A stretch of DNA of 64,000 nt from the NCBI RefSeq assembly GCF_014127285.1, contig NZ_CP059901.1:434001-498000 (forward strand), read 5' to 3'. Below the pieces are notes generated by a model. That model was not told the DNA's origin. It saw nothing but the letters and a program-made list of their open reading frames with translations, and made no database searches. Made by a program: the position numbers and the translations under genes. Within the stretch, counting starts at the first letter, position 1; every line of letters begins with the position of its first letter. Origin of the DNA: Mumia sp. ZJ1417 (GTDB taxonomy: Bacteria; Actinomycetota; Actinomycetes; Propionibacteriales; Nocardioidaceae). Positions 1 to 64,000 of the stretch are shown here, in pieces.

Positions 1-574
1 CCAGGCACGCCGTGGCCGGGACCATCAGCACGGGCGCCGCGGCGAAGACCACGCGCCAGCCGGCATGCTCGGCGAGCAGCCCGGCGACCGGTGGCCCGAG
101 GAGCGACGGCAGCACCCACGCCGTCGCGAGCGCGCCGAACATCGCGGGCCGCAGGCCTGCGGGCAGCAGCCGCGCGACCATCACCGTGAGCGCGATGTCG
201 AGGAACGCCTCGGCGACGCCGGCGACGACGCGCCCGGCGACGAACACGCCGATCGTTGGTGCGGTCGCCATCGCGAGCTGCGCGACGACGAAGCAGCCCA
301 TCCCCGTCAGCAGCGCCGGCGCCGGTCCGCGACGATCGCACCACTGTCCGGCGACGACCATCGCGATGACCGACGACACGAGCGGGGCCGCTGCTGCCGC
401 GCCGAACAGGTCGAGCCCGTGAAGACTGTCCGCCACCGTCGGCAGCACCGCCATCGTCGCGCGGTTCTCGAACGCGCCGAGCGTGACGAGCGCGAGCGCG
501 CCGACCACGAAAGGGAGATAGCGGGGATCACGAAGACGTAGTGGCGCACTCGGACGCGGCGGGGAAAGGGGCAC
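1..574 (-). CDS. MFS transporter, N-terminal part (cut by window edge)
   Basis: The minus strand from GTG at 574 stays open to the window edge (191 codons). The conceptual protein begins VPLSPPRPSAPLRLRDPRYL and then runs through alternating hydrophobic helices. The loop between helices 2 and 3 contains GQWCDRRGPAP, which fits the MFS G-x-x-x-D-R-x-G motif, and a later segment reads GRVVAGVAEAFLDIALT. This looks like roughly the first five or six helices of a 12- to 14-helix major facilitator exporter. Substrate cannot be told. The C-terminal half lies outside the window. The start is uncertain because no strong ribosome-binding site precedes 574. Confidence 0.75.
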   Translation of the reverse strand, partial: MPLSPPRPSAPLRLRDPRYLPFVVGALALVTLGAFENRATMAVLPTVADSLHGLDLFGAAAAAPLVSSVIAMVVAGQWCDRRGPAPALLTGMGCFVVAQLAMATAPTIGVFVAGRVVAGVAEAFLDIALTVMVARLLPAGLRPAMFGALATAWVLPSLLGPPVAGLLAEHAGWRVVFAAAPVLMVPATACL

Positions 575-634
575 CCGACGATGCTCGATGCTCAAGCGGA
601 CTTGAGGTCAAGCGGTGCCCCGTGCGACGTGGCG

Positions 635-1564
635 TCAGCGCATGATCGAGAGCGGGAGGTAGGCGCTGACAACCCAGTTCGGGGCGTCCACGACCTCGGA
701 GATCTTGAGGTCCACTGCGACGCTGCACAGCACGTACGCGTCGCGCGGGTCCAGCCCGTACGTGTGGTTGAGGTGGTCGATCATCGCCCGGACGGCGTCC
801 TTGGCCGCGTCCATCAACGACGGCGCGATCCCCGTCGTCGCGTAGTAGCCGGCGTCGTCGATGCCCGCGCGCAACGGCCCCGGCGTACGGAACTGGGGCC
901 CCGGGATGCGGCGCCCCTGATGCAGACGGACGCGCACGGCCCCCTGCGCTGCCCACTCGATCGCGCTCACGCACACCTCGCCGTCGCCCTGCGCGGCGTG
1001 CGGGTCGCCGAGCGCGAGCCGGGCGCCGGGGACCTGGACCGGGAGGAACACCGACGAGCCGACCACGAGGTCACGGCAGTCGAGATTGCCTCCGAAGTGG
1101 CCCGGCGGCATCACGGGCAGCGGGTCGACCGTGTCCGGGCAGACGCCGACCACGCCGAAGAACGGTCGTACGGGCACCCGCGCGACGTCGCCCATGTCGG
1201 TGTGGTCGCCGTCGATCTCCCAGCGGTAGAGGTACGACTCGTCGAAGTCGCCGGCAAGGAGCCCTTCGTCGGGGACCATCGAGGTCCAGCCGAACCCCTT
1301 GGTCCCGGCCGCCTCGAGGATCTCGACCTCGAGCACGTCGCCCGGCTGCGCGCCCGCGACCAGGATCGGGCCGGCCAGCGGGTACGACGGACGGGTCGGG
1401 TCGGATGCCGGCATCGCGCCGCCGGTGGCGACCTCGTCGTACCGACCGTTCACCGCGTCCTCGGTCGCGAACGCGATCGTGTCGCCGGAGACGACCTCGA
1501 GACGGGGCTCGTGGGTGGTGGTCCAGAGGTGGTGGGGCGCGCCGTCGAGGTCGTGGTGGGTCAC
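635..1564 (-). CDS. acetamidase/formamidase family protein
   Basis: The 309-residue product matches the acetamidase/formamidase (FmdA/AmdA) family, whose members hydrolyse short amides to ammonium and the carboxylate. Visible family features are the early HHLW segment, VVSGDTIAFATEDAVNGRYD, GPILVAGAQPGDVLEVEIL, FGGNLDCRDLVVGSSVFLPV, LALGDPHAAQGDGEVCVSAIE and a C-terminal DLKISEVVDAPNWVVSAYLP. Length is typical. GTG at 1564 is chosen because homology begins right after it. The minus frame stays open much further upstream, but that part is antisense to other genes. It has no partner in an operon. Likely role is nitrogen scavenging in the cytoplasm; the exact amide is unknown. Confidence 0.9.
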   Translation of the reverse strand: MTHHDLDGAPHHLWTTTHEPRLEVVSGDTIAFATEDAVNGRYDEVATGGAMPASDPTRPSYPLAGPILVAGAQPGDVLEVEILEAAGTKGFGWTSMVPDEGLLAGDFDESYLYRWEIDGDHTDMGDVARVPVRPFFGVVGVCPDTVDPLPVMPPGHFGGNLDCRDLVVGSSVFLPVQVPGARLALGDPHAAQGDGEVCVSAIEWAAQGAVRVRLHQGRRIPGPQFRTPGPLRAGIDDAGYYATTGIAPSLMDAAKDAVRAMIDHLNHTYGLDPRDAYVLCSVAVDLKISEVVDAPNWVVSAYLPLSIMR

Positions 1565-1639
1565 GGCGTCATTGTGCCGGAGAACGGTGCCGCGCTGCGC
1601 CTCCCCGGAACCGTCGCACTCCCGTGGTCTCATGGCCGT

Positions 1640-2071
1640 ATGCGCCGCCTGCCGCTCCCCGCGATCGCCGCCACTGCCGCCCTCGTCTGCGGCCTCGCGG
1701 GATGCGCAGGGGGTGACCAGAAGCCGTCGACTGCAGCCGATCCGACGCCGTCGGCGACCACCACCGCCACCGCCTCGGCGGCACCGCCCGCGGCAGCCGC
1801 CGCACCCCAGGACCTCCTGTCGTTCTCGTGCCCTCGCGGTGCCGACGGAAAGACGTGGTCGGCACGCGGCGTGATCGTCAACAGCGGACGCAAGGCCGAC
1901 TACCGGGTCACGGTGCTGGTGGCGTCTCCGGGGTCGACGCAGGGCAAGGCGCGTCGTCTGGTCATCCCGAAGGTCCCGACGGGGGTGGACACGCCGTTCA
2001 CGGTCGAACGCCTCCCGGTCAACGCCGGCGCCGCTCCTGCCTGTCGCGTGCAGCTGGTGCGGCTGAGCTGA
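1640..2071 (+). CDS. putative lipoprotein, unknown function
   Basis: The 143-residue protein has a lipoprotein signal: a short basic start, a hydrophobic stretch and lipobox GLAGC with the lipidated Cys at residue 21. A Ser/Thr/Pro/Ala-rich linker runs to about residue 55, followed by a compact domain of about 85 residues with two cysteines (in SFSCPRG and PACRVQL) that could pair. The domain contains VIVNSGRKADYRVTVLVASP, which resembles an Ig/FxLYD-like extracytoplasmic beta domain. It is probably anchored on the outer face of the membrane. No family is recognised. It reads toward the acyltransferase gene 108 bp downstream and may share its transcript. Confidence 0.75.
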   Translation: MRRLPLPAIAATAALVCGLAGCAGGDQKPSTAADPTPSATTTATASAAPPAAAAAPQDLLSFSCPRGADGKTWSARGVIVNSGRKADYRVTVLVASPGSTQGKARRLVIPKVPTGVDTPFTVERLPVNAGAAPACRVQLVRLS

Positions 2072-2179
2072 GCCACTGTGCGGTCGGACGGCTGGGGAGC
2101 GACAGGTACCCTCGAGCGGGGCCGAGGGCCGCTCCCCGCGGCGCCCGCCCCCGCTGTCACGTCTCGGAGGAAGTCCCGC

Positions 2180-3988
2180 ATGTCCCCGCGCCGCGTCACG
2201 GCGCCCGGTCTGGACGGCGTCCGTGCCCTCGCCGTCATTCTCGTCGTCGCCTTCCACGTCGCGCCGTCGGAGATGCCTGGCGGCTACGTCGGCGTCGACG
2301 TGTTCTTCGTCCTCAGCGGGTTCCTCATCACCGCCGTCCTCCTCGAGGACGCCTCGAGCCAGATGCGCTTCGACCTCCCCGCGTTCTGGACGCGACGCGC
2401 GCGCCGGCTCGTCCCCGCGGCGACGCTGATGATCGTCGTGGTCGCGGCGCTCACCCTGGCGGTCGGCCGCGACACCGGCGCCGGACTGCGCGCGCAGGTG
2501 CTCGGCGGGCTGACGTGGACGGCCAACTGGGTGCAGGTCGCCGGCGGGTGGGCGTACGCGGAGCAGGGGGAGCCGTCCGTCCTCAACCACCTGTGGTCGC
2601 TGGCGATCGAGGAGCAGTTCTACCTCCTGTGGCCGCTGCTGCTCGCCGTCGGGCTGCTCCTCCTCGCGCGCCGCCGGCTCGCGGTCGTCGTCGTGGCGCT
2701 CGCGCTCGCCTCGGTGGTCCTGATGAGCGTCCTGTACGACCCGGCGGACCCGACGCGTTCGTACGTGGGCACCGACACGCACGTCTTCGGCCTCTTGATC
2801 GGCGCCGCTCTCGCGCTCACCCGCGTCCCGCACCTGCTCCGCACCGACGGGTCTGCGACGAGCCCTGCCAAGCGCGCAGTGATCACCTGGATCGGTGTGG
2901 CGGGGCTGGTCGTGATCGCCTGGTACGCCGCGTCGGTGACCTGGTCGAGCGCCTGGCCGTACCGCGGGGGGCTGCTCGTCGCCAGCGTCGCGGCGCTCGC
3001 GCTCGTGCTGGCCGCAGCCAACCCGACCCCGTTGGCGACCCTGCTCTCCATCCCGCCGATGCGGTGGCTGGGTTCGCGCTCGTACGGGCTCTACCTCTGG
3101 CACTGGCCGCTCATCGTCTTCGCCACGCGGCTCGCGGCACCGGAGCACGCGGTGGCGGCGGGCATGGTCGCGGTGCTCCTCGCGGGGGCGGCGGCGGAGC
3201 TGTCGTACCGGTATGTCGAGACGCCCATGCGGGAGGACGGCATCGTGCTCACCCTCCGCCGGTGGGTGGCGCCCGTGGGCTGGCTCGTCGTCGAGCGCCG
3301 CCACCCGCGCCACCGCTGGGTCGTCACGCTCGGGACCGCGTGCGTGGTGGTCGCGGGGGCGGCCTTCGCCGTGGGGACCGCGCCGGACCGTAGCGCGCTC
3401 CAGGCGAGCCTGCTGCGCGGCCAGAAGGTTCTGGCGCACGCTGCCGACCCGGTGGTGGAGCAGGCCCCCAAGGCGGCCGCCTCCGCCCTCGGTGCGACCT
3501 GCCGGACCGTCGGCAAGACCGTACGGGTGAGCGCGTTCGGCGACTCCGTCCTCATCGCTGCCGCGCCTGCGCTCGTCAAGGCGATGCCGCGCCTCGACGC
3601 GACGGCCGAGGTCGGCTGGCAGTACGGCGACGTCGCGCGCGCGGTGCGCAGGGCGGCGGCGCGCGGAGAGCTCGGGAAGGTCGTGGTCATCGGCACGGGC
3701 ACCAACGGGGTCATCGACCGGAAGGACCTCCAGCGCCTGGTCAGGCGGCAGCTTCGTGACAAGCAGGTGCTGCTGGTCTCGCCGCACGTCCCGGGACGCT
3801 CGTGGCAGCGGCCCGCGTCGTCGGCCGTACGGCGGGTCGCCGCGGACAACGACAACGCGACCCTCGTCGACTGGCAGCGTGCGGCGTCGCGCGCCGAGAA
3901 CGTGCTCGCGACCGACCGGGTCCACCCGAACGCGGAGGGCGCCCGCGTCTACACCCGCACCCTCCGCAGCGCCCTCGGCGACTGCTGA
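2180..3988 (+). CDS. OafA/YrhL-type membrane acyltransferase with C-terminal SGNH domain
   Basis: The 602-residue protein has two parts. Residues about 10-380 form an acyltransferase-3 membrane domain: GLDGVRALAVILVVAFHVAP holds the family RxxA and His motif, then GGYVGVDVFFVLSGFLIT, NHLWSLAIEEQFYLLWPLLL and SYGLYLWHWPLIV. After a final helix, residues about 440-600 form an SGNH-like domain with block I GDS (SAFGDSVLI), a GTGTNG segment and DRVHPNAEG carrying the Asp-x-x-His pair. Such proteins O-acetylate cell-wall or exported glycans, the SGNH part accepting the acyl group outside. ATG 2180 is favoured by the GGAGGAAG site at 2167-2174. Target glycan is unknown. Confidence 0.9.
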   Translation: MSPRRVTAPGLDGVRALAVILVVAFHVAPSEMPGGYVGVDVFFVLSGFLITAVLLEDASSQMRFDLPAFWTRRARRLVPAATLMIVVVAALTLAVGRDTGAGLRAQVLGGLTWTANWVQVAGGWAYAEQGEPSVLNHLWSLAIEEQFYLLWPLLLAVGLLLLARRRLAVVVVALALASVVLMSVLYDPADPTRSYVGTDTHVFGLLIGAALALTRVPHLLRTDGSATSPAKRAVITWIGVAGLVVIAWYAASVTWSSAWPYRGGLLVASVAALALVLAAANPTPLATLLSIPPMRWLGSRSYGLYLWHWPLIVFATRLAAPEHAVAAGMVAVLLAGAAAELSYRYVETPMREDGIVLTLRRWVAPVGWLVVERRHPRHRWVVTLGTACVVVAGAAFAVGTAPDRSALQASLLRGQKVLAHAADPVVEQAPKAAASALGATCRTVGKTVRVSAFGDSVLIAAAPALVKAMPRLDATAEVGWQYGDVARAVRRAAARGELGKVVVIGTGTNGVIDRKDLQRLVRRQLRDKQVLLVSPHVPGRSWQRPASSAVRRVAADNDNATLVDWQRAASRAENVLATDRVHPNAEGARVYTRTLRSALGDC

Positions 3989-4015
3989 TCCGCCCGTCTC
4001 GTCCCCGGGAGTAGA

Positions 4016-4036
4016 GTTGAGCGGAATCGACTCAAG
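4016..4036 (+). promoter_or_regulatory. HAIR-type operator (HspR-associated inverted repeat) upstream of clpB
   Basis: Left arm GTTGAGC (4016-4022), a 7-nt spacer and right arm ACTCAAG (4030-4036) match the HAIR consensus CTTGAGT-N7-ACTCAAG with two changes, both in the left arm. It lies 57 bp before the clpB start. In actinobacteria HspR binds this element to repress clpB and dnaK operons until heat shock. Assignment is by motif and context. Confidence 0.85.
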
Positions 4037-4092
4037 TTTCTGAGCGTTGATTCTGGTGACCTTTGACGTATCAGGAGAACCAGGGGAGATAC

Positions 4093-6681
<2,589 letters not shown>

Positions 6682-6691
6682 CGCCGGCAGC

Positions 6692-6738
6692 GGTGAGCCA
6701 GGTCCCACCACGACCGAAGGGGTGGGACCAGGCTCACC
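6692..6738 (+). terminator. hairpin terminator after clpB
   Basis: GGTGAGCC-A-GGTCCCACC (6692-6709) pairs with GGTGGGACC-A-GGCTCACC (6721-6738) around an 11-nt loop: 17 base pairs interrupted by one A-A mismatch. There is no T-tract, as is common in high-GC actinobacteria. It begins 11 bp after the clpB stop. Confidence 0.8.
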
Positions 6739-6770
6739 GCGCACCACCACTCCCGTGATGGGATGACCCC

Positions 6771-7910
6771 ATGGCGAACCCGACGACCGCCCGTCCGCAA
6801 AAGGTGATGATGGCCTGCCTCACGGCGGGGGTGGCGTCCGTCCTGGTCCTGATCAGCGTGTTGACGACCCTGTCGGGCTGGGGCTCGCTCGAGGTCCGCG
6901 AGCAGGTGGAGCGCACGCTCGACGCCTCTCCCATCACTGGGACGCTCACCGTGGACCAGGCGCTCAGCTGGCTGCGGGTGATCCTCATGGCCGCCGGCGC
7001 GCTCGCGACGACGTCGATCGTCCTCGCGGTCTGGACCGCCAAGCGTCACAAGGGTGCGCGCATCGGGCTCACGGTCTCCTCTCTCCTGTCGACCGTGACG
7101 TTCGCGTCGACGGGTGCCACGGGGATCATCCCCGCCATGCTCGGCGTGATGGTCGTCGTGTTCCTGTGGAGTGCGGAGTCCCGTGCCTGGTTCGCCGGAC
7201 GGGAGATCGAGCCCGCAAACGCGGCGACCTCGCCGCGCGAAGCGCCCGCGCCTCGTCCCGTGCACACGACGACCACGCCGCCCGTGCGTGCGCCCGAGCC
7301 CGGTTCGGAGGCCTCGCAGCCCCCGCCGTCGCCACGCCCGTACGCCGCCGGCCCCGGCTCGTACCAGCACCCGTTCCCCGGCCCCGCGCAGCAGCAGCCG
7401 CCCGTGGCCCCGTACGGCCAGCCGCCCGCGCCGTACGGCCAGCAGACGCCGTACGGCCGCCCCGGGCAGCTCCCGCGCCCCCGTCCGCTGATCACCGCGG
7501 CCGTCACCGCGACCGTGCTGTCGGGCATCGTCGCCGCGGTGTTCGGCCTCAACGCGCTGATCTACCTCGTGTCGCCGTCCCAGTACGTCGACATGCTGAC
7601 GAACCCGCCGATGTTCTCCGAGTCGGAGGTGCAGCAGCTCGTCGGGGACGACCCGCAGGGCTATGCCCGCGACATGTTCCTGATCTCGCTCACGCTCGGC
7701 GTCCTCGCGGTCGCCGGAGCCGTGTCGGCACTGACGCTGCTGGTGCGCAAGCCGGCGGCGCGCATCGTCTTCACCGTCGTCGCCGGCCTCAGCATGGTGG
7801 CGTCGGTGGCCCTCGCGCCGCTCGGCGTGGTCTGGCTCGTCGCCCAGGTCGCGTGCGTCATGCTCGTGTGGCGGCGCGAGGTCACCGCGTGGCTACGGGT
7901 GGGTCGCTGA
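6771..7910 (+). CDS. membrane protein with Pro/Gln-rich central linker, unknown function
   Basis: The 379-residue protein has an N-terminal bundle of about three hydrophobic helices (residues about 12-33, 65-87, 100-125), then a long low-complexity segment (about 145-235) rich in Pro, Gln, Tyr and Ala with repeated APYGQ-like units, and a C-terminal bundle of about three helices (about 240-375) ending in a basic tail. Two membrane bundles joined by a disordered linker are common in actinobacterial proteins of unknown role. No catalytic motif is visible. It starts 33 bp beyond the clpB terminator, so it is a separate unit, and it is convergent with the DUF305 gene. Confidence 0.8.
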   Translation: MANPTTARPQKVMMACLTAGVASVLVLISVLTTLSGWGSLEVREQVERTLDASPITGTLTVDQALSWLRVILMAAGALATTSIVLAVWTAKRHKGARIGLTVSSLLSTVTFASTGATGIIPAMLGVMVVVFLWSAESRAWFAGREIEPANAATSPREAPAPRPVHTTTTPPVRAPEPGSEASQPPPSPRPYAAGPGSYQHPFPGPAQQQPPVAPYGQPPAPYGQQTPYGRPGQLPRPRPLITAAVTATVLSGIVAAVFGLNALIYLVSPSQYVDMLTNPPMFSESEVQQLVGDDPQGYARDMFLISLTLGVLAVAGAVSALTLLVRKPAARIVFTVVAGLSMVASVALAPLGVVWLVAQVACVMLVWRREVTAWLRVGR

Positions 7911-7919
7911 CCGTACGGG

Positions 7920-8624
7920 TCAGCTGACCTGGTCCAGCAGCGCCTGCATCCGCGCGATCTCGGCGCCCTGGCCCGACGCGATGTCGGCCGCCATCTCGCT
8001 GGCCATCAGGTCCGCGCCCTCGGTCTGCGCGCTGTCGGACATCGCCACCGCGCCCTCGTGGTGCTGGATCATCCCGCGCAGGAAGAGACGGTCGAACGCG
8101 GCGCCGTCGGCGTCGGCGAGCTCCTCCATCTCCTCCTCGGTGAGCATCCCGTGGGAAGGGTCGCGCATCGCGGTCGTGCCCCCGTGACCGCCGTGCCCTC
8201 CGTGTCCGGACGCGCCCTCGGGGACCGGCAGCTCGCGGACCTCCAACCAGGCGGCCATCGCGTGGATCTCGGGGCCCTGTGACGCGGAGATGCGGTCGGC
8301 GAGGCTCCGGACGCTCGCGTCCTCGGCTCGGGTCTTCGCGAGCTCGGTCATCTCGATCGCCTGCAGGTGGTGCGCGATCATGCCGGTCACGAACTCGACG
8401 TCGGCCTTGTTGTAGGACGTCGAGTCGGGGTAGTCGCTCGGCGCGAGCGTCCGGTTCGACTCCCCTGGCAGACCGGGCTGGATGACCGTGCTCTGCGCCG
8501 GTGGCGGATCCGTCGCGTCCGCCCCGTCGGCGTCGCCGTCACCGGAGCACGAGGCCAGGAGCGCCGTGCCGAGAGCGAGGGCGGAGAGCCTGACGACGAC
8601 CGAACCACGCACGCGATCTACCAC
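7920..8624 (-). CDS. DUF305-family lipoprotein, putative metal-binding
   Basis: The 234-residue product has a lipoprotein signal with lipobox LLASC (Cys 26), an acidic linker and two DUF305 halves, each with a His pair in a helix: MIAHHLQAIEM and MIQHHEGAVAM. A GHGGHGGHGG stretch lies between them, giving a strongly His/Met-rich outer-face protein. DUF305 (four-helix, ferritin-like) proteins are often tied to copper handling; here that is inference from the residues. It is divergent from the LVIVD-repeat gene, with an inverted repeat between them. Confidence 0.9.
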   Translation of the reverse strand: MVDRVRGSVVVRLSALALGTALLASCSGDGDADGADATDPPPAQSTVIQPGLPGESNRTLAPSDYPDSTSYNKADVEFVTGMIAHHLQAIEMTELAKTRAEDASVRSLADRISASQGPEIHAMAAWLEVRELPVPEGASGHGGHGGHGGTTAMRDPSHGMLTEEEMEELADADGAAFDRLFLRGMIQHHEGAVAMSDSAQTEGADLMASEMAADIASGQGAEIARMQALLDQVS

Positions 8625-8658
8625 GGAGATGTTCCCTTCGACGACTCATTGCGACCTA

Positions 8659-8697
8659 CGAAGCGTTGCGGAGTTAGGCATTTGGCGCAATGCTTCG
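8659..8697. promoter_or_regulatory. inverted repeat between divergent DUF305 and LVIVD genes, candidate operator
   Basis: CGAAGCGTTGCG (8659-8670) and CGCAATGCTTCG (8686-8697) are complementary over 12 positions with one G-T mismatch, separated by 15 bp. The element sits in the 101-bp gap between the two start codons, where a terminator would make no sense, so a shared operator or a 5'-leader structure is more likely. The binding protein is unknown. Confidence 0.5.
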
Positions 8698-8725
8698 ATC
8701 AACATCTTCCAGGAAGGTCCTCCGC

Positions 8726-10222
8726 ATGAGACCCACGCGTCGTGATCGACTACCCCGCGCCCTCGCCGTGACCGCCGGCGCTGCGGCGCTCGTCGTCAGC
8801 ACCCTGGCAGGGGCAGCGCCCTCCATCGGCGTCCCCGATGACGGGAGCGAGTCGCCCGCACCGGTGGCCGCTCAGCGTCTGGCCGCCGTCGATGACGCCG
8901 ACACCGAGCTCGGCGTCGGTGAGACGGCCTCCAGCCCGAACATGAAGCTGCTCGCGAACATCCCCAAGAACGGCGCCTTCGCCGAGGAGGCGGCGTTCAG
9001 CACCGACCTGGCGTTCAAGGGCAACTACGCCTACGCAGGCAACTACAACGGCTTCACCGTGTACGACATCAAGAAGGGCAGCCGCCCCACGCAGGTCGCG
9101 CAGGTCGTCTGCCCGGGCTCCCAGAACGACATCTCGGTGAGCGGCAACCTGCTGATCCTGAGCACCGACTCGAGCCGCAGCAACGCTTCCTGCGACAACA
9201 TCGGCCAGTCGGCGTCGGTGAAGGAGTCGTGGGAGGGCCTGAAGGTCTTCGACATCAGCAAGCCCGCGTCGCCGAAGTACGTCGCGTCGGTCGAGACGAA
9301 ATGCGGATCGCACACGCACACGCTCGCGCCGTCGAAGGACAAGAAGAACCTCTACGCGTACGTCTCGTCGTACTCGCCGAACGTCGCGTTCCCCGACTGC
9401 CAGCCGCCGCACGACCTGATCAGCATCGTGAAGATCCCGGTCAAGAACCCGGCCGCAGCCGCAATCGTCGCTGAGCCGGTGGTGTTCCCCGACGGCGGTA
9501 ACCCGCCCGGCGGCTACTCGTCGACGACGTCGGGCTGCCACGACATCACGGCGTACCCGTCGAAGGACATCGCCGCGGGCGCCTGCATGGGTGACGGCGT
9601 GCTGTTCGACATCAAGGACCGTGAGAAGCCGAAGGTCATCGAGCAGGTCCGCGACACGACCAACTTCGCGTTCTGGCACTCGGCGACGTTCAACAACGCC
9701 GGCACCAAGGTCGTCTTCACCGACGAGCTCGGCGGCGGCGGTGGCCCGACCTGCAACCCGACCGTCGGCGACGTCAAGGGCGCGGACGCGATCTACGACA
9801 TCACCAAGGCCAAGAAGCTTGAGTTCAAGAGCTACTTCAAGATCCCGCGGACCCAGGCCAACACCGAGAACTGTGTGGCGCACAACGGGTCCCTCATCCC
9901 GATCAAGGGCAAGGACATCATGGTCCAGGCCTGGTACCAGGGCGGGATCTCGGTGTGGGACTTCACCGACTCGGCCAACCCGAAGGAGCTGGCGTGGTTC
10001 GACCGCGGCCCGCTCTCGGCGGAGCGGCTGATCCTCGGTGGATCGTGGTCGGCGTACTACTACAACGGCTACATCTACTCGAACGACATCCAGAAGGGCT
10101 TCGACGTGTTCGGGGTCAAGGACCGCAGGCTGGCAGGTGCGAAGGGCTACAAGTACGACGAGCTCAACCCGCAGTCGCAGCCGTCGTTCTCGCGTGGCCA
10201 CGGCCACGGCGGCAGGCACTGA
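8726..10222 (+). CDS. secreted LVIVD-repeat beta-propeller-like protein
   Basis: The 498-residue protein starts with a twin-Arg-containing basic region (MRPTRRDRLPR) and a hydrophobic signal segment ending near residue 40. The rest has repeated blades of the LVIVD type: NGFTVYDIKKGSRPTQVAQV, EGLKVFDISKPASPKYVASV, GVLFDIKDREKPKVIEQV, GISVWDFTDSANPKELAWF. Such proteins fold as extracytoplasmic propellers, often of unknown ligand. Eight or so cysteines are spread through the chain. The tail is His/Gly-rich (GHGHGGRH), matching the metal-like character of its divergent neighbour. ATG 8726 follows AGGAAGG at 8711-8717. The gene ends at a bidirectional terminator. Confidence 0.85.
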   Translation: MRPTRRDRLPRALAVTAGAAALVVSTLAGAAPSIGVPDDGSESPAPVAAQRLAAVDDADTELGVGETASSPNMKLLANIPKNGAFAEEAAFSTDLAFKGNYAYAGNYNGFTVYDIKKGSRPTQVAQVVCPGSQNDISVSGNLLILSTDSSRSNASCDNIGQSASVKESWEGLKVFDISKPASPKYVASVETKCGSHTHTLAPSKDKKNLYAYVSSYSPNVAFPDCQPPHDLISIVKIPVKNPAAAAIVAEPVVFPDGGNPPGGYSSTTSGCHDITAYPSKDIAAGACMGDGVLFDIKDREKPKVIEQVRDTTNFAFWHSATFNNAGTKVVFTDELGGGGGPTCNPTVGDVKGADAIYDITKAKKLEFKSYFKIPRTQANTENCVAHNGSLIPIKGKDIMVQAWYQGGISVWDFTDSANPKELAWFDRGPLSAERLILGGSWSAYYYNGYIYSNDIQKGFDVFGVKDRRLAGAKGYKYDELNPQSQPSFSRGHGHGGRH

Positions 10223-10248
10223 TCGCCTGACGTACGAACCAACGAAAG

Positions 10249-10289
10249 GACCCGGCGTTCCGGCCAGCATCTGGTCGGAACGCCGGGTC
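10249..10289. terminator. bidirectional hairpin terminator between LVIVD gene and lpd
   Basis: GACCCGGCGTTCCG (10249-10262) pairs perfectly with CGGAACGCCGGGTC (10276-10289) around a 13-nt loop, and is flanked by AAAG on the left and TTT on the right. It lies between convergent genes and can end transcripts from both sides. Confidence 0.85.
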
Positions 10290-10297
10290 TTTCAGCG

Positions 10298-11710
10298 TCA
10301 GAGGTTGATCATGTGGCCCGCTGCGCCGTGGATGACCTCCTGCACGGCCTCGGACAGCGTCGGGTGCGCGTGCACGTTGCGGGCGACCTCGTCGGCCGTG
10401 AGGTCCCAGCGCTGCGCCAGCGTGAGCTCGCCGAGCATCTCGGTGACCTCCGGGCCGATCAGGTGGGCACCCAGCAGCTCGTTGTAGGTCTTGTCCGTCA
10501 CGAGCTTCACGAAGCCGGCCGTGTCGGCGAGACCCGGGGCCTTGCCGTTGGCCGTGAAGGGGAACTTGTCGACCTTGACGTCGAAGCCCTTCTCCTTGGC
10601 CTGCGCCTCGGTGTAGCCGAACGACGCGATCTGCGGGTGGCAGAAGGTCGCGCGCGGCATCATCACGTAGTCGAGCGGGAACGTCTCGACGCCACCGATC
10701 ATCTCGGCCGCCACGATCCCCTGCGCCTCTGCGACGTGGGCGAGCATGAGCTTGGCCGTGACGTCACCGATCGCATAGATGCCGTCGACGTTGGTCCGCA
10801 TGTACTCGTCGATCTCGATCGCGCCGCGCGGCGACACCGTCACGCCCGCCTTGTCGAGCCCGATGCCCTCGCTGCGCGGAGCGAAGCCGATCGCCTGGAG
10901 GACCTTGTCGGCTTCGAGGACCTCCTCCTTGGCGTTGCCCTCGGGATCGCGGGTGACAGTGACCTTCACCTTGTCGCCGGAGTCGTCGATCGCGTCGACG
11001 CGGGTCGAGGTGAGGATCTCGATGCCGAGCTTCTTGTAGGCCTTCGTGAGCTCCTTGGACACGTCCGCGTCCTCGTTGGGGACGGCGCGGTCGAGGAACT
11101 CGACGATGGTGACCTTCACGCCGTACGAGTTGAGGACGTACGCGAACTCGACGCCGATCGCGCCGGCGCCGGCGACGATGATCGACTCGGGCAGGCTGTC
11201 GGCGAGGATCTGCTCCTCGTACGTGACGACGCGGTCGGACAGCTGCGTGCCGGGGAGCAGTCGGGTGTAGGACCCCGTAGCGATGATGCAGGAGTCGAAG
11301 GTGACCTCCTGCGTCCCGCCGTCGTTGAGGGACACCGCGATCGACTGGGGACCGGTGAAGGCTCCGGTGCCGTGGATCTCGGTGATCTTGTTCTTCTTCA
11401 TCAGGAAGTGGACGCCCTTGACGCGGCCGTCGGCGACCTCACGGCTGCGCGAGTAGGCCTTGCCGTAGTCGAGGGTGACCTCACCCACGCCGATGCCGAA
11501 GACGGACTCGGCCTCGTGCTGGATGAGGTGCGCCAGCTCGGCGTTGCGCAGGAGCGACTTGCTCGGGATGCATCCGACGTTGAGGCAGACACCTCCCCAG
11601 TACTTGGGCTCGATGACAGCCACGGACTTGCCCAGCTGTGCGGCACGGATCGCGGCGACGTAGCCGCCCGGTCCGGCGCCAAGGACGACGACGTCGAAGT
11701 GATCGCTCAT
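10298..11710 (-). CDS. lpd: dihydrolipoyl dehydrogenase (E3)
   Basis: The 470-residue flavoenzyme reoxidises dihydrolipoamide on 2-oxoacid dehydrogenase complexes with NAD+. Seen in order: FAD dinucleotide fold [14 protein letters not shown] at the N-terminus, redox disulfide [13 protein letters not shown] (Cys 42 and Cys 47), NAD fold [15 protein letters not shown], second FAD contact [11 protein letters not shown], and the C-terminal catalytic His-Glu pair [12 protein letters not shown]. Length and motifs are canonical. No E1 or E2 gene is nearby, so it probably serves complexes encoded elsewhere. It is divergent from ndh, pairing central carbon and respiratory NADH genes. Confidence 0.97.
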
Positions 11711-11806
11711 GTCTCAATCGTAGGGAGGTGAGGCACATCACGTCCGAGCGGTCGGCGATTCTGCCCTCATCCGCGCCAGGTGAAACCGCGGCGTACGCTC
11801 GAAGTC

Positions 11807-13252
11807 ATGGAAGAAACGCAGGTATTGCCGCGCCCGCGACCTCACGTCGTCGTCGTCGGCGGTGGCTTCGGTGGCGTCGCGGCGGTGCGAGCGCTCGGCA
11901 AGGCCGACGTGGACGTGACGCTGGTTGACCGGCACACCTACAACACGTTCCAGCCCCTGCTGTACCAAGTCGCGACGGCAACGCTCAATCCCGGCGACAT
12001 CACGTGGTTCCTCCGCTCGATCCGCGCGAAGCAGGACAACGTACGTTTCCTCAAGGGCACGGTCGTCTCGATGGAGCACTCGACCCGCACGATCAGCCTC
12101 GACGGCGGTCTGACGCTCTCGTACGACTACCTGATCATCGCCTCGGGCGTCACCGCGAACTTCTTCGGCATCCCCGGGGCGGAGGAGTTCTCGCTGCCGC
12201 TTTACAAGCGCTCCCAGGCGCTGGCGGTGCGCGACCGGATGTTCGAGATCCTCGAGGACGCCGCGGTCAACGGCCAGAACACCGACTTCCGGGCGATTGT
12301 CGTCGGCGGCGGCCCGACCGGTGTCGAGACGGCGGGCGCGCTGGCTGAGATGCGCAACGTCGACATGCCGGTGACCTACCCGGAGATCGACAACGAGCGC
12401 ATCCACATCACGCTCGTCGAGATGGCGCCGCACGTGCTCGGCCCGTTCGCGCCGAAGCTGCGCAACTACACGAAGAAGTCGCTCGAGAAGCGTGGCGTCG
12501 ACCTTCGTCTGGAGACGTCGGTGAAGGAGGTCCGACCCGACGGGGTCGTCGTGAACGACGGTGAGTTCATCCCGGCGGACATGGTCATCTGGGCCTCCGG
12601 CATCACGACGCACCCGATCATCGCGAACTGGGGCGTCCCCCTCGGGCGTGGGCGCCGCATCATGGTCGACGATCACCTGCGGGTCCAGGGTCTGGACAAC
12701 GTGTACGCCGTGGGCGACATCGCCGTCGAGGACGGCGACCGGGCGCTGCCGCAGCTCGCGCAGCCGGCGCTCCAGGGTGGCAAGTACATCGCGAAGGACA
12801 TCAAGAAGCGGCTCAAGGGCCAGGAGCACAAGCCGTTCCGGTACGTCGACAAGGGCACGATGGCGACCATCGGCCGCAGCTCCGCCGTGGCCGAGCTCAG
12901 GCCTTTCGGCAAGCTCACGGGCTTCGCTGCCTGGGTGACGTGGATCCTCATCCACCTGTACTTCCTGCTGGGCAACCGCAACCGGCTCGCGACGATGATC
13001 AACCTGGGCTCGCGCTACATCTTCTGGAAGGGCGGCCACAACGCGATCGTCGGCGAGACGCCGCCGGTCATCGCGCGGCATGCGCCGCCGAGGGCCGTCC
13101 TCAGCACGCCGGTCGGGGTGCTGACCGAGACGGTTGTGCCAGCCGAGGTGCCTGGGGTCGAGCCTGCGCCGAAGCCGGAGGAGCTGGCGGCCGGGCCGGC
13201 CGACGAGAAGGCGCCCGAGCGCGTCGAGGAGTCCGCGGACCGCACCGCGTGA
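11807..13252 (+). CDS. ndh: type II NADH dehydrogenase (NDH-2)
   Basis: The 481-residue product resembles single-subunit NADH:quinone oxidoreductases that feed electrons from NADH to menaquinone without pumping protons. Features: FAD fold VVVVGGGFGGVAAVRAL near residue 14, HTYNTFQPLLYQVATATL, NADH fold IVVGGGPTGVETAGAL, AVGDIAVEDG and quinone-site LPQLAQPALQGGKY, then a hydrophobic C-terminal region (FAAWVTWILIHLYFLLGNRNR) for membrane attachment. A Pro/Glu/Ala-rich tail of about 60 residues is longer than usual. ATG 11807 is preferred over GTG 11780 because homology starts soon after it. The next gene overlaps its stop codon. Confidence 0.93.
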   Translation: MEETQVLPRPRPHVVVVGGGFGGVAAVRALGKADVDVTLVDRHTYNTFQPLLYQVATATLNPGDITWFLRSIRAKQDNVRFLKGTVVSMEHSTRTISLDGGLTLSYDYLIIASGVTANFFGIPGAEEFSLPLYKRSQALAVRDRMFEILEDAAVNGQNTDFRAIVVGGGPTGVETAGALAEMRNVDMPVTYPEIDNERIHITLVEMAPHVLGPFAPKLRNYTKKSLEKRGVDLRLETSVKEVRPDGVVVNDGEFIPADMVIWASGITTHPIIANWGVPLGRGRRIMVDDHLRVQGLDNVYAVGDIAVEDGDRALPQLAQPALQGGKYIAKDIKKRLKGQEHKPFRYVDKGTMATIGRSSAVAELRPFGKLTGFAAWVTWILIHLYFLLGNRNRLATMINLGSRYIFWKGGHNAIVGETPPVIARHAPPRAVLSTPVGVLTETVVPAEVPGVEPAPKPEELAAGPADEKAPERVEESADRTA

Positions 13253-13815
13253 GCGCCGCGCCGTTGCACGTCGCGCTGACGGACGGGTATGTCCTGCGCC
13301 GAGCGACACCCGACGACGCTCCCGCGCTGGCGGCGGCGGCACGGGGCGACCGCACGCATCTCGCGCCGTGGGAGCCCGTCAGGCCTGACGGCTACTTCAC
13401 CGACGCTGCAGAGCGTGAGCGACTCGTCGCCCGGACGGCCGACGACGCTGCCGGTCGCAGCATCACGACGCTGATCGTTGCCGACGACGGCGCGGTCGCC
13501 GGTTCGCTCAACCTCAACGACGTCGTCGCCGGGGCCTACCGGAACGGCCACCTCGGCTACTGGCTGGGCTCGGCGCACACTGGCCGCGGGCTGATGACCA
13601 GGGCCGTCGACGCGGTCTGCGACCACGCCCGTGGCCTCGGTCTCCACCAGGTCCAGGCCGCGACGCTGCTCCACAACGAGGCGTCGCAGGCCGTCCTGCG
13701 GCGTACCGGGTTCGCGCACATCGGTCAGGCGCGCGACTACCTGTTCATCGCCGGCCGCTGGCAGGACCACCTGCTGTTCCAGCGGATCCTCAGCGACGAG
13801 CCGCCTCGCACCTGA
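13249..13815 (+). CDS. GNAT-family N-acetyltransferase, RimJ/RimL-like
   Basis: The 188-residue protein has the layout of RimJ/RimL-type GNAT enzymes: VLRRATPDDAPALAAAA at the start, substrate-side segment LAPWEPVRPDGYF, acetyl-CoA loop YWLGSAHTGRGLMTRAV with the R/Q-x-x-G-x-G/A-like motif, and LLHNEASQAVLRRTGFAHIG near the end. These enzymes acetylate N-termini of ribosomal proteins or small amines; the target here is unknown. GTG 13249 overlaps the ndh stop codon as GTGA, so translation is probably coupled to ndh. Confidence 0.88.
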   Translation: MSAAPLHVALTDGYVLRRATPDDAPALAAAARGDRTHLAPWEPVRPDGYFTDAAERERLVARTADDAAGRSITTLIVADDGAVAGSLNLNDVVAGAYRNGHLGYWLGSAHTGRGLMTRAVDAVCDHARGLGLHQVQAATLLHNEASQAVLRRTGFAHIGQARDYLFIAGRWQDHLLFQRILSDEPPRT

Positions 13816-13837
13816 CTCGTACGGCTAGGGTGCGGCC

Positions 13838-14518
13838 ATGCCTCGTATCACCGTCGCCGGTCGTGCCACCCAGAGCCACCCCGCCGAACGCGGCACCGTC
13901 CAGGTGCTCGTGAGCTTCGCCGGAGAGCGTCGCGCCGACGTGGTGGCGCGCTCCGAGCAGGCCCATGCCTCGCTGGTCGAGCAGGCCAAGGATGCGGTCG
14001 CCGGCGGTGCCGCGACATGGTGGGGCGCCGACCAGGTCGCCGCCTTCCCGTACGACGAGTGGATCAAGCCCAGCGCTCACGAGGACCAGATCAAGGTCCG
14101 GCGCTTCCGTACGAATGCGGCGATCCACGTGAAGTTCGCCGACTTCGCGGCACTCTCGTCCTGGGTCGGCGCGGTGTCGCTGGAGCCCGGTGTCACGATC
14201 CGGTCGATCGACTGGGCGCTGACCGAGGCACACCGCGACCGCGTCGTCGCAGAGGTACGGGCGGCCGCCGCACTCGATGCCGTCACGCGTGCGCAGGCCT
14301 ACGCGGACGCGCTGGGGCTCGGCCCCGTCCGCCTGACCGCCCTGTACGAGGACGGGCTGCGACCCCACATCGGGAGCGGTGGCGCTCCTGGCCCGGGCGT
14401 GGCGATGCGCGCCGCCGCCGGGGGCGGCGGCAACGGCGGCGGCTTCGAGCTGCAGCCCGACGACATCGACGTCACCGCCGTCGTCACGGCCGACTTCGAG
14501 GCCGGCGCGACGATCTGA
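13838..14518 (+). CDS. SIMPL-domain (DUF541) protein
   Basis: The 226-residue protein shows the SIMPL/DUF541 pattern: ITVAGRATQSHPAERGTVQVLVSF at the start, SLEPGVTIRSIDWALTEAHR in the middle, ARAQAYADALGLG-type spacing (here TRAQAYADALGLGPVRLTALYEDG) and a C-terminal VTAVVTADFEAGA strand. No signal peptide is seen, unlike many periplasmic members, so it is probably cytoplasmic. Function of the family is poorly defined; stress roles are reported for some. It ends 7 bp before the stop of the convergent helicase gene. Confidence 0.85.
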   Translation: MPRITVAGRATQSHPAERGTVQVLVSFAGERRADVVARSEQAHASLVEQAKDAVAGGAATWWGADQVAAFPYDEWIKPSAHEDQIKVRRFRTNAAIHVKFADFAALSSWVGAVSLEPGVTIRSIDWALTEAHRDRVVAEVRAAAALDAVTRAQAYADALGLGPVRLTALYEDGLRPHIGSGGAPGPGVAMRAAAGGGGNGGGFELQPDDIDVTAVVTADFEAGATI

Positions 14519-14525
14519 TCCAGCG

Positions 14526-15983
14526 TCAGCGTCCGCGGCGGGTGCGCGCCTGGGACGAGAATCCCGCTGCGCCACCCGTACGCGAACCGCCCGACGCGGA
14601 GCCCGACCCGGAACGCTGCGCGCCGCTGCCCGCGCGCTGACCACCCGCGCTACGCGAGCTGTTCCCGCCGGAAGAGGCGCTCCCCGTGCCGCTGCCGCCA
14701 CCACTGCGGCGGCGGCGGTTGCGTGCGACGTCGTTGCCGCCCTGGCCGCCACGGCCTCGGCCGTTGCCACGACCGCCGTTGGCGGAGGGCTGCGACGCCA
14801 CCACGGGCGGAGGCGCGATCCGGTCGGCCTGCGGGCCGACGAGCTCGGCGAAGATCTCCGCACCCGGTGCCACGGCGTGCTCGGTCGGCTTGATCGCGGC
14901 GGCACGCATGAGCGAACGCACGTCGCGGCGCTGCTCGCTGGTGGCGACGGTGACGACGATGCCGGAAGCGCCCGCACGTGCCGTACGGCCGGAACGGTGC
15001 AGGTAGGCCTTGTGCTCGGACGGCGGATCGACGTGCACGACGAGCGACACGTCGTCCACGTGGATGCCGCGGGCGGCGATGTCGGTGGCGACCAGGACGC
15101 GCACCGAGCCGTCGGAGAACGCCGCGAGGTTGCGCTGGCGGGCGTTCTGGCTGAGGTTGCCGTGGAGGTCGACCGCGGGGATCCCGGCGTCGGTCAGCTT
15201 CTTGGCCAGCTTCTTGGCGGCGTGCTTCGTCCGCGTGAACGCGAGGGTCTTGCCCTCGCCGCCGACGAGCTCGTTGATGACCGCGGCCTTGTCGTCGTGC
15301 GCGACGGCGAGGACGTGGTGCTCCATGTCGGGCACGTGCGAGGTGGCCTCGTCGACGGAGTGCGTCACGGGCGAGGTCAGGTAGCGCTTCACCAGCGCGT
15401 CGACGCCGTTGTCGAGCGTCGCCGAGAACAGCATGCGCTGCGCGTTGCGCGGGGTCTGGTCCAGGACACGCTTGACGACGGGCAGGAAGCCGAGGTCGGC
15501 CATGTGGTCGGCCTCGTCGAGCACCGTGACCTCCACTGCGCGCAGATCGCAGTGGCCCTGCGCGATGAGGTCCTCGAGGCGACCGGGGGTCGCGACGACG
15601 ACGTCGACGCCGTTGCGCAGTGCGGCGACCTGCGGGTTCTGACCGACGCCGCCGAAGATCGTCATCGCGCGCAGGTTGATCGCCTTCGCGAGCGGGGCGA
15701 GGGTCTCGAGCACCTGGACGGCGAGCTCGCGCGTCGGGACGAGGATCAGTGCGCGGGGCTGCTTCGAGCGGCGCGGGCGCTCGCTCGACGCGAGCACGGC
15801 CAGCGTCGGGAGGCTGAAGGCGACGGTCTTGCCGGAGCCCGTACGGCCGCGGCCGAGGACGTCACGGCCGGCAAGGGTGTCGGGCAGCGAGGCCGCCTGG
15901 ATGGGGAAGGGGGTCGTGATCCCGCGCTGGGCGAGGGAGTCAACGAGGGGAGCAGGCACGCCGAGGTCGGCGAAGGTGGGCAC
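14526..15983 (-). CDS. DEAD-box ATP-dependent RNA helicase
   Basis: The 485-residue protein has the full DEAD-box core: Q motif near FPIQAASLP, motif I GRTGSGKT, Ia PTRELAVQ, Ib TPGRLED, II DEAD (VLDEADHMADLG), III SAT, IV-V LVATDIAARGIHVDDVSLVVH and VI HRSGRTARAG. After residue about 380 comes an Arg/Gly/Ser-rich tail typical of RhlE/DeaD-like helicases that act on structured RNA during ribosome assembly or cold. GTG 15983 is preceded by AAGGA with suitable spacing. The gene stands alone; a 7-bp perfect hairpin lies upstream at 16081-16097. Confidence 0.93.
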   Translation of the reverse strand: MPTFADLGVPAPLVDSLAQRGITTPFPIQAASLPDTLAGRDVLGRGRTGSGKTVAFSLPTLAVLASSERPRRSKQPRALILVPTRELAVQVLETLAPLAKAINLRAMTIFGGVGQNPQVAALRNGVDVVVATPGRLEDLIAQGHCDLRAVEVTVLDEADHMADLGFLPVVKRVLDQTPRNAQRMLFSATLDNGVDALVKRYLTSPVTHSVDEATSHVPDMEHHVLAVAHDDKAAVINELVGGEGKTLAFTRTKHAAKKLAKKLTDAGIPAVDLHGNLSQNARQRNLAAFSDGSVRVLVATDIAARGIHVDDVSLVVHVDPPSEHKAYLHRSGRTARAGASGIVVTVATSEQRRDVRSLMRAAAIKPTEHAVAPGAEIFAELVGPQADRIAPPPVVASQPSANGGRGNGRGRGGQGGNDVARNRRRRSGGGSGTGSASSGGNSSRSAGGQRAGSGAQRSGSGSASGGSRTGGAAGFSSQARTRRGR

Positions 15984-16192
15984 AGAGGTGTCCTTCTATC
16001 GTGGGGGTGGCCGTGATTGCAGCCACTCACGAATGAGGACGGGAGGGCGCATGGTGCGCGCCGCTCGAGCAGACGACCGCGGACGCAGGGTGCGTCCTGC
16101 TCTCCACAATACCCGCATGACTGAGCACGTGACGAATTCAGTGGTGGCCGTCACACGGCGGCCTGAGCCGGTAGTCCCCTAGATTGCAGGGC

Positions 16193-17698
16193 ATGGGCAC
16201 GACGGCCCGTGCGACCAGAGAAGGCGGGCCGGTCACCGATCCCGTCCCGCCGTACGCGCGCGTTCCCGTGCTCTCGGCCGCGGCCGCCCTTGCCGTGGTC
16301 CTGCTCGCGACGGCCAACCGGTACGGGTTCCACCGCGACGAGCTCTACTTCCGGATGCTCGATCCGGCGTGGGGCTACGTCGACCAGCCGCCGTTGATCC
16401 CGCTCCTCGCGAACGCAATGACCGAGCTCGTCGCCGACGAGCCGTGGGCGGTGCGCCTGCCGGCGATCGTGGCCGTGGTCGCCTCGACGCTGGTCGCCGC
16501 CGCGCTCACCCGCGAGCTCGGCGGTGGGGCGCTCGCGCAAGGACTGTGCGCGTGGACCTTCGCGTTCGCGTCGTTCCCGCTGGTGGCCGGGCACGTGCTG
16601 GTGACGACGTCGACGGACCTTCTCGCCTGGATGGTCGCGTCGTGGTTCGCGATCCGTGCGTTGCTGCGGGACGACGCGCGGTGGTGGCTGGCGGTCGGTG
16701 TCGCGGTGGGCCTGGCGACGTACGGGCGGCTGCTGATCCCGTGGTGGGTGCTCGGCCTTGTCGTCGGGCTCGCGGTCGTCGGTCCTCGACGCGTGCTCCG
16801 CTCGGGGTGGTTCTGGGCCGGCGGCGCTGTCGCGGCGGTCGTGGGGATGCCGAATCTCGTCTACCAGGTCGTCAACGACTTCCCCCAGCTCGAGATGGGG
16901 GCGGCGCTGGCCGAGAACAACGCCGACGAGGTCCGCGTGATGATGTGGCCGTTCCTCTTCATCCTCTTCCCGGCGATCTGGGTGGTCGGGTCGGTGTCGC
17001 TCTGGCGGCGACCGGAGTGGCGGGTGCTGCGCGCCTTCGTCGTCGCGTTCGTGGTCGTCCTCGTGCTGACGTACGTCGGCGGAGCGCAGTTCTACTACCC
17101 GGCGGGTCTCCTTGCCGTGCTCTTCGCCGCCGGCTGGGTGCCGGCCGCCGCGTGGCTTGCCCGCTCGTCGGTCGCCGTACGGGTCGCGATCGGCGCTGCG
17201 CTCACCGTCTACGCGGCGGTCAGCGTCGCCGTCTCCCTGCCCGTGATCCCCGTGAGCGCCCTCACCAGCACGCCCGTCCCGGACATGAACACGACGGTCG
17301 TCGACCAGATCGGCTGGCCGACGTACGTCCGTCAGGTCGCCGACGTCTGGGAGACGGTGCCGAGCGACGAGCGCGAGCGCGCGGCGATCTTCACGTCCAA
17401 CTACGGCGAGGCGGGGGCGATCGACCGGTATGGGCCTGCGCTCGGCCTGCCCACCCCGTACAGCGGGCAGAACGCTCTCCATGAGCAGGCTCGACCGCCC
17501 AGCGACACCGAGACGGTGGTGGTCGTGGGCGGGCAGTTTGCCCAGGCCCGCATGCTCTTCGAGGGGTGCGAGGTCGTGGGGCGGCTCGCGAACGGCACCG
17601 ACGTCGACAACGAAGAAGAAGGGCTGCCCATTGGGGTGTGTCGCGGGCCGCTGCACCCGTGGCCGGAGCTCTGGGACGAGCTCCAGCACTTCGACTGA
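16193..17698 (+). CDS. glycosyltransferase family 39-like membrane protein
   Basis: The 501-residue polytopic protein resembles the ArnT/PMT superfamily that uses polyprenyl-phosphate sugars outside the membrane. The first outer loop has the family acidic motif: YGFHRDELYFRMLDPAWGYVDQPPLIPLL. About ten further hydrophobic segments follow, then a soluble C-terminal domain (about 385-500) with TSNYGEAGAIDRYGPALGLP. In actinobacteria such proteins modify cell-wall glycans, but donor and acceptor are unknown here. ATG 16193 is chosen over TTG 16184; neither has a clear ribosome-binding site. No operon partner. Confidence 0.85.
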   Translation: MGTTARATREGGPVTDPVPPYARVPVLSAAAALAVVLLATANRYGFHRDELYFRMLDPAWGYVDQPPLIPLLANAMTELVADEPWAVRLPAIVAVVASTLVAAALTRELGGGALAQGLCAWTFAFASFPLVAGHVLVTTSTDLLAWMVASWFAIRALLRDDARWWLAVGVAVGLATYGRLLIPWWVLGLVVGLAVVGPRRVLRSGWFWAGGAVAAVVGMPNLVYQVVNDFPQLEMGAALAENNADEVRVMMWPFLFILFPAIWVVGSVSLWRRPEWRVLRAFVVAFVVVLVLTYVGGAQFYYPAGLLAVLFAAGWVPAAAWLARSSVAVRVAIGAALTVYAAVSVAVSLPVIPVSALTSTPVPDMNTTVVDQIGWPTYVRQVADVWETVPSDERERAAIFTSNYGEAGAIDRYGPALGLPTPYSGQNALHEQARPPSDTETVVVVGGQFAQARMLFEGCEVVGRLANGTDVDNEEEGLPIGVCRGPLHPWPELWDELQHFD

Positions 17699-17801
17699 GC
17701 GCGACTCGTCAGGCGTGCCGTTCAACGGCTCAGCGCCACCGCTCGTCGCACGTGCGGGACCGTACGCCGACCGCTCGGACGCGCCCACCGACCCCCGCGC
17801 A

Positions 17802-17817
17802 TGTGATCTGGCACACA
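17802..17817. promoter_or_regulatory. CRP/GlxR-like binding site upstream of the acetate permease operon
   Basis: TGTGATCTGGCACACA (17802-17817) matches the CRP-family consensus TGTGA-N6-TCACA except for one base in the right half. It lies 63 bp before the DUF485 start. GlxR/CRP regulators control acetate uptake in related bacteria. Binding is inferred from the motif only. Confidence 0.55.
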
Positions 17818-17879
17818 GCAAGTCGGCCGCCTTAGGTTCACGCGAAGAGCCCTGACCGTGCACCCCGAGAGGCGAAGCC

Positions 17880-18218
17880 GTGATCGAGAGAACCAGCGCG
17901 GCGCAGGATGCGGCGTACGAACGCATCCATGCGACCGAGGAGTTCCGCACCCTCAAGAGCAAGTACCTGAGCTTCGTCGTCCCCGTGACGATCGGCTTCA
18001 TGGCGTGGTACCTGCTCTACGTCGTCTGCTCCAACTGGGCTCCCGGATTCATGGGGACCAAGCTGGTCGGCAACATCAATGTGGCCCTGGTCTTCGGCCT
18101 CCTGCAGTTCGTGACCACGTTTGCGATCGCCGTCTGGTACTCGAAGTATTCCGCCAAGAACCTCGACCCGATCGCTGACGAGCTGCGCGCCGAGTTCGAC
18201 GAGGAGGTCGCCCGATGA
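17880..18218 (+). CDS. DUF485 small membrane protein, ActP partner
   Basis: The 112-residue protein has two hydrophobic helices (about residues 34-53 and 70-92) and the DUF485 pattern: FRTLKSKYLSFVVPVTIGFMAW, then FMGTKLVGNINVALVFGLLQ and a short charged tail. This family (YjcH-like) nearly always sits directly before an ActP-type acetate symporter, as here, and is assumed to help it. GTG 17880 has GAGAGG seven bases upstream. Its stop overlaps the next start as ATGA, so the two are translated together. Confidence 0.9.
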   Translation: MIERTSAAQDAAYERIHATEEFRTLKSKYLSFVVPVTIGFMAWYLLYVVCSNWAPGFMGTKLVGNINVALVFGLLQFVTTFAIAVWYSKYSAKNLDPIADELRAEFDEEVAR

Positions 18219-19867
18219 GCGGGACGAACGTGATCCTCGCGGCGGGCGAGGAGGGCGGGCACCAGACACTGACGACGGTGCTGTTCGTCGGCGTCGTGCT
18301 GCTGACGGTCGCCATCACCTTTTGGGCGAGCCGCAACACCAAGACCGCGGCCGACTACTACGCAGGCGGCCGCTCGTTCAGCGGCTTCCAGAACGGTCTC
18401 GCGATCGGCGGCGACTACATGTCGGCGGCGTCGTTCCTCGGGATCTCGGGCGCGATCGCCCTGTCGGGCTACGACGGATTCCTCTACTCGATCGGATTCC
18501 TCGTCGCCTGGCTGGTGGCACTGCTGCTGATCGCCGAGCTGCTGCGCAACTCTGGCCGCTTCACGATGGCCGACCAGCTGGCGTACCGGATGCGACAGAG
18601 GCCCGTCCGTACGGCGGCCTCGGTCTCGACCGTCGTGGTCTCGATCTTCTACCTGCTGGCCCAGATGGTCGGCGCCGGCGCGCTCGTGTCGCTGCTGCTC
18701 GGCGTCGAGGGCGACACGCTGAAGAACCTCACGATCGTCGGCGTCGGCATCCTGATGATCTTCTACGTCGTCGTCGGCGGCATGAAGGGCACGACCTGGG
18801 TGCAGATCGTCAAGGCCGTCCTCCTCATGGTCGGCACGCTGCTGATCAGCGTGCTCGTCCTCGCGAAGTTCAATTTCAACCTCTCCGAGCTGCTCGGCAC
18901 GGCGGCCAGCAACTCCGGTCACGGGCAGGCGTTCCTCGAGCCGGGCCTGAAGTACGGCGCTGACTTCACCAGCAAGCTCGACTTCCTGTCGCTCGGCATC
19001 GCGCTCGTCCTCGGCACCGCCGGACTGCCGCACATCCTCATCCGCTTCTACACGGTCCCGACGGCGCGGCAGGCCCGCGTCTCGGTGAACTGGGCGATCG
19101 GCCTGATCGGCACGTTCTACCTGATGACGCTGATCCTCGGCTTTGGCGCAGCGGCGCTGCTGTCGGACAGCCAGTACGCGAAGGTCGCCGAGTCCGGAGG
19201 CAATCTCGCCTCACCCTTGCTCGCCGAAGCTGTCGGCGGTGGCGAAGGGTCGACGGGCGGCGCGATCTTGCTGGCGTTGATCGCGGCGGTGGCGTTCGCG
19301 ACGATCCTTGCGGTCGTGGCGGGGCTGACCCTCGCGTCGGCGTCGTCGGTGGCCCACGACCTCTATGCCAACGTGATCAAGAAGGGCAAGGTCTCCGGGC
19401 AGGACGAGGTGAAGGTGGCGCGGATCGCGGCGTTCGTGATCGGTGGCGTCGCCATCGCGCTGGCGATCCCGGGACAGTCGCTCAATGTCGCCTTCCTGGT
19501 CGCCCTCGCCTTCGCGGTCGCGGCGTCGGCGAACCTCCCGGCGTTGATCTACAACCTGTTCTGGAAGAGCTTCAACACGCGCGGTGCGACGTGGAGCATC
19601 TACGGCGGCCTGATCTCCGCGGTCGGTCTCGTGTTCTTCTCGCCCGTCGTGTCGGGCAAGGTCAACCCGGAGACCGGAGAGAGCCTGTCGTTGTTCGGCA
19701 CGGGCGTGGACTTCAGCTGGTTCCCGCTGGAGAACCCCGGCATCGTGTCGATCCCGATCGGCTTCTTCCTCGGCTGGCTGGGCACGGTCACCTCGAAGTC
19801 CAAGGCCGATCCGGTGAAGTACCGCGAGCTCGAGGTCCGGTCGATGACCGGAGCCGGCGCCGAGTGA
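18215..19867 (+). CDS. actP: acetate/monocarboxylate:cation symporter, SSS family
   Basis: The 550-residue protein is a sodium:solute symporter family member with about 13 membrane helices. ActP-like stretches include ADYYAGGRSFSGFQNGLAIGGDYMSAASFLG, YDGFLYSIGFLVAW, a hydrophilic insertion SGHGQAFLEPGLKYG, GTAGLPHILIRFYTVP and LASASSVAHDLYANVIKKG. It would import acetate and similar short acids with a cation. Coupled by a 4-bp overlap to the DUF485 gene. The upstream CRP-like site suggests carbon-source control. Substrate range beyond acetate (pyruvate, propionate) cannot be told from sequence. Confidence 0.92.
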   Translation: MSGTNVILAAGEEGGHQTLTTVLFVGVVLLTVAITFWASRNTKTAADYYAGGRSFSGFQNGLAIGGDYMSAASFLGISGAIALSGYDGFLYSIGFLVAWLVALLLIAELLRNSGRFTMADQLAYRMRQRPVRTAASVSTVVVSIFYLLAQMVGAGALVSLLLGVEGDTLKNLTIVGVGILMIFYVVVGGMKGTTWVQIVKAVLLMVGTLLISVLVLAKFNFNLSELLGTAASNSGHGQAFLEPGLKYGADFTSKLDFLSLGIALVLGTAGLPHILIRFYTVPTARQARVSVNWAIGLIGTFYLMTLILGFGAAALLSDSQYAKVAESGGNLASPLLAEAVGGGEGSTGGAILLALIAAVAFATILAVVAGLTLASASSVAHDLYANVIKKGKVSGQDEVKVARIAAFVIGGVAIALAIPGQSLNVAFLVALAFAVAASANLPALIYNLFWKSFNTRGATWSIYGGLISAVGLVFFSPVVSGKVNPETGESLSLFGTGVDFSWFPLENPGIVSIPIGFFLGWLGTVTSKSKADPVKYRELEVRSMTGAGAE

Positions 19868-19890
19868 GCGGCTGAGCGGCCACCAAGGCA

Positions 19891-19940
19891 TACAGCTCCC
19901 CCGTTCCCGTGCGGCAGGCGCGCGAGAACGGGGAGTTGTA
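19891..19940 (+). terminator. hairpin after actP, probable terminator
   Basis: TACAGCTCCCCCGTTC (19891-19906) is nearly complementary to GAACGGGGAGTTGTA (19926-19940): one G-T pair and one bulged C. It lies 24 bp after the actP stop and just before the next gene. Confidence 0.6.
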
Positions 19941-19974
19941 CGTCCGCGCGGCCGCGTCGGTGAGGATGGTGGGT

Positions 19975-20898
19975 GTGATCGGGGTTCTCGAGGGGTTCGG
20001 CGTCATCACGGTGGTGATCGCCGTCGGGTTCGTCCTCGCCCACCTCGGCGTCGTCACGCTCGACTACCAGTGGATGCTGTCGAGGCTGGTCTTCTTCGTC
20101 GGCAGCCCGGCACTGCTCTTCTCGGTGCTCTCCGAGGTCGACGTGGCGGGTGCGCTGTCGCAGGCACTCGTGGCGAACGCCGTCAGTGTGGTCGTCGTCG
20201 CGGCGATCGCGCTCGCCCTCGCGCGCTGGCGGTGGCGGCGCGGGTGGGGCGATGCGACGTTGTCCGCGCTGACGGCGGGCTACGTGAACGCCGGGAACCT
20301 CGGCCTGCCGATCGCGATCTACGTCCTCGGCGACGCGTCGGCGGTCGCCGGCGCGCTGCTGCTCCAGCTGTTGGTGATCGCGCCGCTGGCGTTCGTCGTG
20401 CTCGACCAGTCCGGCTCGGGGGAGCGGCCGACGGTGCTCTCGGTGCTGTCACGCCCGTTTCGCAACCCCGTCACCGTCGGCGCCCTGATCGGCGTGGTCG
20501 TCGCTGTGTCGGGGGTGTCGGTGCCGCGATGGGTGGCCGATCCGATCGACCTGCTGGCCGGCCTCGCGATCCCCGGCATGCTGATCGCGTTCGGCATCTC
20601 GCTGCGGCTCGGCCCGAAGCCGGGGGCGAGCGGTGCGGGCGGTCAGGTCGCTGTGCTGAGCATGCTCAAGCTGGTCGTCCAGCCGCTCGTCGCCTACGTC
20701 GTGGCGCGCTTCCTTCTCGGGCTCGACGGCAGTGCGCTGCTCGCGGTCGTCGTGGTCGCCGGACTGCCGACGGCGCAGAACGTGTTCGTGACCGCGGTGC
20801 GGTACGACCGCGCGGTGCCCGTCGTGCGCGACGTCGTCTTCGCGACCACGGTCCTCTCGTTCGTCACGATCCTGACGATCGCCGCCCTACTGGCGTAA
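19975..20898 (+). CDS. AEC-family (auxin efflux carrier-like) transporter
   Basis: The product of about 307 residues has two sets of roughly five hydrophobic helices, the AEC layout. Conserved-looking parts are LSRLVFFVGSPALLFSVL, a helix break at GYVNAGNLGLPIAIYVLGD and the second-half break AGLPTAQNVFVTAVRYD. Bacterial members move malate, malonate or other organic acids, so a link with the adjacent acetate permease is plausible but not shown. Start is uncertain: GTG 19975 fits the TGAGGA at 19961-19966, while ATG 19966 lacks room for a ribosome-binding site. Confidence 0.85.
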   Translation: MIGVLEGFGVITVVIAVGFVLAHLGVVTLDYQWMLSRLVFFVGSPALLFSVLSEVDVAGALSQALVANAVSVVVVAAIALALARWRWRRGWGDATLSALTAGYVNAGNLGLPIAIYVLGDASAVAGALLLQLLVIAPLAFVVLDQSGSGERPTVLSVLSRPFRNPVTVGALIGVVVAVSGVSVPRWVADPIDLLAGLAIPGMLIAFGISLRLGPKPGASGAGGQVAVLSMLKLVVQPLVAYVVARFLLGLDGSALLAVVVVAGLPTAQNVFVTAVRYDRAVPVVRDVVFATTVLSFVTILTIAALLA

Positions 20899-20902
20899 GA
20901 CC

Positions 20903-20985
20903 CGGTGGTTGAGCCTGTCGAAACCGAGGCCCGCTGGTTGAGCCTGTCGAAACCGAGGCCCGGTGGTTGAGCCTGTCGAAACCTC
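20903..20985. repeat. three tandem copies of GGTTGAGCCTGTCGAAACC, 29-bp period
   Basis: Copies at 20907-20925, 20936-20954 and 20965-20983 are identical, joined by near-identical 10-bp linkers. The last copy ends at the base before the stop triplet of the convergent alcohol dehydrogenase gene. The same 19-mer occurs in the opposite orientation at 44924-45158, and a related form (GGTCGAGCCTGTCGAGACC) at 22077 and 29249-29345. Confidence 0.95.
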
Positions 20986-22024
20986 ACCCGTTCGGCAGGA
21001 CCACCGCACGCCCGCGGATCTGCCCGGCATGCAGCCGCTCGTACGCCCGCGGCGCGTCGTCGAGCGAGTACGTCTCGATCTTGACATGGACCTGCTCGCG
21101 GTGCGCCATGTCGAAGACCTCGATCAGCTCGCTGCGCGTCCCCCAGTACGGGGAGCGGAACGTGGCGTCGTACGGGGTCACCCCGAACCCGACAGCCGCC
21201 GTCCCGCCGCCGATCCCGACGATCTGGACGTCGCCCTCGATCGCCACCGACGCCGAGGCGATCGTGACAGTCGGCGGTGCCCCGACGAAGTCGAAGACCA
21301 CGGTGGCGCCGAGCCCGCCGGTCAGACCTCGGATCGCCGCGGGAGCGTCCGCGTTCGACAGGACCGTCTCGTGGGCCCCGACGTCCTTCGCGAGCGCGAG
21401 CTTCTCCTCGTTGACGTCGAGGGCGATCACGCGTGCGCCCGTGAGGGCGCGCAGGATCTGGATCGCGACGTGCCCCAGCCCGCCCGTCCCGATGACGACG
21501 GCGGTGCTTCCGGCGACGAGCTTGGGCATCGACGTCCGGATCGCGTGGTACGGCGTCAGCCCGGCGTCGGTGAGCGAGACGTTGCGGACGGGGTCGAGAT
21601 CGCCGAGGGGCACGAGGTGTCGCGCGTCGTCGACGATCATGTACTCCGCCATCGCCCCCGGCGCGCCCAGACCCGGCGGCGCGATGCCGAGCTCGGCGGC
21701 GTACGGGCAGGAGTTCTCCGCGCCGCGTGCACAGGCGTGGCACCGCCCGCAGCCCCACGGGCCGTAGACGGCGACGGACGTCCCCAGCTCGAGGTTGGCG
21801 ACCCCGTCGCCGAGGGCGTCGACCGTGCCTGCTCCCTCGTGGCCGAGGGTGAGCGGGATCCCGAACGTGTACGCCTCCTCGGGCAGGCTCATCACGAACT
21901 CGTCGGAGTGGCAGACACCGGCGGCGGTGACCTTGAGGCGGATCTGGCCCGGGCCCGGCTCCGGGGTGTCGATCTCCACGACACGAGGAGGCTGCCCGAT
22001 CTCGAGGTACTGGAGTGCGCGCAT
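20984..22024 (-). CDS. zinc-dependent alcohol dehydrogenase, MDR family
   Basis: The 346-residue protein is a medium-chain dehydrogenase with catalytic zinc ligands in AAGVCHSDE and LTLGHEGAGTV, a structural-zinc lobe CGRCHACARGAENSC, and nucleotide-binding motif VIGTGGLGHVAIQIL. It would oxidise an alcohol or reduce an aldehyde with NAD(P)H; AALDVNEEKL-like sequence (here ALDVNEEKLALA) with an Asp at the end of the second strand favours NAD. Length is typical. Substrate unknown. Its stop codon abuts the GGTTGAGCC repeat array, and a single related repeat lies just upstream of its start. Confidence 0.93.
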   Translation of the reverse strand: MRALQYLEIGQPPRVVEIDTPEPGPGQIRLKVTAAGVCHSDEFVMSLPEEAYTFGIPLTLGHEGAGTVDALGDGVANLELGTSVAVYGPWGCGRCHACARGAENSCPYAAELGIAPPGLGAPGAMAEYMIVDDARHLVPLGDLDPVRNVSLTDAGLTPYHAIRTSMPKLVAGSTAVVIGTGGLGHVAIQILRALTGARVIALDVNEEKLALAKDVGAHETVLSNADAPAAIRGLTGGLGATVVFDFVGAPPTVTIASASVAIEGDVQIVGIGGGTAAVGFGVTPYDATFRSPYWGTRSELIEVFDMAHREQVHVKIETYSLDDAPRAYERLHAGQIRGRAVVLPNG

Positions 22025-22076
22025 CCGTCCACGCTAAGTCGGCACCCCCACCTCCGCCGGTCGAGCCCCCTCCGCT

Positions 22077-22095
22077 GGTCGAGCCTGTCGAGACC
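22077..22095. repeat. single copy of the GGTCGAGCCTGTCGAGACC dispersed repeat
   Basis: One 19-bp copy lies in the gap between the divergent alcohol dehydrogenase and patatin genes, with a truncated copy (GGTCGAGCC) at 22059-22067. It matches the copy at 29327-29345 exactly. Confidence 0.9.
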
Positions 22096-22115
22096 CCTCC
22101 GGCACAATGGCGCGC

Positions 22116-22967
22116 ATGACCTCACGCGCGCTGGTCCTGGGCGGTGGCGGCATCACCGGCATCGCCTGGGAGATCGGGATGCTGCACGGACTCGCCGAGG
22201 CCGGCCTCGACCTGACCTCGGCCGACCTCGTCGTCGGGACGTCGGCGGGCTCCGTCGTGGGGGCGCAGGTGACCAACGGGGCGACGACCGAAGCCCTGTA
22301 CGCCCGCCAGCTCGCGCCGCTCGGGACGCACGGGCCCGAGCCGATGTCCGCGATCGGCCGCGCCGTGACCGCCCAGTGGGTGTGGTCGGCGCTGCGGGCC
22401 GGGCGCGATCTCGAGGAGCTCGGGCGTCGTCTCGGCGCGTACGCCGTCCGCGCTGCGGAGTCGGGTCGCCTGCCGTCGGAGGACGAGCGCATCGCAGTGA
22501 TCCGTGACCGCCTCGTCTCGCAGGACTGGCCCACGCGCGAGCTGCGCGTCACGGCCGTCGATGCGGCGTCGGGGCAGTTCCGTGTGTTCAGCGCGGCAGA
22601 CGGTGTGCCGCTCGTGCGCGCGGTCGCCGCGAGCTGCGCAGTGCCGGGGGTGTACCCGCCGGTGTCGATCGAAGGGCGGCGCTACATCGACGGCGGGACG
22701 CGCTCGTCCGCGAACGCCGACCTGGCCGCTTCGTACGACCGGGTCGTCGCGCTGACGCCGCTGGCCAGCTCGTTTCCCGCCTCACGCGGTGCTGCCGCGC
22801 AGCTGCGCAAGGTGAGCGGGCGGACGACCGTCGTCGCCCCCCGTGCCGAGGCACGGCGCGCGATCGGCAAGAACGTGCTCGATCCCGCCGCGCGGGCAGC
22901 GACGGCTCGGGCAGGGTTCGTCCAGGCGACGGGCATCGCTGCGCAGGTCGCGGAGGTGTGGGGCTGA
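22116..22967 (+). CDS. patatin-like phospholipase
   Basis: The product of about 283 residues carries all patatin hallmarks: oxyanion-hole loop LGGGGITGIAWEIGML, nucleophile motif GTSAG, and the catalytic Asp motif DGGTRSSANADLA. Patatins are cytoplasmic or membrane-associated Ser-Asp acyl hydrolases acting on phospholipids or acyl glycerols. Length is at the small end of the family. Start may be ATG 22116 or ATG 22107; neither has a clear ribosome-binding site. Its stop overlaps the next start, so it is coupled to the SCP-like gene, suggesting a shared lipid-related role. Confidence 0.92.
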   Translation: MTSRALVLGGGGITGIAWEIGMLHGLAEAGLDLTSADLVVGTSAGSVVGAQVTNGATTEALYARQLAPLGTHGPEPMSAIGRAVTAQWVWSALRAGRDLEELGRRLGAYAVRAAESGRLPSEDERIAVIRDRLVSQDWPTRELRVTAVDAASGQFRVFSAADGVPLVRAVAASCAVPGVYPPVSIEGRRYIDGGTRSSANADLAASYDRVVALTPLASSFPASRGAAAQLRKVSGRTTVVAPRAEARRAIGKNVLDPAARAATARAGFVQATGIAAQVAEVWG

Positions 22968-23341
22968 TGGCGCGACGCCTCACCCCGCTGAGCGAGGAGC
23001 AGTGGGCGGAGCTGGCCGCGCGTCTCGACGAGGCGCGGGAGTCCGGTACCGACGCGACGCCGGCCGATCTGCGGGCCGCCACGAAGCACCTGCTGGCGCT
23101 GCTTGACCAGCGGGCGCCGGGCAACAGCGTCGAGGTACGGGTGCCTCCGTTCGCCGCCGTGCAGGTGATCCCCGGGGCGCGTCACACCCGCGGCACCCCT
23201 CCGGCGGTCGTCGAGATGGACCCCGCCACGTGGATCGCGCTCGCCACCGGGCGTACGACGTGGGGGGAGACGGTCGCGGCGGGACGGGTCCACGCGTCGG
23301 GCGAGCGCAGCAACCTGACGCCGTACCTGCCGCTGGTGTGA
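22967..23341 (+). CDS. sterol-carrier-like (SCP_3-type) small protein
   Basis: The 124-residue protein resembles the actinobacterial sterol carrier family (bacterial SCP orthologue): RAATKHLLALLDQRAPGNSVEVRVPPFAAVQ and, at the end, VVEMDPATWIALATGRTTWGE. In many actinobacteria this gene lies next to purF. Here it is about 6.6 kb from purF and is translationally coupled to the patatin gene (TGATG overlap). The fold would bind a hydrophobic ligand, but the real ligand is unknown. Confidence 0.8.
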   Translation: MARRLTPLSEEQWAELAARLDEARESGTDATPADLRAATKHLLALLDQRAPGNSVEVRVPPFAAVQVIPGARHTRGTPPAVVEMDPATWIALATGRTTWGETVAAGRVHASGERSNLTPYLPLV

Positions 23342-23351
23342 TCGAGCCCGG

Positions 23352-24674
23352 TCAGCGCCTGCCGGCCTGCAGCGACGCCCACAGGTTCGGCTCGGCGGTG
23401 CGCCAGCCCGGGAGCTTGACCTTCTTGCGGTAGGCCTGCACCGCCTTCTCCGTCGTGGTGTCGAACAGCCCCGTACGAGGCACCGACCGGCCGAGTGCGG
23501 CGGTCAGCGAGCGCTGGAGCCGGTAGACGTACTTGCCGGTCGACCCGCGCTTGAGCACCGGCTTCGAGCCGTCGGAGAGCAGGGCCACCCACGTCCGGCG
23601 GGTGACGGTCCCGGACTGCTTGATGCCGTGCGCCTTCTGGAACCGCTTGGTCGCACGCTGCGCCTTGGCGTTGTGCACCTTGCTCTTCGTGGAGCCCTTG
23701 AAGTAGCCGCGCTGCCGCAGCAGGCACTTCACGGCCGGCGCGAGGTCGGGGCGGCGCTGGCCGGGCTTGACGGTGCGGTACTTGCTGATCTTGTGGGTCC
23801 CGCACTGCGCCTTCGGCTTGGTGGGGTTGGAGCCCTTGCCGACGTCGAGGAAGTTGCGGTCGATGTTGATCGTGACGCCGTTGTAGCGGGCGAGGGTGTT
23901 GCCGACGTACTGGTGGATGCGCTTGTGGTTGGCCCAGTACGCGTCGTCGAGGTACGGCTCGGCCTTGGTGTTGGGCTTGCCGTTGTACCAGCCGATCCAG
24001 AGGTGGTGCGGGTAGTGGTAGTTGCGAACGCCCGCCTCCTTGAGCGCGTTCATCGAGGCGATGGCCGCGGAGGCGCTCGAGTAGAGGCCGGACTTGTAGC
24101 CGTGCTGCTTCAGGCGTGCCGTCCAGCCGTCCTGGAAGCGGAGCACCGCGTTGTCGCAGGTGGCGTTGGAGATCGGGTACGCCTCGATGTCGAGGTAGAG
24201 AACGCGCTTCTTGCCGATGCCGAGCGCACGCGCCGCCGCGACGCTCTCGTTGGCGGCGGCGATGCCCTGGGCGCGGGCGGTTGTCGGGTTTGTCGACATC
24301 TTCTGCTTGTTGCCGGTGTAGCAGGGCGCCTGCATCCCGACGTGGAGCGGCATCAGGCGCCACCCGCGCTTCGCCTGGGTCGACACCCAGGCACGGGTGA
24401 GCTCCGGCTGGGCGCAGGCACGTGAGGAGCCCGAGATGTAGACGCCGACCGCCGCGAACGGCGACGAGACCCACCAGGCATCCATCTGCGCCTGGGTCGG
24501 CGCCGTGCACGCGTCGAAGCCGAACCCGGTGAAGTTGCCCGGGGCCGCGACCGCGTGGGCCGGGCTGGCGGCGAGCGCCGGGGCGAGGAGCCCGGCGGCG
24601 AGCGCGAGCGACGCGACGACCGCGGTGAGCCCTCGTCTGGATGCGTGGCGGATGCGTGCGAGATGCATGGACAT
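23352..24674 (-). CDS. secreted DUF1906 (Rv2525c-like) glycoside-hydrolase-like protein with PG-binding domains
   Basis: The 440-residue product has a signal peptide (basic MSMHLARIRHASRRG, hydrophobic core, AHA cleavage region near residue 40), then a DUF1906 domain (about 45-260): GFGFDACTAPTQAQMDAW, VGVYISGSSRAC, RVLYLDIEAYP with acidic active-site candidates, and LWIGWYNGKP. Two peptidoglycan-binding-1-like repeats follow (about 290-435; AVKCLLRQRGYFKGS and YVYRLQRSLTAALG). It is probably a cell-wall-associated hydrolase; activity of this family is little tested. ATG 24674 follows GGGGGA. The divergent peptidase starts only 21 bp away. Confidence 0.9.
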   Translation of the reverse strand: MSMHLARIRHASRRGLTAVVASLALAAGLLAPALAASPAHAVAAPGNFTGFGFDACTAPTQAQMDAWWVSSPFAAVGVYISGSSRACAQPELTRAWVSTQAKRGWRLMPLHVGMQAPCYTGNKQKMSTNPTTARAQGIAAANESVAAARALGIGKKRVLYLDIEAYPISNATCDNAVLRFQDGWTARLKQHGYKSGLYSSASAAIASMNALKEAGVRNYHYPHHLWIGWYNGKPNTKAEPYLDDAYWANHKRIHQYVGNTLARYNGVTINIDRNFLDVGKGSNPTKPKAQCGTHKISKYRTVKPGQRRPDLAPAVKCLLRQRGYFKGSTKSKVHNAKAQRATKRFQKAHGIKQSGTVTRRTWVALLSDGSKPVLKRGSTGKYVYRLQRSLTAALGRSVPRTGLFDTTTEKAVQAYRKKVKLPGWRTAEPNLWASLQAGRR

Positions 24675-24695
24675 GGTCCCCCGTATGGTGCCGAC

Positions 24696-26033
24696 ATGAG
24701 CCCTGAAGCGGTGCAACGACTCCATAGCATCATGCCTTCGGTCCTCTCGGATTTGAAGGACCTCGTACGCATCCCGTCCGTCGGTGCCGATCCGGCACGG
24801 GCTGCCGACGTCCGGCGCAGCGCCGACGCGGTCGCCGCGCTGCTGCGGGACGCGGGGTTCGCGGAGGTCGACGTCGTCGAGGCCGGCGGCGGTCCCGCGG
24901 TGATCGCCAACCACCCGGCCCCCGAGGGGGCCCCGACGGTCCTTCTCTATGCGCACCACGACGTCCAGCCCACCGGTGACCCCGCTGCCTGGACCTCACC
25001 GCCGTTCGAGCCGACCGAGCGTGGAGAGCGCCTGTACGGCCGGGGTGCCGCCGACGACAAGGCCGGGATCGCGGCGCACCTCGCGGCGTTTCGGGCGTAC
25101 GACAGCGAGCCGCCCGTCGGCGTGACGGTCTTCGTGGAGGGCGAGGAAGAGTCGGGCTCGGCGAGCCTCGGTGCGCTGCTCGACACGTACCGCGAGCGTC
25201 TCGCCGCCGACGTCATCGTCATCGCGGACTCAAGCAACTGGGACATCGGTACGCCAGCGCTCACGACGACGCTGCGCGGTCTCGTCGACTGCGTCGTCGA
25301 GGTGGAGACGCTGAAGCACTCCGTCCACTCCGGCATGTGGGGTGGCGTCTTCCCCGATGCGCTGATGGTGCTGACGCGGCTGCTGTCCACGCTGCACGAC
25401 GACTCCGGCGAGGTCGCGGTCGCCGGGCTGCACGCGACGATGGCGGCTGATGTGGAGTATCCGGCGGATCGCCTCGTCGCTGAGTCGGGCGTGCTGCCGG
25501 GGGTGGAGCAGATCGGCAAGGGCTCGGTCGTCGAGCGGCTCTGGGCCAAGCCCTCGATCGCGGTCATCGGTATCGACGCGCCGTCGATCGCGGAGTCATC
25601 AAACACGTTGGTGCCACGGGCGCGGGCGAAGGTCTCGATGCGGATCGCGCCAGGCTCGGACACCGACGCCTCCATGGACGCGCTGGTCGCCCACCTGGAG
25701 TCGCACGCGCCGTGGGGAGCGAAGGTCACGGTCACGCCCAACGACCGCGGAGACGCGTACGAGGTCGACGCGACCGGACCCGCGTACGACGCCGCGCGCG
25801 AGGCGTTCCGCGAGGCGTGGGACGGCGTTGCGCCGATCGACATGGGGGTCGGTGGGTCGATTCCGTTCATCGCGGAGTTCGCCGACCGCTATCCCGGCGC
25901 GGCGGTGCTCGTGACCGGTGTCGAGGACCCGGACACGCGGGCTCACGGCATCGACGAAGGGCTGCATCTGGGGGAGTTTGCGAGGGTTTGTCTCGCGGAG
26001 ACGCTGCTGCTGAGCAAGCTCGCAGAGAGGTGA
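24696..26033 (+). CDS. M20-family metallopeptidase (dipeptidase)
   Basis: The 445-residue protein is an M20 zinc peptidase: VLLYAHHDVQPTGD supplies the first metal His and Asp, GRGAADDKAGIAAHL the bridging Asp, VEGEEESGSASL the catalytic Glu pair, VIADSSNWD another ligand Asp, and RAHGIDEGLHL the last His. The lid domain contains HSVHSGMWGGVFPD. Such enzymes cleave dipeptides or acylated amino acids in the cytoplasm. No signal peptide. Only 21 bp separate its ATG from that of the divergent DUF1906 gene, so promoters must overlap coding sequence or transcripts are leaderless. Confidence 0.93.
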   Translation: MSPEAVQRLHSIMPSVLSDLKDLVRIPSVGADPARAADVRRSADAVAALLRDAGFAEVDVVEAGGGPAVIANHPAPEGAPTVLLYAHHDVQPTGDPAAWTSPPFEPTERGERLYGRGAADDKAGIAAHLAAFRAYDSEPPVGVTVFVEGEEESGSASLGALLDTYRERLAADVIVIADSSNWDIGTPALTTTLRGLVDCVVEVETLKHSVHSGMWGGVFPDALMVLTRLLSTLHDDSGEVAVAGLHATMAADVEYPADRLVAESGVLPGVEQIGKGSVVERLWAKPSIAVIGIDAPSIAESSNTLVPRARAKVSMRIAPGSDTDASMDALVAHLESHAPWGAKVTVTPNDRGDAYEVDATGPAYDAAREAFREAWDGVAPIDMGVGGSIPFIAEFADRYPGAAVLVTGVEDPDTRAHGIDEGLHLGEFARVCLAETLLLSKLAER

Positions 26034-26053
26034 GTGCTCGGCTCAACCAGTGA

Positions 26054-26081
26054 GAAGATATATCTGTAACCATATATCTTC
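26054..26081. repeat. AT-rich perfect inverted repeat, candidate operator
   Basis: GAAGATATAT (26054-26063) and ATATATCTTC (26072-26081) are perfectly complementary, separated by an 8-bp spacer. This AT island is striking in such GC-rich DNA. It lies 63 bp before the ATG of the secreted repeat protein and after the M20 peptidase stop. No T-run follows, so an operator or promoter-associated site is favoured over a terminator. Confidence 0.6.
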
Positions 26082-26143
26082 CACGAATTCGTTCTACGTT
26101 CTTCTCAACGGCTGCTGCAGAGGTGGCCGCGGAAGGAGAAGAC

Positions 26144-27277
26144 ATGAAGACGACTCCGACCCGCCGTGGTGCGGGCATGATCGCGGCCGGTGCCCTGGTC
26201 GCAGGGGCGCTCGCGGCACTCCCGGTGACCGCGGCACAGGCTGCGGAAGCGACAACGACGAACTACATCTGCAGTATCCCCGATCTCGGCTTCGGCGGGT
26301 ATGACGCCAAGCTCAGCCTCAACGCCACCGCGCCGACGCAGGTCCATCAGGGGCAGCCCGTCACCGTCACGGCCGCTGACGTGACCTGGACATGGGGCAA
26401 CTCCTGGAGCGACTTTGCACGCGCGCGCGCGATGCAGGTGAAGGGGGTCACGGCCAAGGTGCCGGTGCTCGTCAACGGTGTCGCGCTCGCGACCCCGGCG
26501 ACGCTGAAGGTTGCGGATGCTGACATCACTGTCCCGGCCGCAGGCTCTGTGACGTGGCCGGCGAGCATCACCTTCCCGGCTATCCCCACGAGCTCGGGGA
26601 ACGACGTCTCGATCGCGCTGGGCGCGGTTGACCTCTCGGCAGAGATCCTCCTGGTCCCCTTCACGGGTGGGAAGTTCATCGGCGCTGACATTGCTTGCGC
26701 ACTGGACGGCGCCGTCCCGACGATCGCCACGGTCGACGTCCTCCCGCCGGCGGCGCTTGCGCCCGCCACGGCGCTGAAGGCGACAGGCAAGGCCGTCGTC
26801 GGACAGCGCATCGTCGCGAGCGGCGGCACCACCAACCCCGCCAGCAGCGTCGCGTACCAGTGGCTCGTCAACGGCAAGGCTGCCGGAGCGGGTGCCTCGT
26901 ACGTCGTGAAGCCTGCTGACCTCGGCAAGACCGTGGCGGTTCGGTCGACGGCGACGAAGGTCGGCTACGTCACGCGCGTCTCGAACGTCTCCGTCGGCAA
27001 GGTCGCCGCCGGGTCGTTCGCGGTCAAGGGCAAGGTGGCCATCAAGGGCAAGGCGAAGGTCGGCAAGAAGCTGACCGCCAAGCCGGGCAAGGCCGCCGGT
27101 GTGAAGGTCTCGTACCAGTGGCTCAAGAACGGCAAGGCCATCAAGGGCGCGAAGGCCAAGAGCCTCAAGCTCAAGAAGTCGTTCAAGGGCAAGAAGATCT
27201 CGGTGAAGGTCACCTACACCAAGCCCGGCTACAAGTCGGTCGTCCAGAAGTCGAAGGCCGTCAAGGTCAAGAAGTAA
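26144..27277 (+). CDS. secreted protein with DUF6801-like and Ig-like repeat domains
   Basis: The 377-residue product has a signal peptide (MKTTPTRRG, long Ala/Gly/Val core, AQAAE cleavage region near 33). Residues about 38-210 (TTNYICSIPDLGFGGYDAKL) resemble DUF6801-type secreted domains. Two Ig-like repeats of the surface-protein kind follow, each with a YQWLxNGK core: SVAYQWLVNGKAAG and KVSYQWLKNGKAIKG. The last 110 residues are very Lys-rich, predicting a basic wall-binding tail. ATG 26144 has GGAAGGAG upstream. The gene is isolated between an AT-rich palindrome and a strong terminator. Function unknown. Confidence 0.85.
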   Translation: MKTTPTRRGAGMIAAGALVAGALAALPVTAAQAAEATTTNYICSIPDLGFGGYDAKLSLNATAPTQVHQGQPVTVTAADVTWTWGNSWSDFARARAMQVKGVTAKVPVLVNGVALATPATLKVADADITVPAAGSVTWPASITFPAIPTSSGNDVSIALGAVDLSAEILLVPFTGGKFIGADIACALDGAVPTIATVDVLPPAALAPATALKATGKAVVGQRIVASGGTTNPASSVAYQWLVNGKAAGAGASYVVKPADLGKTVAVRSTATKVGYVTRVSNVSVGKVAAGSFAVKGKVAIKGKAKVGKKLTAKPGKAAGVKVSYQWLKNGKAIKGAKAKSLKLKKSFKGKKISVKVTYTKPGYKSVVQKSKAVKVKK

Positions 27278-27290
27278 GGGCCTGACGCAA

Positions 27291-27359
27291 GACCCGACAA
27301 AAGGACCCGACGTTTCACCCCTGATATGGGGCTGAAACGTCGGGTCCTTCTGTCGGGTC
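27291..27359 (+). terminator. long double hairpin terminator after the secreted protein gene
   Basis: AAGGACCCGACGTTTCA (27301-27317) pairs perfectly with 27333-27349, and outside it GACCCGACA (27291-27299) pairs with TGTCGGGTC (27351-27359). Together they give a 26-bp stem broken only by one unpaired position per side. It begins 13 bp after the stop codon. Confidence 0.88.
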
Positions 27360-27396
27360 GTACGCCAGACCCGTTGACGGCCGTGGTCCCCCCTTC

Positions 27397-27482
27397 GGTT
27401 TGCCACGCCAACGTGGTTGCGTGCGGTTGGCGCGGCGGGCCTCCCGCGCCAACCGCGGGTTCCTGCGTTGGCGTGGCAAACC
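27397..27482. repeat. 86-bp nested palindrome (two perfect stems)
   Basis: The outer arms (27397-27413 and 27466-27482) are a perfect 17-bp inverted repeat beginning GGTTTGCCACG. An inner perfect 13-bp pair (27423-27435 and 27444-27456, GCGGTTGGCGCGG) encloses an 8-nt loop. The unpaired bridges are 9 nt each, so the whole can form a symmetric two-storey hairpin or cruciform. It lies in a 305-bp gap between convergent genes, beyond the terminator, and codes for nothing recognisable. Confidence 0.85.
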
Positions 27483-27582
27483 GTGGACGAGCTGGGGGCG
27501 CCACCCCCGGCCTGGAGCCGAGTCGCCAGGCTGGCCGACCGGCGCCTTGGCGGTGCAAGTCGGGATGTACGTCCAGCGGCCG

Positions 27583-29154
27583 TCAGATCTGGCGGCCGGT
27601 CTCCGCCCAGTACGACTTGCGCAGGTCGCGCTTGAGGATCTTGCCCGAGGGGTTGCGCGGCAGGAGCTCCACGATGTCGATCGTGCGCGGGCACTTGTAG
27701 CCGGCGAGCTGCTGGCGGGTGAACGCGATCAGCTCCTCCTCGGTCACCGACTCGCCCTCGCGGAACGCCACGACGGCCTTCACGCTCTCGCCCCACCGCT
27801 CGTCCGGCACGCCGATGACCGCGACCTCCGCCACGGCCGGGTGCCCGGTCAGGATGCGCTCGACCTCGGGGGAGTACACGTTCTCGCCGCCGGTCACGAT
27901 CATGTCCTTGATCCGGTCCTCGACATAGACGTAGCCGTCGACGAACCGACCGACGTCGCCCGTACGGAACCAGCCGTCCGGCATGATCACCTCGGCCGTC
28001 GCCTCGGGCTTGTTGAGGAAGCCCTTCATCAGCTGCGGCGTACGGAACCAGAGCTCGCCCGCCTCGCCCTCCGGCACGTCCTCCAGCGAGAACGGGTCGA
28101 CGACGCGGGTCTCGACGCCTGGGATCGGCACGCCCGCCGACATGAGCCGCTCCGGGTGCTCGTCGTCCAGGTGTGCCTCGGGGAGCAGGTGCGTGATGAC
28201 GCCGCACACCTCCGTCAGGCCGTACACCTGCATGAACTGCGTGTCGGGCCACGCCTCCATCGCGCGCCGCAGCAGCGGCAGCGGCATCGGCGCGGCGCCG
28301 TACGTGAAGAACTTGAGCTTGCCGAACAGCGCGACCGCCTCCGGCCCGCCGGACAGTGCCATCTGCGCGACGGCGGGCACGAGGAAGGCGGAGTTCGCGC
28401 CCTTCATGATCGCCGTCGCCAGCGAGACCGGGTCGGGCTCGCGCGTCATGATGCTCGGGAACCCGTCGTGGAGCGCGAACTGCACGTACGAGGTGCCGCC
28501 GACGTGGAACAGCGGCATCGCGACGAGACTCTTGTCGCCGGGCCCGAGCGCCCATCCGTCGTGCGCGTTGATCGTGTGCGCGACCATCGCCCGATGGGTC
28601 AGCATCACGCCCTTGGGTCGTCCGGTCGTCCCCGAGCTGTACATCACGAGGCAGACGTCGTCGGGTGTGTGGTCGGGCGACGGCCCCGTTGGCTCGGTCG
28701 CCGCGAGCCACGCCTCGTACTCGTCGCCCTCGGCACCGTCCGGCGTGACCTGGATGATCTCCTCGACGTGCGGCAGCTTGTCGCGGATGAGCTCGATCGC
28801 GGGCGCGAGCTCGGTGCCGACGAACAGGACGCGTGCGCCGGAGTCGTTGATCGTGTAGTCGAGCTCGTCGCCCGCCAGGCGCCAGTTGACGATCGCCGTC
28901 GCCATCCCGCGAGATGCGGCGGCCAGCGTGATCTCGACGCACGCGGGGTGGTTCTTGTCGAGGAACCCGACGACGTCGCCGCGCCCGAGACCGAGGTCGC
29001 GCAGGCCTGCAGCGGCGCGACGCACCCGCTCGTCGAACTCCCCGTACGTCCACGCCCGGTCGCCGTACGCCATGCACTCAGCGTCGGGAGTGGCGTCCGC
29101 CCAGTAGGCGAGGCGGTCGTCGAGGAACGTGGGCGTCGGAGGGGCTGCGGTCAT
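27583..29154 (-). CDS. AMP-dependent acyl-CoA synthetase (fatty-acid-CoA ligase)
   Basis: The 523-residue enzyme belongs to the ANL superfamily and would activate a carboxylic acid to acyl-AMP and then acyl-CoA. Motifs: P-loop-like YSSGTTGRPKGVMLTH, substrate region LFHVGGTSYVQFAL, YGLTEVCGVITHL, WFRTGDVGRFVDGYVYVEDRIKDMIVTGGENVYSPEVE and the catalytic Lys near the end (NPSGKILKRDLR). Medium/long fatty acid or related substrates are likely. ATG 29154 is fixed by GAGGAG (complement of 29162-29167) seven bases upstream; the open frame beyond it is repeat DNA. It stands alone. Confidence 0.92.
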   Translation of the reverse strand: MTAAPPTPTFLDDRLAYWADATPDAECMAYGDRAWTYGEFDERVRRAAAGLRDLGLGRGDVVGFLDKNHPACVEITLAAASRGMATAIVNWRLAGDELDYTINDSGARVLFVGTELAPAIELIRDKLPHVEEIIQVTPDGAEGDEYEAWLAATEPTGPSPDHTPDDVCLVMYSSGTTGRPKGVMLTHRAMVAHTINAHDGWALGPGDKSLVAMPLFHVGGTSYVQFALHDGFPSIMTREPDPVSLATAIMKGANSAFLVPAVAQMALSGGPEAVALFGKLKFFTYGAAPMPLPLLRRAMEAWPDTQFMQVYGLTEVCGVITHLLPEAHLDDEHPERLMSAGVPIPGVETRVVDPFSLEDVPEGEAGELWFRTPQLMKGFLNKPEATAEVIMPDGWFRTGDVGRFVDGYVYVEDRIKDMIVTGGENVYSPEVERILTGHPAVAEVAVIGVPDERWGESVKAVVAFREGESVTEEELIAFTRQQLAGYKCPRTIDIVELLPRNPSGKILKRDLRKSYWAETGRQI

Positions 29155-29248
29155 GGACGGACTCCTCGGTGCGGCGCGGGTGTGGCGTCGGGCAGTGGCA
29201 AGACTGTGACACGGCTCACAGGGCGAGGCAAGGGTGGTCCGGCGGAGG

Positions 29249-29347
29249 GGTCTCGACAGGCTCGACCGGCGGAGGGGGCTCGACCGGCGGAGGGGTCTCG
29301 ACAGGCTCGACCGGCGGAGGTCCGGCGGTCGAGCCTGTCGAGACCCC
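29249..29347. repeat. dispersed-repeat cluster with a 21-bp perfect hairpin
   Basis: Two direct copies of GGTCTCGACAGGCTCGACC (29249-29267, 29294-29312) are followed by one inverted copy (29327-29345). The second and third copies, extended by two G/C pairs, form a perfect 21-bp stem (29292-29312 with 29327-29347) around a 14-nt loop. A partial copy lies near 29277. The cluster fills the gap before a short GTG open frame. Confidence 0.92.
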
Positions 29348-29363
29348 ACGTACGCTGGAGGAC

Positions 29364-29489
29364 GTGCCGCTCGACCAGATCTACGCCGCCGTGAACATCC
29401 CGCAACCCGTCGTCGGGGCAGTCGCGGTGGGCATCCCCATCCTGATCATTGCGATCTTCTTCATCTTCTGGGACCGCCCGAGCCGGTGA
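29364..29489 (+). CDS. possible small single-span membrane protein
   Basis: GTG 29364 opens a 41-residue frame: a short N-terminus, a strong hydrophobic segment from PVVGAVAVGIPILIIAIFFIFW (split here by reading, about residues 15-36) and a basic tail DRPSR. A GGAGG lies only two bases before the start, so initiation is doubtful. The last 29 bp overlap the convergent SRPBCC gene. Composition looks like a real membrane helix rather than chance, but no family is recognised. Confidence 0.4.
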   Translation: MPLDQIYAAVNIPQPVVGAVAVGIPILIIAIFFIFWDRPSR

Positions 29490-29928
29490 CCCGCCCCGCG
29501 AGGCGAGCGAGCGAGCGCGTCATCTGACGCTGTGTCTTCGCCCCGATGCCGCCCCGCAGCAGCAGCCAACGCTGCTTGTCCTCCGACACGTCCCACGTGG
29601 CGGTGACGATCGTCCCCGCCGGTACGACCTCGAGGTCGTACCGCCACACGCGCCCTCCGACCAGCCCGCCGAGCATCGTGGTCTGCCAGGCGATCGTCTG
29701 GTTCTGGACGTAGGCCACGACCACGTTGCGCGTCTCGTACGGCAGTCCGCGCCGCATCCTCATCCGGAACTCCGAGCCCAGTCGCAGCGGGACTTCCGCC
29801 GCCACGACCGTGACCACATCGCCCGCGCCCGACAGCGCCGGATGCTCGTACGGATCGGTCAGCACGGCGAAGATCTTGGCGGCAGAGGCGTCGATCGTGC
29901 GGACGGCTCGTAGTCGGTCTGCATCCAT
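29461..29928 (-). CDS. SRPBCC (START/Bet v1-like) family protein
   Basis: The 155-residue protein fits the polyketide-cyclase/dehydrase-like SRPBCC fold: VRTIDASAAKIFAVLTDPYEHPALSG at the start, a central ETRNVVVAYVQNQTIAWQT and VVPAGTIVTATWDVSEDKQ, then a long C-terminal helix (AKTQRQMTRSLARLAGRV). Such proteins bind hydrophobic ligands; the ligand here is not known. ATG 29928 begins where homology begins; an in-frame GTG at 29976 would add 16 poorly conserved residues. It is divergent from purF. Confidence 0.85.
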   Translation of the reverse strand: MDADRLRAVRTIDASAAKIFAVLTDPYEHPALSGAGDVVTVVAAEVPLRLGSEFRMRMRRGLPYETRNVVVAYVQNQTIAWQTTMLGGLVGGRVWRYDLEVVPAGTIVTATWDVSEDKQRWLLLRGGIGAKTQRQMTRSLARLAGRVTGSGGPRR

Positions 29929-29989
29929 GGGTCCAGGGTGAAGGGGTCGCCGATGCGGCGCATTCGGGTTCGACACCTACACTTGAGGC

Positions 29990-31504
29990 GTGCCTCGCGG
30001 AGACGGTCGTCTGACCCACGACCTGGACCCCCACGACGTCGGCCCCCAGGATGCCTGCGGTGTCTTCGGAGTCTGGGCTCCAGGCGAAGAAGTAGCCAAA
30101 CTTTCTTACTTCGGGCTCTACGCCCTCCAGCACCGCGGCCAGGAGTCGGCGGGCATCGCGGTGAGCAACGGCTCGCAGATCCTTGTCTACAAGGACATGG
30201 GCTTGGTCTCGCAGGTGTTCGATGAGGCGACGCTGGAGTCGCTGCAGGGCAGCCTCGCGATCGGCCACAACCGCTACTCGACCACCGGCGCGAGCGTCTG
30301 GCAGAACGCGCAGCCGACGTTCCGGCCCACCGTCCACGGCTCGGTCGCTGTCGCTCACAACGGCAACCTCACCAACACCGCCGAGCTCGCCGACCTCCTC
30401 GAGAAGCGCACGGCCGAGTCCGGCTCCGAGCTCGTCGGACGTGTCCGGGAGTTCGCGACGAGCGACACCGCCGTCATGGCGTCGCTGCTGGCCTCGTACG
30501 AGGACCTCTCGCTGGAGGATGCGGCGCTCGAGGTGCTCCCGCAGCTGCGCGGGGCCTTCTCGCTGGTCTTCATGGACAACGACACCCTGTACGCCGCGCG
30601 TGACCCGCAGGGCATCCGCCCGCTGGTCCTCGGCCGCCTCGAGCGCGGCTGGGTCGTCGCCTCGGAGACGGCGGCCCTCGACATCGTCGGCGCCTCGTTC
30701 ATCCGCGAGATCGAGCCCGGCGAGTTCGTCGCGATCGACGCCGACGGGCTGCGTCTGCACCGCTTCGCCGAGCCCGCTCCCAAGGGCTGCGTGTTCGAGT
30801 TCGTCTATCTCGCGCGCCCCGACACCCAGATCTCCGAGCAGCGGGTCTTCTCGGTCCGCGCCGAGATCGGGCGCCGCCTCGCCGCCGAGGCGCCCGTCGA
30901 GGCCGACCTGGTGATCCCGGTCCCGGAGTCCGGCACGCCGGCCGCGATCGGCTACGCGGAGGCCTCGGGCATCCCGTTCGGCCACGGGCTCGTCAAGAAC
31001 TCCTACGTCGGCCGTACGTTCATCCAGCCGAGCCAGACGCTGCGCCAGCTCGGCATCCGGCTCAAGCTCAACCCGCTGCGCGACGTGATCGCCGGCAAGC
31101 GCCTCGTGGTCGTCGACGACTCGATCGTCCGCGGCAACACCCAGCGCCAGCTCGTACGGATGCTTCGCGAGGCCGGTGCGGCGGAGGTCCACGTCCGCAT
31201 CTCCAGCCCGCCGGTGAAGTGGCCGTGCTTCTACGGCATCGACTTCGCGACGCGTGCCGAGCTGATCGCCAACGGCATCTCCGTCGAGGAGATCTGCCGC
31301 TCGATCGACGCCGACTCGCTGTCGTACATCTCGCTCGAGGCTATGGTCGACGCCACCAACGTCCCCAAGGCCAACCTGTGCCGCGCGTGCTTCGACGGGG
31401 AGTATCCCGTCCCGCTGCCCGAGGGCAGCCTCGTCGGCAAGAACCTGCTCGAGCCCGAGGAGCACGCGGACGACCGCGTCTCCGTGACCATGGTCAACCC
31501 CTGA
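29990..31504 (+). CDS. purF: amidophosphoribosyltransferase
   Basis: The 504-residue enzyme makes phosphoribosylamine from PRPP and glutamine, the first step of purine synthesis. A short N-terminal stretch precedes the nucleophile Cys 23 in DACGVFGVW, which would be exposed after propeptide cleavage. Then come GLYALQHRGQESAGIAV, GHNRYSTTG, the PRPP site VVVDDSIVRGNTQ, and cysteines in the C-terminal half (PVKWPCFYGID, KANLCRACFDG) compatible with an iron-sulfur cluster as in Bacillus-type PurF. GTG start. purM follows 17 bp after the stop. This is the usual actinobacterial purF-purM pair. Confidence 0.97.
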   Translation: MPRGDGRLTHDLDPHDVGPQDACGVFGVWAPGEEVAKLSYFGLYALQHRGQESAGIAVSNGSQILVYKDMGLVSQVFDEATLESLQGSLAIGHNRYSTTGASVWQNAQPTFRPTVHGSVAVAHNGNLTNTAELADLLEKRTAESGSELVGRVREFATSDTAVMASLLASYEDLSLEDAALEVLPQLRGAFSLVFMDNDTLYAARDPQGIRPLVLGRLERGWVVASETAALDIVGASFIREIEPGEFVAIDADGLRLHRFAEPAPKGCVFEFVYLARPDTQISEQRVFSVRAEIGRRLAAEAPVEADLVIPVPESGTPAAIGYAEASGIPFGHGLVKNSYVGRTFIQPSQTLRQLGIRLKLNPLRDVIAGKRLVVVDDSIVRGNTQRQLVRMLREAGAAEVHVRISSPPVKWPCFYGIDFATRAELIANGISVEEICRSIDADSLSYISLEAMVDATNVPKANLCRACFDGEYPVPLPEGSLVGKNLLEPEEHADDRVSVTMVNP

Positions 31505-31521
31505 GCGGCGGAGGGTCGCAC

Positions 31522-32571
31522 GTGACGTCGTACGCAAGCGCCGGAGTCTCTATCGAGGCCGGAGACCGGGCCGTCGAGCTGATGAAGGAGTGGGTCGAGA
31601 AGGCCCGCCGCCCCGAGGTCCTCGGCGGCATCGGCGGGTTCGCCGGGCTGTTCGACGCCTCACAGCTCAAGCGGTTCGAGCGCCCGCTCCTGGCGACCTC
31701 GGCCGACGGTGTCGGCACCAAGGTCGTGATCGCCCAGCGCATGGACGTGCACGACACGATCGGGTACGACCTCGTCGGCATGCTCGTGGACGACCTCGTC
31801 GTCTGCGGGGCGGAGCCTTTGTTCCTCACCGACTACATCGCGACCGGCAAGGTCGTGCCGGAGCGGGTCGCCGCGATCGTCAAGGGCATCGCCCAGGCGT
31901 GCGAGGAGGCCGGCTGCGCGCTGCTCGGTGGCGAGACGGCGGAGCACCCCGGCCTGCTCGGGCCTGACGAGTACGACATCGCAGGATCCACGACCGGTGT
32001 GGTCGAGGCCGAGTCGCTGCTCGGCGCCCACAAGGTCGAGGCGGGTGACGTCGTGATCGCGATGGCGTCGTCCGGGCTGCACTCCAACGGCTACTCGCTG
32101 GTGCGCAAGGTGTTCTTCGACGTCGCCGGCTGGGATCTCGAGCGCGAGGTGCCCGAGCTCAGCTCCACGCTGGGCGAGGCTCTGCTGACGCCCACGCGGC
32201 TCTACGCCAAGCCGTGCCTCGAGCTGGCAGCCCGTACGGATGTCCACGCGATGTCGCACATCACGGGCGGCGGGTTTGCTGCCAACCTCGCGAGGGTCCT
32301 CCCGGAGCACCTGTCGGTCCGGGTGGAGCGTTCGACGTGGGCGCCGGGTCCCGTGTTCGGTCTTGTGGGCGAGCTCGGGTCGGTCAGTCGTGCGGATCTG
32401 GAGCAGACGCTCAACATGGGAGTCGGCATGGTCGCCCTCGTCGGTGCCGCCGATGCTGAGCGTGCCGTCGAGGTCCTGAGCGCCCAGGGAGTGGACGCGT
32501 GGCCGTGCGGCGAGGTGCTTGATAGTGCAGGCGGAGAGGTCGAGCTGGTCGGTGACTACCGCGTAGTGTGA
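31522..32571 (+). CDS. purM: phosphoribosylformylglycinamidine cyclo-ligase (AIR synthetase)
   Basis: The 349-residue protein closes the imidazole ring to form aminoimidazole ribotide using ATP. Seen: SYASAGVSIEAGDRAVELMK at the start, LLATSADGVGTKVVIAQ, DLVGMLVDDLVVCGAEPLFLTDYIATGK, GGETAEHPGLLGPDEYDIAGSTTG and HITGGGFAANLARVLP. All are PurM signatures, length normal. GTG 31522 has GGCGGAGGG upstream at 31507-31515. It is co-transcribed with purF in the order seen across actinobacteria. Confidence 0.97.
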   Translation: MTSYASAGVSIEAGDRAVELMKEWVEKARRPEVLGGIGGFAGLFDASQLKRFERPLLATSADGVGTKVVIAQRMDVHDTIGYDLVGMLVDDLVVCGAEPLFLTDYIATGKVVPERVAAIVKGIAQACEEAGCALLGGETAEHPGLLGPDEYDIAGSTTGVVEAESLLGAHKVEAGDVVIAMASSGLHSNGYSLVRKVFFDVAGWDLEREVPELSSTLGEALLTPTRLYAKPCLELAARTDVHAMSHITGGGFAANLARVLPEHLSVRVERSTWAPGPVFGLVGELGSVSRADLEQTLNMGVGMVALVGAADAERAVEVLSAQGVDAWPCGEVLDSAGGEVELVGDYRVV

Positions 32572-32709
32572 TCTATGTCACATACCTGACGGCGCCCCGG
32601 AGTCCCCGGAGGCAAGCCGCCGGGTCGGTTCGCGCATCATTGGGGCGAACAGGTAGCCTTACCCCTACGAGAAACCACATTCCGAGACTTCGCGAGGGGG
32701 TCGGACCCT

Positions 32710-32904
32710 ATGGGGCGCGGCCGTGCAAAAGCCAAGCAGACGAAGGTTGCACGCAACCTGAAGTATCAGACGCTCGACACCGACTTCGACCAGTTGCAGC
32801 GCGAGCTCCATGGTGAGCCCGACGGCCAGGTCGAAGAGCCGGACCCCGAGCTTCTCGAGAAGTACGCCGACTTCGCCGAAAGCGAAACAGGCCCCCCGAA
32901 CTGA
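32710..32904 (+). CDS. DUF3073 family protein
   Basis: The 64-residue protein begins MGRGRAKAKQTKVARNLKY, the signature of DUF3073, a small family restricted to actinobacteria and nearly always found just after purM (as in Streptomyces and mycobacteria). The N-terminus is basic, the C-terminus acidic. Function is unknown; nucleic-acid contact is possible from the basic half. Separated from purM by 138 bp, so it has its own promoter or leader. A strong terminator follows. Confidence 0.95.
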   Translation: MGRGRAKAKQTKVARNLKYQTLDTDFDQLQRELHGEPDGQVEEPDPELLEKYADFAESETGPPN

Positions 32905-32911
32905 CATTCGT

Positions 32912-32948
32912 TGACGCAGCCCGCCGGGAATCCCCGCGGGCTGCGTCA
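32912..32948. terminator. bidirectional hairpin terminator after DUF3073
   Basis: TGACGCAGCCCGC (32912-32924) pairs perfectly with GCGGGCTGCGTCA (32936-32948) around an 11-nt loop. It lies between the DUF3073 gene and the convergent end of the siderophore transport operon. Confidence 0.85.
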
Positions 32949-32976
32949 CGTGTGGGGCGGGCGATCTCCCCGGAGA

Positions 32977-34725
32977 TCAGGCGCGCGACCAGGACGACCA
33001 CAGCGTGGCGTACTGGCCGCCGAACGCGAGCAGTTCCTCGTGCGTGCCCTCCTCGGCGACCTTGCCGTGGTCGAGGACGACGATCCGGTCGGCGGTGACG
33101 GCCTGGCTCAGGCGATGGGCGACGACGAGCGACGTACGCCCGCGCAGGACCTCCGCCGCTGCGTCGTCGAGCTGACGCGCGCCGGATGATCCGGCTTCGG
33201 CGGTGGCCTCGTCGAGCACGACCACGGGGCGGTCGGCGAGGAGGACACGGGCCAGAGCGATCTGCTGTGCCTGGGCGGGCGTGAGGGCGTGCCCGTGCGC
33301 CCCGACAACCGTGTCGAGGCCGTCCGGAAGCGCCGCGACCCACCCGTTCGCGCGCGTACGCTCCAGCACGTCCTGGACCGCGTCGGGGGCAGCCTCCGGG
33401 GCCGCGAGCGTGAGGTTGTCACGCACCGTGCCGGCAAAGACGTGGACCTGCTGCGTGACGAGTGCGACGCGGGCTCGGACGTCCTGCGCGCCCATGTCGT
33501 CGTACGAGGTCCCGTCGAGCGTGCGGCTGCCGCGGGAGGGGACGAGGTGCCCTGCTGCGATCAGCGCGAGCGTGCTCTTGCCCGCACCGGTGGCGCCCAC
33601 GAGGGCGACCTTCTCGCCGGGTGCGACGTGCAGGGAGACGTCGTGGAGGATCTCGTCGCCCTCGCCGTACTGGTGGTGGATCGCCGCCAGGTCGAGGGCG
33701 GGACGCGTGGCTGTCGCCGGCGGGCTCGCGGCGTCGCTCGCGGGGAGCAGCGCCAGCCCGGCCAGTCGCGCCAACGAGGCCCCTGCCGCCTGCACCTGGT
33801 CGAACGTCGCGAGCAGCCCGCCGATCGGGTTGAACAGCCGGTGGAAGAAGAGCGCGGCCGTGGTCGCCGCGCCGACCGTCGCGAGGTCGCCTCGTACGAG
33901 GAGGAAGCCCGTCCCGAGCACCATGAGCAGGCCGATGAGCTCAGCCCTGTTGCTCCGCGCGAAGAACCGGGTGAGCAGGTGGAAGACGTCGATCGCCACG
34001 GTTGCCGCCTGCCACGACCGGTTCTCGATCTGTCCTCGCCAGGCATCCTCGTACCGCAGGGCGCGGAGGGTCGAGGCACTCTGCAGGCCGGTCAGCAGCG
34101 CCTCTGCCCGCTCGCCCTCGGCGACCCGCTCTGCGCGGTAACGGGGCCCGGAGTGGGGGAGGTACCAGCGAAGCCCCAGCGCATAGACCGGGATCGCGCA
34201 CAGGCCGGCAAGCCCGAGCCGCCAGTCGAGGGCGGACAGGCCGACGGCGGTGAACCCGATGGCGACGAGTGCATCGATCGTCATCGGGACGCCCTCGTCG
34301 AGCGAGGTGCTGACCGTACGGACGTCGTCGCCGACGCGTGCGAGCACGTCACCGCGCCCGGCCTCTTCCAGACGGTCGGGCTCGAGGTCGAGGGCGCGCG
34401 CGACGACCTCTTCGCGCAGCCGAGCGAGCGCGGGGATGACGGCATGGCCGAGCGCCGCGATGGCGACCCCGGCGGACAGGCCTGCGCCGAGCCCGGCGGC
34501 GGCGATCACGGCGGCACCGCGCAGGACGGTCGTACGGTCGCCGTCGCCGTCGCTGATCACGTCGACGAGGTCGCCGAGCACCCACGGGGCGACCAGGCCT
34601 AGTGCGCCTGCGAGCGCAAACGCGGCCGCGGAGGTGATCAGCGGTCCGCGCCGCTGGCGCAGCAGCGCCCAGGCAAGACGCGTCGTGTCGCGGCGGGAGG
34701 CGATGGGGAGGATGCGGCGGGTCAT
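32977..34725 (-). CDS. ABC half-transporter A (IrtA/B-like), with degenerate signature motif
   Basis: The 582-residue protein is an exporter-fold half-transporter: six helices (about 30-310) and a C-terminal ATPase. The ATPase has intact Walker A GATGAGKST, Q-loop VTQQVHVF, Walker B VVVLDEATAEAG and H-loop VVAHRLSQ. Its signature motif is LTPAQ instead of LSGGQ. Together with the partner encoded just upstream it predicts a heterodimer with one working ATP site. Last gene of the five-gene iron operon, overlapping the partner by 4 bp. By context it resembles mycobacterial IrtAB or YbtPQ, which import ferric siderophores despite the exporter fold; drug export remains an alternative. Confidence 0.88.
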   Translation of the reverse strand: MTRRILPIASRRDTTRLAWALLRQRRGPLITSAAAFALAGALGLVAPWVLGDLVDVISDGDGDRTTVLRGAAVIAAAGLGAGLSAGVAIAALGHAVIPALARLREEVVARALDLEPDRLEEAGRGDVLARVGDDVRTVSTSLDEGVPMTIDALVAIGFTAVGLSALDWRLGLAGLCAIPVYALGLRWYLPHSGPRYRAERVAEGERAEALLTGLQSASTLRALRYEDAWRGQIENRSWQAATVAIDVFHLLTRFFARSNRAELIGLLMVLGTGFLLVRGDLATVGAATTAALFFHRLFNPIGGLLATFDQVQAAGASLARLAGLALLPASDAASPPATATRPALDLAAIHHQYGEGDEILHDVSLHVAPGEKVALVGATGAGKSTLALIAAGHLVPSRGSRTLDGTSYDDMGAQDVRARVALVTQQVHVFAGTVRDNLTLAAPEAAPDAVQDVLERTRANGWVAALPDGLDTVVGAHGHALTPAQAQQIALARVLLADRPVVVLDEATAEAGSSGARQLDDAAAEVLRGRTSLVVAHRLSQAVTADRIVVLDHGKVAEEGTHEELLAFGGQYATLWSSWSRA

Positions 34726-36425
34726 CGCAGCACCAGCTCTCGGTAGTCGGGCCGGTCGAGCAGGTCGGCGTGCCGCCCGGAGGCGACCGTACGACCGTCG
34801 ATCACGACCACCACCCGGTCTGCGCCGGCGAGCAGTGCGGGGCTGCTGGTGAAGACCACCGTCGCGCGCGGGGACCCTTGGTGGTGCCGGCGTGCAAAGA
34901 GCCGCGCGGCGATCTCCTGCTCGGTGACGGCGTCGACCGCGGACGTCGGGTCCTGGAGCACGAGGATCGGTGCGTCAGCCGCGAGCGCCCGCGCGAGGGC
35001 GAGGCGCTGACGCTGGCCGCCCGAGAGCGCGCCGTCGACGCGGACCGGCCGCGCGAGGCCAGCCGGATGGGTGGCGACGAGGTCGTCGGCGGCGACCGTC
35101 TCGAGGAGCGAGCGGACGGCGGCGTCGTCGAGCGCTTCGTGCGGGTCGACGTTGGAGGCGACCGTGCCGTCGAACAGGTCGACCTGGTGCCGGGCCGTCA
35201 GCAGCACCTCGCGGCGCGCGTCGACGTCGAGCGCGGTCAGCGGCGTACCGCCGAGAAGGACGGCTCCCGACTCAGGCTCGGCCTCGGCGGCGAGCAGGTC
35301 GACGAGCGCGTCGGAGGCCGCCGGGTCGTCGACCACGACGCCGACGAGCTCGCCGGGCTCCGCGCGCAGGTCCACGTGGCGCAGCCTGCCTCCGCCCACC
35401 TCGGTGAGCTCGAGGACGTACGGCATCTCGGCAGAGGGTGACCCGGTGCCCGGCGGGACGAGGCGGGGGGTCGCGAGGAAGGCGGCGACGCGCTTCGCCG
35501 AGGCGTACGAGGTCGCGAACTGCGCGCCGATGTGCGCGACGAGCTCGACGGGCTCGGCGAGGAACTGCGTGAGACCGACGATCGCGATGAACTGCCCCAG
35601 CGTCAGCTCGCCGTCGAGCGCGCGCAGCCCGGCGACGAGCGCGACGGCTGCCAGCAGCACGCCGCTGAGGGCCTTGGTGATGGCGCCCATCGCGCCCCAG
35701 CCTCGTACCGTCCCCACGGCCGCACGCTCGGCGCCACGGCTCGACCGGCGGTAGCGCTCGCTCGCCGCGCGCTCCGCACCGATGCCCTTCAGCGGGCGGA
35801 TGCCCTGGACGAGGTCGGTCGCCATGCCGGAGGCCTCGGCGACGGCCTGCTGCTCGGTGCTGAAGCGGCGGGCGAGGAACGGGCTGATCAGCTGCGAGAG
35901 CCCGACGGCGGTCGGCACCCCCACGAGGACGACGACGCCGAGGACGACGTCGATCGAGAGCAGGTACGCCGCGGCCGCGATGAGGACGACCGTCGAGCTC
36001 ACCGTGAAGCCGATCCAGCGGACGACCAGCGTGGCCGCCTGAGCGTCGCCGGTCGCGATCGACAGCGTCTCGCCCGGCAGCATCCCCGTACGGGCTCCGC
36101 GCGGGTGCAAGACGTGCGCGGCGACCTCCATGCGCAGGGCGTGCTCCTCGCGCTGGACGACGTTGAAGGCGATCCGGGCGCCAAAGCGGTAGGAGTAGCT
36201 GAGCGTGCCCATCAGCAGGCACAGGCCGGCTGCGCCGACGACGAAGGCGGTGGTGTCGCTGGGCGCGATCGCGCGGTCGATGATGACACCGATCAGGATC
36301 GGCACGAGCGCCTCGCTGAGCTGCCACACGCACAGCAGGGCGAACGAGGCGCTGAGGCGACCGGTGTTGCGGCGCACCATGCGCCGTACGATCCCGCCGC
36401 CGGTCAGCGGCCTGCCCTCAGCCAT
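34722..36425 (-). CDS. ABC half-transporter B (IrtA/B-like), with degenerate Walker motifs
   Basis: The 567-residue partner has six helices (about 25-310) and an ATPase domain in which the Walker A loop is lost (GVVVDDPAASDAL instead of GxxGxGKS/T), Walker B reads ILVLQDPTSAVD (Asp to Gln, catalytic Glu to Asp) and the switch His is replaced (VVFTSSPALL). The signature LSGGQRQRLALARAL is intact. So this subunit cannot hydrolyse ATP itself but can complete the site on half-transporter A. It overlaps A by 4 bp and the FecE-type ATPase gene by 8 bp, so all are translated together. Confidence 0.88.
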   Translation of the reverse strand: MAEGRPLTGGGIVRRMVRRNTGRLSASFALLCVWQLSEALVPILIGVIIDRAIAPSDTTAFVVGAAGLCLLMGTLSYSYRFGARIAFNVVQREEHALRMEVAAHVLHPRGARTGMLPGETLSIATGDAQAATLVVRWIGFTVSSTVVLIAAAAYLLSIDVVLGVVVLVGVPTAVGLSQLISPFLARRFSTEQQAVAEASGMATDLVQGIRPLKGIGAERAASERYRRSSRGAERAAVGTVRGWGAMGAITKALSGVLLAAVALVAGLRALDGELTLGQFIAIVGLTQFLAEPVELVAHIGAQFATSYASAKRVAAFLATPRLVPPGTGSPSAEMPYVLELTEVGGGRLRHVDLRAEPGELVGVVVDDPAASDALVDLLAAEAEPESGAVLLGGTPLTALDVDARREVLLTARHQVDLFDGTVASNVDPHEALDDAAVRSLLETVAADDLVATHPAGLARPVRVDGALSGGQRQRLALARALAADAPILVLQDPTSAVDAVTEQEIAARLFARRHHQGSPRATVVFTSSPALLAGADRVVVVIDGRTVASGRHADLLDRPDYRELVLR

Positions 36426-37203
36426 GGAGTGTGGGGATGACCGTCGGGAGGCGGTCGACCGGGTCGGGGAAGACGTGGGCCGAGAGCCCGAACGCCTTCG
36501 CGAGGAGGCCTGGCTCGATGACCTCGGCGGGAGTGCCCTGCGTGACCACGTGCCCGTTGTCGATGACGACGAGGTGGTCGCTGTAGCGGGCGGCGAGGTT
36601 GAGGTCGTGGAGCACGACGACGATCGTGCGGCCGGTATCGCGGCGCAGCCGGACGACGAGGTCCATCACCTCGACCGCGTGCGCGAGGTCGAGGTGGGTG
36701 GTCGGCTCGTCGAGGAGGAGCAGCTCGGTGTCCTGGGCGAGTGCCATGGCGATCCACGCGCGCTGGCGCTGGCCGCCCGACAGCTCGTCGAGGGCGGAGT
36801 CGGCAAGCTCCTCCACGCCGGTCGCCGCCATGGCGTCGGCGACGATCCGCTCGTCCTCGGCCGACCACTGGCGATACCAGGGCTGGTACGGCTGCCGCCC
36901 GCGCGCGACCAGGTCGCCGACGCTCATGCCCTCGGGCGCGACCGGGCTCTGGGGGAGGACAGCCATCGTCCGGGCGACCTCGCGCGGCTTGATCGAGGAC
37001 AGCGGCTCCCCGTCGAGGAGCACCTGGCCCTTGTGCGGGCGCAGCAGGCCCGCGAGCGTGCGCAGGAGCGTGGACTTGCCACAGCCGTTGGGCCCGATCA
37101 CGGTCGTGACCTGACCTGCCGGGATGTCGAGCGTGATCCCGTGCAAGATGTCGCGACCGCCGTAGCCGGCGACCACGCCCTCGGCGCGGAGCGGACTAGA
37201 CAC
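36418..37203 (-). CDS. ferric-siderophore ABC importer, ATP-binding protein (FecE/FepC type)
   Basis: The 261-residue ATPase shows Walker A GPNGCGKST, Q-loop VLPQSPVAPEGMSV, signature LSGGQRQRAWIAMALAQ, Walker B LLLLDEPTTHLDLAH and H-loop VLHDLNLAARYSD. The sequence THLDLAH and the GRQPYQPWYRQWS insertion are typical of iron-siderophore importers. It powers the two FecCD-type permeases encoded just upstream. Overlaps both neighbours by 8 bp. Confidence 0.95.
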   Translation of the reverse strand: MSSPLRAEGVVAGYGGRDILHGITLDIPAGQVTTVIGPNGCGKSTLLRTLAGLLRPHKGQVLLDGEPLSSIKPREVARTMAVLPQSPVAPEGMSVGDLVARGRQPYQPWYRQWSAEDERIVADAMAATGVEELADSALDELSGGQRQRAWIAMALAQDTELLLLDEPTTHLDLAHAVEVMDLVVRLRRDTGRTIVVVLHDLNLAARYSDHLVVIDNGHVVTQGTPAEVIEPGLLAKAFGLSAHVFPDPVDRLPTVIPTLHG

Positions 37204-38272
37204 TGGTTCTCCGTACGTAGCGGATGAGCAGGAACATCAGAGCAGGCGCGCCGATCACCGCGGTGACGACCCCCACCGGGAGCTCGACGGGGAGCCGCTG
37301 CGCCGTCTGGTCGGACACCAGCACCACCGCGGCGCCGACCAGGCCGGCGGCCAGCGGCGTCGGACCCGCCGTGCCGAACAGGCGCAGAGCAGCCTGCGGC
37401 GCGACGAACGCCACGAACCCGATAGGACCGGCGACCGCGGTCGCTGCCGAGACCGACACGACGGCGAGCGCGACCGCGTATGCCTCCGCGCGTGCCGGTC
37501 GGGTCCCCAACGACGCGGCCACGTCGCGGCCCAGGCGAAGGGCGCCGAGGTCGCGCGACAGGACCACGCTGCACGCGGCGGCCAGCACGACGACGGGCAG
37601 CAGCAGCCACAGGTCCGCGGTGCGCACCCCCGACAACGACCCGGTCAGCCATCGCGTCGCGACCGCCGCGCTCTCCAGGTCGGCACGCATGAGGCCCCAC
37701 GAGACCAGCGCCAGGGCGATCGCGTTCACGCCCAGTCCCACCAGAACCAGGCGCATCCCGTCGAAGCCGCCCCGCCAAGCCAGGCCCACGATCGCTGCCG
37801 TCGTCAGCAGGCCGCCCGCGATCGCGGCCGGAGCGACGAGCGAGACCGTGGCGGTGCCCGTGATCGTCTCGACGAGCCACGGTTGCGTGATGACGAGGAC
37901 GGCCGCGGCGCTCGCGCCCGCCGTCACGCCGAGCAGGTCGGGCGTCGCGATCGGGTTGCGTGTCACGGTCTGGGTGAGCGCGCCGCTCAGGCCGAGGACG
38001 AACCCGACGAGCACGGCCACCACCGCCCGTACGAGACGGCGGTCGATCACGACCAGCTCGTCCACCCGCGACCCCTCGCCGAGCAGCGTCGCCCACACTC
38101 GCGAGGCGGGTAGGTCGAGCGTGCCGGTGAACACCGCGAACAAGGTCGTCCCCACCAGCACGGCGACGACGCCCACGCCCCACAGCGCGGCCCGGCGGCG
38201 TACGAGCATGCCGAACGGGCCGAACCGGACGCCCGCCCGCGCGCTCACAACGCGGTCCTGACGCGCGCTCAC
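37196..38272 (-). CDS. ferric-siderophore ABC importer permease (FecCD family), second subunit
   Basis: The product of about 358 residues has around ten hydrophobic helices and FecCD signatures: RLVRAVVAVLVGFVLGLSGALTQTVTRNPIATPDLLGVTAGASAAAV, GLGVNAIALALVSWGLM, SLGTRPARAEAYAV and the cytoplasmic GPIGFVAFVAPQAALRLFG coupling loop. GTG 38272 overlaps the upstream permease stop as GTGA. A second in-frame GTG at 38248, inside a near-duplicate of the first (GTGAGCGCGCG), has a better-spaced AGGA and may be the real start. Confidence 0.93.
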   Translation of the reverse strand: MSARQDRVVSARAGVRFGPFGMLVRRRAALWGVGVVAVLVGTTLFAVFTGTLDLPASRVWATLLGEGSRVDELVVIDRRLVRAVVAVLVGFVLGLSGALTQTVTRNPIATPDLLGVTAGASAAAVLVITQPWLVETITGTATVSLVAPAAIAGGLLTTAAIVGLAWRGGFDGMRLVLVGLGVNAIALALVSWGLMRADLESAAVATRWLTGSLSGVRTADLWLLLPVVVLAAACSVVLSRDLGALRLGRDVAASLGTRPARAEAYAVALAVVSVSAATAVAGPIGFVAFVAPQAALRLFGTAGPTPLAAGLVGAAVVLVSDQTAQRLPVELPVGVVTAVIGAPALMFLLIRYVRRTSV

Positions 38273-39288
38273 AGCGCGACCAGCCTTCGGCGCCGTGTGA
38301 TCGCGATCAACAACGGAGCCCCGACCACCACGACCACCACACCTGCCTGGAGCTCGCCGGGCGGCGCGGCGACGCGCCCGAACGTGTCGGCCGCCGTGAG
38401 GACGACGGCGCCGATCAGCGCCGCGTACGGCACGAGCCAGCGGTAGTCGTGCCCGCTCAGCACCCGCGCGACGTGCGGCGCGACGAGGCCCACGAACGCG
38501 ATCGGACCACACACCGCGGTCGCCGCGCCCGCCAGCATCGTCACGCCGGCGATCCCGACCACGCGCGCCCGGCGTACCCGCGTCCCCAGCGCCTGGGCGA
38601 CGTCCTCACCCAGCGCGAGGGCGTTGAGCGAGAACGCGTTCGCGGTGGCCAGCACGAACCCGACGCACGCGATCGCGAGCAGCGGCACCGCGAGGTCGAG
38701 GTCACGGTTCGAGACCGCGCCGACCTCCCAGAACCGCAGGACGTCCAGCGTCTGACGGTCGAGCAGGATCAGCGCCGAGGTGAGGGCGGACAGCAGCGCC
38801 GCCATCGTCGTACCAAGGACGGCGAGCATCACCATCGCGCCTCGGCGCAGGCTGCCCAGGCCGAGAAGGAAGACCACCGCCGACACCGTCCCCGCGCCGA
38901 CCAGCGCAGCGACGACCGTCGCTCCCCTCGCCTCGACGCCGAAGACGAAGACCAGCACCGCGACGCCGAACGTGGCCCCGGCGTTGACTCCGAACAGCCC
39001 CGGCTCGGCGAGCGGGTTGCGGGTGTGGCCCTGCATGAGCGCTCCGGCGACACCCAGCGCCGCCCCCGCGACGAGCGCGAGCACCGTACGGGGAAGCCGC
39101 TGGGAGGTGATCACCGTCGCATTGTCGGAGTCGACGTCGCTGAACAGTGCGCCCAGCACCTCGCCGAAGCCGATGGTCCTGCTCCCGACCGCGAGGCTGA
39201 CGACGGCGGCCACGACCGTCGCGGCTAGCAGGGCGACGGCCAGTGCCGTGTGGCGTCCGGCTGGCGACCCGGGAGATGGCGTCCTCAC
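38269..39288 (-). CDS. ferric-siderophore ABC importer permease (FecCD family), first subunit
   Basis: The 339-residue permease has about ten helices and the family motifs RLPRTVLALVAGAALGVAGALMQGHTRNPLAEPGLFGVNAGATFGV, LNALALGEDVAQALGTRVRRAR and GPIAFVGLVAPHVARVLSG. It is the first gene of the minus-strand operon. The GTG start lies only 5 bp from the iron box, which fits a leaderless or very short leader transcript controlled by IdeR/DtxR. Confidence 0.95.
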   Translation of the reverse strand: MRTPSPGSPAGRHTALAVALLAATVVAAVVSLAVGSRTIGFGEVLGALFSDVDSDNATVITSQRLPRTVLALVAGAALGVAGALMQGHTRNPLAEPGLFGVNAGATFGVAVLVFVFGVEARGATVVAALVGAGTVSAVVFLLGLGSLRRGAMVMLAVLGTTMAALLSALTSALILLDRQTLDVLRFWEVGAVSNRDLDLAVPLLAIACVGFVLATANAFSLNALALGEDVAQALGTRVRRARVVGIAGVTMLAGAATAVCGPIAFVGLVAPHVARVLSGHDYRWLVPYAALIGAVVLTAADTFGRVAAPPGELQAGVVVVVVGAPLLIAITRRRRLVAL

Positions 39289-39292
39289 TGGC

Positions 39293-39311
39293 TTAGGTTA
39301 GCCTCACCAAT
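39293..39311. promoter_or_regulatory. IdeR/DtxR-type iron box shared by divergent siderophore genes
   Basis: TTAGGTTAGCCTCACCAAT (39293-39311) matches 15 of 19 positions of the IdeR/DtxR consensus TTAGGTTAGGCTAACCTAA, with the left half perfect. It sits in the 72-bp gap between the permease operon and the binding-protein gene, so iron-loaded IdeR could repress both. Confidence 0.85.
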
Positions 39312-39360
39312 CATCGAATGATGCGACCGGGTGCGAAGCCGGTCGAGGACGAGGAGTGAC

Positions 39361-40332
39361 ATGCGACCCAGAAGCTCTCTCAAGACGGTGGCCGCGCTGC
39401 TGGCCGCCTCGGCGCTGGCCGTCTCCGGCTGTGGCGGGGGCGACGACGAGGCTGCCGCCGGCGAGGGCGAGACCCGGACGGTCGAGTCGTCCTTCACGGG
39501 CGAGAAGATCGAGATCCCGACCGAGCCGAAGCGCGTCGTCGCGCTCTGGCGGACCGGCGCGATGCTCACCGAGCTCGGTGTGAAGCCCGTCGGTCAGCTC
39601 GAGGCCGAGCTGATGGCCGAGGAGATCCCGGCCGAGCAGTTCGCGGAGGTGAAGGACACCCCGGTCATCGGCAGCTGGGAGGGCATCGACGTCGAGAAGG
39701 TCATCGAGGCCGACCCCGACCTCATCATCGGGATGGACAACGGCGGCCTCGGGATCGACTACGAGGCGATCTCGGAGGTCGCGCCGACCGTGATCCTCAA
39801 GATCGCCGAGCCGACCGACGTGTGGGACAACTACCCGGTTGTCGCCGACCTGGTCGGCAAGACGACGGACTTCGAGGAGCGGGACAAGGCGCTGAACGAG
39901 AGGCTCGCCACGATCAAGGACCAGTACGGTGACGCGCTGGCCGATGCGAGCGCCACGTCGCTCGGCTACTCCGAGTCCGTCCTCTACGTCGACACGAGCA
40001 AGTCGCTCACGTACCGCCGCCTCGAAGCGGCCGGCTTCGGCTACAACCCGACCTACACCGACAACCCCGAGCGCTACTCGGCCGAGCTCGCGACGGAGAA
40101 CCTGCCGAGCCTGAACACGAGCAACGTGCTGCTCTACGACACGGGGCTCGGGGGTGAGGTCTCTGCGGAGAACGAGAAGCTCCTCGCGATGCCGTCCTGG
40201 AAGCGTCTCCCCGCCGCTGCGGCCGGGCACGCGTACCCGCTGACCTCCGGCACGATCTACACGTTCGAGGCGGCCGACCGGCAGGCAGCCGACATCGCGA
40301 AGGTGGCTGAGGCGTATGCCGCGGCGCAGTGA
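39361..40332 (+). CDS. iron-siderophore substrate-binding lipoprotein
   Basis: The 323-residue protein has a lipobox (AVSGC, Cys 24) and a FecB/FhuD-like binding domain: RVVALWRTGAMLTELGVKPVG, IGSWEGIDVEKVIEADPDLIIGMD, ISEVAPTVILKIAEP, DFEERDKALNERLATI and the C-terminal PLTSGTIYTFEAAD. Anchored outside the membrane it would capture a ferric siderophore for the divergent FecCD importer. ATG 39361 is preceded by GAGGACGAGGAG. Its end overlaps the siderophore-interacting protein gene by 17 bp. Confidence 0.93.
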   Translation: MRPRSSLKTVAALLAASALAVSGCGGGDDEAAAGEGETRTVESSFTGEKIEIPTEPKRVVALWRTGAMLTELGVKPVGQLEAELMAEEIPAEQFAEVKDTPVIGSWEGIDVEKVIEADPDLIIGMDNGGLGIDYEAISEVAPTVILKIAEPTDVWDNYPVVADLVGKTTDFEERDKALNERLATIKDQYGDALADASATSLGYSESVLYVDTSKSLTYRRLEAAGFGYNPTYTDNPERYSAELATENLPSLNTSNVLLYDTGLGGEVSAENEKLLAMPSWKRLPAAAAGHAYPLTSGTIYTFEAADRQAADIAKVAEAYAAAQ

Positions 40333-41188
40333 CGCGGTGGCGCTCGAGGGGCCGGTGCTCGAGGACGTCGAGCACCCCATCGGGGCGCGCGAGCTCGAGG
40401 TGCTGCGGCGCGAGCAGCTCACGCCCCGCATGGTGCGGCTGGTGCTCGGGGGCGACTTCGCCGGCACGAGCTGGGAGGCGAGGACGCCCGACGAGCACGT
40501 GAAGCTCGTCTTCCCCGACCCCGACACCGGCGTGACGCGCCACCCGGTCCCCGACGGCGACCATCTCGACTGGCCCCGGCCCTTCCCGCCCACGCGGGAG
40601 TACACGGTGCGCCGGTACGACGCGGAGGCTGGCGAGGTCTGGATGGACTTCGTCGTCCACCCTGGCGGACTCGCGTCGGACTGGGCGCAGTCGGTCGAGC
40701 CGGGGGACCGGCTGTGGGTCGCCGGGCCGCGCTGCGGCCACGCGACGCCCGACGCGTTCACGTACCGCGTGATCCTCGCCGACCACACCGCCCTGCCCGC
40801 GGTCGCACGGATGCTCGAGGAGCTGCCCGGGGGCGTCCGTGTGCGTGTCGCGGTGCTCGTCCCGGATGCCGCTGAGCAGCAGGAGCTTGCCGTACGCGAC
40901 GGGGTCGAGGTCACCTGGCTCCACGAGGACGACGGCACGGGCGCGGACGGCTTCGGTCCGTTCCTCGCTGCGCTCGACCTGCCCGCGGACGAGCCGTGGA
41001 CGCTGTGGGCCGGCGGTGAGGCCGGGCTGCTCAAGCCCGTACGCCGGTGGGCCAAGGGGCACGGCCTCGTCAACGGCGCGACGGCCGACATCTCCGGCTA
41101 CTGGAAGCAGGGTCGGAGCAACGCGGTCACGACGCGCCGGATGATCACGCACCGCCTGAAGCACGCGCTGCACCTCGACGACGACTGA
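40316..41188 (+). CDS. siderophore-interacting protein (FAD-linked ferric-siderophore reductase)
   Basis: The 290-residue protein belongs to the SIP family (ViuB/FscN-like), cytoplasmic flavoproteins that reduce ferric siderophores and free the iron. The FAD-binding motif is TREYTVRRYD, preceded by EHVKLVFPDPD and followed by VDFVVHP-like (here MDFVVHPGGLASDWAQ). The C-terminal half has ILADHTALPAVARMLEEL, WAGGEAGLLKPVRRWA and DISGYWKQGRSN. Translationally coupled to the binding-protein gene. In mycobacterial IrtA a SIP domain is fused to the transporter; here it is a separate gene. Confidence 0.93.
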   Translation: MPRRSDAVALEGPVLEDVEHPIGARELEVLRREQLTPRMVRLVLGGDFAGTSWEARTPDEHVKLVFPDPDTGVTRHPVPDGDHLDWPRPFPPTREYTVRRYDAEAGEVWMDFVVHPGGLASDWAQSVEPGDRLWVAGPRCGHATPDAFTYRVILADHTALPAVARMLEELPGGVRVRVAVLVPDAAEQQELAVRDGVEVTWLHEDDGTGADGFGPFLAALDLPADEPWTLWAGGEAGLLKPVRRWAKGHGLVNGATADISGYWKQGRSNAVTTRRMITHRLKHALHLDDD

Positions 41189-41229
41189 GCGCCCGGCCCT
41201 CTGGCCTCCGGTTTGCGGGGTCGTCGGGG

Positions 41230-42306
41230 TCAGGGCAGCAGGATGCCGCGCAGCCGGGAGACCTCACGCATGCGCTGCTCGGCGATGCGGTCGGCCGCCG
41301 TCGAGGGCGCGATGCCCTCGTCCTTGGCGCGGTGCAGCACGTCGAGCGTGGTCGCGTGGATCCGGGTCGCACGCGCCTTCGCCCGCTCGAACGAGAATCC
41401 CTCGAGCTCGTCGGCGACCTGGATCAGCCCGCCTGCGTTGACGCAGTAGTCGGGCGCGTACACGACCCCCCGGTCGGCCAGCAGGTCCTCGGTGCCGGCG
41501 TGCGCCAGCTGGTTGTTGGCGCCGCCGCACACGATGCGCGCAGTCAGCACGGACACCGTCTCGTCGTCGAGCGCACCGCCGAGCGCGCACGGCGCGTACA
41601 CGTCGAGCGGCTCGCGGACCAGCGCGGCCGTGTCGGCGACGGCGCGCACGCTCGGGTGAGCGGTGCGCACGCTCTCGATGGCCGCAGAGTTGACGTCGGT
41701 CACCACGACGTCGGCGCCGTCGGCCACCAGGTGCTCCACGAGGTGTCGCCCGACCTTGCCGACACCGGCGACACCGACCGTACGGCCCGCAAGCGAGGGG
41801 CTGTCCCAGACGAACTCGGCGCAGGCCCGCATGCCCTGGAACACGCCGTACGCGGTGAGCACCGACGAGTCGCCGGCACCGCCGTGCGCGGTCGTCCGCC
41901 CCGTCACGTACGACGTCTCGCGCGCGATCACGTCCATGTCCTCGGGGAACGTCCCGACGTCGCACGCCGTGTAGTAGCGACCGTGCAGCGACTCCACGAA
42001 CCGCCCGTACGCCCGCAGCCTCGCCTCGGACTTGTCGCGCTGCGGGTCACCGATGATGACGGCCTTGCCGCCGCCGAGATCGAGCCCCGCCAGCGACGCC
42101 TTGTAGGCCATGGCGCGAGAGAGGGCGAGCACGTCGGCGAGGGCGGCGCTCTCGCTCGCGTAGGGATAGAAGCGGGTCCCGCCGAGCCCCGGGCCGAGCG
42201 CCGTGGACCACACGGCGACGATCGCCTTCAACCCGCTCTGCTCGTCCTGGCAGAACACCACCTGCTCATGGCCGCTGCCGAACGGAGACACCTGCAGACC
42301 GCTCAC
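41230..42306 (-). CDS. Leu/Val (amino-acid) dehydrogenase, Glu/Leu/Phe/Val family
   Basis: The 358-residue enzyme would deaminate branched-chain amino acids with NAD+. Motifs: GGTRFYPY, catalytic Lys residues in [20 protein letters not shown] (about 69 and 81), [19 protein letters not shown], the nucleotide fold [17 protein letters not shown] and ending region [20 protein letters not shown]. It resembles Streptomyces valine dehydrogenase, also encoded next to bldC. GTG 42306 is chosen because GGAGG lies seven bases upstream; ATG 42321 would overlap that site. Divergent from bldC. Confidence 0.93.
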
Positions 42307-42483
42307 GCCCCACCTCCACATTCCTCGTCGATCACACCGCGTCGTGTGTCCACTCTAGGAGTGCCCGTCCGGATGCGGTGGCGTGACAGGGGTGGTACGA
42401 ATTCTGCGACGTTCGGTTACATCTCGGTACGTATTCGCCGTGCCCTCTCGGTTCCAAAGGGCGGGTTTGGCATCATTCAAACC

Positions 42484-42699
42484 ATGGATTCGCACTCCCC
42501 CGATGCGGAACGCCTTCTTACGCCGTCCGAGGTCGCCAAGATGTTCCGAGTTGTGCCCAAAACCGTCACGCGGTGGGCCCAAGCAGGCAAGATCAGCTCG
42601 ATCCGGACTCTCGGCGGCCACCGTCGATTCCGCGAGGCGGAGGTCCGTCGCCTCCTTGAGGAGGGATTCGGCCCAGAGGACGAGAGCCGCGCGAGCTGA
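42484..42699 (+). CDS. bldC: BldC-like MerR-type DNA-binding regulator
   Basis: The 71-residue protein is essentially one winged-helix DNA-binding domain: LLTPSEVAKMFRVVPKTVTRWAQAGKISSIRTLGGHRRFREAEVRRLLEE, read as two pieces around VTRWAQAGK. This is very close to BldC, which in Streptomyces binds DNA as head-to-tail oligomers and delays development. In non-sporulating actinobacteria its role is less clear. The position next to the Leu/Val dehydrogenase matches Streptomyces gene order. Confidence 0.93.
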   Translation: MDSHSPDAERLLTPSEVAKMFRVVPKTVTRWAQAGKISSIRTLGGHRRFREAEVRRLLEEGFGPEDESRAS

Positions 42700-42778
42700 G
42701 CAAGCACCTTCTAGGCTGAGCGAGCCGGGCGAGGGGTCGGGGGACCTCGAGGCCAGGCAGAGTCAGAGGAGATGCGTG

Positions 42779-43231
42779 ATGGCTGACGACAGACTTACGC
42801 GACGGATCGTGATCGCGTGCGTCGTACTCGGTGCTGCGACCGGCGGGCGCTCGACGCTCGGGCCGGTGGTCGCGCGCATGTCGACCGGCAATCGGTCGAC
42901 ATGGTCGCGTGCTGCTGCCCTCAGCGGCGTCGCGGCGGAGCTGGTCGGCGACAAGCTGCCGCGCACGCCGAGCCGCCTGAAGGCCGCCCCGTTGGCGGGT
43001 CGCGTCGCGTCGGGCGCCTTGACGGGCTCGCTGCTTGCTGGGAGCGGAGGCGTGAGTCGTCTCGTGCCCGCTGCAGTCGGTGCGGGTGCTGCGCTGGCCG
43101 GCTCGTACGCGGGCGCGGCGTGGCGAGGTGCCTGGGCACGCACGGGCCGTCCCGACCTTCCTGCAGCGCTCGCCGAGGATGCCGTCGCGGTGGGGCTGGC
43201 CTACGCCGGCTACCGCGCGCTGCGTCGTTGA
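42779..43231 (+). CDS. hypothetical membrane protein, Ala/Gly-rich
   Basis: The 150-residue protein has a start ADDRLTRRIV, then four weakly hydrophobic Ala/Gly/Val segments (about 10-28, 70-85, 95-115, 130-147) with small-residue packing. Layout loosely recalls DUF4126-type membrane proteins, but I cannot confirm. ATG 42779 has AGAGGAGA upstream. It follows bldC by 79 bp in the same direction. Confidence 0.7.
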   Translation: MADDRLTRRIVIACVVLGAATGGRSTLGPVVARMSTGNRSTWSRAAALSGVAAELVGDKLPRTPSRLKAAPLAGRVASGALTGSLLAGSGGVSRLVPAAVGAGAALAGSYAGAAWRGAWARTGRPDLPAALAEDAVAVGLAYAGYRALRR

Positions 43232-43298
43232 GGCCTGCGGGCACGGGCCCTGGGTAGTCGCCGTACGTACGGCGGGCCGGCGACTGTGTGCCGAAACG

Positions 43299-43329
43299 AC
43301 GATTCCCCGGCCGTGGGCCGGGGAATCGT
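43299..43329 (-). terminator. terminator of tRNA-Phe
   Basis: ACGATTCCCCGGCC (43299-43312) pairs perfectly with 43316-43329 around a 3-nt loop. On the minus strand it lies directly after the tRNA-Phe CCA end and is followed by a GTTTC stretch. Confidence 0.85.
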
Positions 43330-43331
43330 GG

Positions 43332-43408
43332 TGGTGGCCAGGGCCGGGGTCGAACCGGCGACCTTCCGCTTTTCAGGCGGACGCTCGTACCAACTGAGCT
43401 ACCTGGCC
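43332..43408 (-). tRNA. tRNA-Phe (anticodon GAA)
   Basis: The 77-nt minus-strand sequence folds as a cloverleaf: acceptor GGCCAGG/CCTGGCC, D-stem GCTC/GAGC, anticodon stem TCCGC/GCGGA with loop CTGAAAA, and T-stem GCCGG/CCGGC. CCA is encoded. Its own terminator follows. Confidence 0.97.
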
Positions 43409-43508
43409 GTCTGCCTCGTCAAGACTCTCGCCTCAAGAAGCAGCCCGGGAGCACCCGGGCGAGCCTTACTATACAAGGCGCGCCCGGGGCGGGAGAAACC
43501 GGTTCGGG

Positions 43509-44117
43509 TCAGGCGACGGTGATGACCCGCGACTCGTCGAGGCGGGGGAGTCGATCCATGTACGCGTCCTCGGCGGGGTGGCCGATGTTGACCACGACGA
43601 GGGTCTTCTGGGCGGTTCCGCCGAAGAACTCCGCGTCGATGCCGGCGGCGTCGAAGCCGGTCATCGGTCCCGCGTACAGGCCGGCGGCGCGCAGACCCAC
43701 GATGAAGTAGCCGATCTGGAGGCCTGCGTTGAGCGTGGCCATCGAGGCGCGGCCGTCGACGTTGCCGTGGAGCATGTCGCGGATGCCCGGCGCGTGAGGG
43801 AACACCTCGGGGAGGTTCTCGTGGAAGTCGACGTCGCTGGAGAGGATCGCGACGAGCGGTGCGGCGCCGGTCTTGGCGCGGTTGCCGTCGTTCATGTGCG
43901 GCAGGAGGCGCTGGCGCGCCTCGTCACTGGCCACGAGGGTGATGCGCAGCGGCTGGCTGTTCATCGCGGTCGGGCCGTACTTCACGAGGTCGTAGACGGC
44001 GCGGATCTCGTCAGCGGTCACGGGCTCGTCGGTGAAGGCGTTCGCGGTCCTGGCCTCACGGAACAGGAGGTCCTGTGCGGCGGCGGGCAGCGTCAACTCG
44101 GGGAGTGTTGCGGTCAT
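43509..44117 (-). CDS. nitroreductase-family protein (malonic semialdehyde reductase-like)
   Basis: The 202-residue FMN enzyme shows the RutE/HadB-like pattern: AAQDLLFREARTANAFTDEPVT, YDLVKYGPTAMNSQPLRI (FMN contact) and IGYFIVGLRAAGLYAGPMTGFD near the C-terminus. Members reduce 3-oxopropanoate or related aldehydes and nitro compounds with NAD(P)H. ATG 44117 is where homology begins; upstream in-frame starts would add unconserved residues. It is inserted between the Phe and Asp tRNA genes, same strand. Confidence 0.87.
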   Translation of the reverse strand: MTATLPELTLPAAAQDLLFREARTANAFTDEPVTADEIRAVYDLVKYGPTAMNSQPLRITLVASDEARQRLLPHMNDGNRAKTGAAPLVAILSSDVDFHENLPEVFPHAPGIRDMLHGNVDGRASMATLNAGLQIGYFIVGLRAAGLYAGPMTGFDAAGIDAEFFGGTAQKTLVVVNIGHPAEDAYMDRLPRLDESRVITVA

Positions 44118-44185
44118 GGTTGTTGAAACGGCAATCATTAAAGGTGTGTTCCGCAACGACCTGTGGGAAGGGTCACCGTGGAACG

Positions 44186-44219
44186 ACGAAGGTCCGAGCC
44201 GGATGGCTCGGACCTTCGT
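44186..44219 (-). terminator. terminator of tRNA-Asp
   Basis: ACGAAGGTCCGAGCC (44186-44200) pairs perfectly with 44205-44219 around a 4-nt loop, directly after the tRNA-Asp 3' end on the minus strand. Confidence 0.85.
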
Positions 44220-44222
44220 GGA

Positions 44223-44299
44223 TGGCGACCCTGACGAGACTCGAACTCGCGACCTCCGCCGTGACAGGGCGGCGCGCTAACCAACTGCGCTACAGGGCC
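44223..44299 (-). tRNA. tRNA-Asp (anticodon GTC)
   Basis: Minus-strand cloverleaf of 77 nt: acceptor GGCCCTG/CAGGGTC (one G-U), anticodon stem CCGCC/GGCGG with loop CTGTCAC, T-stem GCGAG/CTCGT, discriminator G and encoded CCA. Confidence 0.96.
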
Positions 44300-44388
44300 A
44301 GATCTTCAGTTGTCACCGCTCAGCGGTGCGAGCACCACTTTAGCGGACGCCCCAAGCGGCTCCAAAACGGGGGGTCCCCTTTGAGTGG

Positions 44389-44464
44389 TGGTACCCCCTA
44401 CGGGATTCGAACCCGCGCTACCGCCTTGAAAGGGCGGCGTCCTAGGCCGCTAGACGAAGGGGGC
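44389..44464 (-). tRNA. tRNA-Glu (anticodon TTC)
   Basis: Minus-strand cloverleaf of 76 nt: acceptor GCCCCCT/AGGGGGT, anticodon stem CCGCC/GGCGG with loop CTTTCAA, T-stem GCGGG/CCCGT, discriminator A and encoded CCA. It is the first tRNA of the Glu-Asp-(nitroreductase)-Phe series. No strong terminator is seen after it, only a short GGGG/CCCC with GTTTT. Confidence 0.96.
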
Positions 44465-44570
44465 GCCCCGCCCCGTTCGCCACGGTGCGGACGGTTCATC
44501 GTACGGGCAGCATCGTCCGGGTGCCAAAGCCGGGGACGGGGTGTGGGGGCACTCCGGCACACTGGGGCTC

Positions 44571-44921
44571 GTGATCGACATGTCGCCGGACCGCTTCGCC
44601 GAGCTCGTCGAGCAGGCCTTCGACGCGCTGCCTGAGGACCTGACCGGGCTGCTCGAGAACGTCGTGCTCCTCATCGAGGACGACGCCCCCGACGACGACC
44701 CGACGCTGCTCGGCCTCTACGACGGCATCCCTGTCACCGAGCGGACCTCCGCGTACGGAGGGGTGCTGCCGGACCGGATCACGATCTACCGCAACCCGAC
44801 GCTCGCGATCTGCGACGTCGAAGAGGACGTGATCGAAGAGGTCGGGATCACCGTCGCCCACGAGATCGCGCACTACTTCGGCATCGACGACGACCGGCTG
44901 CACGAGCTGGGGTACGCATGA
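44571..44921 (+). CDS. zincin-like metallopeptidase family protein
   Basis: The 116-residue protein carries a zinc-peptidase motif HEIAHYFGIDDDRLHELGY (HExxHxxG) in its C-terminal helix, as in the small DUF1025/zincin-1 family of actinobacteria. The N-terminal half (SPDRFAELVEQAFDALPEDL) and PDRITIYRNP match the family. Cytoplasmic, substrate unknown. Start may be GTG 44571 or ATG 44580. Its stop overlaps the ATG of the pirin gene as ATGA, implying translational coupling. Confidence 0.88.
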   Translation: MIDMSPDRFAELVEQAFDALPEDLTGLLENVVLLIEDDAPDDDPTLLGLYDGIPVTERTSAYGGVLPDRITIYRNPTLAICDVEEDVIEEVGITVAHEIAHYFGIDDDRLHELGYA

Positions 44922-45874
44922 GGGGTTTCGACAGGCTCAACCAGCGGCTGGGTTTCGACAGGCTCAACCAGCGGCTGGGTTTCGACAGGCTCAACCAGCG
45001 GCTGGGTTTCGACAGGCTCAACCAGCGGCTGGGTTTCGACAGGCTCAACCGGCGGCTGGGTTTCGACAGGCTCAACCGGCGGCTGGGTTTCGACAGGCTC
45101 AACCAGCGGCTGGGTTTCGACAGGCTCAACCAGCGGCTGGGTTTCGACAGGCTCAACCAGCGGCCCGCTCGTGTGATCCGTGCCGACGAGCGGAACGAGA
45201 CACGGCGCGACGGCATCACGACGCGGCACTCGTTCTCGTACGGGGACCACTACGACCCCGACAACGTCGCGTTCGGTCCGCTCCGCGCGGTGAACGAGGA
45301 GCGCCTCGACCCGGGTGCCGGGTATGCCAGCCACCAGCACAGCGACGTCGAGATCGTCACCTGGGTGCTCGACGGGGCGCTCGCGCACGAGGACTCAACG
45401 GGCACACGTGGCGTGATCCGGCCCAGTGAGGTGCAGCACGTCAGCGCCCGCACCGCTGTCGAGCACACGGAACGCAACGCGTCGGAGACCGAGCCGCTGC
45501 GCTTCCTGCAGATGATGGTCGCGCCCTCCGCCGACGAGCTCGCGGATCCCGACCCCGGCGCGCCCACGTACCGGCAGTGGGACCTCCAGGGTGCGCGCGG
45601 CTACCTCCTCGACGTGCTTCGGCTGCGCGACGGCGTCACGCTCCACGCCGCGTTGCTCGACGTGGGCGACGTGGTCGCGCTCCCCGAGGACGGCCTGGTC
45701 TACCTGCAGGTCACGCGGGGTTCTGTCGACGTGGCCGGGACCGTGCTCGACGCGGGTGACGCAGTCCGCGCGTCCAGCGCGGGGCCGTTGGGGGTGAAGG
45801 CGCTCGCGTCGTCCGAGATACTGGCGTGGCACTTCGCTGAGCCTGCACCGGCACCGAACCAGGAGCACCCCTGA
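44918..45874 (+). CDS. pirin family protein with repeat-derived N-terminal extension
   Basis: The open frame of 318 codons has two parts. Codons 3-82 are nine copies of a 27-bp repeat, read as GFDRLNQRL units. From about residue 84 ([20 protein letters not shown]) it is a pirin-like double cupin, with metal His residues in [23 protein letters not shown] and partner motifs [19 protein letters not shown]. Bacterial pirins can act as quercetin dioxygenases or redox cofactors; role here unknown. The ATGA overlap with the previous gene suggests the ancestral start is 44918. GTG 45172, after the array, is the alternative start. Confidence 0.85.
44924..45158. repeat. nine tandem copies of GGTTTCGACAGGCTCAACC, 27-bp period
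   Basis: Identical 19-mers begin at 44924, 44951, 44978, 45005, 45032, 45059, 45086, 45113 and 45140, with 8-bp linkers (AGCGGCTG, or CGGCGGCTG-like variants after copies 5 and 6). The period is a multiple of three, so the pirin frame stays open. It is the reverse complement of the array at 20907-20983. Confidence 0.97.
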
Positions 45875-46296
45875 TGGCCACCGTCCTCGTCCTCAACGGC
45901 CCCAACCTCAACCGCCTCGGCCTGCGCGAGCCGACGATCTACGGCGACCGGACGTACGACGACCTGGTCGCGCTGTGCCACGCGGCGGGCGCCGAGCTTG
46001 ACCTCACGGTCGAGGTGCGGCAGACCAACAGCGAGGCCGAGATGATCGGCTGGCTCCACGACGCCGCCGACGCCGGTCACCCCGTCGTCATCAACGCCGG
46101 CGCGTGGACCCACACGTCGGTCGCCATCCGCGATGCCGCGGCGATGCTCACTGCGCCGATGATCGAGGTGCACATCTCCAACGTGCACACGCGCGAGGAG
46201 TTCCGGCACCACTCCTACCTGTCGGGCGTCGCGACCGGCGTGATCGTCGGGCTGGGGTTCGAGGGCTACGTCGCGGCGCTGCGCTACGTGGCGTGA
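45874..46296 (+). CDS. aroQ: type II 3-dehydroquinate dehydratase
   Basis: The 140-residue enzyme converts 3-dehydroquinate to 3-dehydroshikimate in the shikimate pathway. Signatures are [20 protein letters not shown] with the catalytic Tyr and flexible-loop Arg, [30 protein letters not shown] with the catalytic-side Asn and His, and [18 protein letters not shown]. Length is standard. ATG 45874 overlaps the pirin stop (TGATG). No other aro gene is close. A small hairpin follows. Confidence 0.95.
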
Positions 46297-46309
46297 TCTT
46301 GACAATCGG

Positions 46310-46330
46310 GACACCCGTATAGCGGGTGTC
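46310..46330 (+). terminator. short hairpin after aroQ
   Basis: GACACCCG (46310-46317) and CGGGTGTC (46323-46330) form a perfect 8-bp stem with loop TATAG, 13 bp after the aroQ stop and 25 bp before the next start. It could end the aroQ transcript or lie in the promoter region of tmsA. Confidence 0.55.
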
Positions 46331-46355
46331 AGGGGTCGTGCATACCCTGAGGTGC

Positions 46356-47762
46356 GTGAGCGACCTCGTGGGACACGCGACACACGAAGACGCCGTGCGC
46401 AGGCTCAAGGCCTCGTACGACGCCATCCCTGGCGGTGCACCGGTGCGGCTGGCCAAACGCACCACCAACCTCTTTCGCCCTCGGGACGCGACCGACGCCC
46501 CCGGCCTGGACGTCTCGGGCCTGACGGGCGTGGTGAGCGTCGACATCGACCCCGCCACCGGCGAGGCCACCGCCGACGTCCAGGGCATGTGCACCTACGA
46601 AGACCTCGTGGCGGTCACGCTGGCCCGCGGCTACATCCCGTACGTCGTGCCGCAGCTGCGCACGATCACGCTCGGCGGTGCGGTCACCGGTCTCGGCATC
46701 GAGGCCACGTCTTTCCGCAGCGGGCTGCCGCACGAGTCTGTCGTCGAGATGGACGTCTTCACCGGCGCCGGCGAGGTGGTCACGTGCAGCCGTGAGGAGC
46801 ACAGCGACCTGTTCCTCGCCTTCCCCAACTCGTACGGGACGCTCGGCTACACGACGCGCATCCGCATCCTCCTCGAGAAGGCGCCGCCGTTCGTGCGCCT
46901 GCGTCACCTGCGCTTCGACGACCCGGACTCGGCGGCCGACGCGATCGCACGGATCGTCGACGCGCGAAGCCACGACGGCGTACGGGTCGACGCGATCGAC
47001 GGGACGGCGTTCTCGCCCGGCGAGGTGTTCCTGACGCTGGCGGAGTTCACGGACGAGCCACAGCAGGTCAGCGACTACACCGGACAGCAGATCTACTACC
47101 GCTCGATCGCCGAGCGGACCACCGATGCGCTGACCATGGCGGACTACCTCTGGCGCTGGGACACCGACTGGTTCTGGTGCAGCGGCGCGTTCGGTGCACA
47201 AAATCCGTTGATCCGGCGGGTGTGGCCACGGAAGCATCGGCGCAGTGACGTGTTCCAGCGGATCGTCGGCCTCGACACCAAGTACGCGATCGCCCACAAG
47301 CTCGACGTGCTCAAGCGCAACGGCATCGAGAAGCGTGAGCGGGTCATCCAGGACATCGAGGTCTCCGTCGACCGGCTCGCGGAGTTCCTCACCTGGTTCG
47401 ACGAGGCGGTCGGCATGCGTCCCGTCTGGCTGTGCCCGCTGCGGCTGCGCGAGCCAGGTGGCCCTGGCAGCGCGACCCGTTGGCCGCTCTACCCGCTCGA
47501 GCCGGGCACGACGTACGTCAATGTCGGGTTCTGGGGCACCGTCGCGGTCCCTGGCGACGCACCGGCGGGCCTGGTCAACCGCCGTGTCGAGCACAAGGTC
47601 CACGAGCTGGGCGGCCACAAGTCGCTCTACTCGGAGGCGTTCTATGACGCGGAGACGTTCGCCGACCTCTACAACACCCCGCACCTCACCGAGGTGAAGA
47701 CCACCTACGACCCCAAGGACCGGCTGACCGGGCTGTACGAGAAAGCGGTGAAGCGTCGATGA
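46356..47762 (+). CDS. tmsA: FAD-binding oxidoreductase of 10-methyl fatty acid synthesis (TmsA/BfaA-like)
   Basis: The 468-residue protein has a VAO-type FAD domain: VRLAKRTTNLFR near the start, VVSVDIDPATGEATADVQGMCTYEDLV, TLGGAVTGLGIEATSFRSGLPHESVVEM and YGTLGYTTRIRI. It resembles the DHCR24-like reductases encoded with the oleate methyltransferase in mycobacteria and Corynebacterineae (Rv0449c type). It would reduce 10-methylene-stearoyl lipids to 10-methyl (tuberculostearic type). The next gene, tmsB, overlaps by 4 bp and supports this. GTG 46356 with a TACCCT box at 46343-46348 suggests a leaderless transcript. Confidence 0.87.
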   Translation: MSDLVGHATHEDAVRRLKASYDAIPGGAPVRLAKRTTNLFRPRDATDAPGLDVSGLTGVVSVDIDPATGEATADVQGMCTYEDLVAVTLARGYIPYVVPQLRTITLGGAVTGLGIEATSFRSGLPHESVVEMDVFTGAGEVVTCSREEHSDLFLAFPNSYGTLGYTTRIRILLEKAPPFVRLRHLRFDDPDSAADAIARIVDARSHDGVRVDAIDGTAFSPGEVFLTLAEFTDEPQQVSDYTGQQIYYRSIAERTTDALTMADYLWRWDTDWFWCSGAFGAQNPLIRRVWPRKHRRSDVFQRIVGLDTKYAIAHKLDVLKRNGIEKRERVIQDIEVSVDRLAEFLTWFDEAVGMRPVWLCPLRLREPGGPGSATRWPLYPLEPGTTYVNVGFWGTVAVPGDAPAGLVNRRVEHKVHELGGHKSLYSEAFYDAETFADLYNTPHLTEVKTTYDPKDRLTGLYEKAVKRR

Positions 47763-49054
47763 CTGTGACGACCAGACCCACCATGACGATCGGCGAAGCG
47801 CTCGAGGTCCTCTTCCAAGGCGATGACCTCGCCTTCCACTTCGAGGCGTACGACGGCAGCTCCCTCGGCCCGCCCGACGCGACCATCCGGGTGCGTCTGG
47901 AGAACGAGCGCGGACTTTCGTACATCATGAGCGCACCCGGCGACCTCGGGTTCGCCCGCGCCTACGTCACCGGCGACCTCGTCATCGAAGGCGCCCATCC
48001 CGGCGACCCGTACGACGCGCTGGTGCTGCTCATGGAGAAGACCCGGCTGCGCGCGCCGAGCGTGGCCGACACGCTGAAGGTGGTCCGGGCGCTGGGCGTC
48101 TCCCACCTGCTCCCGCCGCCGGCCCCACCGCAGGAGTCGCTGCCTCGTTGGCGTCGAGCGCTCGAGCACCTCCGCCACTCCAAGGCACGCGACGCCGAGG
48201 TGATCCACCACCACTACGACGTCTCCAACCGCTTCTACGAGCTGGTCCTCGGACCGTCGATGACATACACGTGTGCCGTCTTCCCCAAGGCCGATGCGAG
48301 CCTCGAGGAGGCGCAGTTCGAGAAGTACGACTTGGTCTGCCGCAAGCTCGATCTCCAGCCCGGGCAGCGCCTGCTCGACATCGGGTGCGGGTGGGGCGGC
48401 ATGGTGCGCCACGCGGCCAAGCACTACGGCGTGACGGTCATCGGTGCGACCCTGTCCGAGCAGCAGGCGCTCTGGGCCCAGGAGGCGATCGCGCGCGAGG
48501 GGCTGTCCGACGTCGCCGAGGTGCGGTTCTCCGACTACCGCGACATCACCGAGACCGGATTCGACGCGATCAGCTCGATCGGCCTCACCGAGCACATCGG
48601 TGTCCACAACTACGCGTCCTACTTCGGGTTCATCCGCGACCACCTCAAGGTCGGCGGCCGGCTGCTCAACCACTGCATCACGCGGCCGGACAACCGGGCG
48701 CGGGCGACAGCGGGACAGTTCATCGACCGGTACGTCTTCCCCGACGGCGAGCTGACCGGCTCCGGGCGCATCATCACGTCGGTGCAGGACGCGGGGCTCG
48801 AGGTGCACCACGAGGAGAACCTGCGGCTCCACTACGCGATGACGCTGCGCGACTGGAACCGCAACCTCAAGGACAACTGGGACGAGGCCGTCGCCGAGGT
48901 GGGGGTCGGCACCGCCCGGGTGTGGGGGCTCTACATGGCCGGCTCGCGGATCGGCTTCGAGCGCAACAACATCCAGCTCCACCACGTGCTGGCGACCAAG
49001 ACCGCGCCTGACGGTTCGAGCGACTTCCCGCTGAGGCCGACCTGGGGGAGCTGA
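47759..49054 (+). CDS. tmsB: SAM-dependent lipid methyltransferase, CFA-synthase family (TmsB/BfaB-like)
   Basis: The 431-residue enzyme belongs to the cyclopropane-fatty-acyl-phospholipid synthase family: an N-terminal lipid-binding part (about 1-135), then the methyltransferase core with HHYDVSNRFYELVLGPSMTYTCAVF, SAM motif RLLDIGCGWGGMVRHAAKHYG, SSIGLTEHIGVHNYASYF and a C-terminal RDWNRNLKDNWDEAV. Beside a TmsA-like reductase it most likely adds methylene at C10 of oleoyl phospholipids rather than forming cyclopropanes. The cyclopropane alternative cannot be excluded by reading. ATGA overlap with tmsA. Confidence 0.9.
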   Translation: MTVTTRPTMTIGEALEVLFQGDDLAFHFEAYDGSSLGPPDATIRVRLENERGLSYIMSAPGDLGFARAYVTGDLVIEGAHPGDPYDALVLLMEKTRLRAPSVADTLKVVRALGVSHLLPPPAPPQESLPRWRRALEHLRHSKARDAEVIHHHYDVSNRFYELVLGPSMTYTCAVFPKADASLEEAQFEKYDLVCRKLDLQPGQRLLDIGCGWGGMVRHAAKHYGVTVIGATLSEQQALWAQEAIAREGLSDVAEVRFSDYRDITETGFDAISSIGLTEHIGVHNYASYFGFIRDHLKVGGRLLNHCITRPDNRARATAGQFIDRYVFPDGELTGSGRIITSVQDAGLEVHHEENLRLHYAMTLRDWNRNLKDNWDEAVAEVGVGTARVWGLYMAGSRIGFERNNIQLHHVLATKTAPDGSSDFPLRPTWGS

Positions 49055-49075
49055 TCCGGCGGTACGCTCACGGGC

Positions 49076-49648
49076 GTGACGGACTCCTCGGACCTGCCAG
49101 GCAACGCGACAGCGCACGACGTCATCGGCGTCGTGCGCTTTCGTCTCGAGCGGCTTCCTTCGTACGAGCAGCGCTTCGCCCGAGCGATCCGGGCGTACAT
49201 GTTCTCTCTCGCTGCCGTCCTCTTGGTGGCGCTCGGCATGCTTGCCCTGGTCCCGGTGCTCGGACTCGTGGCGCTGTGGCTTTCGGTGCTGCTCCTGATG
49301 GTCGGCGTCGTGCCCGCCTACGCGCTCGTCTCTTCCCGTCGCTTCCGTGCGGGCCTGCCACGCGTTGGCGGTCCGGACGTGGCGTTGGCCGTACGACGCT
49401 CCGGCATCGACGTCTCGTGGCCCGACCTGGGCCCCGCACGGCTCGCGTCCTTGACGTGGGGCGACCTCACGAACCTCGGTCAGCGTGGTCCCCTGCGCGG
49501 CACGTCGGTGCTGCGGATCCGGACGCACCGCAGGCCTGCCGGGTCGTGGACGCGCGTCGCCTACCTGCCGCAGGACCTTCTCGACACCCCGATCGACCTG
49601 ATCGTGCGGGACGTGCAGGCCCTCGTCGGTGGCGCGGTGCGCACCTGA
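49076..49648 (+). CDS. small membrane protein, third gene of the tms operon
   Basis: The 190-residue protein has two adjacent hydrophobic helices (about residues 40-85) between a charged N-terminus and a soluble C-terminal domain (GGPDVALAVRRSGIDVSWPDLG, then LTWGDLTNLGQRG). The tail looks like a PH-like small domain. It begins 21 bp after tmsB in the same direction, the position of tmsC in some actinobacterial tmsABC operons, but sequence identity with TmsC cannot be judged here. Function unknown. Confidence 0.75.
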   Translation: MTDSSDLPGNATAHDVIGVVRFRLERLPSYEQRFARAIRAYMFSLAAVLLVALGMLALVPVLGLVALWLSVLLLMVGVVPAYALVSSRRFRAGLPRVGGPDVALAVRRSGIDVSWPDLGPARLASLTWGDLTNLGQRGPLRGTSVLRIRTHRRPAGSWTRVAYLPQDLLDTPIDLIVRDVQALVGGAVRT

Positions 49649-49668
49649 CGCACGCCCGTACGAACGGA

Positions 49669-49711
49669 TCTTGAGGGATTGTGCCCAGTCCGTGGGCGCA
49701 ATCCCTCAAGA
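49669..49711. terminator. bidirectional hairpin terminator between the tms operon and the MMPL gene
   Basis: Arms 49669-49687 (TCTTGAGGGATTGTGCCCA) and 49693-49711 pair over 19 positions with one G-U, around a 5-nt loop. It lies between convergent genes, 21 bp after one stop and 5 bp from the other. Confidence 0.9.
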
Positions 49712-49715
49712 CCTG

Positions 49716-51911
49716 TCAGGCGGTCGGGACCAGCTCGCGCTCGCCCGTCCGCTCCGGGCGACGCAGGGCGCCGAGGCGCTTGTCGAGCAGCACCAGCGCC
49801 GCCGGCAGCAGGACCAGCCGGACGATCGTGGCATCGACCAGGATCGCGACCGAGAGCCCGACGCCCATCTGCTTCATCTCGAGCATCGACAGCGTGGCGA
49901 AGACGGCGAACACCGACACCATCACCGCAGCCGCGCTCGTGACTACGCTCGCCGTCTCCCGGACTCCGTACTCGACCGCGAGCCGCGTCGACAGTCCGCG
50001 GCGCATCCCCTCACGCACGCGGCTCATCACGAAGACGTGGTAGTCCATCGAGAGCCCAACCAGGATCACGAAGCAGAACAACGGCACCCAGTCCACGAGG
50101 AAGCCCGGCGACGTGAAGTTGAGCATCCCTTCGGCCCAGGTGTTCTGGAAGACCAGCGTCATCACGCCGAACGCGGCGCCGACGGAGAGCAGGTTGAGGC
50201 CCGTCGTGAGCAGCGCGACCGTCCCGCTGCGGAACACTGTCCACATCATCAGCATCGTCAGGAGCAGCACGAACCCGACGACGAGCGGGAGCGCGTCGCG
50301 CTGGGCGTCCTGCGAGTCCATCGTCTCGGCGACGTCGCCGCCGACGACCCACTTGACCCCGTCGAGATCGTCGAGTGCGGCCGGGATCGCGGTCTCGCGG
50401 AGCGCGGTGACCGCGTCCTCGTTGCCCTCGTCGCCCTCGTGACCGACGGCGGTCAGCCGCAGGACGGAGGTGCGCCCGTCGTCCGAGACCACGACCGGGT
50501 TCGCTTTGGCGGCGAGCCCGTCTGACTGCGCCTGGGCTCCCAGCGACTCGAGCGCGGTGCTCACCGCAGCCGTGTCGGCGGAGTCACCCCGCGCGACGAC
50601 CTCGAGCGTCGGACGCTCGGCCGGGAAGTGCTCCTGCACCTTCTGGAACGTCGCGACGGCCGGCAGGCCCTGCGGGAGGGTGTCGATCGTGCCCTGGTGC
50701 AAGGTCATGCCGAGCGCGGGAGCCGAGAGCGCGACGAGTGCGCCGAGGGACACGGCGAGCGATGTCTTCGGGTGCGCCAGGACCGGGTTGATGAGGCGTT
50801 TGCTGATGCCGCCCGTCCCGATGCGGCGGTTGAGGCGCCACAGGCCGGGGACACGCGGACGGTCGACCCAGCGGCCGAGCTTCGCGAGCAGCGCCGGCAG
50901 CACGGTCACGGACCCGACCATCGCCACGGCGACGACGAGCATCGCGCCGATGGCAAGACCGGCGAAGACGGTGTCGCGGGTCAGGAGCAGACCGGACATC
51001 GCGACGATCACGGCGAAGCCGGCGACGATGATGGCGCGCCCGGATGTCGCCGCGGCGATCTCGATCGCGTCGATCGTGGTGGCACCCTTGAGCCGCTCCT
51101 CGCGCTCGCGCTTGAGGTAGAACAGCGAGTAGTCGACGCCGACCGCCATGCCGATCATGAGAATCACGCTCGCGACCGTCCCCGAGTCGGGCACGAGCAC
51201 GGACACCACCGCGTACAGGCCCATCGCGGTCAGCACGCACGAGAACGCGAGCGCGACCGGGATCGCGGCGGCGATCAGGGCGCCGAACGCGACGATCATG
51301 ATGAGGAACGTGATCGGCAGGCTGCGCATCTCACCGGAGGAGAGGTCCTCACCAACACGCTCGTCAACCTGCGTCCCGATGGACTCGCCGCCGGTCTGCG
51401 CGATGTCGAGGGCGGGGTTCGCCGCGGCGACCTCGGCCGTCGAGTCCTGCAGCGCCTCGACCGTGGAGTCGAGGTCGTCGACACCCTTCTCGAGCGTCAG
51501 GGGTACGAGCATCGCTGAGCCGTCCTCGGCCCACACGGGCGGCCCGACTGCCTCGACGTGTGCGACGCCCTCAGCGCCGACACGCAGCGACTCGTACGCC
51601 TGCTCGGCGGCCGTACGATCGAGCGCTCCGCTGTCGGCGGTGATCAGGACGACCTCGCTCGGCGCCTGCTCGAGCCCGGCGTCGCGGATCATCTCCGCCG
51701 CGCGGCCGGACTCGCCGATGCCGTAGTCGTCGTCGGACATGCTCTGCATCGGCACCACGGCCATGAGCGCGATCGCGCCGACGACCAGGGTCAGCCACAG
51801 CCCGAGCGCGCGCCACGGACGGGTCGCGCTCCAGCGAGCGACACGCACGACCGGCGAGCGGCGCGTGGGACGAATGCCCTGCCTGTGCGGAGGTGGTGCG
51901 GTGGTAGTCAT
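49716..51911 (-). CDS. MMPL-family RND transporter
   Basis: The 731-residue protein has 12 predicted helices in two halves, each with a large outer loop, and MMPL motifs: MAVGVDYSLFYLKREREERLKG in the first half and VGLSMDYHVFVMSRVREGMRRG in the second, where the Asp-Tyr pairs serve proton relay. MMPL proteins export lipids, siderophores or drugs. The substrate here is not known; no polyketide or siderophore synthesis genes adjoin it. It is divergent from a two-component pair 137 bp away, which may regulate it. Confidence 0.92.
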   Translation of the reverse strand: MTTTAPPPHRQGIRPTRRSPVVRVARWSATRPWRALGLWLTLVVGAIALMAVVPMQSMSDDDYGIGESGRAAEMIRDAGLEQAPSEVVLITADSGALDRTAAEQAYESLRVGAEGVAHVEAVGPPVWAEDGSAMLVPLTLEKGVDDLDSTVEALQDSTAEVAAANPALDIAQTGGESIGTQVDERVGEDLSSGEMRSLPITFLIMIVAFGALIAAAIPVALAFSCVLTAMGLYAVVSVLVPDSGTVASVILMIGMAVGVDYSLFYLKREREERLKGATTIDAIEIAAATSGRAIIVAGFAVIVAMSGLLLTRDTVFAGLAIGAMLVVAVAMVGSVTVLPALLAKLGRWVDRPRVPGLWRLNRRIGTGGISKRLINPVLAHPKTSLAVSLGALVALSAPALGMTLHQGTIDTLPQGLPAVATFQKVQEHFPAERPTLEVVARGDSADTAAVSTALESLGAQAQSDGLAAKANPVVVSDDGRTSVLRLTAVGHEGDEGNEDAVTALRETAIPAALDDLDGVKWVVGGDVAETMDSQDAQRDALPLVVGFVLLLTMLMMWTVFRSGTVALLTTGLNLLSVGAAFGVMTLVFQNTWAEGMLNFTSPGFLVDWVPLFCFVILVGLSMDYHVFVMSRVREGMRRGLSTRLAVEYGVRETASVVTSAAAVMVSVFAVFATLSMLEMKQMGVGLSVAILVDATIVRLVLLPAALVLLDKRLGALRRPERTGERELVPTA

Positions 51912-52048
51912 AATGACCTCTCGGTTCGTCTGGATCCGTCGCTCATGACGATTCCGTCTCGCGCGCTCCGGATCAGGGGGGCGAGGTCCCGGACCGAGGT
52001 GGTGCTAGGTCCACTGTCCGCAGCGCGACGTCGACGCACAGTGGGAGC

Positions 52049-53383
52049 ATGACGACGACAGCGGACCCAGGAGTGACGATGAGCTTGTCCACGGCGATAC
52101 CCGAGACGTACGCCCCGTCCGGGCGAACGTCACGGTTCGCGCTGACCGGGCTCGCGCTGGTCTATCTCGTGCTGGGGATCCCGACGCTGGTCACCTTGAT
52201 CGTGATCACCGTGGCGATCCCTCTCGGCGTCCTCGGCGTGGGGCTGGCGGTGCTCGCGGCATTCGTCCCGTTCCTGCGCCAGCTGGCCAACGTGCACCGC
52301 TACTTCGCGTCGCAGGTGCTGCGGACGACGGTCGTGAGCCCGTACCACGAGCGTGAGTCGAGCGGCGTCAAGATCCTCGTGAAGGACTGGGCGCGTGACC
52401 CCGCGCGATGGCGCGATCTCGGCTGGGCCTACGCGTCGTCGACGATCGGCTGGATCCTCTCGCTGATCCCGGTTGTGCTCCTGCTCGGTGTCATCTGGTA
52501 CTTGATCTTCCCGTTCATCTACTGGGTCACGCCCAAGGGCGTCTTCGACATGGAGCTGGGTCTCGTGCAGATCGACGACCAGGCCTCGTCGTTCTCGATG
52601 TGGATCCTGGCGGGGATCGTGGCCCTCATGTGGTGGTTCCTGACGCCGCCGGTGAGCCGGTTGCGCGCTCGGATGGACCTGGCTCTGCTGTCCCCGACGC
52701 GCGCCGAGCTGGAGAAGCGTCTCGCCGAGGTGTCGGCGTCCCGTACGGAGACGATCGACCACTCCGCTGCCGAGCTGCGGCGCATCGAGCGCGACCTGCA
52801 CGACGGAGCTCAGGCGCGGCTGGTGTCGCTCGGGATGAGCCTCGGGCTCGCCGAGCAGCTGATGCGGACGGACCCGGAGGCTGCCGCGCGGCTGATCGAG
52901 GAGGCGCGGGCGACGACGACGTCCGCACTCGGTGACCTTCGGTCGGTCGTGCGCGGGATCCATCCGCCGGTGCTCGCCGACCGCGGTCTCGTCGGGGCCG
53001 CCCAGGCGCTCGCGCTCGACATCGCGGTGCCGACGTCGTTCGCGGCGGTCGTGCCGGGACGGGCGCCGGAGCCGGTGGAAACCGCGATGTATTTCGCGGT
53101 CGCCGAGGCGCTCGCGAACGTGGTCAAGCACGCGCACGCGAGTGCCGCCTCGGTCGACCTCTCGTACGACGGTGAGCGGCTGCGCGCGGTCGTCGCGGAC
53201 AACGGCAGCGGTGGTGCGGACCCTGCTGACGGGACGGGTCTTGCGGGGGTGGCTCGCCGATTGACAGCGTTCGACGGCACGATGGTGGTCGAGAGTCCCC
53301 GCGGGGGACCGACCGTCGTCACCATGGAGCTGCCGTGCGCGTTGTCATCGCCGAAGACCTCGCCCTCCTCCGGGACGGCCTGA
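52049..53383 (+). CDS. sensor histidine kinase (HisKA_3) with PF13796-type sensor domain
   Basis: The 444-residue kinase has an N-terminal membrane sensor of about four helices in two pairs (36-80 and 130-200), with ANVHRYFASQVLR between them, as in the actinobacterial putative-sensor family. The dimerisation helix contains the phospho-His in RRIERDLHDGAQARL (His 251). The ATPase domain shows AEALANVVKHAHAS, VADNGSGG and GTGLAGVARR. It is the NarX/DesK type. Its 3' end overlaps the response-regulator gene by 49 bp, so the pair is co-expressed. Confidence 0.93.
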   Translation: MTTTADPGVTMSLSTAIPETYAPSGRTSRFALTGLALVYLVLGIPTLVTLIVITVAIPLGVLGVGLAVLAAFVPFLRQLANVHRYFASQVLRTTVVSPYHERESSGVKILVKDWARDPARWRDLGWAYASSTIGWILSLIPVVLLLGVIWYLIFPFIYWVTPKGVFDMELGLVQIDDQASSFSMWILAGIVALMWWFLTPPVSRLRARMDLALLSPTRAELEKRLAEVSASRTETIDHSAAELRRIERDLHDGAQARLVSLGMSLGLAEQLMRTDPEAAARLIEEARATTTSALGDLRSVVRGIHPPVLADRGLVGAAQALALDIAVPTSFAAVVPGRAPEPVETAMYFAVAEALANVVKHAHASAASVDLSYDGERLRAVVADNGSGGADPADGTGLAGVARRLTAFDGTMVVESPRGGPTVVTMELPCALSSPKTSPSSGTA

Positions 53384-53979
53384 CGCGCCTGCTCGAGGCG
53401 AACGACTTCACGGTGGTGGCGGCGGTCGACAACGCGCCGTCGCTCGCCAAGGTGCTGCGAGAGGTCGACGTGGACGTTGCGGTCGTGGACGTACGGATGC
53501 CCCCGACGTTCACCGACGAAGGGTTGCGGACGGCGATCGAGGCGCGTGCCCTGCGGCCGGGGCTGCCCGTGCTCGTGCTGTCGCAGTACGTCGAGCAGCT
53601 GTACGCTCGCGAGCTGCTGTCGTCGGGCGAAGGGGCGGTCGGCTACCTGCTGAAGGATCGTGTGGCTGACGTCGAGCGGTTCGTCGACGGCGTACGGCAG
53701 GTGGCCGCCGGCGGCACGGTGCTCGATCCGGAGGTGGTGTCGGTGCTGCTGTCGAAGGCAGCCGCGAACCGTCCGGTCGACAGGCTCACCGACCGCGAGC
53801 GCGAGGTGCTCGGCCTGATGGCTGAGGGACGCTCCAACGCGGCGATCGCGGCGCGGCTGTTCGTGACGGAGAAGGCGATCTCGAAGCACACCAACTCGAT
53901 CTTTGCCAAGCTCGACCTCCCGGTCTCGGAGGACGACAACCGTCGCGTACTCGCCGTCCTGGCATATCTCCAAGGCTGA
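53335..53979 (+). CDS. NarL/LuxR-family response regulator
   Basis: The 214-residue regulator has a receiver domain (phospho-acceptor Asp 52 in VAVVDVRMPP, partner acids in IAEDLALL, Lys in GYLLKDRV) and a LuxR-type DNA-binding domain from about 150: LTDREREVLGLMAEGRSNAAIAARL, then EKAISKHTNSIFAKL. It is the partner of the overlapping kinase and probably controls the divergent MMPL exporter. GTG 53335 start. Confidence 0.94.
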   Translation: MRVVIAEDLALLRDGLTRLLEANDFTVVAAVDNAPSLAKVLREVDVDVAVVDVRMPPTFTDEGLRTAIEARALRPGLPVLVLSQYVEQLYARELLSSGEGAVGYLLKDRVADVERFVDGVRQVAAGGTVLDPEVVSVLLSKAAANRPVDRLTDREREVLGLMAEGRSNAAIAARLFVTEKAISKHTNSIFAKLDLPVSEDDNRRVLAVLAYLQG

Positions 53980-53987
53980 CCCCCTCC

Positions 53988-54038
53988 CGGGTCACTCTCT
54001 GCGCGCCGCGGGTCACTGTCTTGCGCTCGCGGGTCACT
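53988..54038 (+). repeat. three CGGGTCACT motifs at exact 21-bp spacing, before the DUF2812 gene
   Basis: CGGGTCACT occurs at 53988, 54009 and 54030. Only the 9-bp core is conserved; the 12-bp linkers differ. The last copy ends 23 bp before the ATG at 54062. Confidence 0.85.
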
Positions 54039-54061
54039 ATGCGCGCGACGACGATGGGGCC

Positions 54062-54385
54062 ATGAGTGGCGAGACCCGTACGTACTGGTTCGTGCCGTTT
54101 CGTGTTCGGGGCACGGAGACCCTCGAGGCGTGGTTCGAGGAGATGGCGCGTCAAGGGTGGGTCGCTGACCGCTTGGGCTTCCTCAGCGCCGTCCGGATGG
54201 AGCTGAGGTGGCGCAAGGGCGGGCGGAACTACCGCTATGTGATCGACCCGCGGCGCTTCCCTGACGCGCCCGAGGACTCGCTGATCGCCTCGGCAGGATG
54301 GGAGGACGTCGGCACGCTGAACGGCAAGGACGTCTGGCGCGCCCCGTACGAGGGTGCGCGGCCCGACCTGTTCGTCGACGAGTGA
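54062..54385 (+). CDS. DUF2812-like small protein
   Basis: The 107-residue protein contains FRVRGTETLEAWFEEMARQGWVADRLG and KGGRNYRYVIDPRRFPD, a layout seen in DUF2812 proteins, which often accompany PadR regulators. No PadR gene is present here. No signal peptide or membrane helix. ATG 54062 is chosen because homology begins there; no ribosome-binding site is clear. The gene is flanked on both sides by 21-bp-period repeats in opposite orientation, the downstream array covering its stop codon. Confidence 0.75.
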   Translation: MSGETRTYWFVPFRVRGTETLEAWFEEMARQGWVADRLGFLSAVRMELRWRKGGRNYRYVIDPRRFPDAPEDSLIASAGWEDVGTLNGKDVWRAPYEGARPDLFVDE

Positions 54386-54453
54386 CCCGGGGCGGCCAGA
54401 GAGTGACCCGGGGCGGCCAGAGAGTGACCCGGGGCGGGCGGAGAGTGACCCCG
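54381..54453 (-). repeat. four AGTGACCCG motifs at exact 21-bp spacing, after the DUF2812 gene
   Basis: AGTGACCCG (reverse complement of the upstream CGGGTCACT) starts at 54381, 54402, 54423 and 54444; the last reads AGTGACCCCG. Linkers are more alike than upstream (GGGCGGCCAGAG). The first copy overlaps the DUF2812 stop codon. Confidence 0.9.
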
Positions 54454-54458
54454 GGGCG

Positions 54459-55247
54459 CTAGGAGAGGTCGACGATGACGGGGGCGTGGTCGGACGCGCC
54501 CTTGCCCTTGCGCTCCTCGCGGTCGATCGACGCACCGGTCACCCGGCCGGCGAGCGCGGGCGAGCACAGCGCGAAGTCGATCCGCATGCCCTCGCGGCGC
54601 GGGAAGCGCAGCTGTGTGTAGTCCCAGTAGGTGTACGTCCCGGGGCCGGGCGTGTGCGGCCGGGCCACGTCGGCGTAACCGGTGTCCTCGAACGCGGCGA
54701 ACGCCTCGCGCTCGAGCTTGGAGACGTGGGTCTTGCCCTCGAACTTCGCCATGTCCCAGACGTCCTCGTCGTGGGGCGCGATGTTCCAGTCGCCCATCAG
54801 TGCGATCTGCGCCTGCGGGTCGTTCGCCAGCCAGCCGGCGGCGTCCTCGCGCAGCTGGCGCAGCCACTGGAGCTTGTAGACGTAGTGCGGGTCCTCGAGC
54901 GTGCGCCCGTTGGGCACGTAGAGCGACCAGATGCGTACGCCTCCGCACACCGCGGAGATCGCGCGCGCCTCGGCGGCTGCTGGGTCGCCCCAGGTCGGCA
55001 TGTCGGCGAACCCGACCTGGACGTCCTCGAGGCCGACGCGCGAGATGATCGCGACGCCGTTCCACTGTGAGAGGCCGTGGTGCGCGACCTCGTAGCCCGT
55101 ACCGATCAGCGGCAGCTCGGGGAACTGGTCGTCACGGCACTTCGTCTCCTGGATCGCGAGCACGTCGACGTCACTGCGCTCGAGCCACGCGGCGACGCGG
55201 TCGATGCGCGAACGGATGGAGTTGACGTTCCAGGTGGCGATCCGCAT
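54459..55247 (-). CDS. xth: exodeoxyribonuclease III
   Basis: The 262-residue enzyme is an ExoIII/APE-type Mg-dependent AP endonuclease and 3' exonuclease in base-excision repair. Motifs: MRIATWNVNSIRSR, LAIQETKCRDDQFP with the metal Glu, WSLYVPNGR, LMGDWNIAPHDEDVWD with the catalytic Asp-Asn, RIDFALCSPALAG and the ending GASDHAPVIVDL with the catalytic His. Length is standard. It is divergent from the decarboxylase gene with 112 bp between starts. Confidence 0.96.
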   Translation of the reverse strand: MRIATWNVNSIRSRIDRVAAWLERSDVDVLAIQETKCRDDQFPELPLIGTGYEVAHHGLSQWNGVAIISRVGLEDVQVGFADMPTWGDPAAAEARAISAVCGGVRIWSLYVPNGRTLEDPHYVYKLQWLRQLREDAAGWLANDPQAQIALMGDWNIAPHDEDVWDMAKFEGKTHVSKLEREAFAAFEDTGYADVARPHTPGPGTYTYWDYTQLRFPRREGMRIDFALCSPALAGRVTGASIDREERKGKGASDHAPVIVDLS

Positions 55248-55359
55248 GAGTACGACCGTACCGGGAGGGTCGGACGGCTCCTCAGGTCGGCCGATCAGCC
55301 ACCGGCCGATGCGTATGATCTGCCGTAAAGCCACTAAGGGACGGGAGGATCTGCGGCAT

Positions 55360-57666
55360 ATGCCCGAGCAGAGCGAAGGATCAATGACCTCGCGAGCGAT
55401 CAAGGTCCTCATCGTCGATGAGCGACCGCAGACCTCGACCGCGCACGAGGAGATGCTGCGCCGCGTCGTCCAGGAGCTCGAGCGCATCGACGTACGGACG
55501 GAGTTCGCGCCGAGCCCCGATGACGCCGTGCTGCGGGTCGCGTCGGACGCGTCGCTGTGCGCCGTCATCGCCGACGCGGGCGGCGACTCCGACCAGCACG
55601 AGGCGCACGTCGACCCGAACCGCCTCGCCACCTTCCTCGCCGGAGTCCGGGCGCGCAACGCCGACCTCCCCGTGTTCGTGATGACGGGCACGCGTGGCGC
55701 CGACTCGCTCGACACGGCCGTGCTGCGCGAGGTGGACCAGCTGATCTACCTCCTCGACGACACCCCGTCGTGGATCGCCGGCCGCATCCGCAACGCGGCC
55801 GAGCGCTACCGCGAGGACGTGCTCCCGCCGATGTTCGGGGCGCTCGTCCGCTTCGCGCGCAAGCACGAGTACTCCTGGCACACCCCGGGCCACGAGGGCG
55901 GCGCCGCGTTCCTGCGCTCGCCCGCGGGCAGGGCGTTCTGGGAGTTCTTCGGCGAGCAGACGTTCCGCTCCGACCTCTCGGTGTCGGTCCGCGAGCTCGG
56001 CTCGCTGCTCGACCACTCCGGCCCGATCGGTGAGGCGGAGCGCCGCGCAGCCTCGATCTTCGGCGCCGACATGACTTACTTCGTCACGAACGGCACCTCC
56101 ACCTCCAACCGGGTGCTGCACCAGGCGTCCGTCGTCGCGGGCGACGTGATGGTCCTCGACCGCAACGCGCACAAGTCGATCGAGCAGGCGGCGACGCTCA
56201 CCCACGGCGTCCCGGTCTATCTCACGACGACCCGCAACCACCTCGGCATCATCGGCCCGGTGCCGCCGACCGAGCTCACGCGCGAGGCCGTCGCCGCGAA
56301 GCTCGCCGCGTCCCCGCTGGTCGAGGACGCCACCGCCGCCCCGGTGATCGCGATGATCACCAACTCCACGTACGACGGGCTGCTCTATCACGTGCCGACC
56401 GTCGAGCGGACGCTCGGCGAGCACATCGACAGGCTGCACTTCGACGAGGCCTGGTACGGGTACGCAGCGTTCCACCCGATCTATGCCGAGCGCTTCGCGA
56501 TGCACACCGGCGAGCGCCCTGCGGACGGTCCGACGACCTTCGCCACGCAGTCGACGCACAAGCTCCTCGCGGCGCTGTCGCAGGCCTCGTACCTGCACGT
56601 CCGCAACGGGCGCAACCCGGTCGAGCACGACCTCTTCAACGAGGCGTACATGATGCACGCGTCGACGTCCCCGCTCTACTCGATCATCGCCTCCAACGAC
56701 GTGTCGGCGGCGATGATGGCCGGACGTGGCGGGCCGTTGCTGACCGGCATCTCGATCCAGGAGGCGGTCGCGTTCCGCCGTACGCTCGCGCGGGTGGCCG
56801 CCGAGACGCCGGACGACGACTGGGCACTGGTCCCGTGGCAGCCGGAGACGGTCACGCAGCCCGACGGCGCGAAGGTGCGCTTCGAGGATGCCGACGAGGA
56901 GTGGCTCCGCTCGTCGCCGGAGCCGTGGCTGCTGCGCGAGGACGAGAAGTGGCACGGCTTCGACCTGCCCGACTCGTACGCGATGCTCGACCCGATCAAG
57001 GTCTCCGTCGTGACGCCGGGGGTGAACGAGGACGGGACCCTCGCGGAGTTTGGCGTGCCGGCGCCGATCCTGTCGGAGTACCTCGAGCAGCAGGCGTCGA
57101 TCGTGGTCGAGAAGACGCAGTCGTACTCGATCCTGCTGCTGTTCTCGATCGGCGTGACACGCGGCAAGTGGGGATCGCTGGTCACGACGCTGATGTCGTT
57201 CAAGCGCGACCTCGACGTGAACCGCTCGCTGGAGCAGGTGCTGCCTGCGACGTTCGCGCGCGACCCGCGCCGCTATGCGGGTATGGGGCTGCGCGACCTC
57301 GCCGAGGAGCAGCACGCGACTATCGGCCGTACGAGGCTGCTGGCCCTGCAGCGCGAGGCCTTCGGCGCGCACCCCGTCCCGGTGACGACGCCGGCGCGAG
57401 CGTACGCGCACGTGGTCCGCGGGACCGTCGACGCGGTGCCGCTCGATGCGCTCGCCGACCGTACGCTCGCGATCGGCCTCGTCCCGTACCCGCCGGGGAT
57501 CCCGCTCGTCATGCCGGGCGAGTCGGCGGGGCCGGACGACGGGCCGTTCCTCGCCTACCTGCGGGCGCTGGAGGAGTTCGACCAGCGGTTCCCGGGGTTC
57601 GAGCACGAGACGCACGGCGTGGAGGTCGTGGACGGACGGTACGTGGCGCGCTGCGTGCGGGACTGA
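55360..57666 (+). CDS. Orn/Lys/Arg decarboxylase (PLP, AdiA-type)
   Basis: The 768-residue enzyme belongs to the fold-I basic amino-acid decarboxylases. An N-terminal wing/receiver-like domain (about 8-140: KVLIVDERPQTST, VFVMTGTRGADS) precedes the PLP domain with SWHTPGHEGGAAFLRSP, TYFVTNGTSTSNRVL, LDRNAHKSIEQA, HFDEAWYGYAAFHP and the PLP Lys 401 in TQSTHKLLAALSQASY. The C-terminal domain follows. Decarboxylation yields agmatine, cadaverine or putrescine, used in polyamine synthesis or acid resistance. Arg versus Lys cannot be decided. ATG 55360 follows GGGAGGA. A TATGAT box lies at 55314-55319. Confidence 0.93.
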   Translation: MPEQSEGSMTSRAIKVLIVDERPQTSTAHEEMLRRVVQELERIDVRTEFAPSPDDAVLRVASDASLCAVIADAGGDSDQHEAHVDPNRLATFLAGVRARNADLPVFVMTGTRGADSLDTAVLREVDQLIYLLDDTPSWIAGRIRNAAERYREDVLPPMFGALVRFARKHEYSWHTPGHEGGAAFLRSPAGRAFWEFFGEQTFRSDLSVSVRELGSLLDHSGPIGEAERRAASIFGADMTYFVTNGTSTSNRVLHQASVVAGDVMVLDRNAHKSIEQAATLTHGVPVYLTTTRNHLGIIGPVPPTELTREAVAAKLAASPLVEDATAAPVIAMITNSTYDGLLYHVPTVERTLGEHIDRLHFDEAWYGYAAFHPIYAERFAMHTGERPADGPTTFATQSTHKLLAALSQASYLHVRNGRNPVEHDLFNEAYMMHASTSPLYSIIASNDVSAAMMAGRGGPLLTGISIQEAVAFRRTLARVAAETPDDDWALVPWQPETVTQPDGAKVRFEDADEEWLRSSPEPWLLREDEKWHGFDLPDSYAMLDPIKVSVVTPGVNEDGTLAEFGVPAPILSEYLEQQASIVVEKTQSYSILLLFSIGVTRGKWGSLVTTLMSFKRDLDVNRSLEQVLPATFARDPRRYAGMGLRDLAEEQHATIGRTRLLALQREAFGAHPVPVTTPARAYAHVVRGTVDAVPLDALADRTLAIGLVPYPPGIPLVMPGESAGPDDGPFLAYLRALEEFDQRFPGFEHETHGVEVVDGRYVARCVRD

Positions 57667-57688
57667 CGTCGCCGAGCGGGTGGCGCCG

Positions 57689-58228
57689 TCACCGGCACGA
57701 GCGCAGCGAGGCGTCGAGCGCCGACATGAGCTGCGCGGTGCGGCTCTTGCCGACCGGTGGGGCGGGATAGCGGCTCAGGACCTCGATGAGCACCGGCGTC
57801 GCCCGCTCCCGGGCCTGCACGAGCACCGCCTCCGCCGCATCGGGATCGCCGCCCGCGCCGATCTCGGCGATGCGTGCGGCGTTCGCGGCGGCACGGAGGA
57901 GGTGGCCGACCTGGTGCGCCTTGGCAATCGGGTGCAGATACGCGGCCGAGGCCGCGTCGCCGGCGGCCTGGGCGGCGAGCCGGGCGGACTCGGTGGACGC
58001 CACCTTCGCCGCACGGTGAGCGTCCATCGACGTGACGCGCTGGAGCCTGGACCGGCGGGCGCCGTTCACGAACTCCCACGCGGCATCGAGCGCAGTGCGA
58101 GGTCGGGGATCGTGGGGGTGAGCCTCCTCGAAAACGGGAAGGACCGCTTCGGCGGTCTCGGCCACGAAGCGCGCGACGACGCGCAGCTCGTCGATGGTCA
58201 GGTCGAAGTCGCCAGTCGCCGTCGTCAC
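57689..58228 (-). CDS. Imm5-like putative immunity protein
   Basis: The 179-residue, mostly helical protein contains DELRVVARFVAETAEAVLPVFEEAHPHDPRPRTALDAAWEF and AAYLHPIAKAHQVGHLLRAAANAARIAE, which resemble proteins annotated as putative immunity (Imm5-like). No matching toxin gene is next to it, so it may be an orphan or have another role. GTG 58228 is where homology begins. It is convergent with the decarboxylase gene. Confidence 0.75.
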   Translation of the reverse strand: MTTATGDFDLTIDELRVVARFVAETAEAVLPVFEEAHPHDPRPRTALDAAWEFVNGARRSRLQRVTSMDAHRAAKVASTESARLAAQAAGDAASAAYLHPIAKAHQVGHLLRAAANAARIAEIGAGGDPDAAEAVLVQARERATPVLIEVLSRYPAPPVGKSRTAQLMSALDASLRSCR

Positions 58229-58318
58229 GCGGTCGATCCTCTCCGAGGACGTGCGCGTACGCCAACACCCGGAGAATGAGCGCGCGAAGTGTCCGGGTGG
58301 CCCGCTAGCGTGCTGAGC

Positions 58319-58675
58319 ATGACTCTCTCCGTGGGCATGGTCACCGTCGACAGTCTTGATGCGCTTGCGCTGGGGAGGTGGTGGGCCGAGCAGGTGGGCG
58401 GCGAGGTCGTCCAGGAGAACGAGGGCTGGTTCGTCGTCGTGGCCGTCCCCGGTGCGCCGGTCCAGCTCGCCTTTCAGAAGGTCGAGCGTCCGACGCCCGG
58501 CAAGAACAAGATGCACCTCGACCTGGTCGCGACCGACCTCGACGCCGAGGTCTCGCGGCTCGAGGCGGCCGGCGCGGACAAGGTGTCCGACCAGACTATG
58601 GAGACCGGCTTCCGTTGGGTGACCTTGGCCGATCCAGAGGGCAACTACTTCGACGTGGCACAGGCTGAGAGCTGA
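58319..58675 (+). CDS. VOC (glyoxalase-like) family protein
   Basis: The 118-residue protein has the VOC half-fold: VTVDSLDALALGRWWAEQVGGEVVQE, PTPGKNKMHLDLVATDLDAEVSRLEAAGA and TLADPEGNYFDVA. Metal-ligand candidates are the His in KMHLDL and a Glu-like site near PEGNYF. Members include glyoxalases, dioxygenases and antibiotic-binding proteins; function cannot be assigned. It reads toward the toxin-antitoxin pair. Confidence 0.88.
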   Translation: MTLSVGMVTVDSLDALALGRWWAEQVGGEVVQENEGWFVVVAVPGAPVQLAFQKVERPTPGKNKMHLDLVATDLDAEVSRLEAAGADKVSDQTMETGFRWVTLADPEGNYFDVAQAES

Positions 58676-58705
58676 GCGGTTGTGTGGGGTGACCTCTGAC
58701 CTAAA

Positions 58706-58721
58706 GTAGGTACGTACCTAC
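58706..58721. promoter_or_regulatory. perfect 16-bp palindrome, toxin-antitoxin operator
   Basis: GTAGGTACGTACCTAC (58706-58721) is fully self-complementary and lies 15 bp before the antitoxin ATG. A possible -10 TAAAGT (58702-58707) overlaps it, with TTGTGT (58680-58685) 16 bp upstream. Type II antitoxins bind such sites to repress their own operon. Confidence 0.75.
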
Positions 58722-58736
58722 GTCGGAGGTGAGTCG

Positions 58737-58979
58737 ATGACCACGATGACCGCGCGCGATTTCAATCGCGACGTCAGTGCGGCCAAACGCGCCGCTGAGG
58801 AAGAGCCCGTCATCATCACCGACCGCGGGCGACCGTCGCACGTGTTGATGACCATCGAGGAGTACGAGCGCATCGTGGCGCCGACGCGCTCCGCCCTCGA
58901 CTGGCTGGCCATGGAAGAACCGGTCGTCGACTTCGACCCCCAGCCCATGCACTTCGGGGCAAAGATCCCCGAGCTATGA
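58737..58979 (+). CDS. Phd/YefM-family antitoxin
   Basis: The 80-residue protein has the Phd/YefM N-terminal DNA-binding fold (TMTARDFNRDVSAAKRAAEEEPVIITDRGRPSHVLMTIEEYERI, as consecutive elements) and a Pro/Asp-rich C-terminal tail that would wrap the toxin. GGAGGTGAG precedes the ATG. It overlaps the PIN toxin gene by 4 bp, the usual antitoxin-toxin order, and a perfect palindrome lies upstream. Confidence 0.93.
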   Translation: MTTMTARDFNRDVSAAKRAAEEEPVIITDRGRPSHVLMTIEEYERIVAPTRSALDWLAMEEPVVDFDPQPMHFGAKIPEL

Positions 58980-59386
58980 CCTTCATCCTCGACACAAACG
59001 TCGTCAGCGAGGTGCGATTCGGCGATCGCATGGATGCCCGGGTTCGCGCGTGGCTCGAGAACGTCCCCGATCATGAGTGCCACCTGAGTGCCATCACCGT
59101 CTTCGAACTTGCCCACGGCGTGGCAAGGATCGAGCGACTAGATAGTGCGCAGGGGCGGCGGCTTCGCGAGTGGTTCGAACGCCAGATCGTTGCGTACGAG
59201 GCGCGGATCCTCCCGATCGACCTTCCTGTCGCGCGCGAGACCGCGCGATTGCACGTGCCCGATCCTCGGCCGGAGCGCGACGCCTTCATCGCCGCCACCG
59301 CGATAGTCCACGGCATGACCGTCGTCACCCGCAGCGTCGCGGACTTTTCTCCGCTGGGCGTGCCCGTGGTCAATCCGTGGGAGTGA
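58976..59386 (+). CDS. PIN-domain (VapC-type) toxin ribonuclease
   Basis: The 136-residue toxin has PIN active-site acids: Asp in MTFILDTNVVSEVRFG, Glu in TVFELAHGVARIE, Asp in PERDAFIAATAIVHGMTVV and a later Asp in RSVADFSPLG. VapC-type enzymes cut tRNA or rRNA when antitoxin is lost. A Phd-type antitoxin with a PIN toxin is the FitAB/VapBC-like arrangement. It ends 43 bp before the convergent mnhG stop. Confidence 0.94.
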   Translation: MTFILDTNVVSEVRFGDRMDARVRAWLENVPDHECHLSAITVFELAHGVARIERLDSAQGRRLREWFERQIVAYEARILPIDLPVARETARLHVPDPRPERDAFIAATAIVHGMTVVTRSVADFSPLGVPVVNPWE

Positions 59387-59428
59387 CTGCGGGCGCTCCC
59401 GGTTAGCCCGGCGCGGGTGGAGCCGAAG

Positions 59429-59761
59429 TCAGTCCGCCGGCATCTGCTCGTCGACGAGCCTCTCGTCGTGGTCCGCGCCGCCGGTGCGATAGACCGCGCG
59501 TCCGAGCATGTGCGCCGCGACGGGAGCGGTGAGCAGCTGGAAGACGGCGACGAGCACGAGGAGGCCGAGGTCGCTCCACGCCTCCATCCGGAGCCCGATC
59601 CCGAGCAGGATGAGCAGCAGCCCGAGCACCTGAGGCTTTGTGGCAGCGTGCATCCGGCTGAACAGGTTGTTGAATCGCGCGATGCCGATGGCGGCGATCA
59701 GCGCGAGGAAAGCGCCGGACAGCAGGCAGAACGCCGAAGCGATGTCGAGGGCGAGTCTCAT
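59429..59761 (-). CDS. mnhG: Mrp Na+/H+ antiporter subunit G
   Basis: The 110-residue protein has three helices and the MnhG/PhaG pattern: FCLLSGAFLALIAAIGIARFNNLFSRMHAATKPQVLG, then LLILLGIGLRMEAWSDLG. It is the last subunit gene of the operon and overlaps mnhF by 4 bp. Confidence 0.93.
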   Translation of the reverse strand: MRLALDIASAFCLLSGAFLALIAAIGIARFNNLFSRMHAATKPQVLGLLLILLGIGLRMEAWSDLGLLVLVAVFQLLTAPVAAHMLGRAVYRTGGADHDERLVDEQMPAD

Positions 59762-60072
59762 CGGGATCCCTCCGTACCGTCGATGCGCTCGGGATCGGAC
59801 TCGTCAGGCTCGTCGCTCGTGGCGAAGCGCGCGATGCTCACCGAGCCGACCATCCCGACCAGAGAGAGGACGACCAGGATCGGGAGCGTGTCGGTGTGGC
59901 GGTTGTACGCCGCCTCGACACCGAGCCCGCCCACGAGCACGGCGACGAGCACGTCGATCGCGACTGCACGGTTGGGCATCGATGGTCCGAGGGCGGCACG
60001 GACCACCGCGAGGACGGCAGCGATCCCGAGCATGCCTCCGGCCACCCACGCGACCACGGTCATCCAGGTCAT
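59758..60072 (-). CDS. mnhF: Mrp Na+/H+ antiporter subunit F
   Basis: The 104-residue protein has three helices with MnhF signatures RAALGPSMPNRAVAIDVLVAVLVG and an acidic C-terminal tail. ATG 60072 overlaps the mnhE stop by 4 bp; the open frame further upstream is the mnhE shadow. Confidence 0.92.
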   Translation of the reverse strand: MTWMTVVAWVAGGMLGIAAVLAVVRAALGPSMPNRAVAIDVLVAVLVGGLGVEAAYNRHTDTLPILVVLSLVGMVGSVSIARFATSDEPDESDPERIDGTEGSR

Positions 60073-60656
60073 CGGAACCCACCTTCCGGGCGCGGCTGCT
60101 CGATCCGGGCGATGTCCTCGGCGTTGCCGAGTGCGCGTACGACCCGCTCCTCCTCGTCCCAGACGCGTTGTCGTGCAGCCTCGACGTCGGCCTGGCTGCG
60201 GGTCTCGAGCACGTGGATCTGCAGGGTCCACGTGCTCCTCGATGCCTCGATCAGGAGGCTGCCGGGGACCAGCGACACGATCTCGGAGGTGAGCATGAGG
60301 GCGAGCTCGCTGCGGGTCCGCATCGGCACGACGAGCACCGCGTTGACCGGCTGGTAGCCGAAGCGCATCACGATGGTCGCGACCTGAACGCTCGACGCGA
60401 CCAGATCACGGAAGAACGCGTACACCAGGATGAGGAGCCGCCACGGGTGCACCCGGCCGTGGAACTCGATCGGCGGCAGCGGAAAGACCCGGATGATCGC
60501 GACCGCGATGAGGGCCCCGGCGAGGATGTTGCCGACGGTGAACTCACCCCAGAGCAGCACCCAAACGAGCGTGAGCCACAGCACGACGGGCCACTGAAGG
60601 GCGCGGCGCGCCTGGGTGCGACGAGAGGCGTCGTTCGCGTCGTTCGCGTCGCTCAC
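60069..60656 (-). CDS. mnhE: Mrp Na+/H+ antiporter subunit E
   Basis: The 195-residue protein has two or three helices near the N-terminus (LQWPVVLWLTLVWVLLWGEFTVGNILAGALIAV) and a cytoplasmic C-terminal domain with MRTRSELALMLTSEIVSLVPGSLLIE, typical of MnhE. It overlaps mnhD and mnhF by 4 bp each. Confidence 0.93.
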   Translation of the reverse strand: MSDANDANDASRRTQARRALQWPVVLWLTLVWVLLWGEFTVGNILAGALIAVAIIRVFPLPPIEFHGRVHPWRLLILVYAFFRDLVASSVQVATIVMRFGYQPVNAVLVVPMRTRSELALMLTSEIVSLVPGSLLIEASRSTWTLQIHVLETRSQADVEAARQRVWDEEERVVRALGNAEDIARIEQPRPEGGFR

Positions 60657-62281
60657 TCGGCACCTCCTGACCCGCGCGGGACGATGGATCCTGCCACGCT
60701 GCCGTCGTTGAGGACGGTCTCGATGTACGGGTCGCGATCGCGCAGCTCCTCGGCCGCGCGCTCGGTGATCCCGAACAACGGCCCGGCAAGCAGGGTGAGC
60801 GCCGTGCCGAGCGCGACCAGCGTCAGCGTCGGGGTGACCATCGCGCGAGGGAGCGAGCGTACGGACGTCGCGACCGTGTCACCCCACGGCTCGCCCGACT
60901 TCGTGCCGGAGCTGGGGACGGACTCGGTGAGCTCGTCGGGTTCCTCCGTACGAGGCCGCCAGAACGCGCGGTTCCATGTCTTCGCCACCGCGTACAGGGT
61001 GAGGAGGCTGGTGAGGATCGAGGCCGCCACGACCAGGTACGCGAGCCAGCCTGCCCGGTCGACCCCCGCCTGGACGAGGGCGACCTTGCCGAGGAAGCCA
61101 GAGAACGGAGGGATGCCGGAGAGGTTCATCGCCGGCAGGAAGAACATCAGCGCAAGCACCGGGGCGGCCTTCGCGAGACCGCCGAGGTGCTCCAACGACG
61201 TCGAGCCGCCACGGATCTCGATCAGGCCCGTGACCAGGAAGAGCGTGGTCTGGATCGTGATGTGGTGGACGATGTAGAAGATCGCGCCCGCGAGCCCCAG
61301 GTCGGAGGCGACCGCGACCCCGAACATCATGTAGCCGATGTGGCTGACGAGGGTGAACGAGAGCATACGTTTGATGTCGGACTGCGCGATGGCGCCGAGG
61401 ATGCCCACGAACATCGTCAGCAGCGCGGCCCACAGCAGCAGGTCCGACAGCGGGCTGTCCGGGAAGAGCAGCGTCTGCACGCGCATGATCGCGTACACGC
61501 CGACCTTGGTCAGCAGGCCCGCGAACACCGCCGTCACGGGTGCGGGTGCGGTCGGGTAGGAGTCGGGGAGCCACGCCGACAGCGGGAAGACGGCGGCCTT
61601 GATCGAGAACGCGGTGAGCAGCATGAGCTGCAGGACGATGCGGACCCCCTCGGGGACCTCCTGCAGCTTGACCGCGAGATCGGCCATGTTGACCGTGCCG
61701 GTCGCCGCGTAGACGCCCGCGATCGCGATGAGGAACACCATCGACGACAGCACCGACACGACAACGTACGTCGTCCCGGCGCGCACCCGTGGCCCGGTGC
61801 CGCCCAGGGTGATGAGCACGTAGCTCGCCGCCAGCAGGATCTCGAACCCGACGTACAGGTTGAAGAGGTCGCCCGACAGGAAGGCGTTGGAGACTCCCGC
61901 CGACAGGACGAGGAACGTCGGGTAGAACACCGACAACGGCGTGTCGCGACCGAACTCGATGATGCCCTGGCCCACGGAGTACGCGAGGACGCACAGCGTC
62001 ACGATCGCCGAGACGAGCAGCAGCAAGGCGGACAACCGGTCGGCGACCAGCACGATGCCCATGCGGGCGGGCCAGCCCCCGACGTACACGACCTGCGGGC
62101 CGTCCCGGTCGGCTGCCCACAGCAGGACGCCCGCGACCGCGACGATGATCGAGAGGGTCGTGAAGCTGATGACGCGCTGGGCGCGGGCGTTCTGGCCGAG
62201 CGCGAGGCACACCCCGGCGCCGAGCAGCGCCAGCACGACCGGCAGCGGGATCAGGAAGGACATCGCGGAGTCGGCGGTCAT
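60653..62281 (-). CDS. mnhD: Mrp Na+/H+ antiporter subunit D
   Basis: The 542-residue subunit is a proton-pumping antiporter-like protein of the complex I NuoL/M/N type: about 14 helices with LFNLYVGFEILLAASYVLI, KAAVFPLSAWLPDSYPTAPAPVTAVFAGLLTKVGVYAI (with the channel Lys residues) and SDIKRMLSFTLVSHIGYM. Start ATG 62281 overlaps the mnhC stop by 4 bp. Confidence 0.95.
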   Translation of the reverse strand: MTADSAMSFLIPLPVVLALLGAGVCLALGQNARAQRVISFTTLSIIVAVAGVLLWAADRDGPQVVYVGGWPARMGIVLVADRLSALLLLVSAIVTLCVLAYSVGQGIIEFGRDTPLSVFYPTFLVLSAGVSNAFLSGDLFNLYVGFEILLAASYVLITLGGTGPRVRAGTTYVVVSVLSSMVFLIAIAGVYAATGTVNMADLAVKLQEVPEGVRIVLQLMLLTAFSIKAAVFPLSAWLPDSYPTAPAPVTAVFAGLLTKVGVYAIMRVQTLLFPDSPLSDLLLWAALLTMFVGILGAIAQSDIKRMLSFTLVSHIGYMMFGVAVASDLGLAGAIFYIVHHITIQTTLFLVTGLIEIRGGSTSLEHLGGLAKAAPVLALMFFLPAMNLSGIPPFSGFLGKVALVQAGVDRAGWLAYLVVAASILTSLLTLYAVAKTWNRAFWRPRTEEPDELTESVPSSGTKSGEPWGDTVATSVRSLPRAMVTPTLTLVALGTALTLLAGPLFGITERAAEELRDRDPYIETVLNDGSVAGSIVPRGSGGAE

Positions 62282-62718
62282 CGCTCGACCTCCTCGGTGT
62301 CGGCGCCTTCCTCGTCCGGAGCTCCGCCACCTTCCTCGTACGATTGTGACGCCTCGTCGAGCTCGGCCAGCCGCATGATGAGGCGGTCCTCCATGTCGTC
62401 CTGGACTTCGTCGTGCCCCTGCAGCTGCCACGACCTGTACGCCATGGCGAGCAGGAACGACGCGACGCCGAGGGTGATGACGATCGCGGTGAGCACCATC
62501 GCCTGCGGGAGCGGGTCGCTCATCGGGGACGGGTCGGACTCGTCGACGATCGGGGCACGGCCGGGTGCGCCGGAGGCCACGATGAAGATGAGGTTGACGG
62601 CGTTGCCGATCAACAGGGTGCCGACGACGATGCGGGTCAGGCTTCGCTCGAGCAGCAGTGTCACGCCGCAGGCGAAGGTCACACCGATGACAATGACGAG
62701 AACCAGGTTGACGGTCAT
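62278..62718 (-). CDS. mnhC: Mrp Na+/H+ antiporter subunit C
   Basis: The 146-residue NuoK-like subunit has three helices with GVTLLLERSLTRIVVGTLLIGNAVNL and DPLPQAMVLTAIVITLGVASFLLAMAY, plus an acidic C-terminal extension of about 35 residues. It overlaps mnhA by 4 bp. Confidence 0.94.
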   Translation of the reverse strand: MTVNLVLVIVIGVTFACGVTLLLERSLTRIVVGTLLIGNAVNLIFIVASGAPGRAPIVDESDPSPMSDPLPQAMVLTAIVITLGVASFLLAMAYRSWQLQGHDEVQDDMEDRLIMRLAELDEASQSYEEGGGAPDEEGADTEEVER

Positions 62719-64000
62719 CGGACGCCTCCCGTCAGCGGCTCGATCTCAGGGTCGGTGTAGGAGCCCGGTAGCTCGGGATCGGCGTCCCCGGTCTCGATGT
62801 CGGCGTCGATCCCGCCGCCGAGGCTGCGCAGGACGTCGAGCATGAGACCCACGACCACGAGATAGACGCCGAGGTCGAAGAAGAGCGACGTGACCAGCTT
62901 GATGTCGCCGATCGCGAACAGGTGGAACTTGACGATCGCGCTCTGGAAGACCTGGCCGCCGAACGCCAGCGGCGCGAGCGCGGACACGGTCGCGACCGAG
63001 AGGCCGAGTCCGAGGACCCGTCCGGCGTCGACCGGCGCCGCTTCGTCGAGCTCGTACCGTCCGCCGGCGAGGTAGCGGACCATCAGTGCGAGGCCGGCCA
63101 TCAGACCGCCGGCGAAGCCGCCGCCCGGACCGTTGTGGCCGGAGAAGATCAGCCACACGGAGAACAGGATGACCGTGTGGAAGATCAGCCGCGTGACGAT
63201 CTCGAAGACGATCGAACGTCGCTCCGGGGCGAGCGTACGGCCCGCGCGCAGCCAGCGACCGGTCGAGTGCCCCTCGGGCAGCGGGGCGGCAGGGCTCTGC
63301 GCCCCACCGCGACCGGTGATGAGGAAGATCAGCGAGGCGACACCGGTGGCGGCCACCACGAGGACCGACAGCTCGCCCATCGTGTCCCAGGCGCGGATGT
63401 CCACGAGGGTCACGTTCACGATGTTGTGGCCTCCGCCGTACTCGACGGCGCTCTCGGCGAACGCGACCGAGATCGGGTCACCGATCCGGACGCCGGCGGT
63501 GGCGAGTGCGATCGCGGAGGCGAAGGCCCCGGAGAGGGCGCCGATTCCCACCCGGATCCAGCGGGCGCGGGTGAGTGGACGGTCGGAGAAGTACGGGGCC
63601 ATGCGGCGCAGCACCAGCACGAACACGACCAGCGTCACCGTCTCCACGAGCACCTGGGTCAGCGCGAGATCGGGTGCGCCGTGAAGGAGGAAGAGCATCG
63701 CCGTGCAGTAGCCGGCCACCCCCGCGAGCAGGACGGCCTTGAGCCGGCGACGCGACCGGACGGTGAGCACGGCCGCGACACCCAGCAGGATCGCGACGAC
63801 CGCCTGCGCCGCGGAGTCGAACCACACGACGTCCTCGGTCCACGTGCGGTTGAGTGCGAGCGCAGTGCCGGGGATCAGCAGGACGACTACGAGGATCGAG
63901 CCGAGGTAGAAGGGCAGCGAGCCGCGCTGCGTACGACCGGTGACCTCGACGGCGAGCCGGTCGGTGTTGCGCATGATGCCCTCGTACGCCCGCTCGGCCG
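62715..64000 (-). CDS. mnhA: Mrp Na+/H+ antiporter subunit A with fused MnhB domain (5' end outside window)
   Basis: The visible part of about 427 residues is the C-terminal half of MrpA: after AYEGIMRNTDRLAVEVTGRT come helices with AGYCTAMLFLLHGAPDLALTQVLVETVTLVVFVLVLRR (DUF4040 region) and then an MnhB domain (IFHTVILFSVWLIFSGHNGPGGGFAGGLMAGLALMVRYL). Actinobacterial MrpA often carries the B subunit as one chain; no separate mnhB gene exists in the cluster. The N-terminal NuoL-like half lies upstream of 64000. Confidence 0.93.
   Translation of the reverse strand, partial: AERAYEGIMRNTDRLAVEVTGRTQRGSLPFYLGSILVVVLLIPGTALALNRTWTEDVVWFDSAAQAVVAILLGVAAVLTVRSRRRLKAVLLAGVAGYCTAMLFLLHGAPDLALTQVLVETVTLVVFVLVLRRMAPYFSDRPLTRARWIRVGIGALSGAFASAIALATAGVRIGDPISVAFAESAVEYGGGHNIVNVTLVDIRAWDTMGELSVLVVAATGVASLIFLITGRGGAQSPAAPLPEGHSTGRWLRAGRTLAPERRSIVFEIVTRLIFHTVILFSVWLIFSGHNGPGGGFAGGLMAGLALMVRYLAGGRYELDEAAPVDAGRVLGLGLSVATVSALAPLAFGGQVFQSAIVKFHLFAIGDIKLVTSLFFDLGVYLVVVGLMLDVLRSLGGGIDADIETGDADPELPGSYTDPEIEPLTGGVR

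Follow-up and report, generated by a model that had tools for sequence, protein, structure and literature searches.

A dispersed short repeat family in Mumia and its tandem array at the 5' end of a pirin gene

The array and the start of the pirin gene

A tandem repeat array lies at the junction between a metallopeptidase gene and a pirin gene in Mumia sp. ZJ1417, which raises the question of where the array came from and whether it is translated as the N-terminus of the pirin. We analyzed the locus within a DNA stretch of 64,000 nucleotides (the window). The zincin-like metallopeptidase gene (longest ORF, 44541-44921, plus strand) was identified by the Pfam profile Zincin_1 (PF06262, E 3.6e-30 for 44574-44918). 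Its stop codon, TGA 44919-44921, overlaps with ATG 44918 as ATGA, and the frame opened by this ATG runs without a stop to 45874. The product of this pirin-family gene (44918-45874, plus strand) matches Pfam Pirin (PF02678, residues 97-199, E 2.6e-24) and PF17954 (E 4.4e-8), indicating that the pirin cupin domains are present. A type II dehydroquinase gene follows downstream. The array begins directly 3' of ATGA. Tandem Repeats Finder placed it at 44923-45164 on the plus strand with a period of 27, 9.0 copies, 99% matches, and a score of 470, and nine exact copies of the 19-mer GGTTTCGACAGGCTCAACC lie within 44924-45158. With up to two mismatches allowed, the 19-mer has 16 matches in the window, compared with a mean and a maximum of 0 in 100 dinucleotide-preserving shuffles. 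The preliminary description reported nine identical units after ATGA. Nine 27-bp units do follow the junction directly, but they are not all identical, as units 5 and 6 are ACCGGCGG and the other seven are ACCAGCGG (CAG -> CGG, Q -> R). The last unit continues into CCC where the others have CT.

Each unit reads GFDRLNQRL in the pirin frame. The earlier count of 80 added codons was right in that the frame is open from 44918, but the extension upstream of the alternative start GTG has 85 codons, approximately 81 of them in the array. This GTG is at 45173-45175 (plus strand) rather than at 45172 as first reported, because 45172 is out of frame. The open frame by itself is no evidence of coding because the repeat unit is stop-free in five of the six frames. 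The array also gives rise to two long antisense ORFs (44848-45388, minus strand) of 123 and 171 aa with WLSLSKPSR and LVEPVETQP repeats, both of which are likely spurious. In an AlphaFold2 model built with 22 sequences, the pirin core is mostly above 90 pLDDT and residues 1-70 form broken short helices at 55-68. The array is thus predicted to confer no confident extra fold on the pirin.

We compared the locus with the other five Mumia genomes (G001-G005), among which G001 is M. xiangluensis and G004 is M. quercus. In all six genomes, the metallopeptidase stop overlaps as NTGA with the codon at which the pirin frame begins, leaving no intergenic space that an array could have converted into coding sequence, contrary to the first interpretation. 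The linker from NTGA to the codon before the conserved motif [VI]R.D[ED]R is 255 nt in the source genome and 81, 51, 51, 54, and 75 nt in the other five. All of these are multiples of three, and for five distinct lengths the chance of this is about 0.012, assuming four independent changes. The linker sequence shows no conservation among the Mumia genomes. Scored with a codon model trained on the 64-kb window alone, the five array-free linkers obtain +1.0 in the NTGA frame, which is about neutral, as against poor values of -24.7 and -25.8 in the two remaining frames. Upstream of the junction start, 16S-tail pairing amounts to -6.0 to -7.3 kcal/mol in all six genomes, with -7.3 kcal/mol for 44918, the most likely pirin start codon, at which translation may be coupled to the upstream stop. 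Among the 30 pirin loci compared, 8 from outside the genus adjoin the metallopeptidase gene. In 7 of these 8, a start with a 4-nt overlap would be out of phase, whereas an ATG that overlaps by 8 nt is in phase, as judged by eye, so a start at the overlap is general in these loci, with a variable linker. Both -4 and -8 are given as enriched gene overlaps in PMC12548453.

Translation from GTG 45173 would leave the array as a misannotated, untranslated spacer of ~250 nt, like the N-terminal REPs that others deem extragenic, and section 15 of PMC3733652 cautions about such misannotation. The codon directly before the conserved core is GTG in four of the six Mumia genomes and TTG in one, its upstream 16S-tail pairing is good in G002 (-9.4 kcal/mol) and G003 (-6.9 kcal/mol), and PDB 1tq5 (YhhW) aligns to the pirin product only from residue 88 onward. 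However, G005 has GTC, a non-start codon, at this place, and pairing upstream of the source genome's own GTG is almost absent (-1.7 kcal/mol). The divisibility of all linker lengths by three and the bad coding scores of both alternative frames in the array-free linkers also oppose a start at 45173, which we regard as improbable. Start 44918 is favoured but not proven, because the junction data support it yet GTG or TTG precedes the core in five of six genomes. Judged from the sequence comparisons, the array is most likely translated as the pirin N-terminus from 44918.

A check of whether homologues lack the extension had been suggested, and the array is indeed absent from the other five Mumia genomes, which have an in-frame linker of 51-81 nt instead. 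The array is therefore lineage-specific within the Mumia genomes compared, and it occupies an unconserved pirin linker that was already translated. The repeat was looked for and not found at the pirin 5' end in G002, G003, G004, and G005. G001 has, at exactly this place, a single decayed copy of the repeat in a longer form, GGTTTCGACGCGCTGCGCTCGCTCAAC. The nearest relative of the source genome by DNA is G004 (mostly 83-89%). Thus, the source genome and G001 have distinct forms of one family in the same codons, and yet neither form is present in G004, the closest relative.

The repeat family in Mumia and beyond

The source genome contains 64 exact copies of the 19-mer; the counts for the other Mumia genomes are 3, 1, 0, 0, and 0. 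A looser pattern has 95 matches in the source genome and 89 in G001, some places being counted twice, and among the 41 of 89 G001 places listed, all are the longer form. The core GGTTTCGACAGGCTCAACC often continues with AGCGG. As the preliminary description stated, the same 19-mer recurs in the window with a 29-bp period. It forms an intergenic three-copy array on the minus strand beside stop codons (20901-20983, the three copies within 20907-20983), which was found by Tandem Repeats Finder, 19-mer search, and comparison. In G001 and G005, another, longer repeat common to the two lies at this convergent junction, and G002 and G004 have almost no DNA between the stops. The 19-mer search and the comparison also located a related form, GGTCTCGACAGGCTCGACC, in three copies and two orientations at 29239-29345, which is absent from G002 and G004. 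One more copy of a related form (22077-22095, minus strand) lies with partial units at 22046-22095, where G004 has a different longer form. Elsewhere in the source genome, a region of nearly 1 kb (L056:1963-2924, G000:C1:3338662-3339623) contains three clusters in both orientations with periods of mostly 31-36 bp, comprising 11 exact 19-mers plus additional copies that carry one mismatch.

The 64 exact copies make up 31 clusters. By an automatic pass combined with reading of the translations and the window-trained codon model, we typed 5 clusters as internal and in frame, 6 as N-terminal, 3 as C-terminal, 5 as stop-supplying, and 12 as intergenic. This typing took the exact copies, leaving out mismatch-only places (e.g., 106455 and 178955), and scored all three L056 clusters as intergenic although two of them are ambiguous. 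Twenty-six of the 31 clusters are outside gene interiors, and 19 touch coding sequence. In the stop-supplying clusters, the stop of the upstream gene is given by GGTTGA.

In predicted translation, Pfam or NCBIfam matches span all five internal sites. The repeat is at residues 83-89 of a carboxyltransferase (Carboxyl_trans, 48-526), 444-449 of a RecB-like helicase (UvrD-helicase, 182-484), 125-131 of a DUF6351 protein (59-593), and 460-466 of NarG (TIGR01580, above cut-off, 109-955). In an Mfd-like protein, the repeat is at residues 408-424, and the TIGR00580 match (199-906) is below cut-off and truncated at the locus end. The N-terminal hosts are the pirin, HutI, CarA, NuoC, an MCE protein, and an acVLRF1 protein; five of these six sites are at a 4-nt NTGA junction, and the sixth opens at a GTG on the repeat edge. 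The in-frame repeat is thus not peculiar to the pirin, as several other genes are predicted to carry it in frame.

The orthologous sites suggest that the repeat was gained in more than one way. In the RecB-like loop, the source genome has the short form, G003 has GGTCTCGACAGGCTCGACC units, and G001 and G005 have the longer form, all within ~15 bp, and the loop is empty in G002 and G004. This permissive loop (L096-L102) therefore holds three repeat forms in four species at two points ~15 bp apart. The repeats of CarA and the carboxyltransferase are present in the source genome only, all five Mumia orthologues of each being without them. In the carboxyltransferase, the net gain is 12 nt versus four relatives and none versus G003, and the repeat replaced a loop. 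At the nuoC 5' end (L114/L115), the repeat segment is exactly as long as the G004 linker, to which it is unrelated, so that the repeat looks overwritten onto the linker rather than inserted. Simple insertion does not account for all sites because of this equality in nuoC and the replaced loop in the carboxyltransferase. The alignments of RecB and CarA would fit gain by plain insertion, and those of the carboxyltransferase and NuoC, and perhaps the pirin, would fit loop or linker replacement. For the internal sites, this comparison covered the RecB-like protein and the carboxyltransferase.

Beyond Mumia, 5 of 197 Nocardioidaceae genomes contain exact 19-mers in close tandem pairs, and 2 of 149 genomes of the phylum sample contain the exact 20-mer, the source genome being included in both counts. 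The regions taken from five other genomes contain 16 clusters, one of them at a contig edge. Among the 15 typed, 7 are in frame in long reading frames, 2 are stop-supplying, and 6 are intergenic or unclear. The in-frame hosts are MnmA (G152; a dimer with period 24), an Lhr-type helicase, and the N-terminal regions of a DUF4194 protein and GrpE (G225). Three further in-frame clusters are in one long G076 frame, in which Pfam and NCBIfam name no domain. A plasmid of Arthrobacter sp. (NZ_CP012477.1; L149:1289-2317) carries a VE(P/L)VETP array from the related form in WP_192841599.1, with a period of 24, 9.3 copies, and 81% matches. Pfam names no domain in WP_192841599.1, so its status as a gene rests on annotation.

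Regularities of the sites and the origin of the array

Three regularities of the repeat sites were inspected, and their 0-4 nt window, frame count, and period test were all chosen after the sites had been seen. In the source genome, 9 of 22 outer 5' ends of the repeat are preceded by a TGA at a distance of 0-4 nt (expected 1.13, P 7e-7); in G001, the same holds for 6 of 31 ends of the longer form (expected 1.46, P 0.003). Identical 14-mers were removed before counting, as were ends that had a further repeat up to 60 nt upstream. One of the nine TGA in the source genome (L053) is gene-internal, not a stop codon. The G001 count draws on 29 regions covering 41 of the 89 matches, and from these regions the TGA count alone was used. 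The VSTGSTS frame is used by 7 of the 11 internal and N-terminal sites (P ~0.01 over five open frames); GFDRLNQR, the reading found in the pirin, is less common.

The third regularity is the period. All six coding arrays have a period divisible by three (27, 30, 24, and 30 in the source genome, 24 in G152, and 36 in G076), compared with 4 or 5 of 13 arrays outside genes (Fisher P 0.008 or 0.017). In the source genome alone, the proportions are 4 of 4 for coding and 2 or 3 of 10 for non-coding arrays (P 0.015 or 0.035). The two values arise from counting the third cluster of L056, which has spacings of 34 and 36, either way; one spacing was taken per mixed array, and the test excluded an inverted pair (L036) and a 37-bp array at a contig edge (G115). 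These proportions support the earlier proposal that the 27-bp period was kept for the reading frame.

We consider it likely that the array is one copy of a dispersed family that came to lie in the translated linker of the pirin and grew there in tandem by multiples of three, giving a pirin made from 44918 with a dispensable extension of ~81 residues. A short repeat family would have become abundant in the Mumia lineage of the source genome, often settling near stop codons and in protein stretches tolerant of added residues. One copy may have landed after ATGAGG, within the already translated and weakly constrained N-terminal linker of the pirin, and it may then have expanded by tandem duplication into nine near-identical units. 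The only internal variant is common to the adjacent units 5 and 6, as tandem duplication predicts. Only growth by multiples of three would have survived because the pirin frame must be kept. On this reading, synthesis of the pirin would begin at ATG 44918, with coupling to the stop of the metallopeptidase gene. The repeat itself is most likely selfish or neutral and filtered by selection, so that it remains beside stops, in linkers and loops, and in stop-free frames, and grows by whole codons if translated. The filtering of repeat growth by frame selection should be directly testable because the intergenic arrays provide built-in controls.

The nine-unit array may also be thought of as an assembly artefact or a miscounted copy number, since near-identical tandem units are generally prone to assembly error. 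Opposing this, the source genome (4.19 Mb) is a single contig with a completeness of 99.75, the total length of the array keeps the frame, two of the units carry a variant, and smaller arrays are present in other genes and other genera. We therefore judge an artefact very unlikely. Slightly less unlikely, though still quite improbable in our view, is that the repeat is kept for a nucleic-acid function, such as a terminator, an mRNA end, or a protein-binding site, and that its translation is incidental. Twelve of the 31 clusters are intergenic, the stop of the convergent gene is 0-1 nt from the repeat at W20, L043, and L049, and orthologous intergenic sites in other species hold other repeat forms. 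The whole array also folds somewhat better than shuffles as single-stranded DNA (z -1.85, with 8 of 200 shuffles as good). However, stretches of the arrays fold as RNA no better than shuffles (z -0.58, -0.58, and +0.58), the short form is almost missing from close relatives, and 19 of the 31 clusters touch coding sequence.

Two units together gave a z of -0.58 as RNA, and for a single unit 199 of 200 shuffles fold at least as well, indicating a poor palindrome. A hairpin or terminator role is unsupported by the RNA folding. A RAYT/REP origin was rejected, as a profile search of the source genome with PF01797 (Y1_Tnp) gave no match, while the control matched in 5 of 14 genomes. In the whole window, Rfam found three tRNAs and had no match at the repeats. 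No exact 24-mer was found in viral contigs. Phages gave no blastn or tblastn match, and plasmids gave no tblastn match to the antisense reading of the array; the low-complexity filter was on in both searches, so these absences are weak.

Likeness to known repeat systems

Protein-coding dispersed repeats are a known phenomenon, and this particular sequence family is new to the literature searched. The 19-mer, a 20-base complement, and the 14-base cores occur in no paper of the open-access literature searched, by which measure the family is undescribed. The closest systems in action are the intragenic REPs and the Rickettsia palindromic elements (RPE) and, at gene junctions, the MIRUs, although the Mumia repeat lacks defining features of each. 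It is best read as a REP-like or RPE-like dispersed element that often lies just after TGA and is kept where in-frame peptides are tolerated.

The GTAG/CGTC intragenic REPs described in PMC3733652 are likewise short, dispersed, and near gene 3' ends, with termini that often supply stops; some lie wholly and in frame within ORFs, REP clusters encode 43-82 residues, and many of the hosts are DNA synthesis and repair genes. According to section 15 of that paper, two Xanthomonas species have different REPs at about the same recB site, a case that the Mumia RecB-like loop resembles. With 64 exact 19-mers and 26 of 31 clusters outside gene interiors, the Mumia repeat agrees with REPs as multicopy, dispersed sequences of 20-40 bp that are mostly outside gene interiors. 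It differs in the terminal tags, since GTAG occurs within 6 nt of the ends on either strand in 2 of 64 units and CGTC in 1 of 64 (2 of 43 and 1 of 43 in the longer form of G001). Unlike REPs, it has no stable palindromic stem, and the source genome gave no match to the Y1 (RAYT) domain. Its actinobacterial host is another difference, as the word 'actinobacteria', searched alone, has 0 occurrences in the main text of PMC3733652.

RPEs, as presented in PMC10969869, are found in frame in unrelated housekeeping genes, and the Mumia repeat is in frame within unrelated protein genes at its five internal sites, in predicted translation. RPEs are ~150 bp long (PMC10969869), and PMC3733652 equates RPE-4 and RPE-6 with REP-sized repeats; the Mumia unit, in contrast, is 24-36 bp, weakly palindromic, and often tandem, and one copy adds 7-8 residues. 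The NTGA overlaps found at five of the six N-terminal sites are reminiscent of MIRUs, and the other sites lie elsewhere. MIRUs form tandem arrays and vary in copy number among strains. As described in PMC12548453, these actinobacterial repeats insert at start codons with NTGA (-4) spacing and contain an ORF of their own that is coupled to the following gene, whereas the Mumia repeat is fused in frame to the downstream protein and occurs in gene interiors too. The palindromic amphipathic repeats called PARCEL (PMC2996958) are also translated tandem modules in microbial proteins. Their modules have 25 residues, and 'intergenic' has 0 occurrences in the text of PMC2996958, unlike the Mumia repeat with its dispersed intergenic parent.

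Coding dispersed repeats are on record from Rickettsia and a number of REP-rich bacteria, and these comparisons extend them to high-GC actinomycetes, where the genes with an in-frame repeat include those of the RecB-like and Mfd-like proteins, NarG, CarA, NuoC, MnmA, Lhr, and GrpE. Annotators should note that a run of VEPVET, VSTGSTS, or GFDRLNQR in an actinobacterial protein can stem from repeat DNA and need not be a domain. A broader and rather doubtful extension, offered tentatively, is that Actinomycetes carry undescribed, very short, coding-tolerant mobile repeats with GGTYTCGA...CTCRACC cores. These might spread without a known transposase, target TGA at coupled junctions and tolerant loops, and give way to species-specific forms at the same sites in each lineage. 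They might in this way supply new linkers to core proteins, with copy number acting as a frame-keeping dial of length, for example in the pirin.

Two minor observations concern another part of the window. The region 54447-55267 (~820 bp) has an inverted match to G001 and a collinear match to G002, G003, G004, and G005. Repeats of 21 bp with GAGTGACCC/GGGTCACTC cores are located at 53988-54038 and 54380-54458 in opposite orientations.
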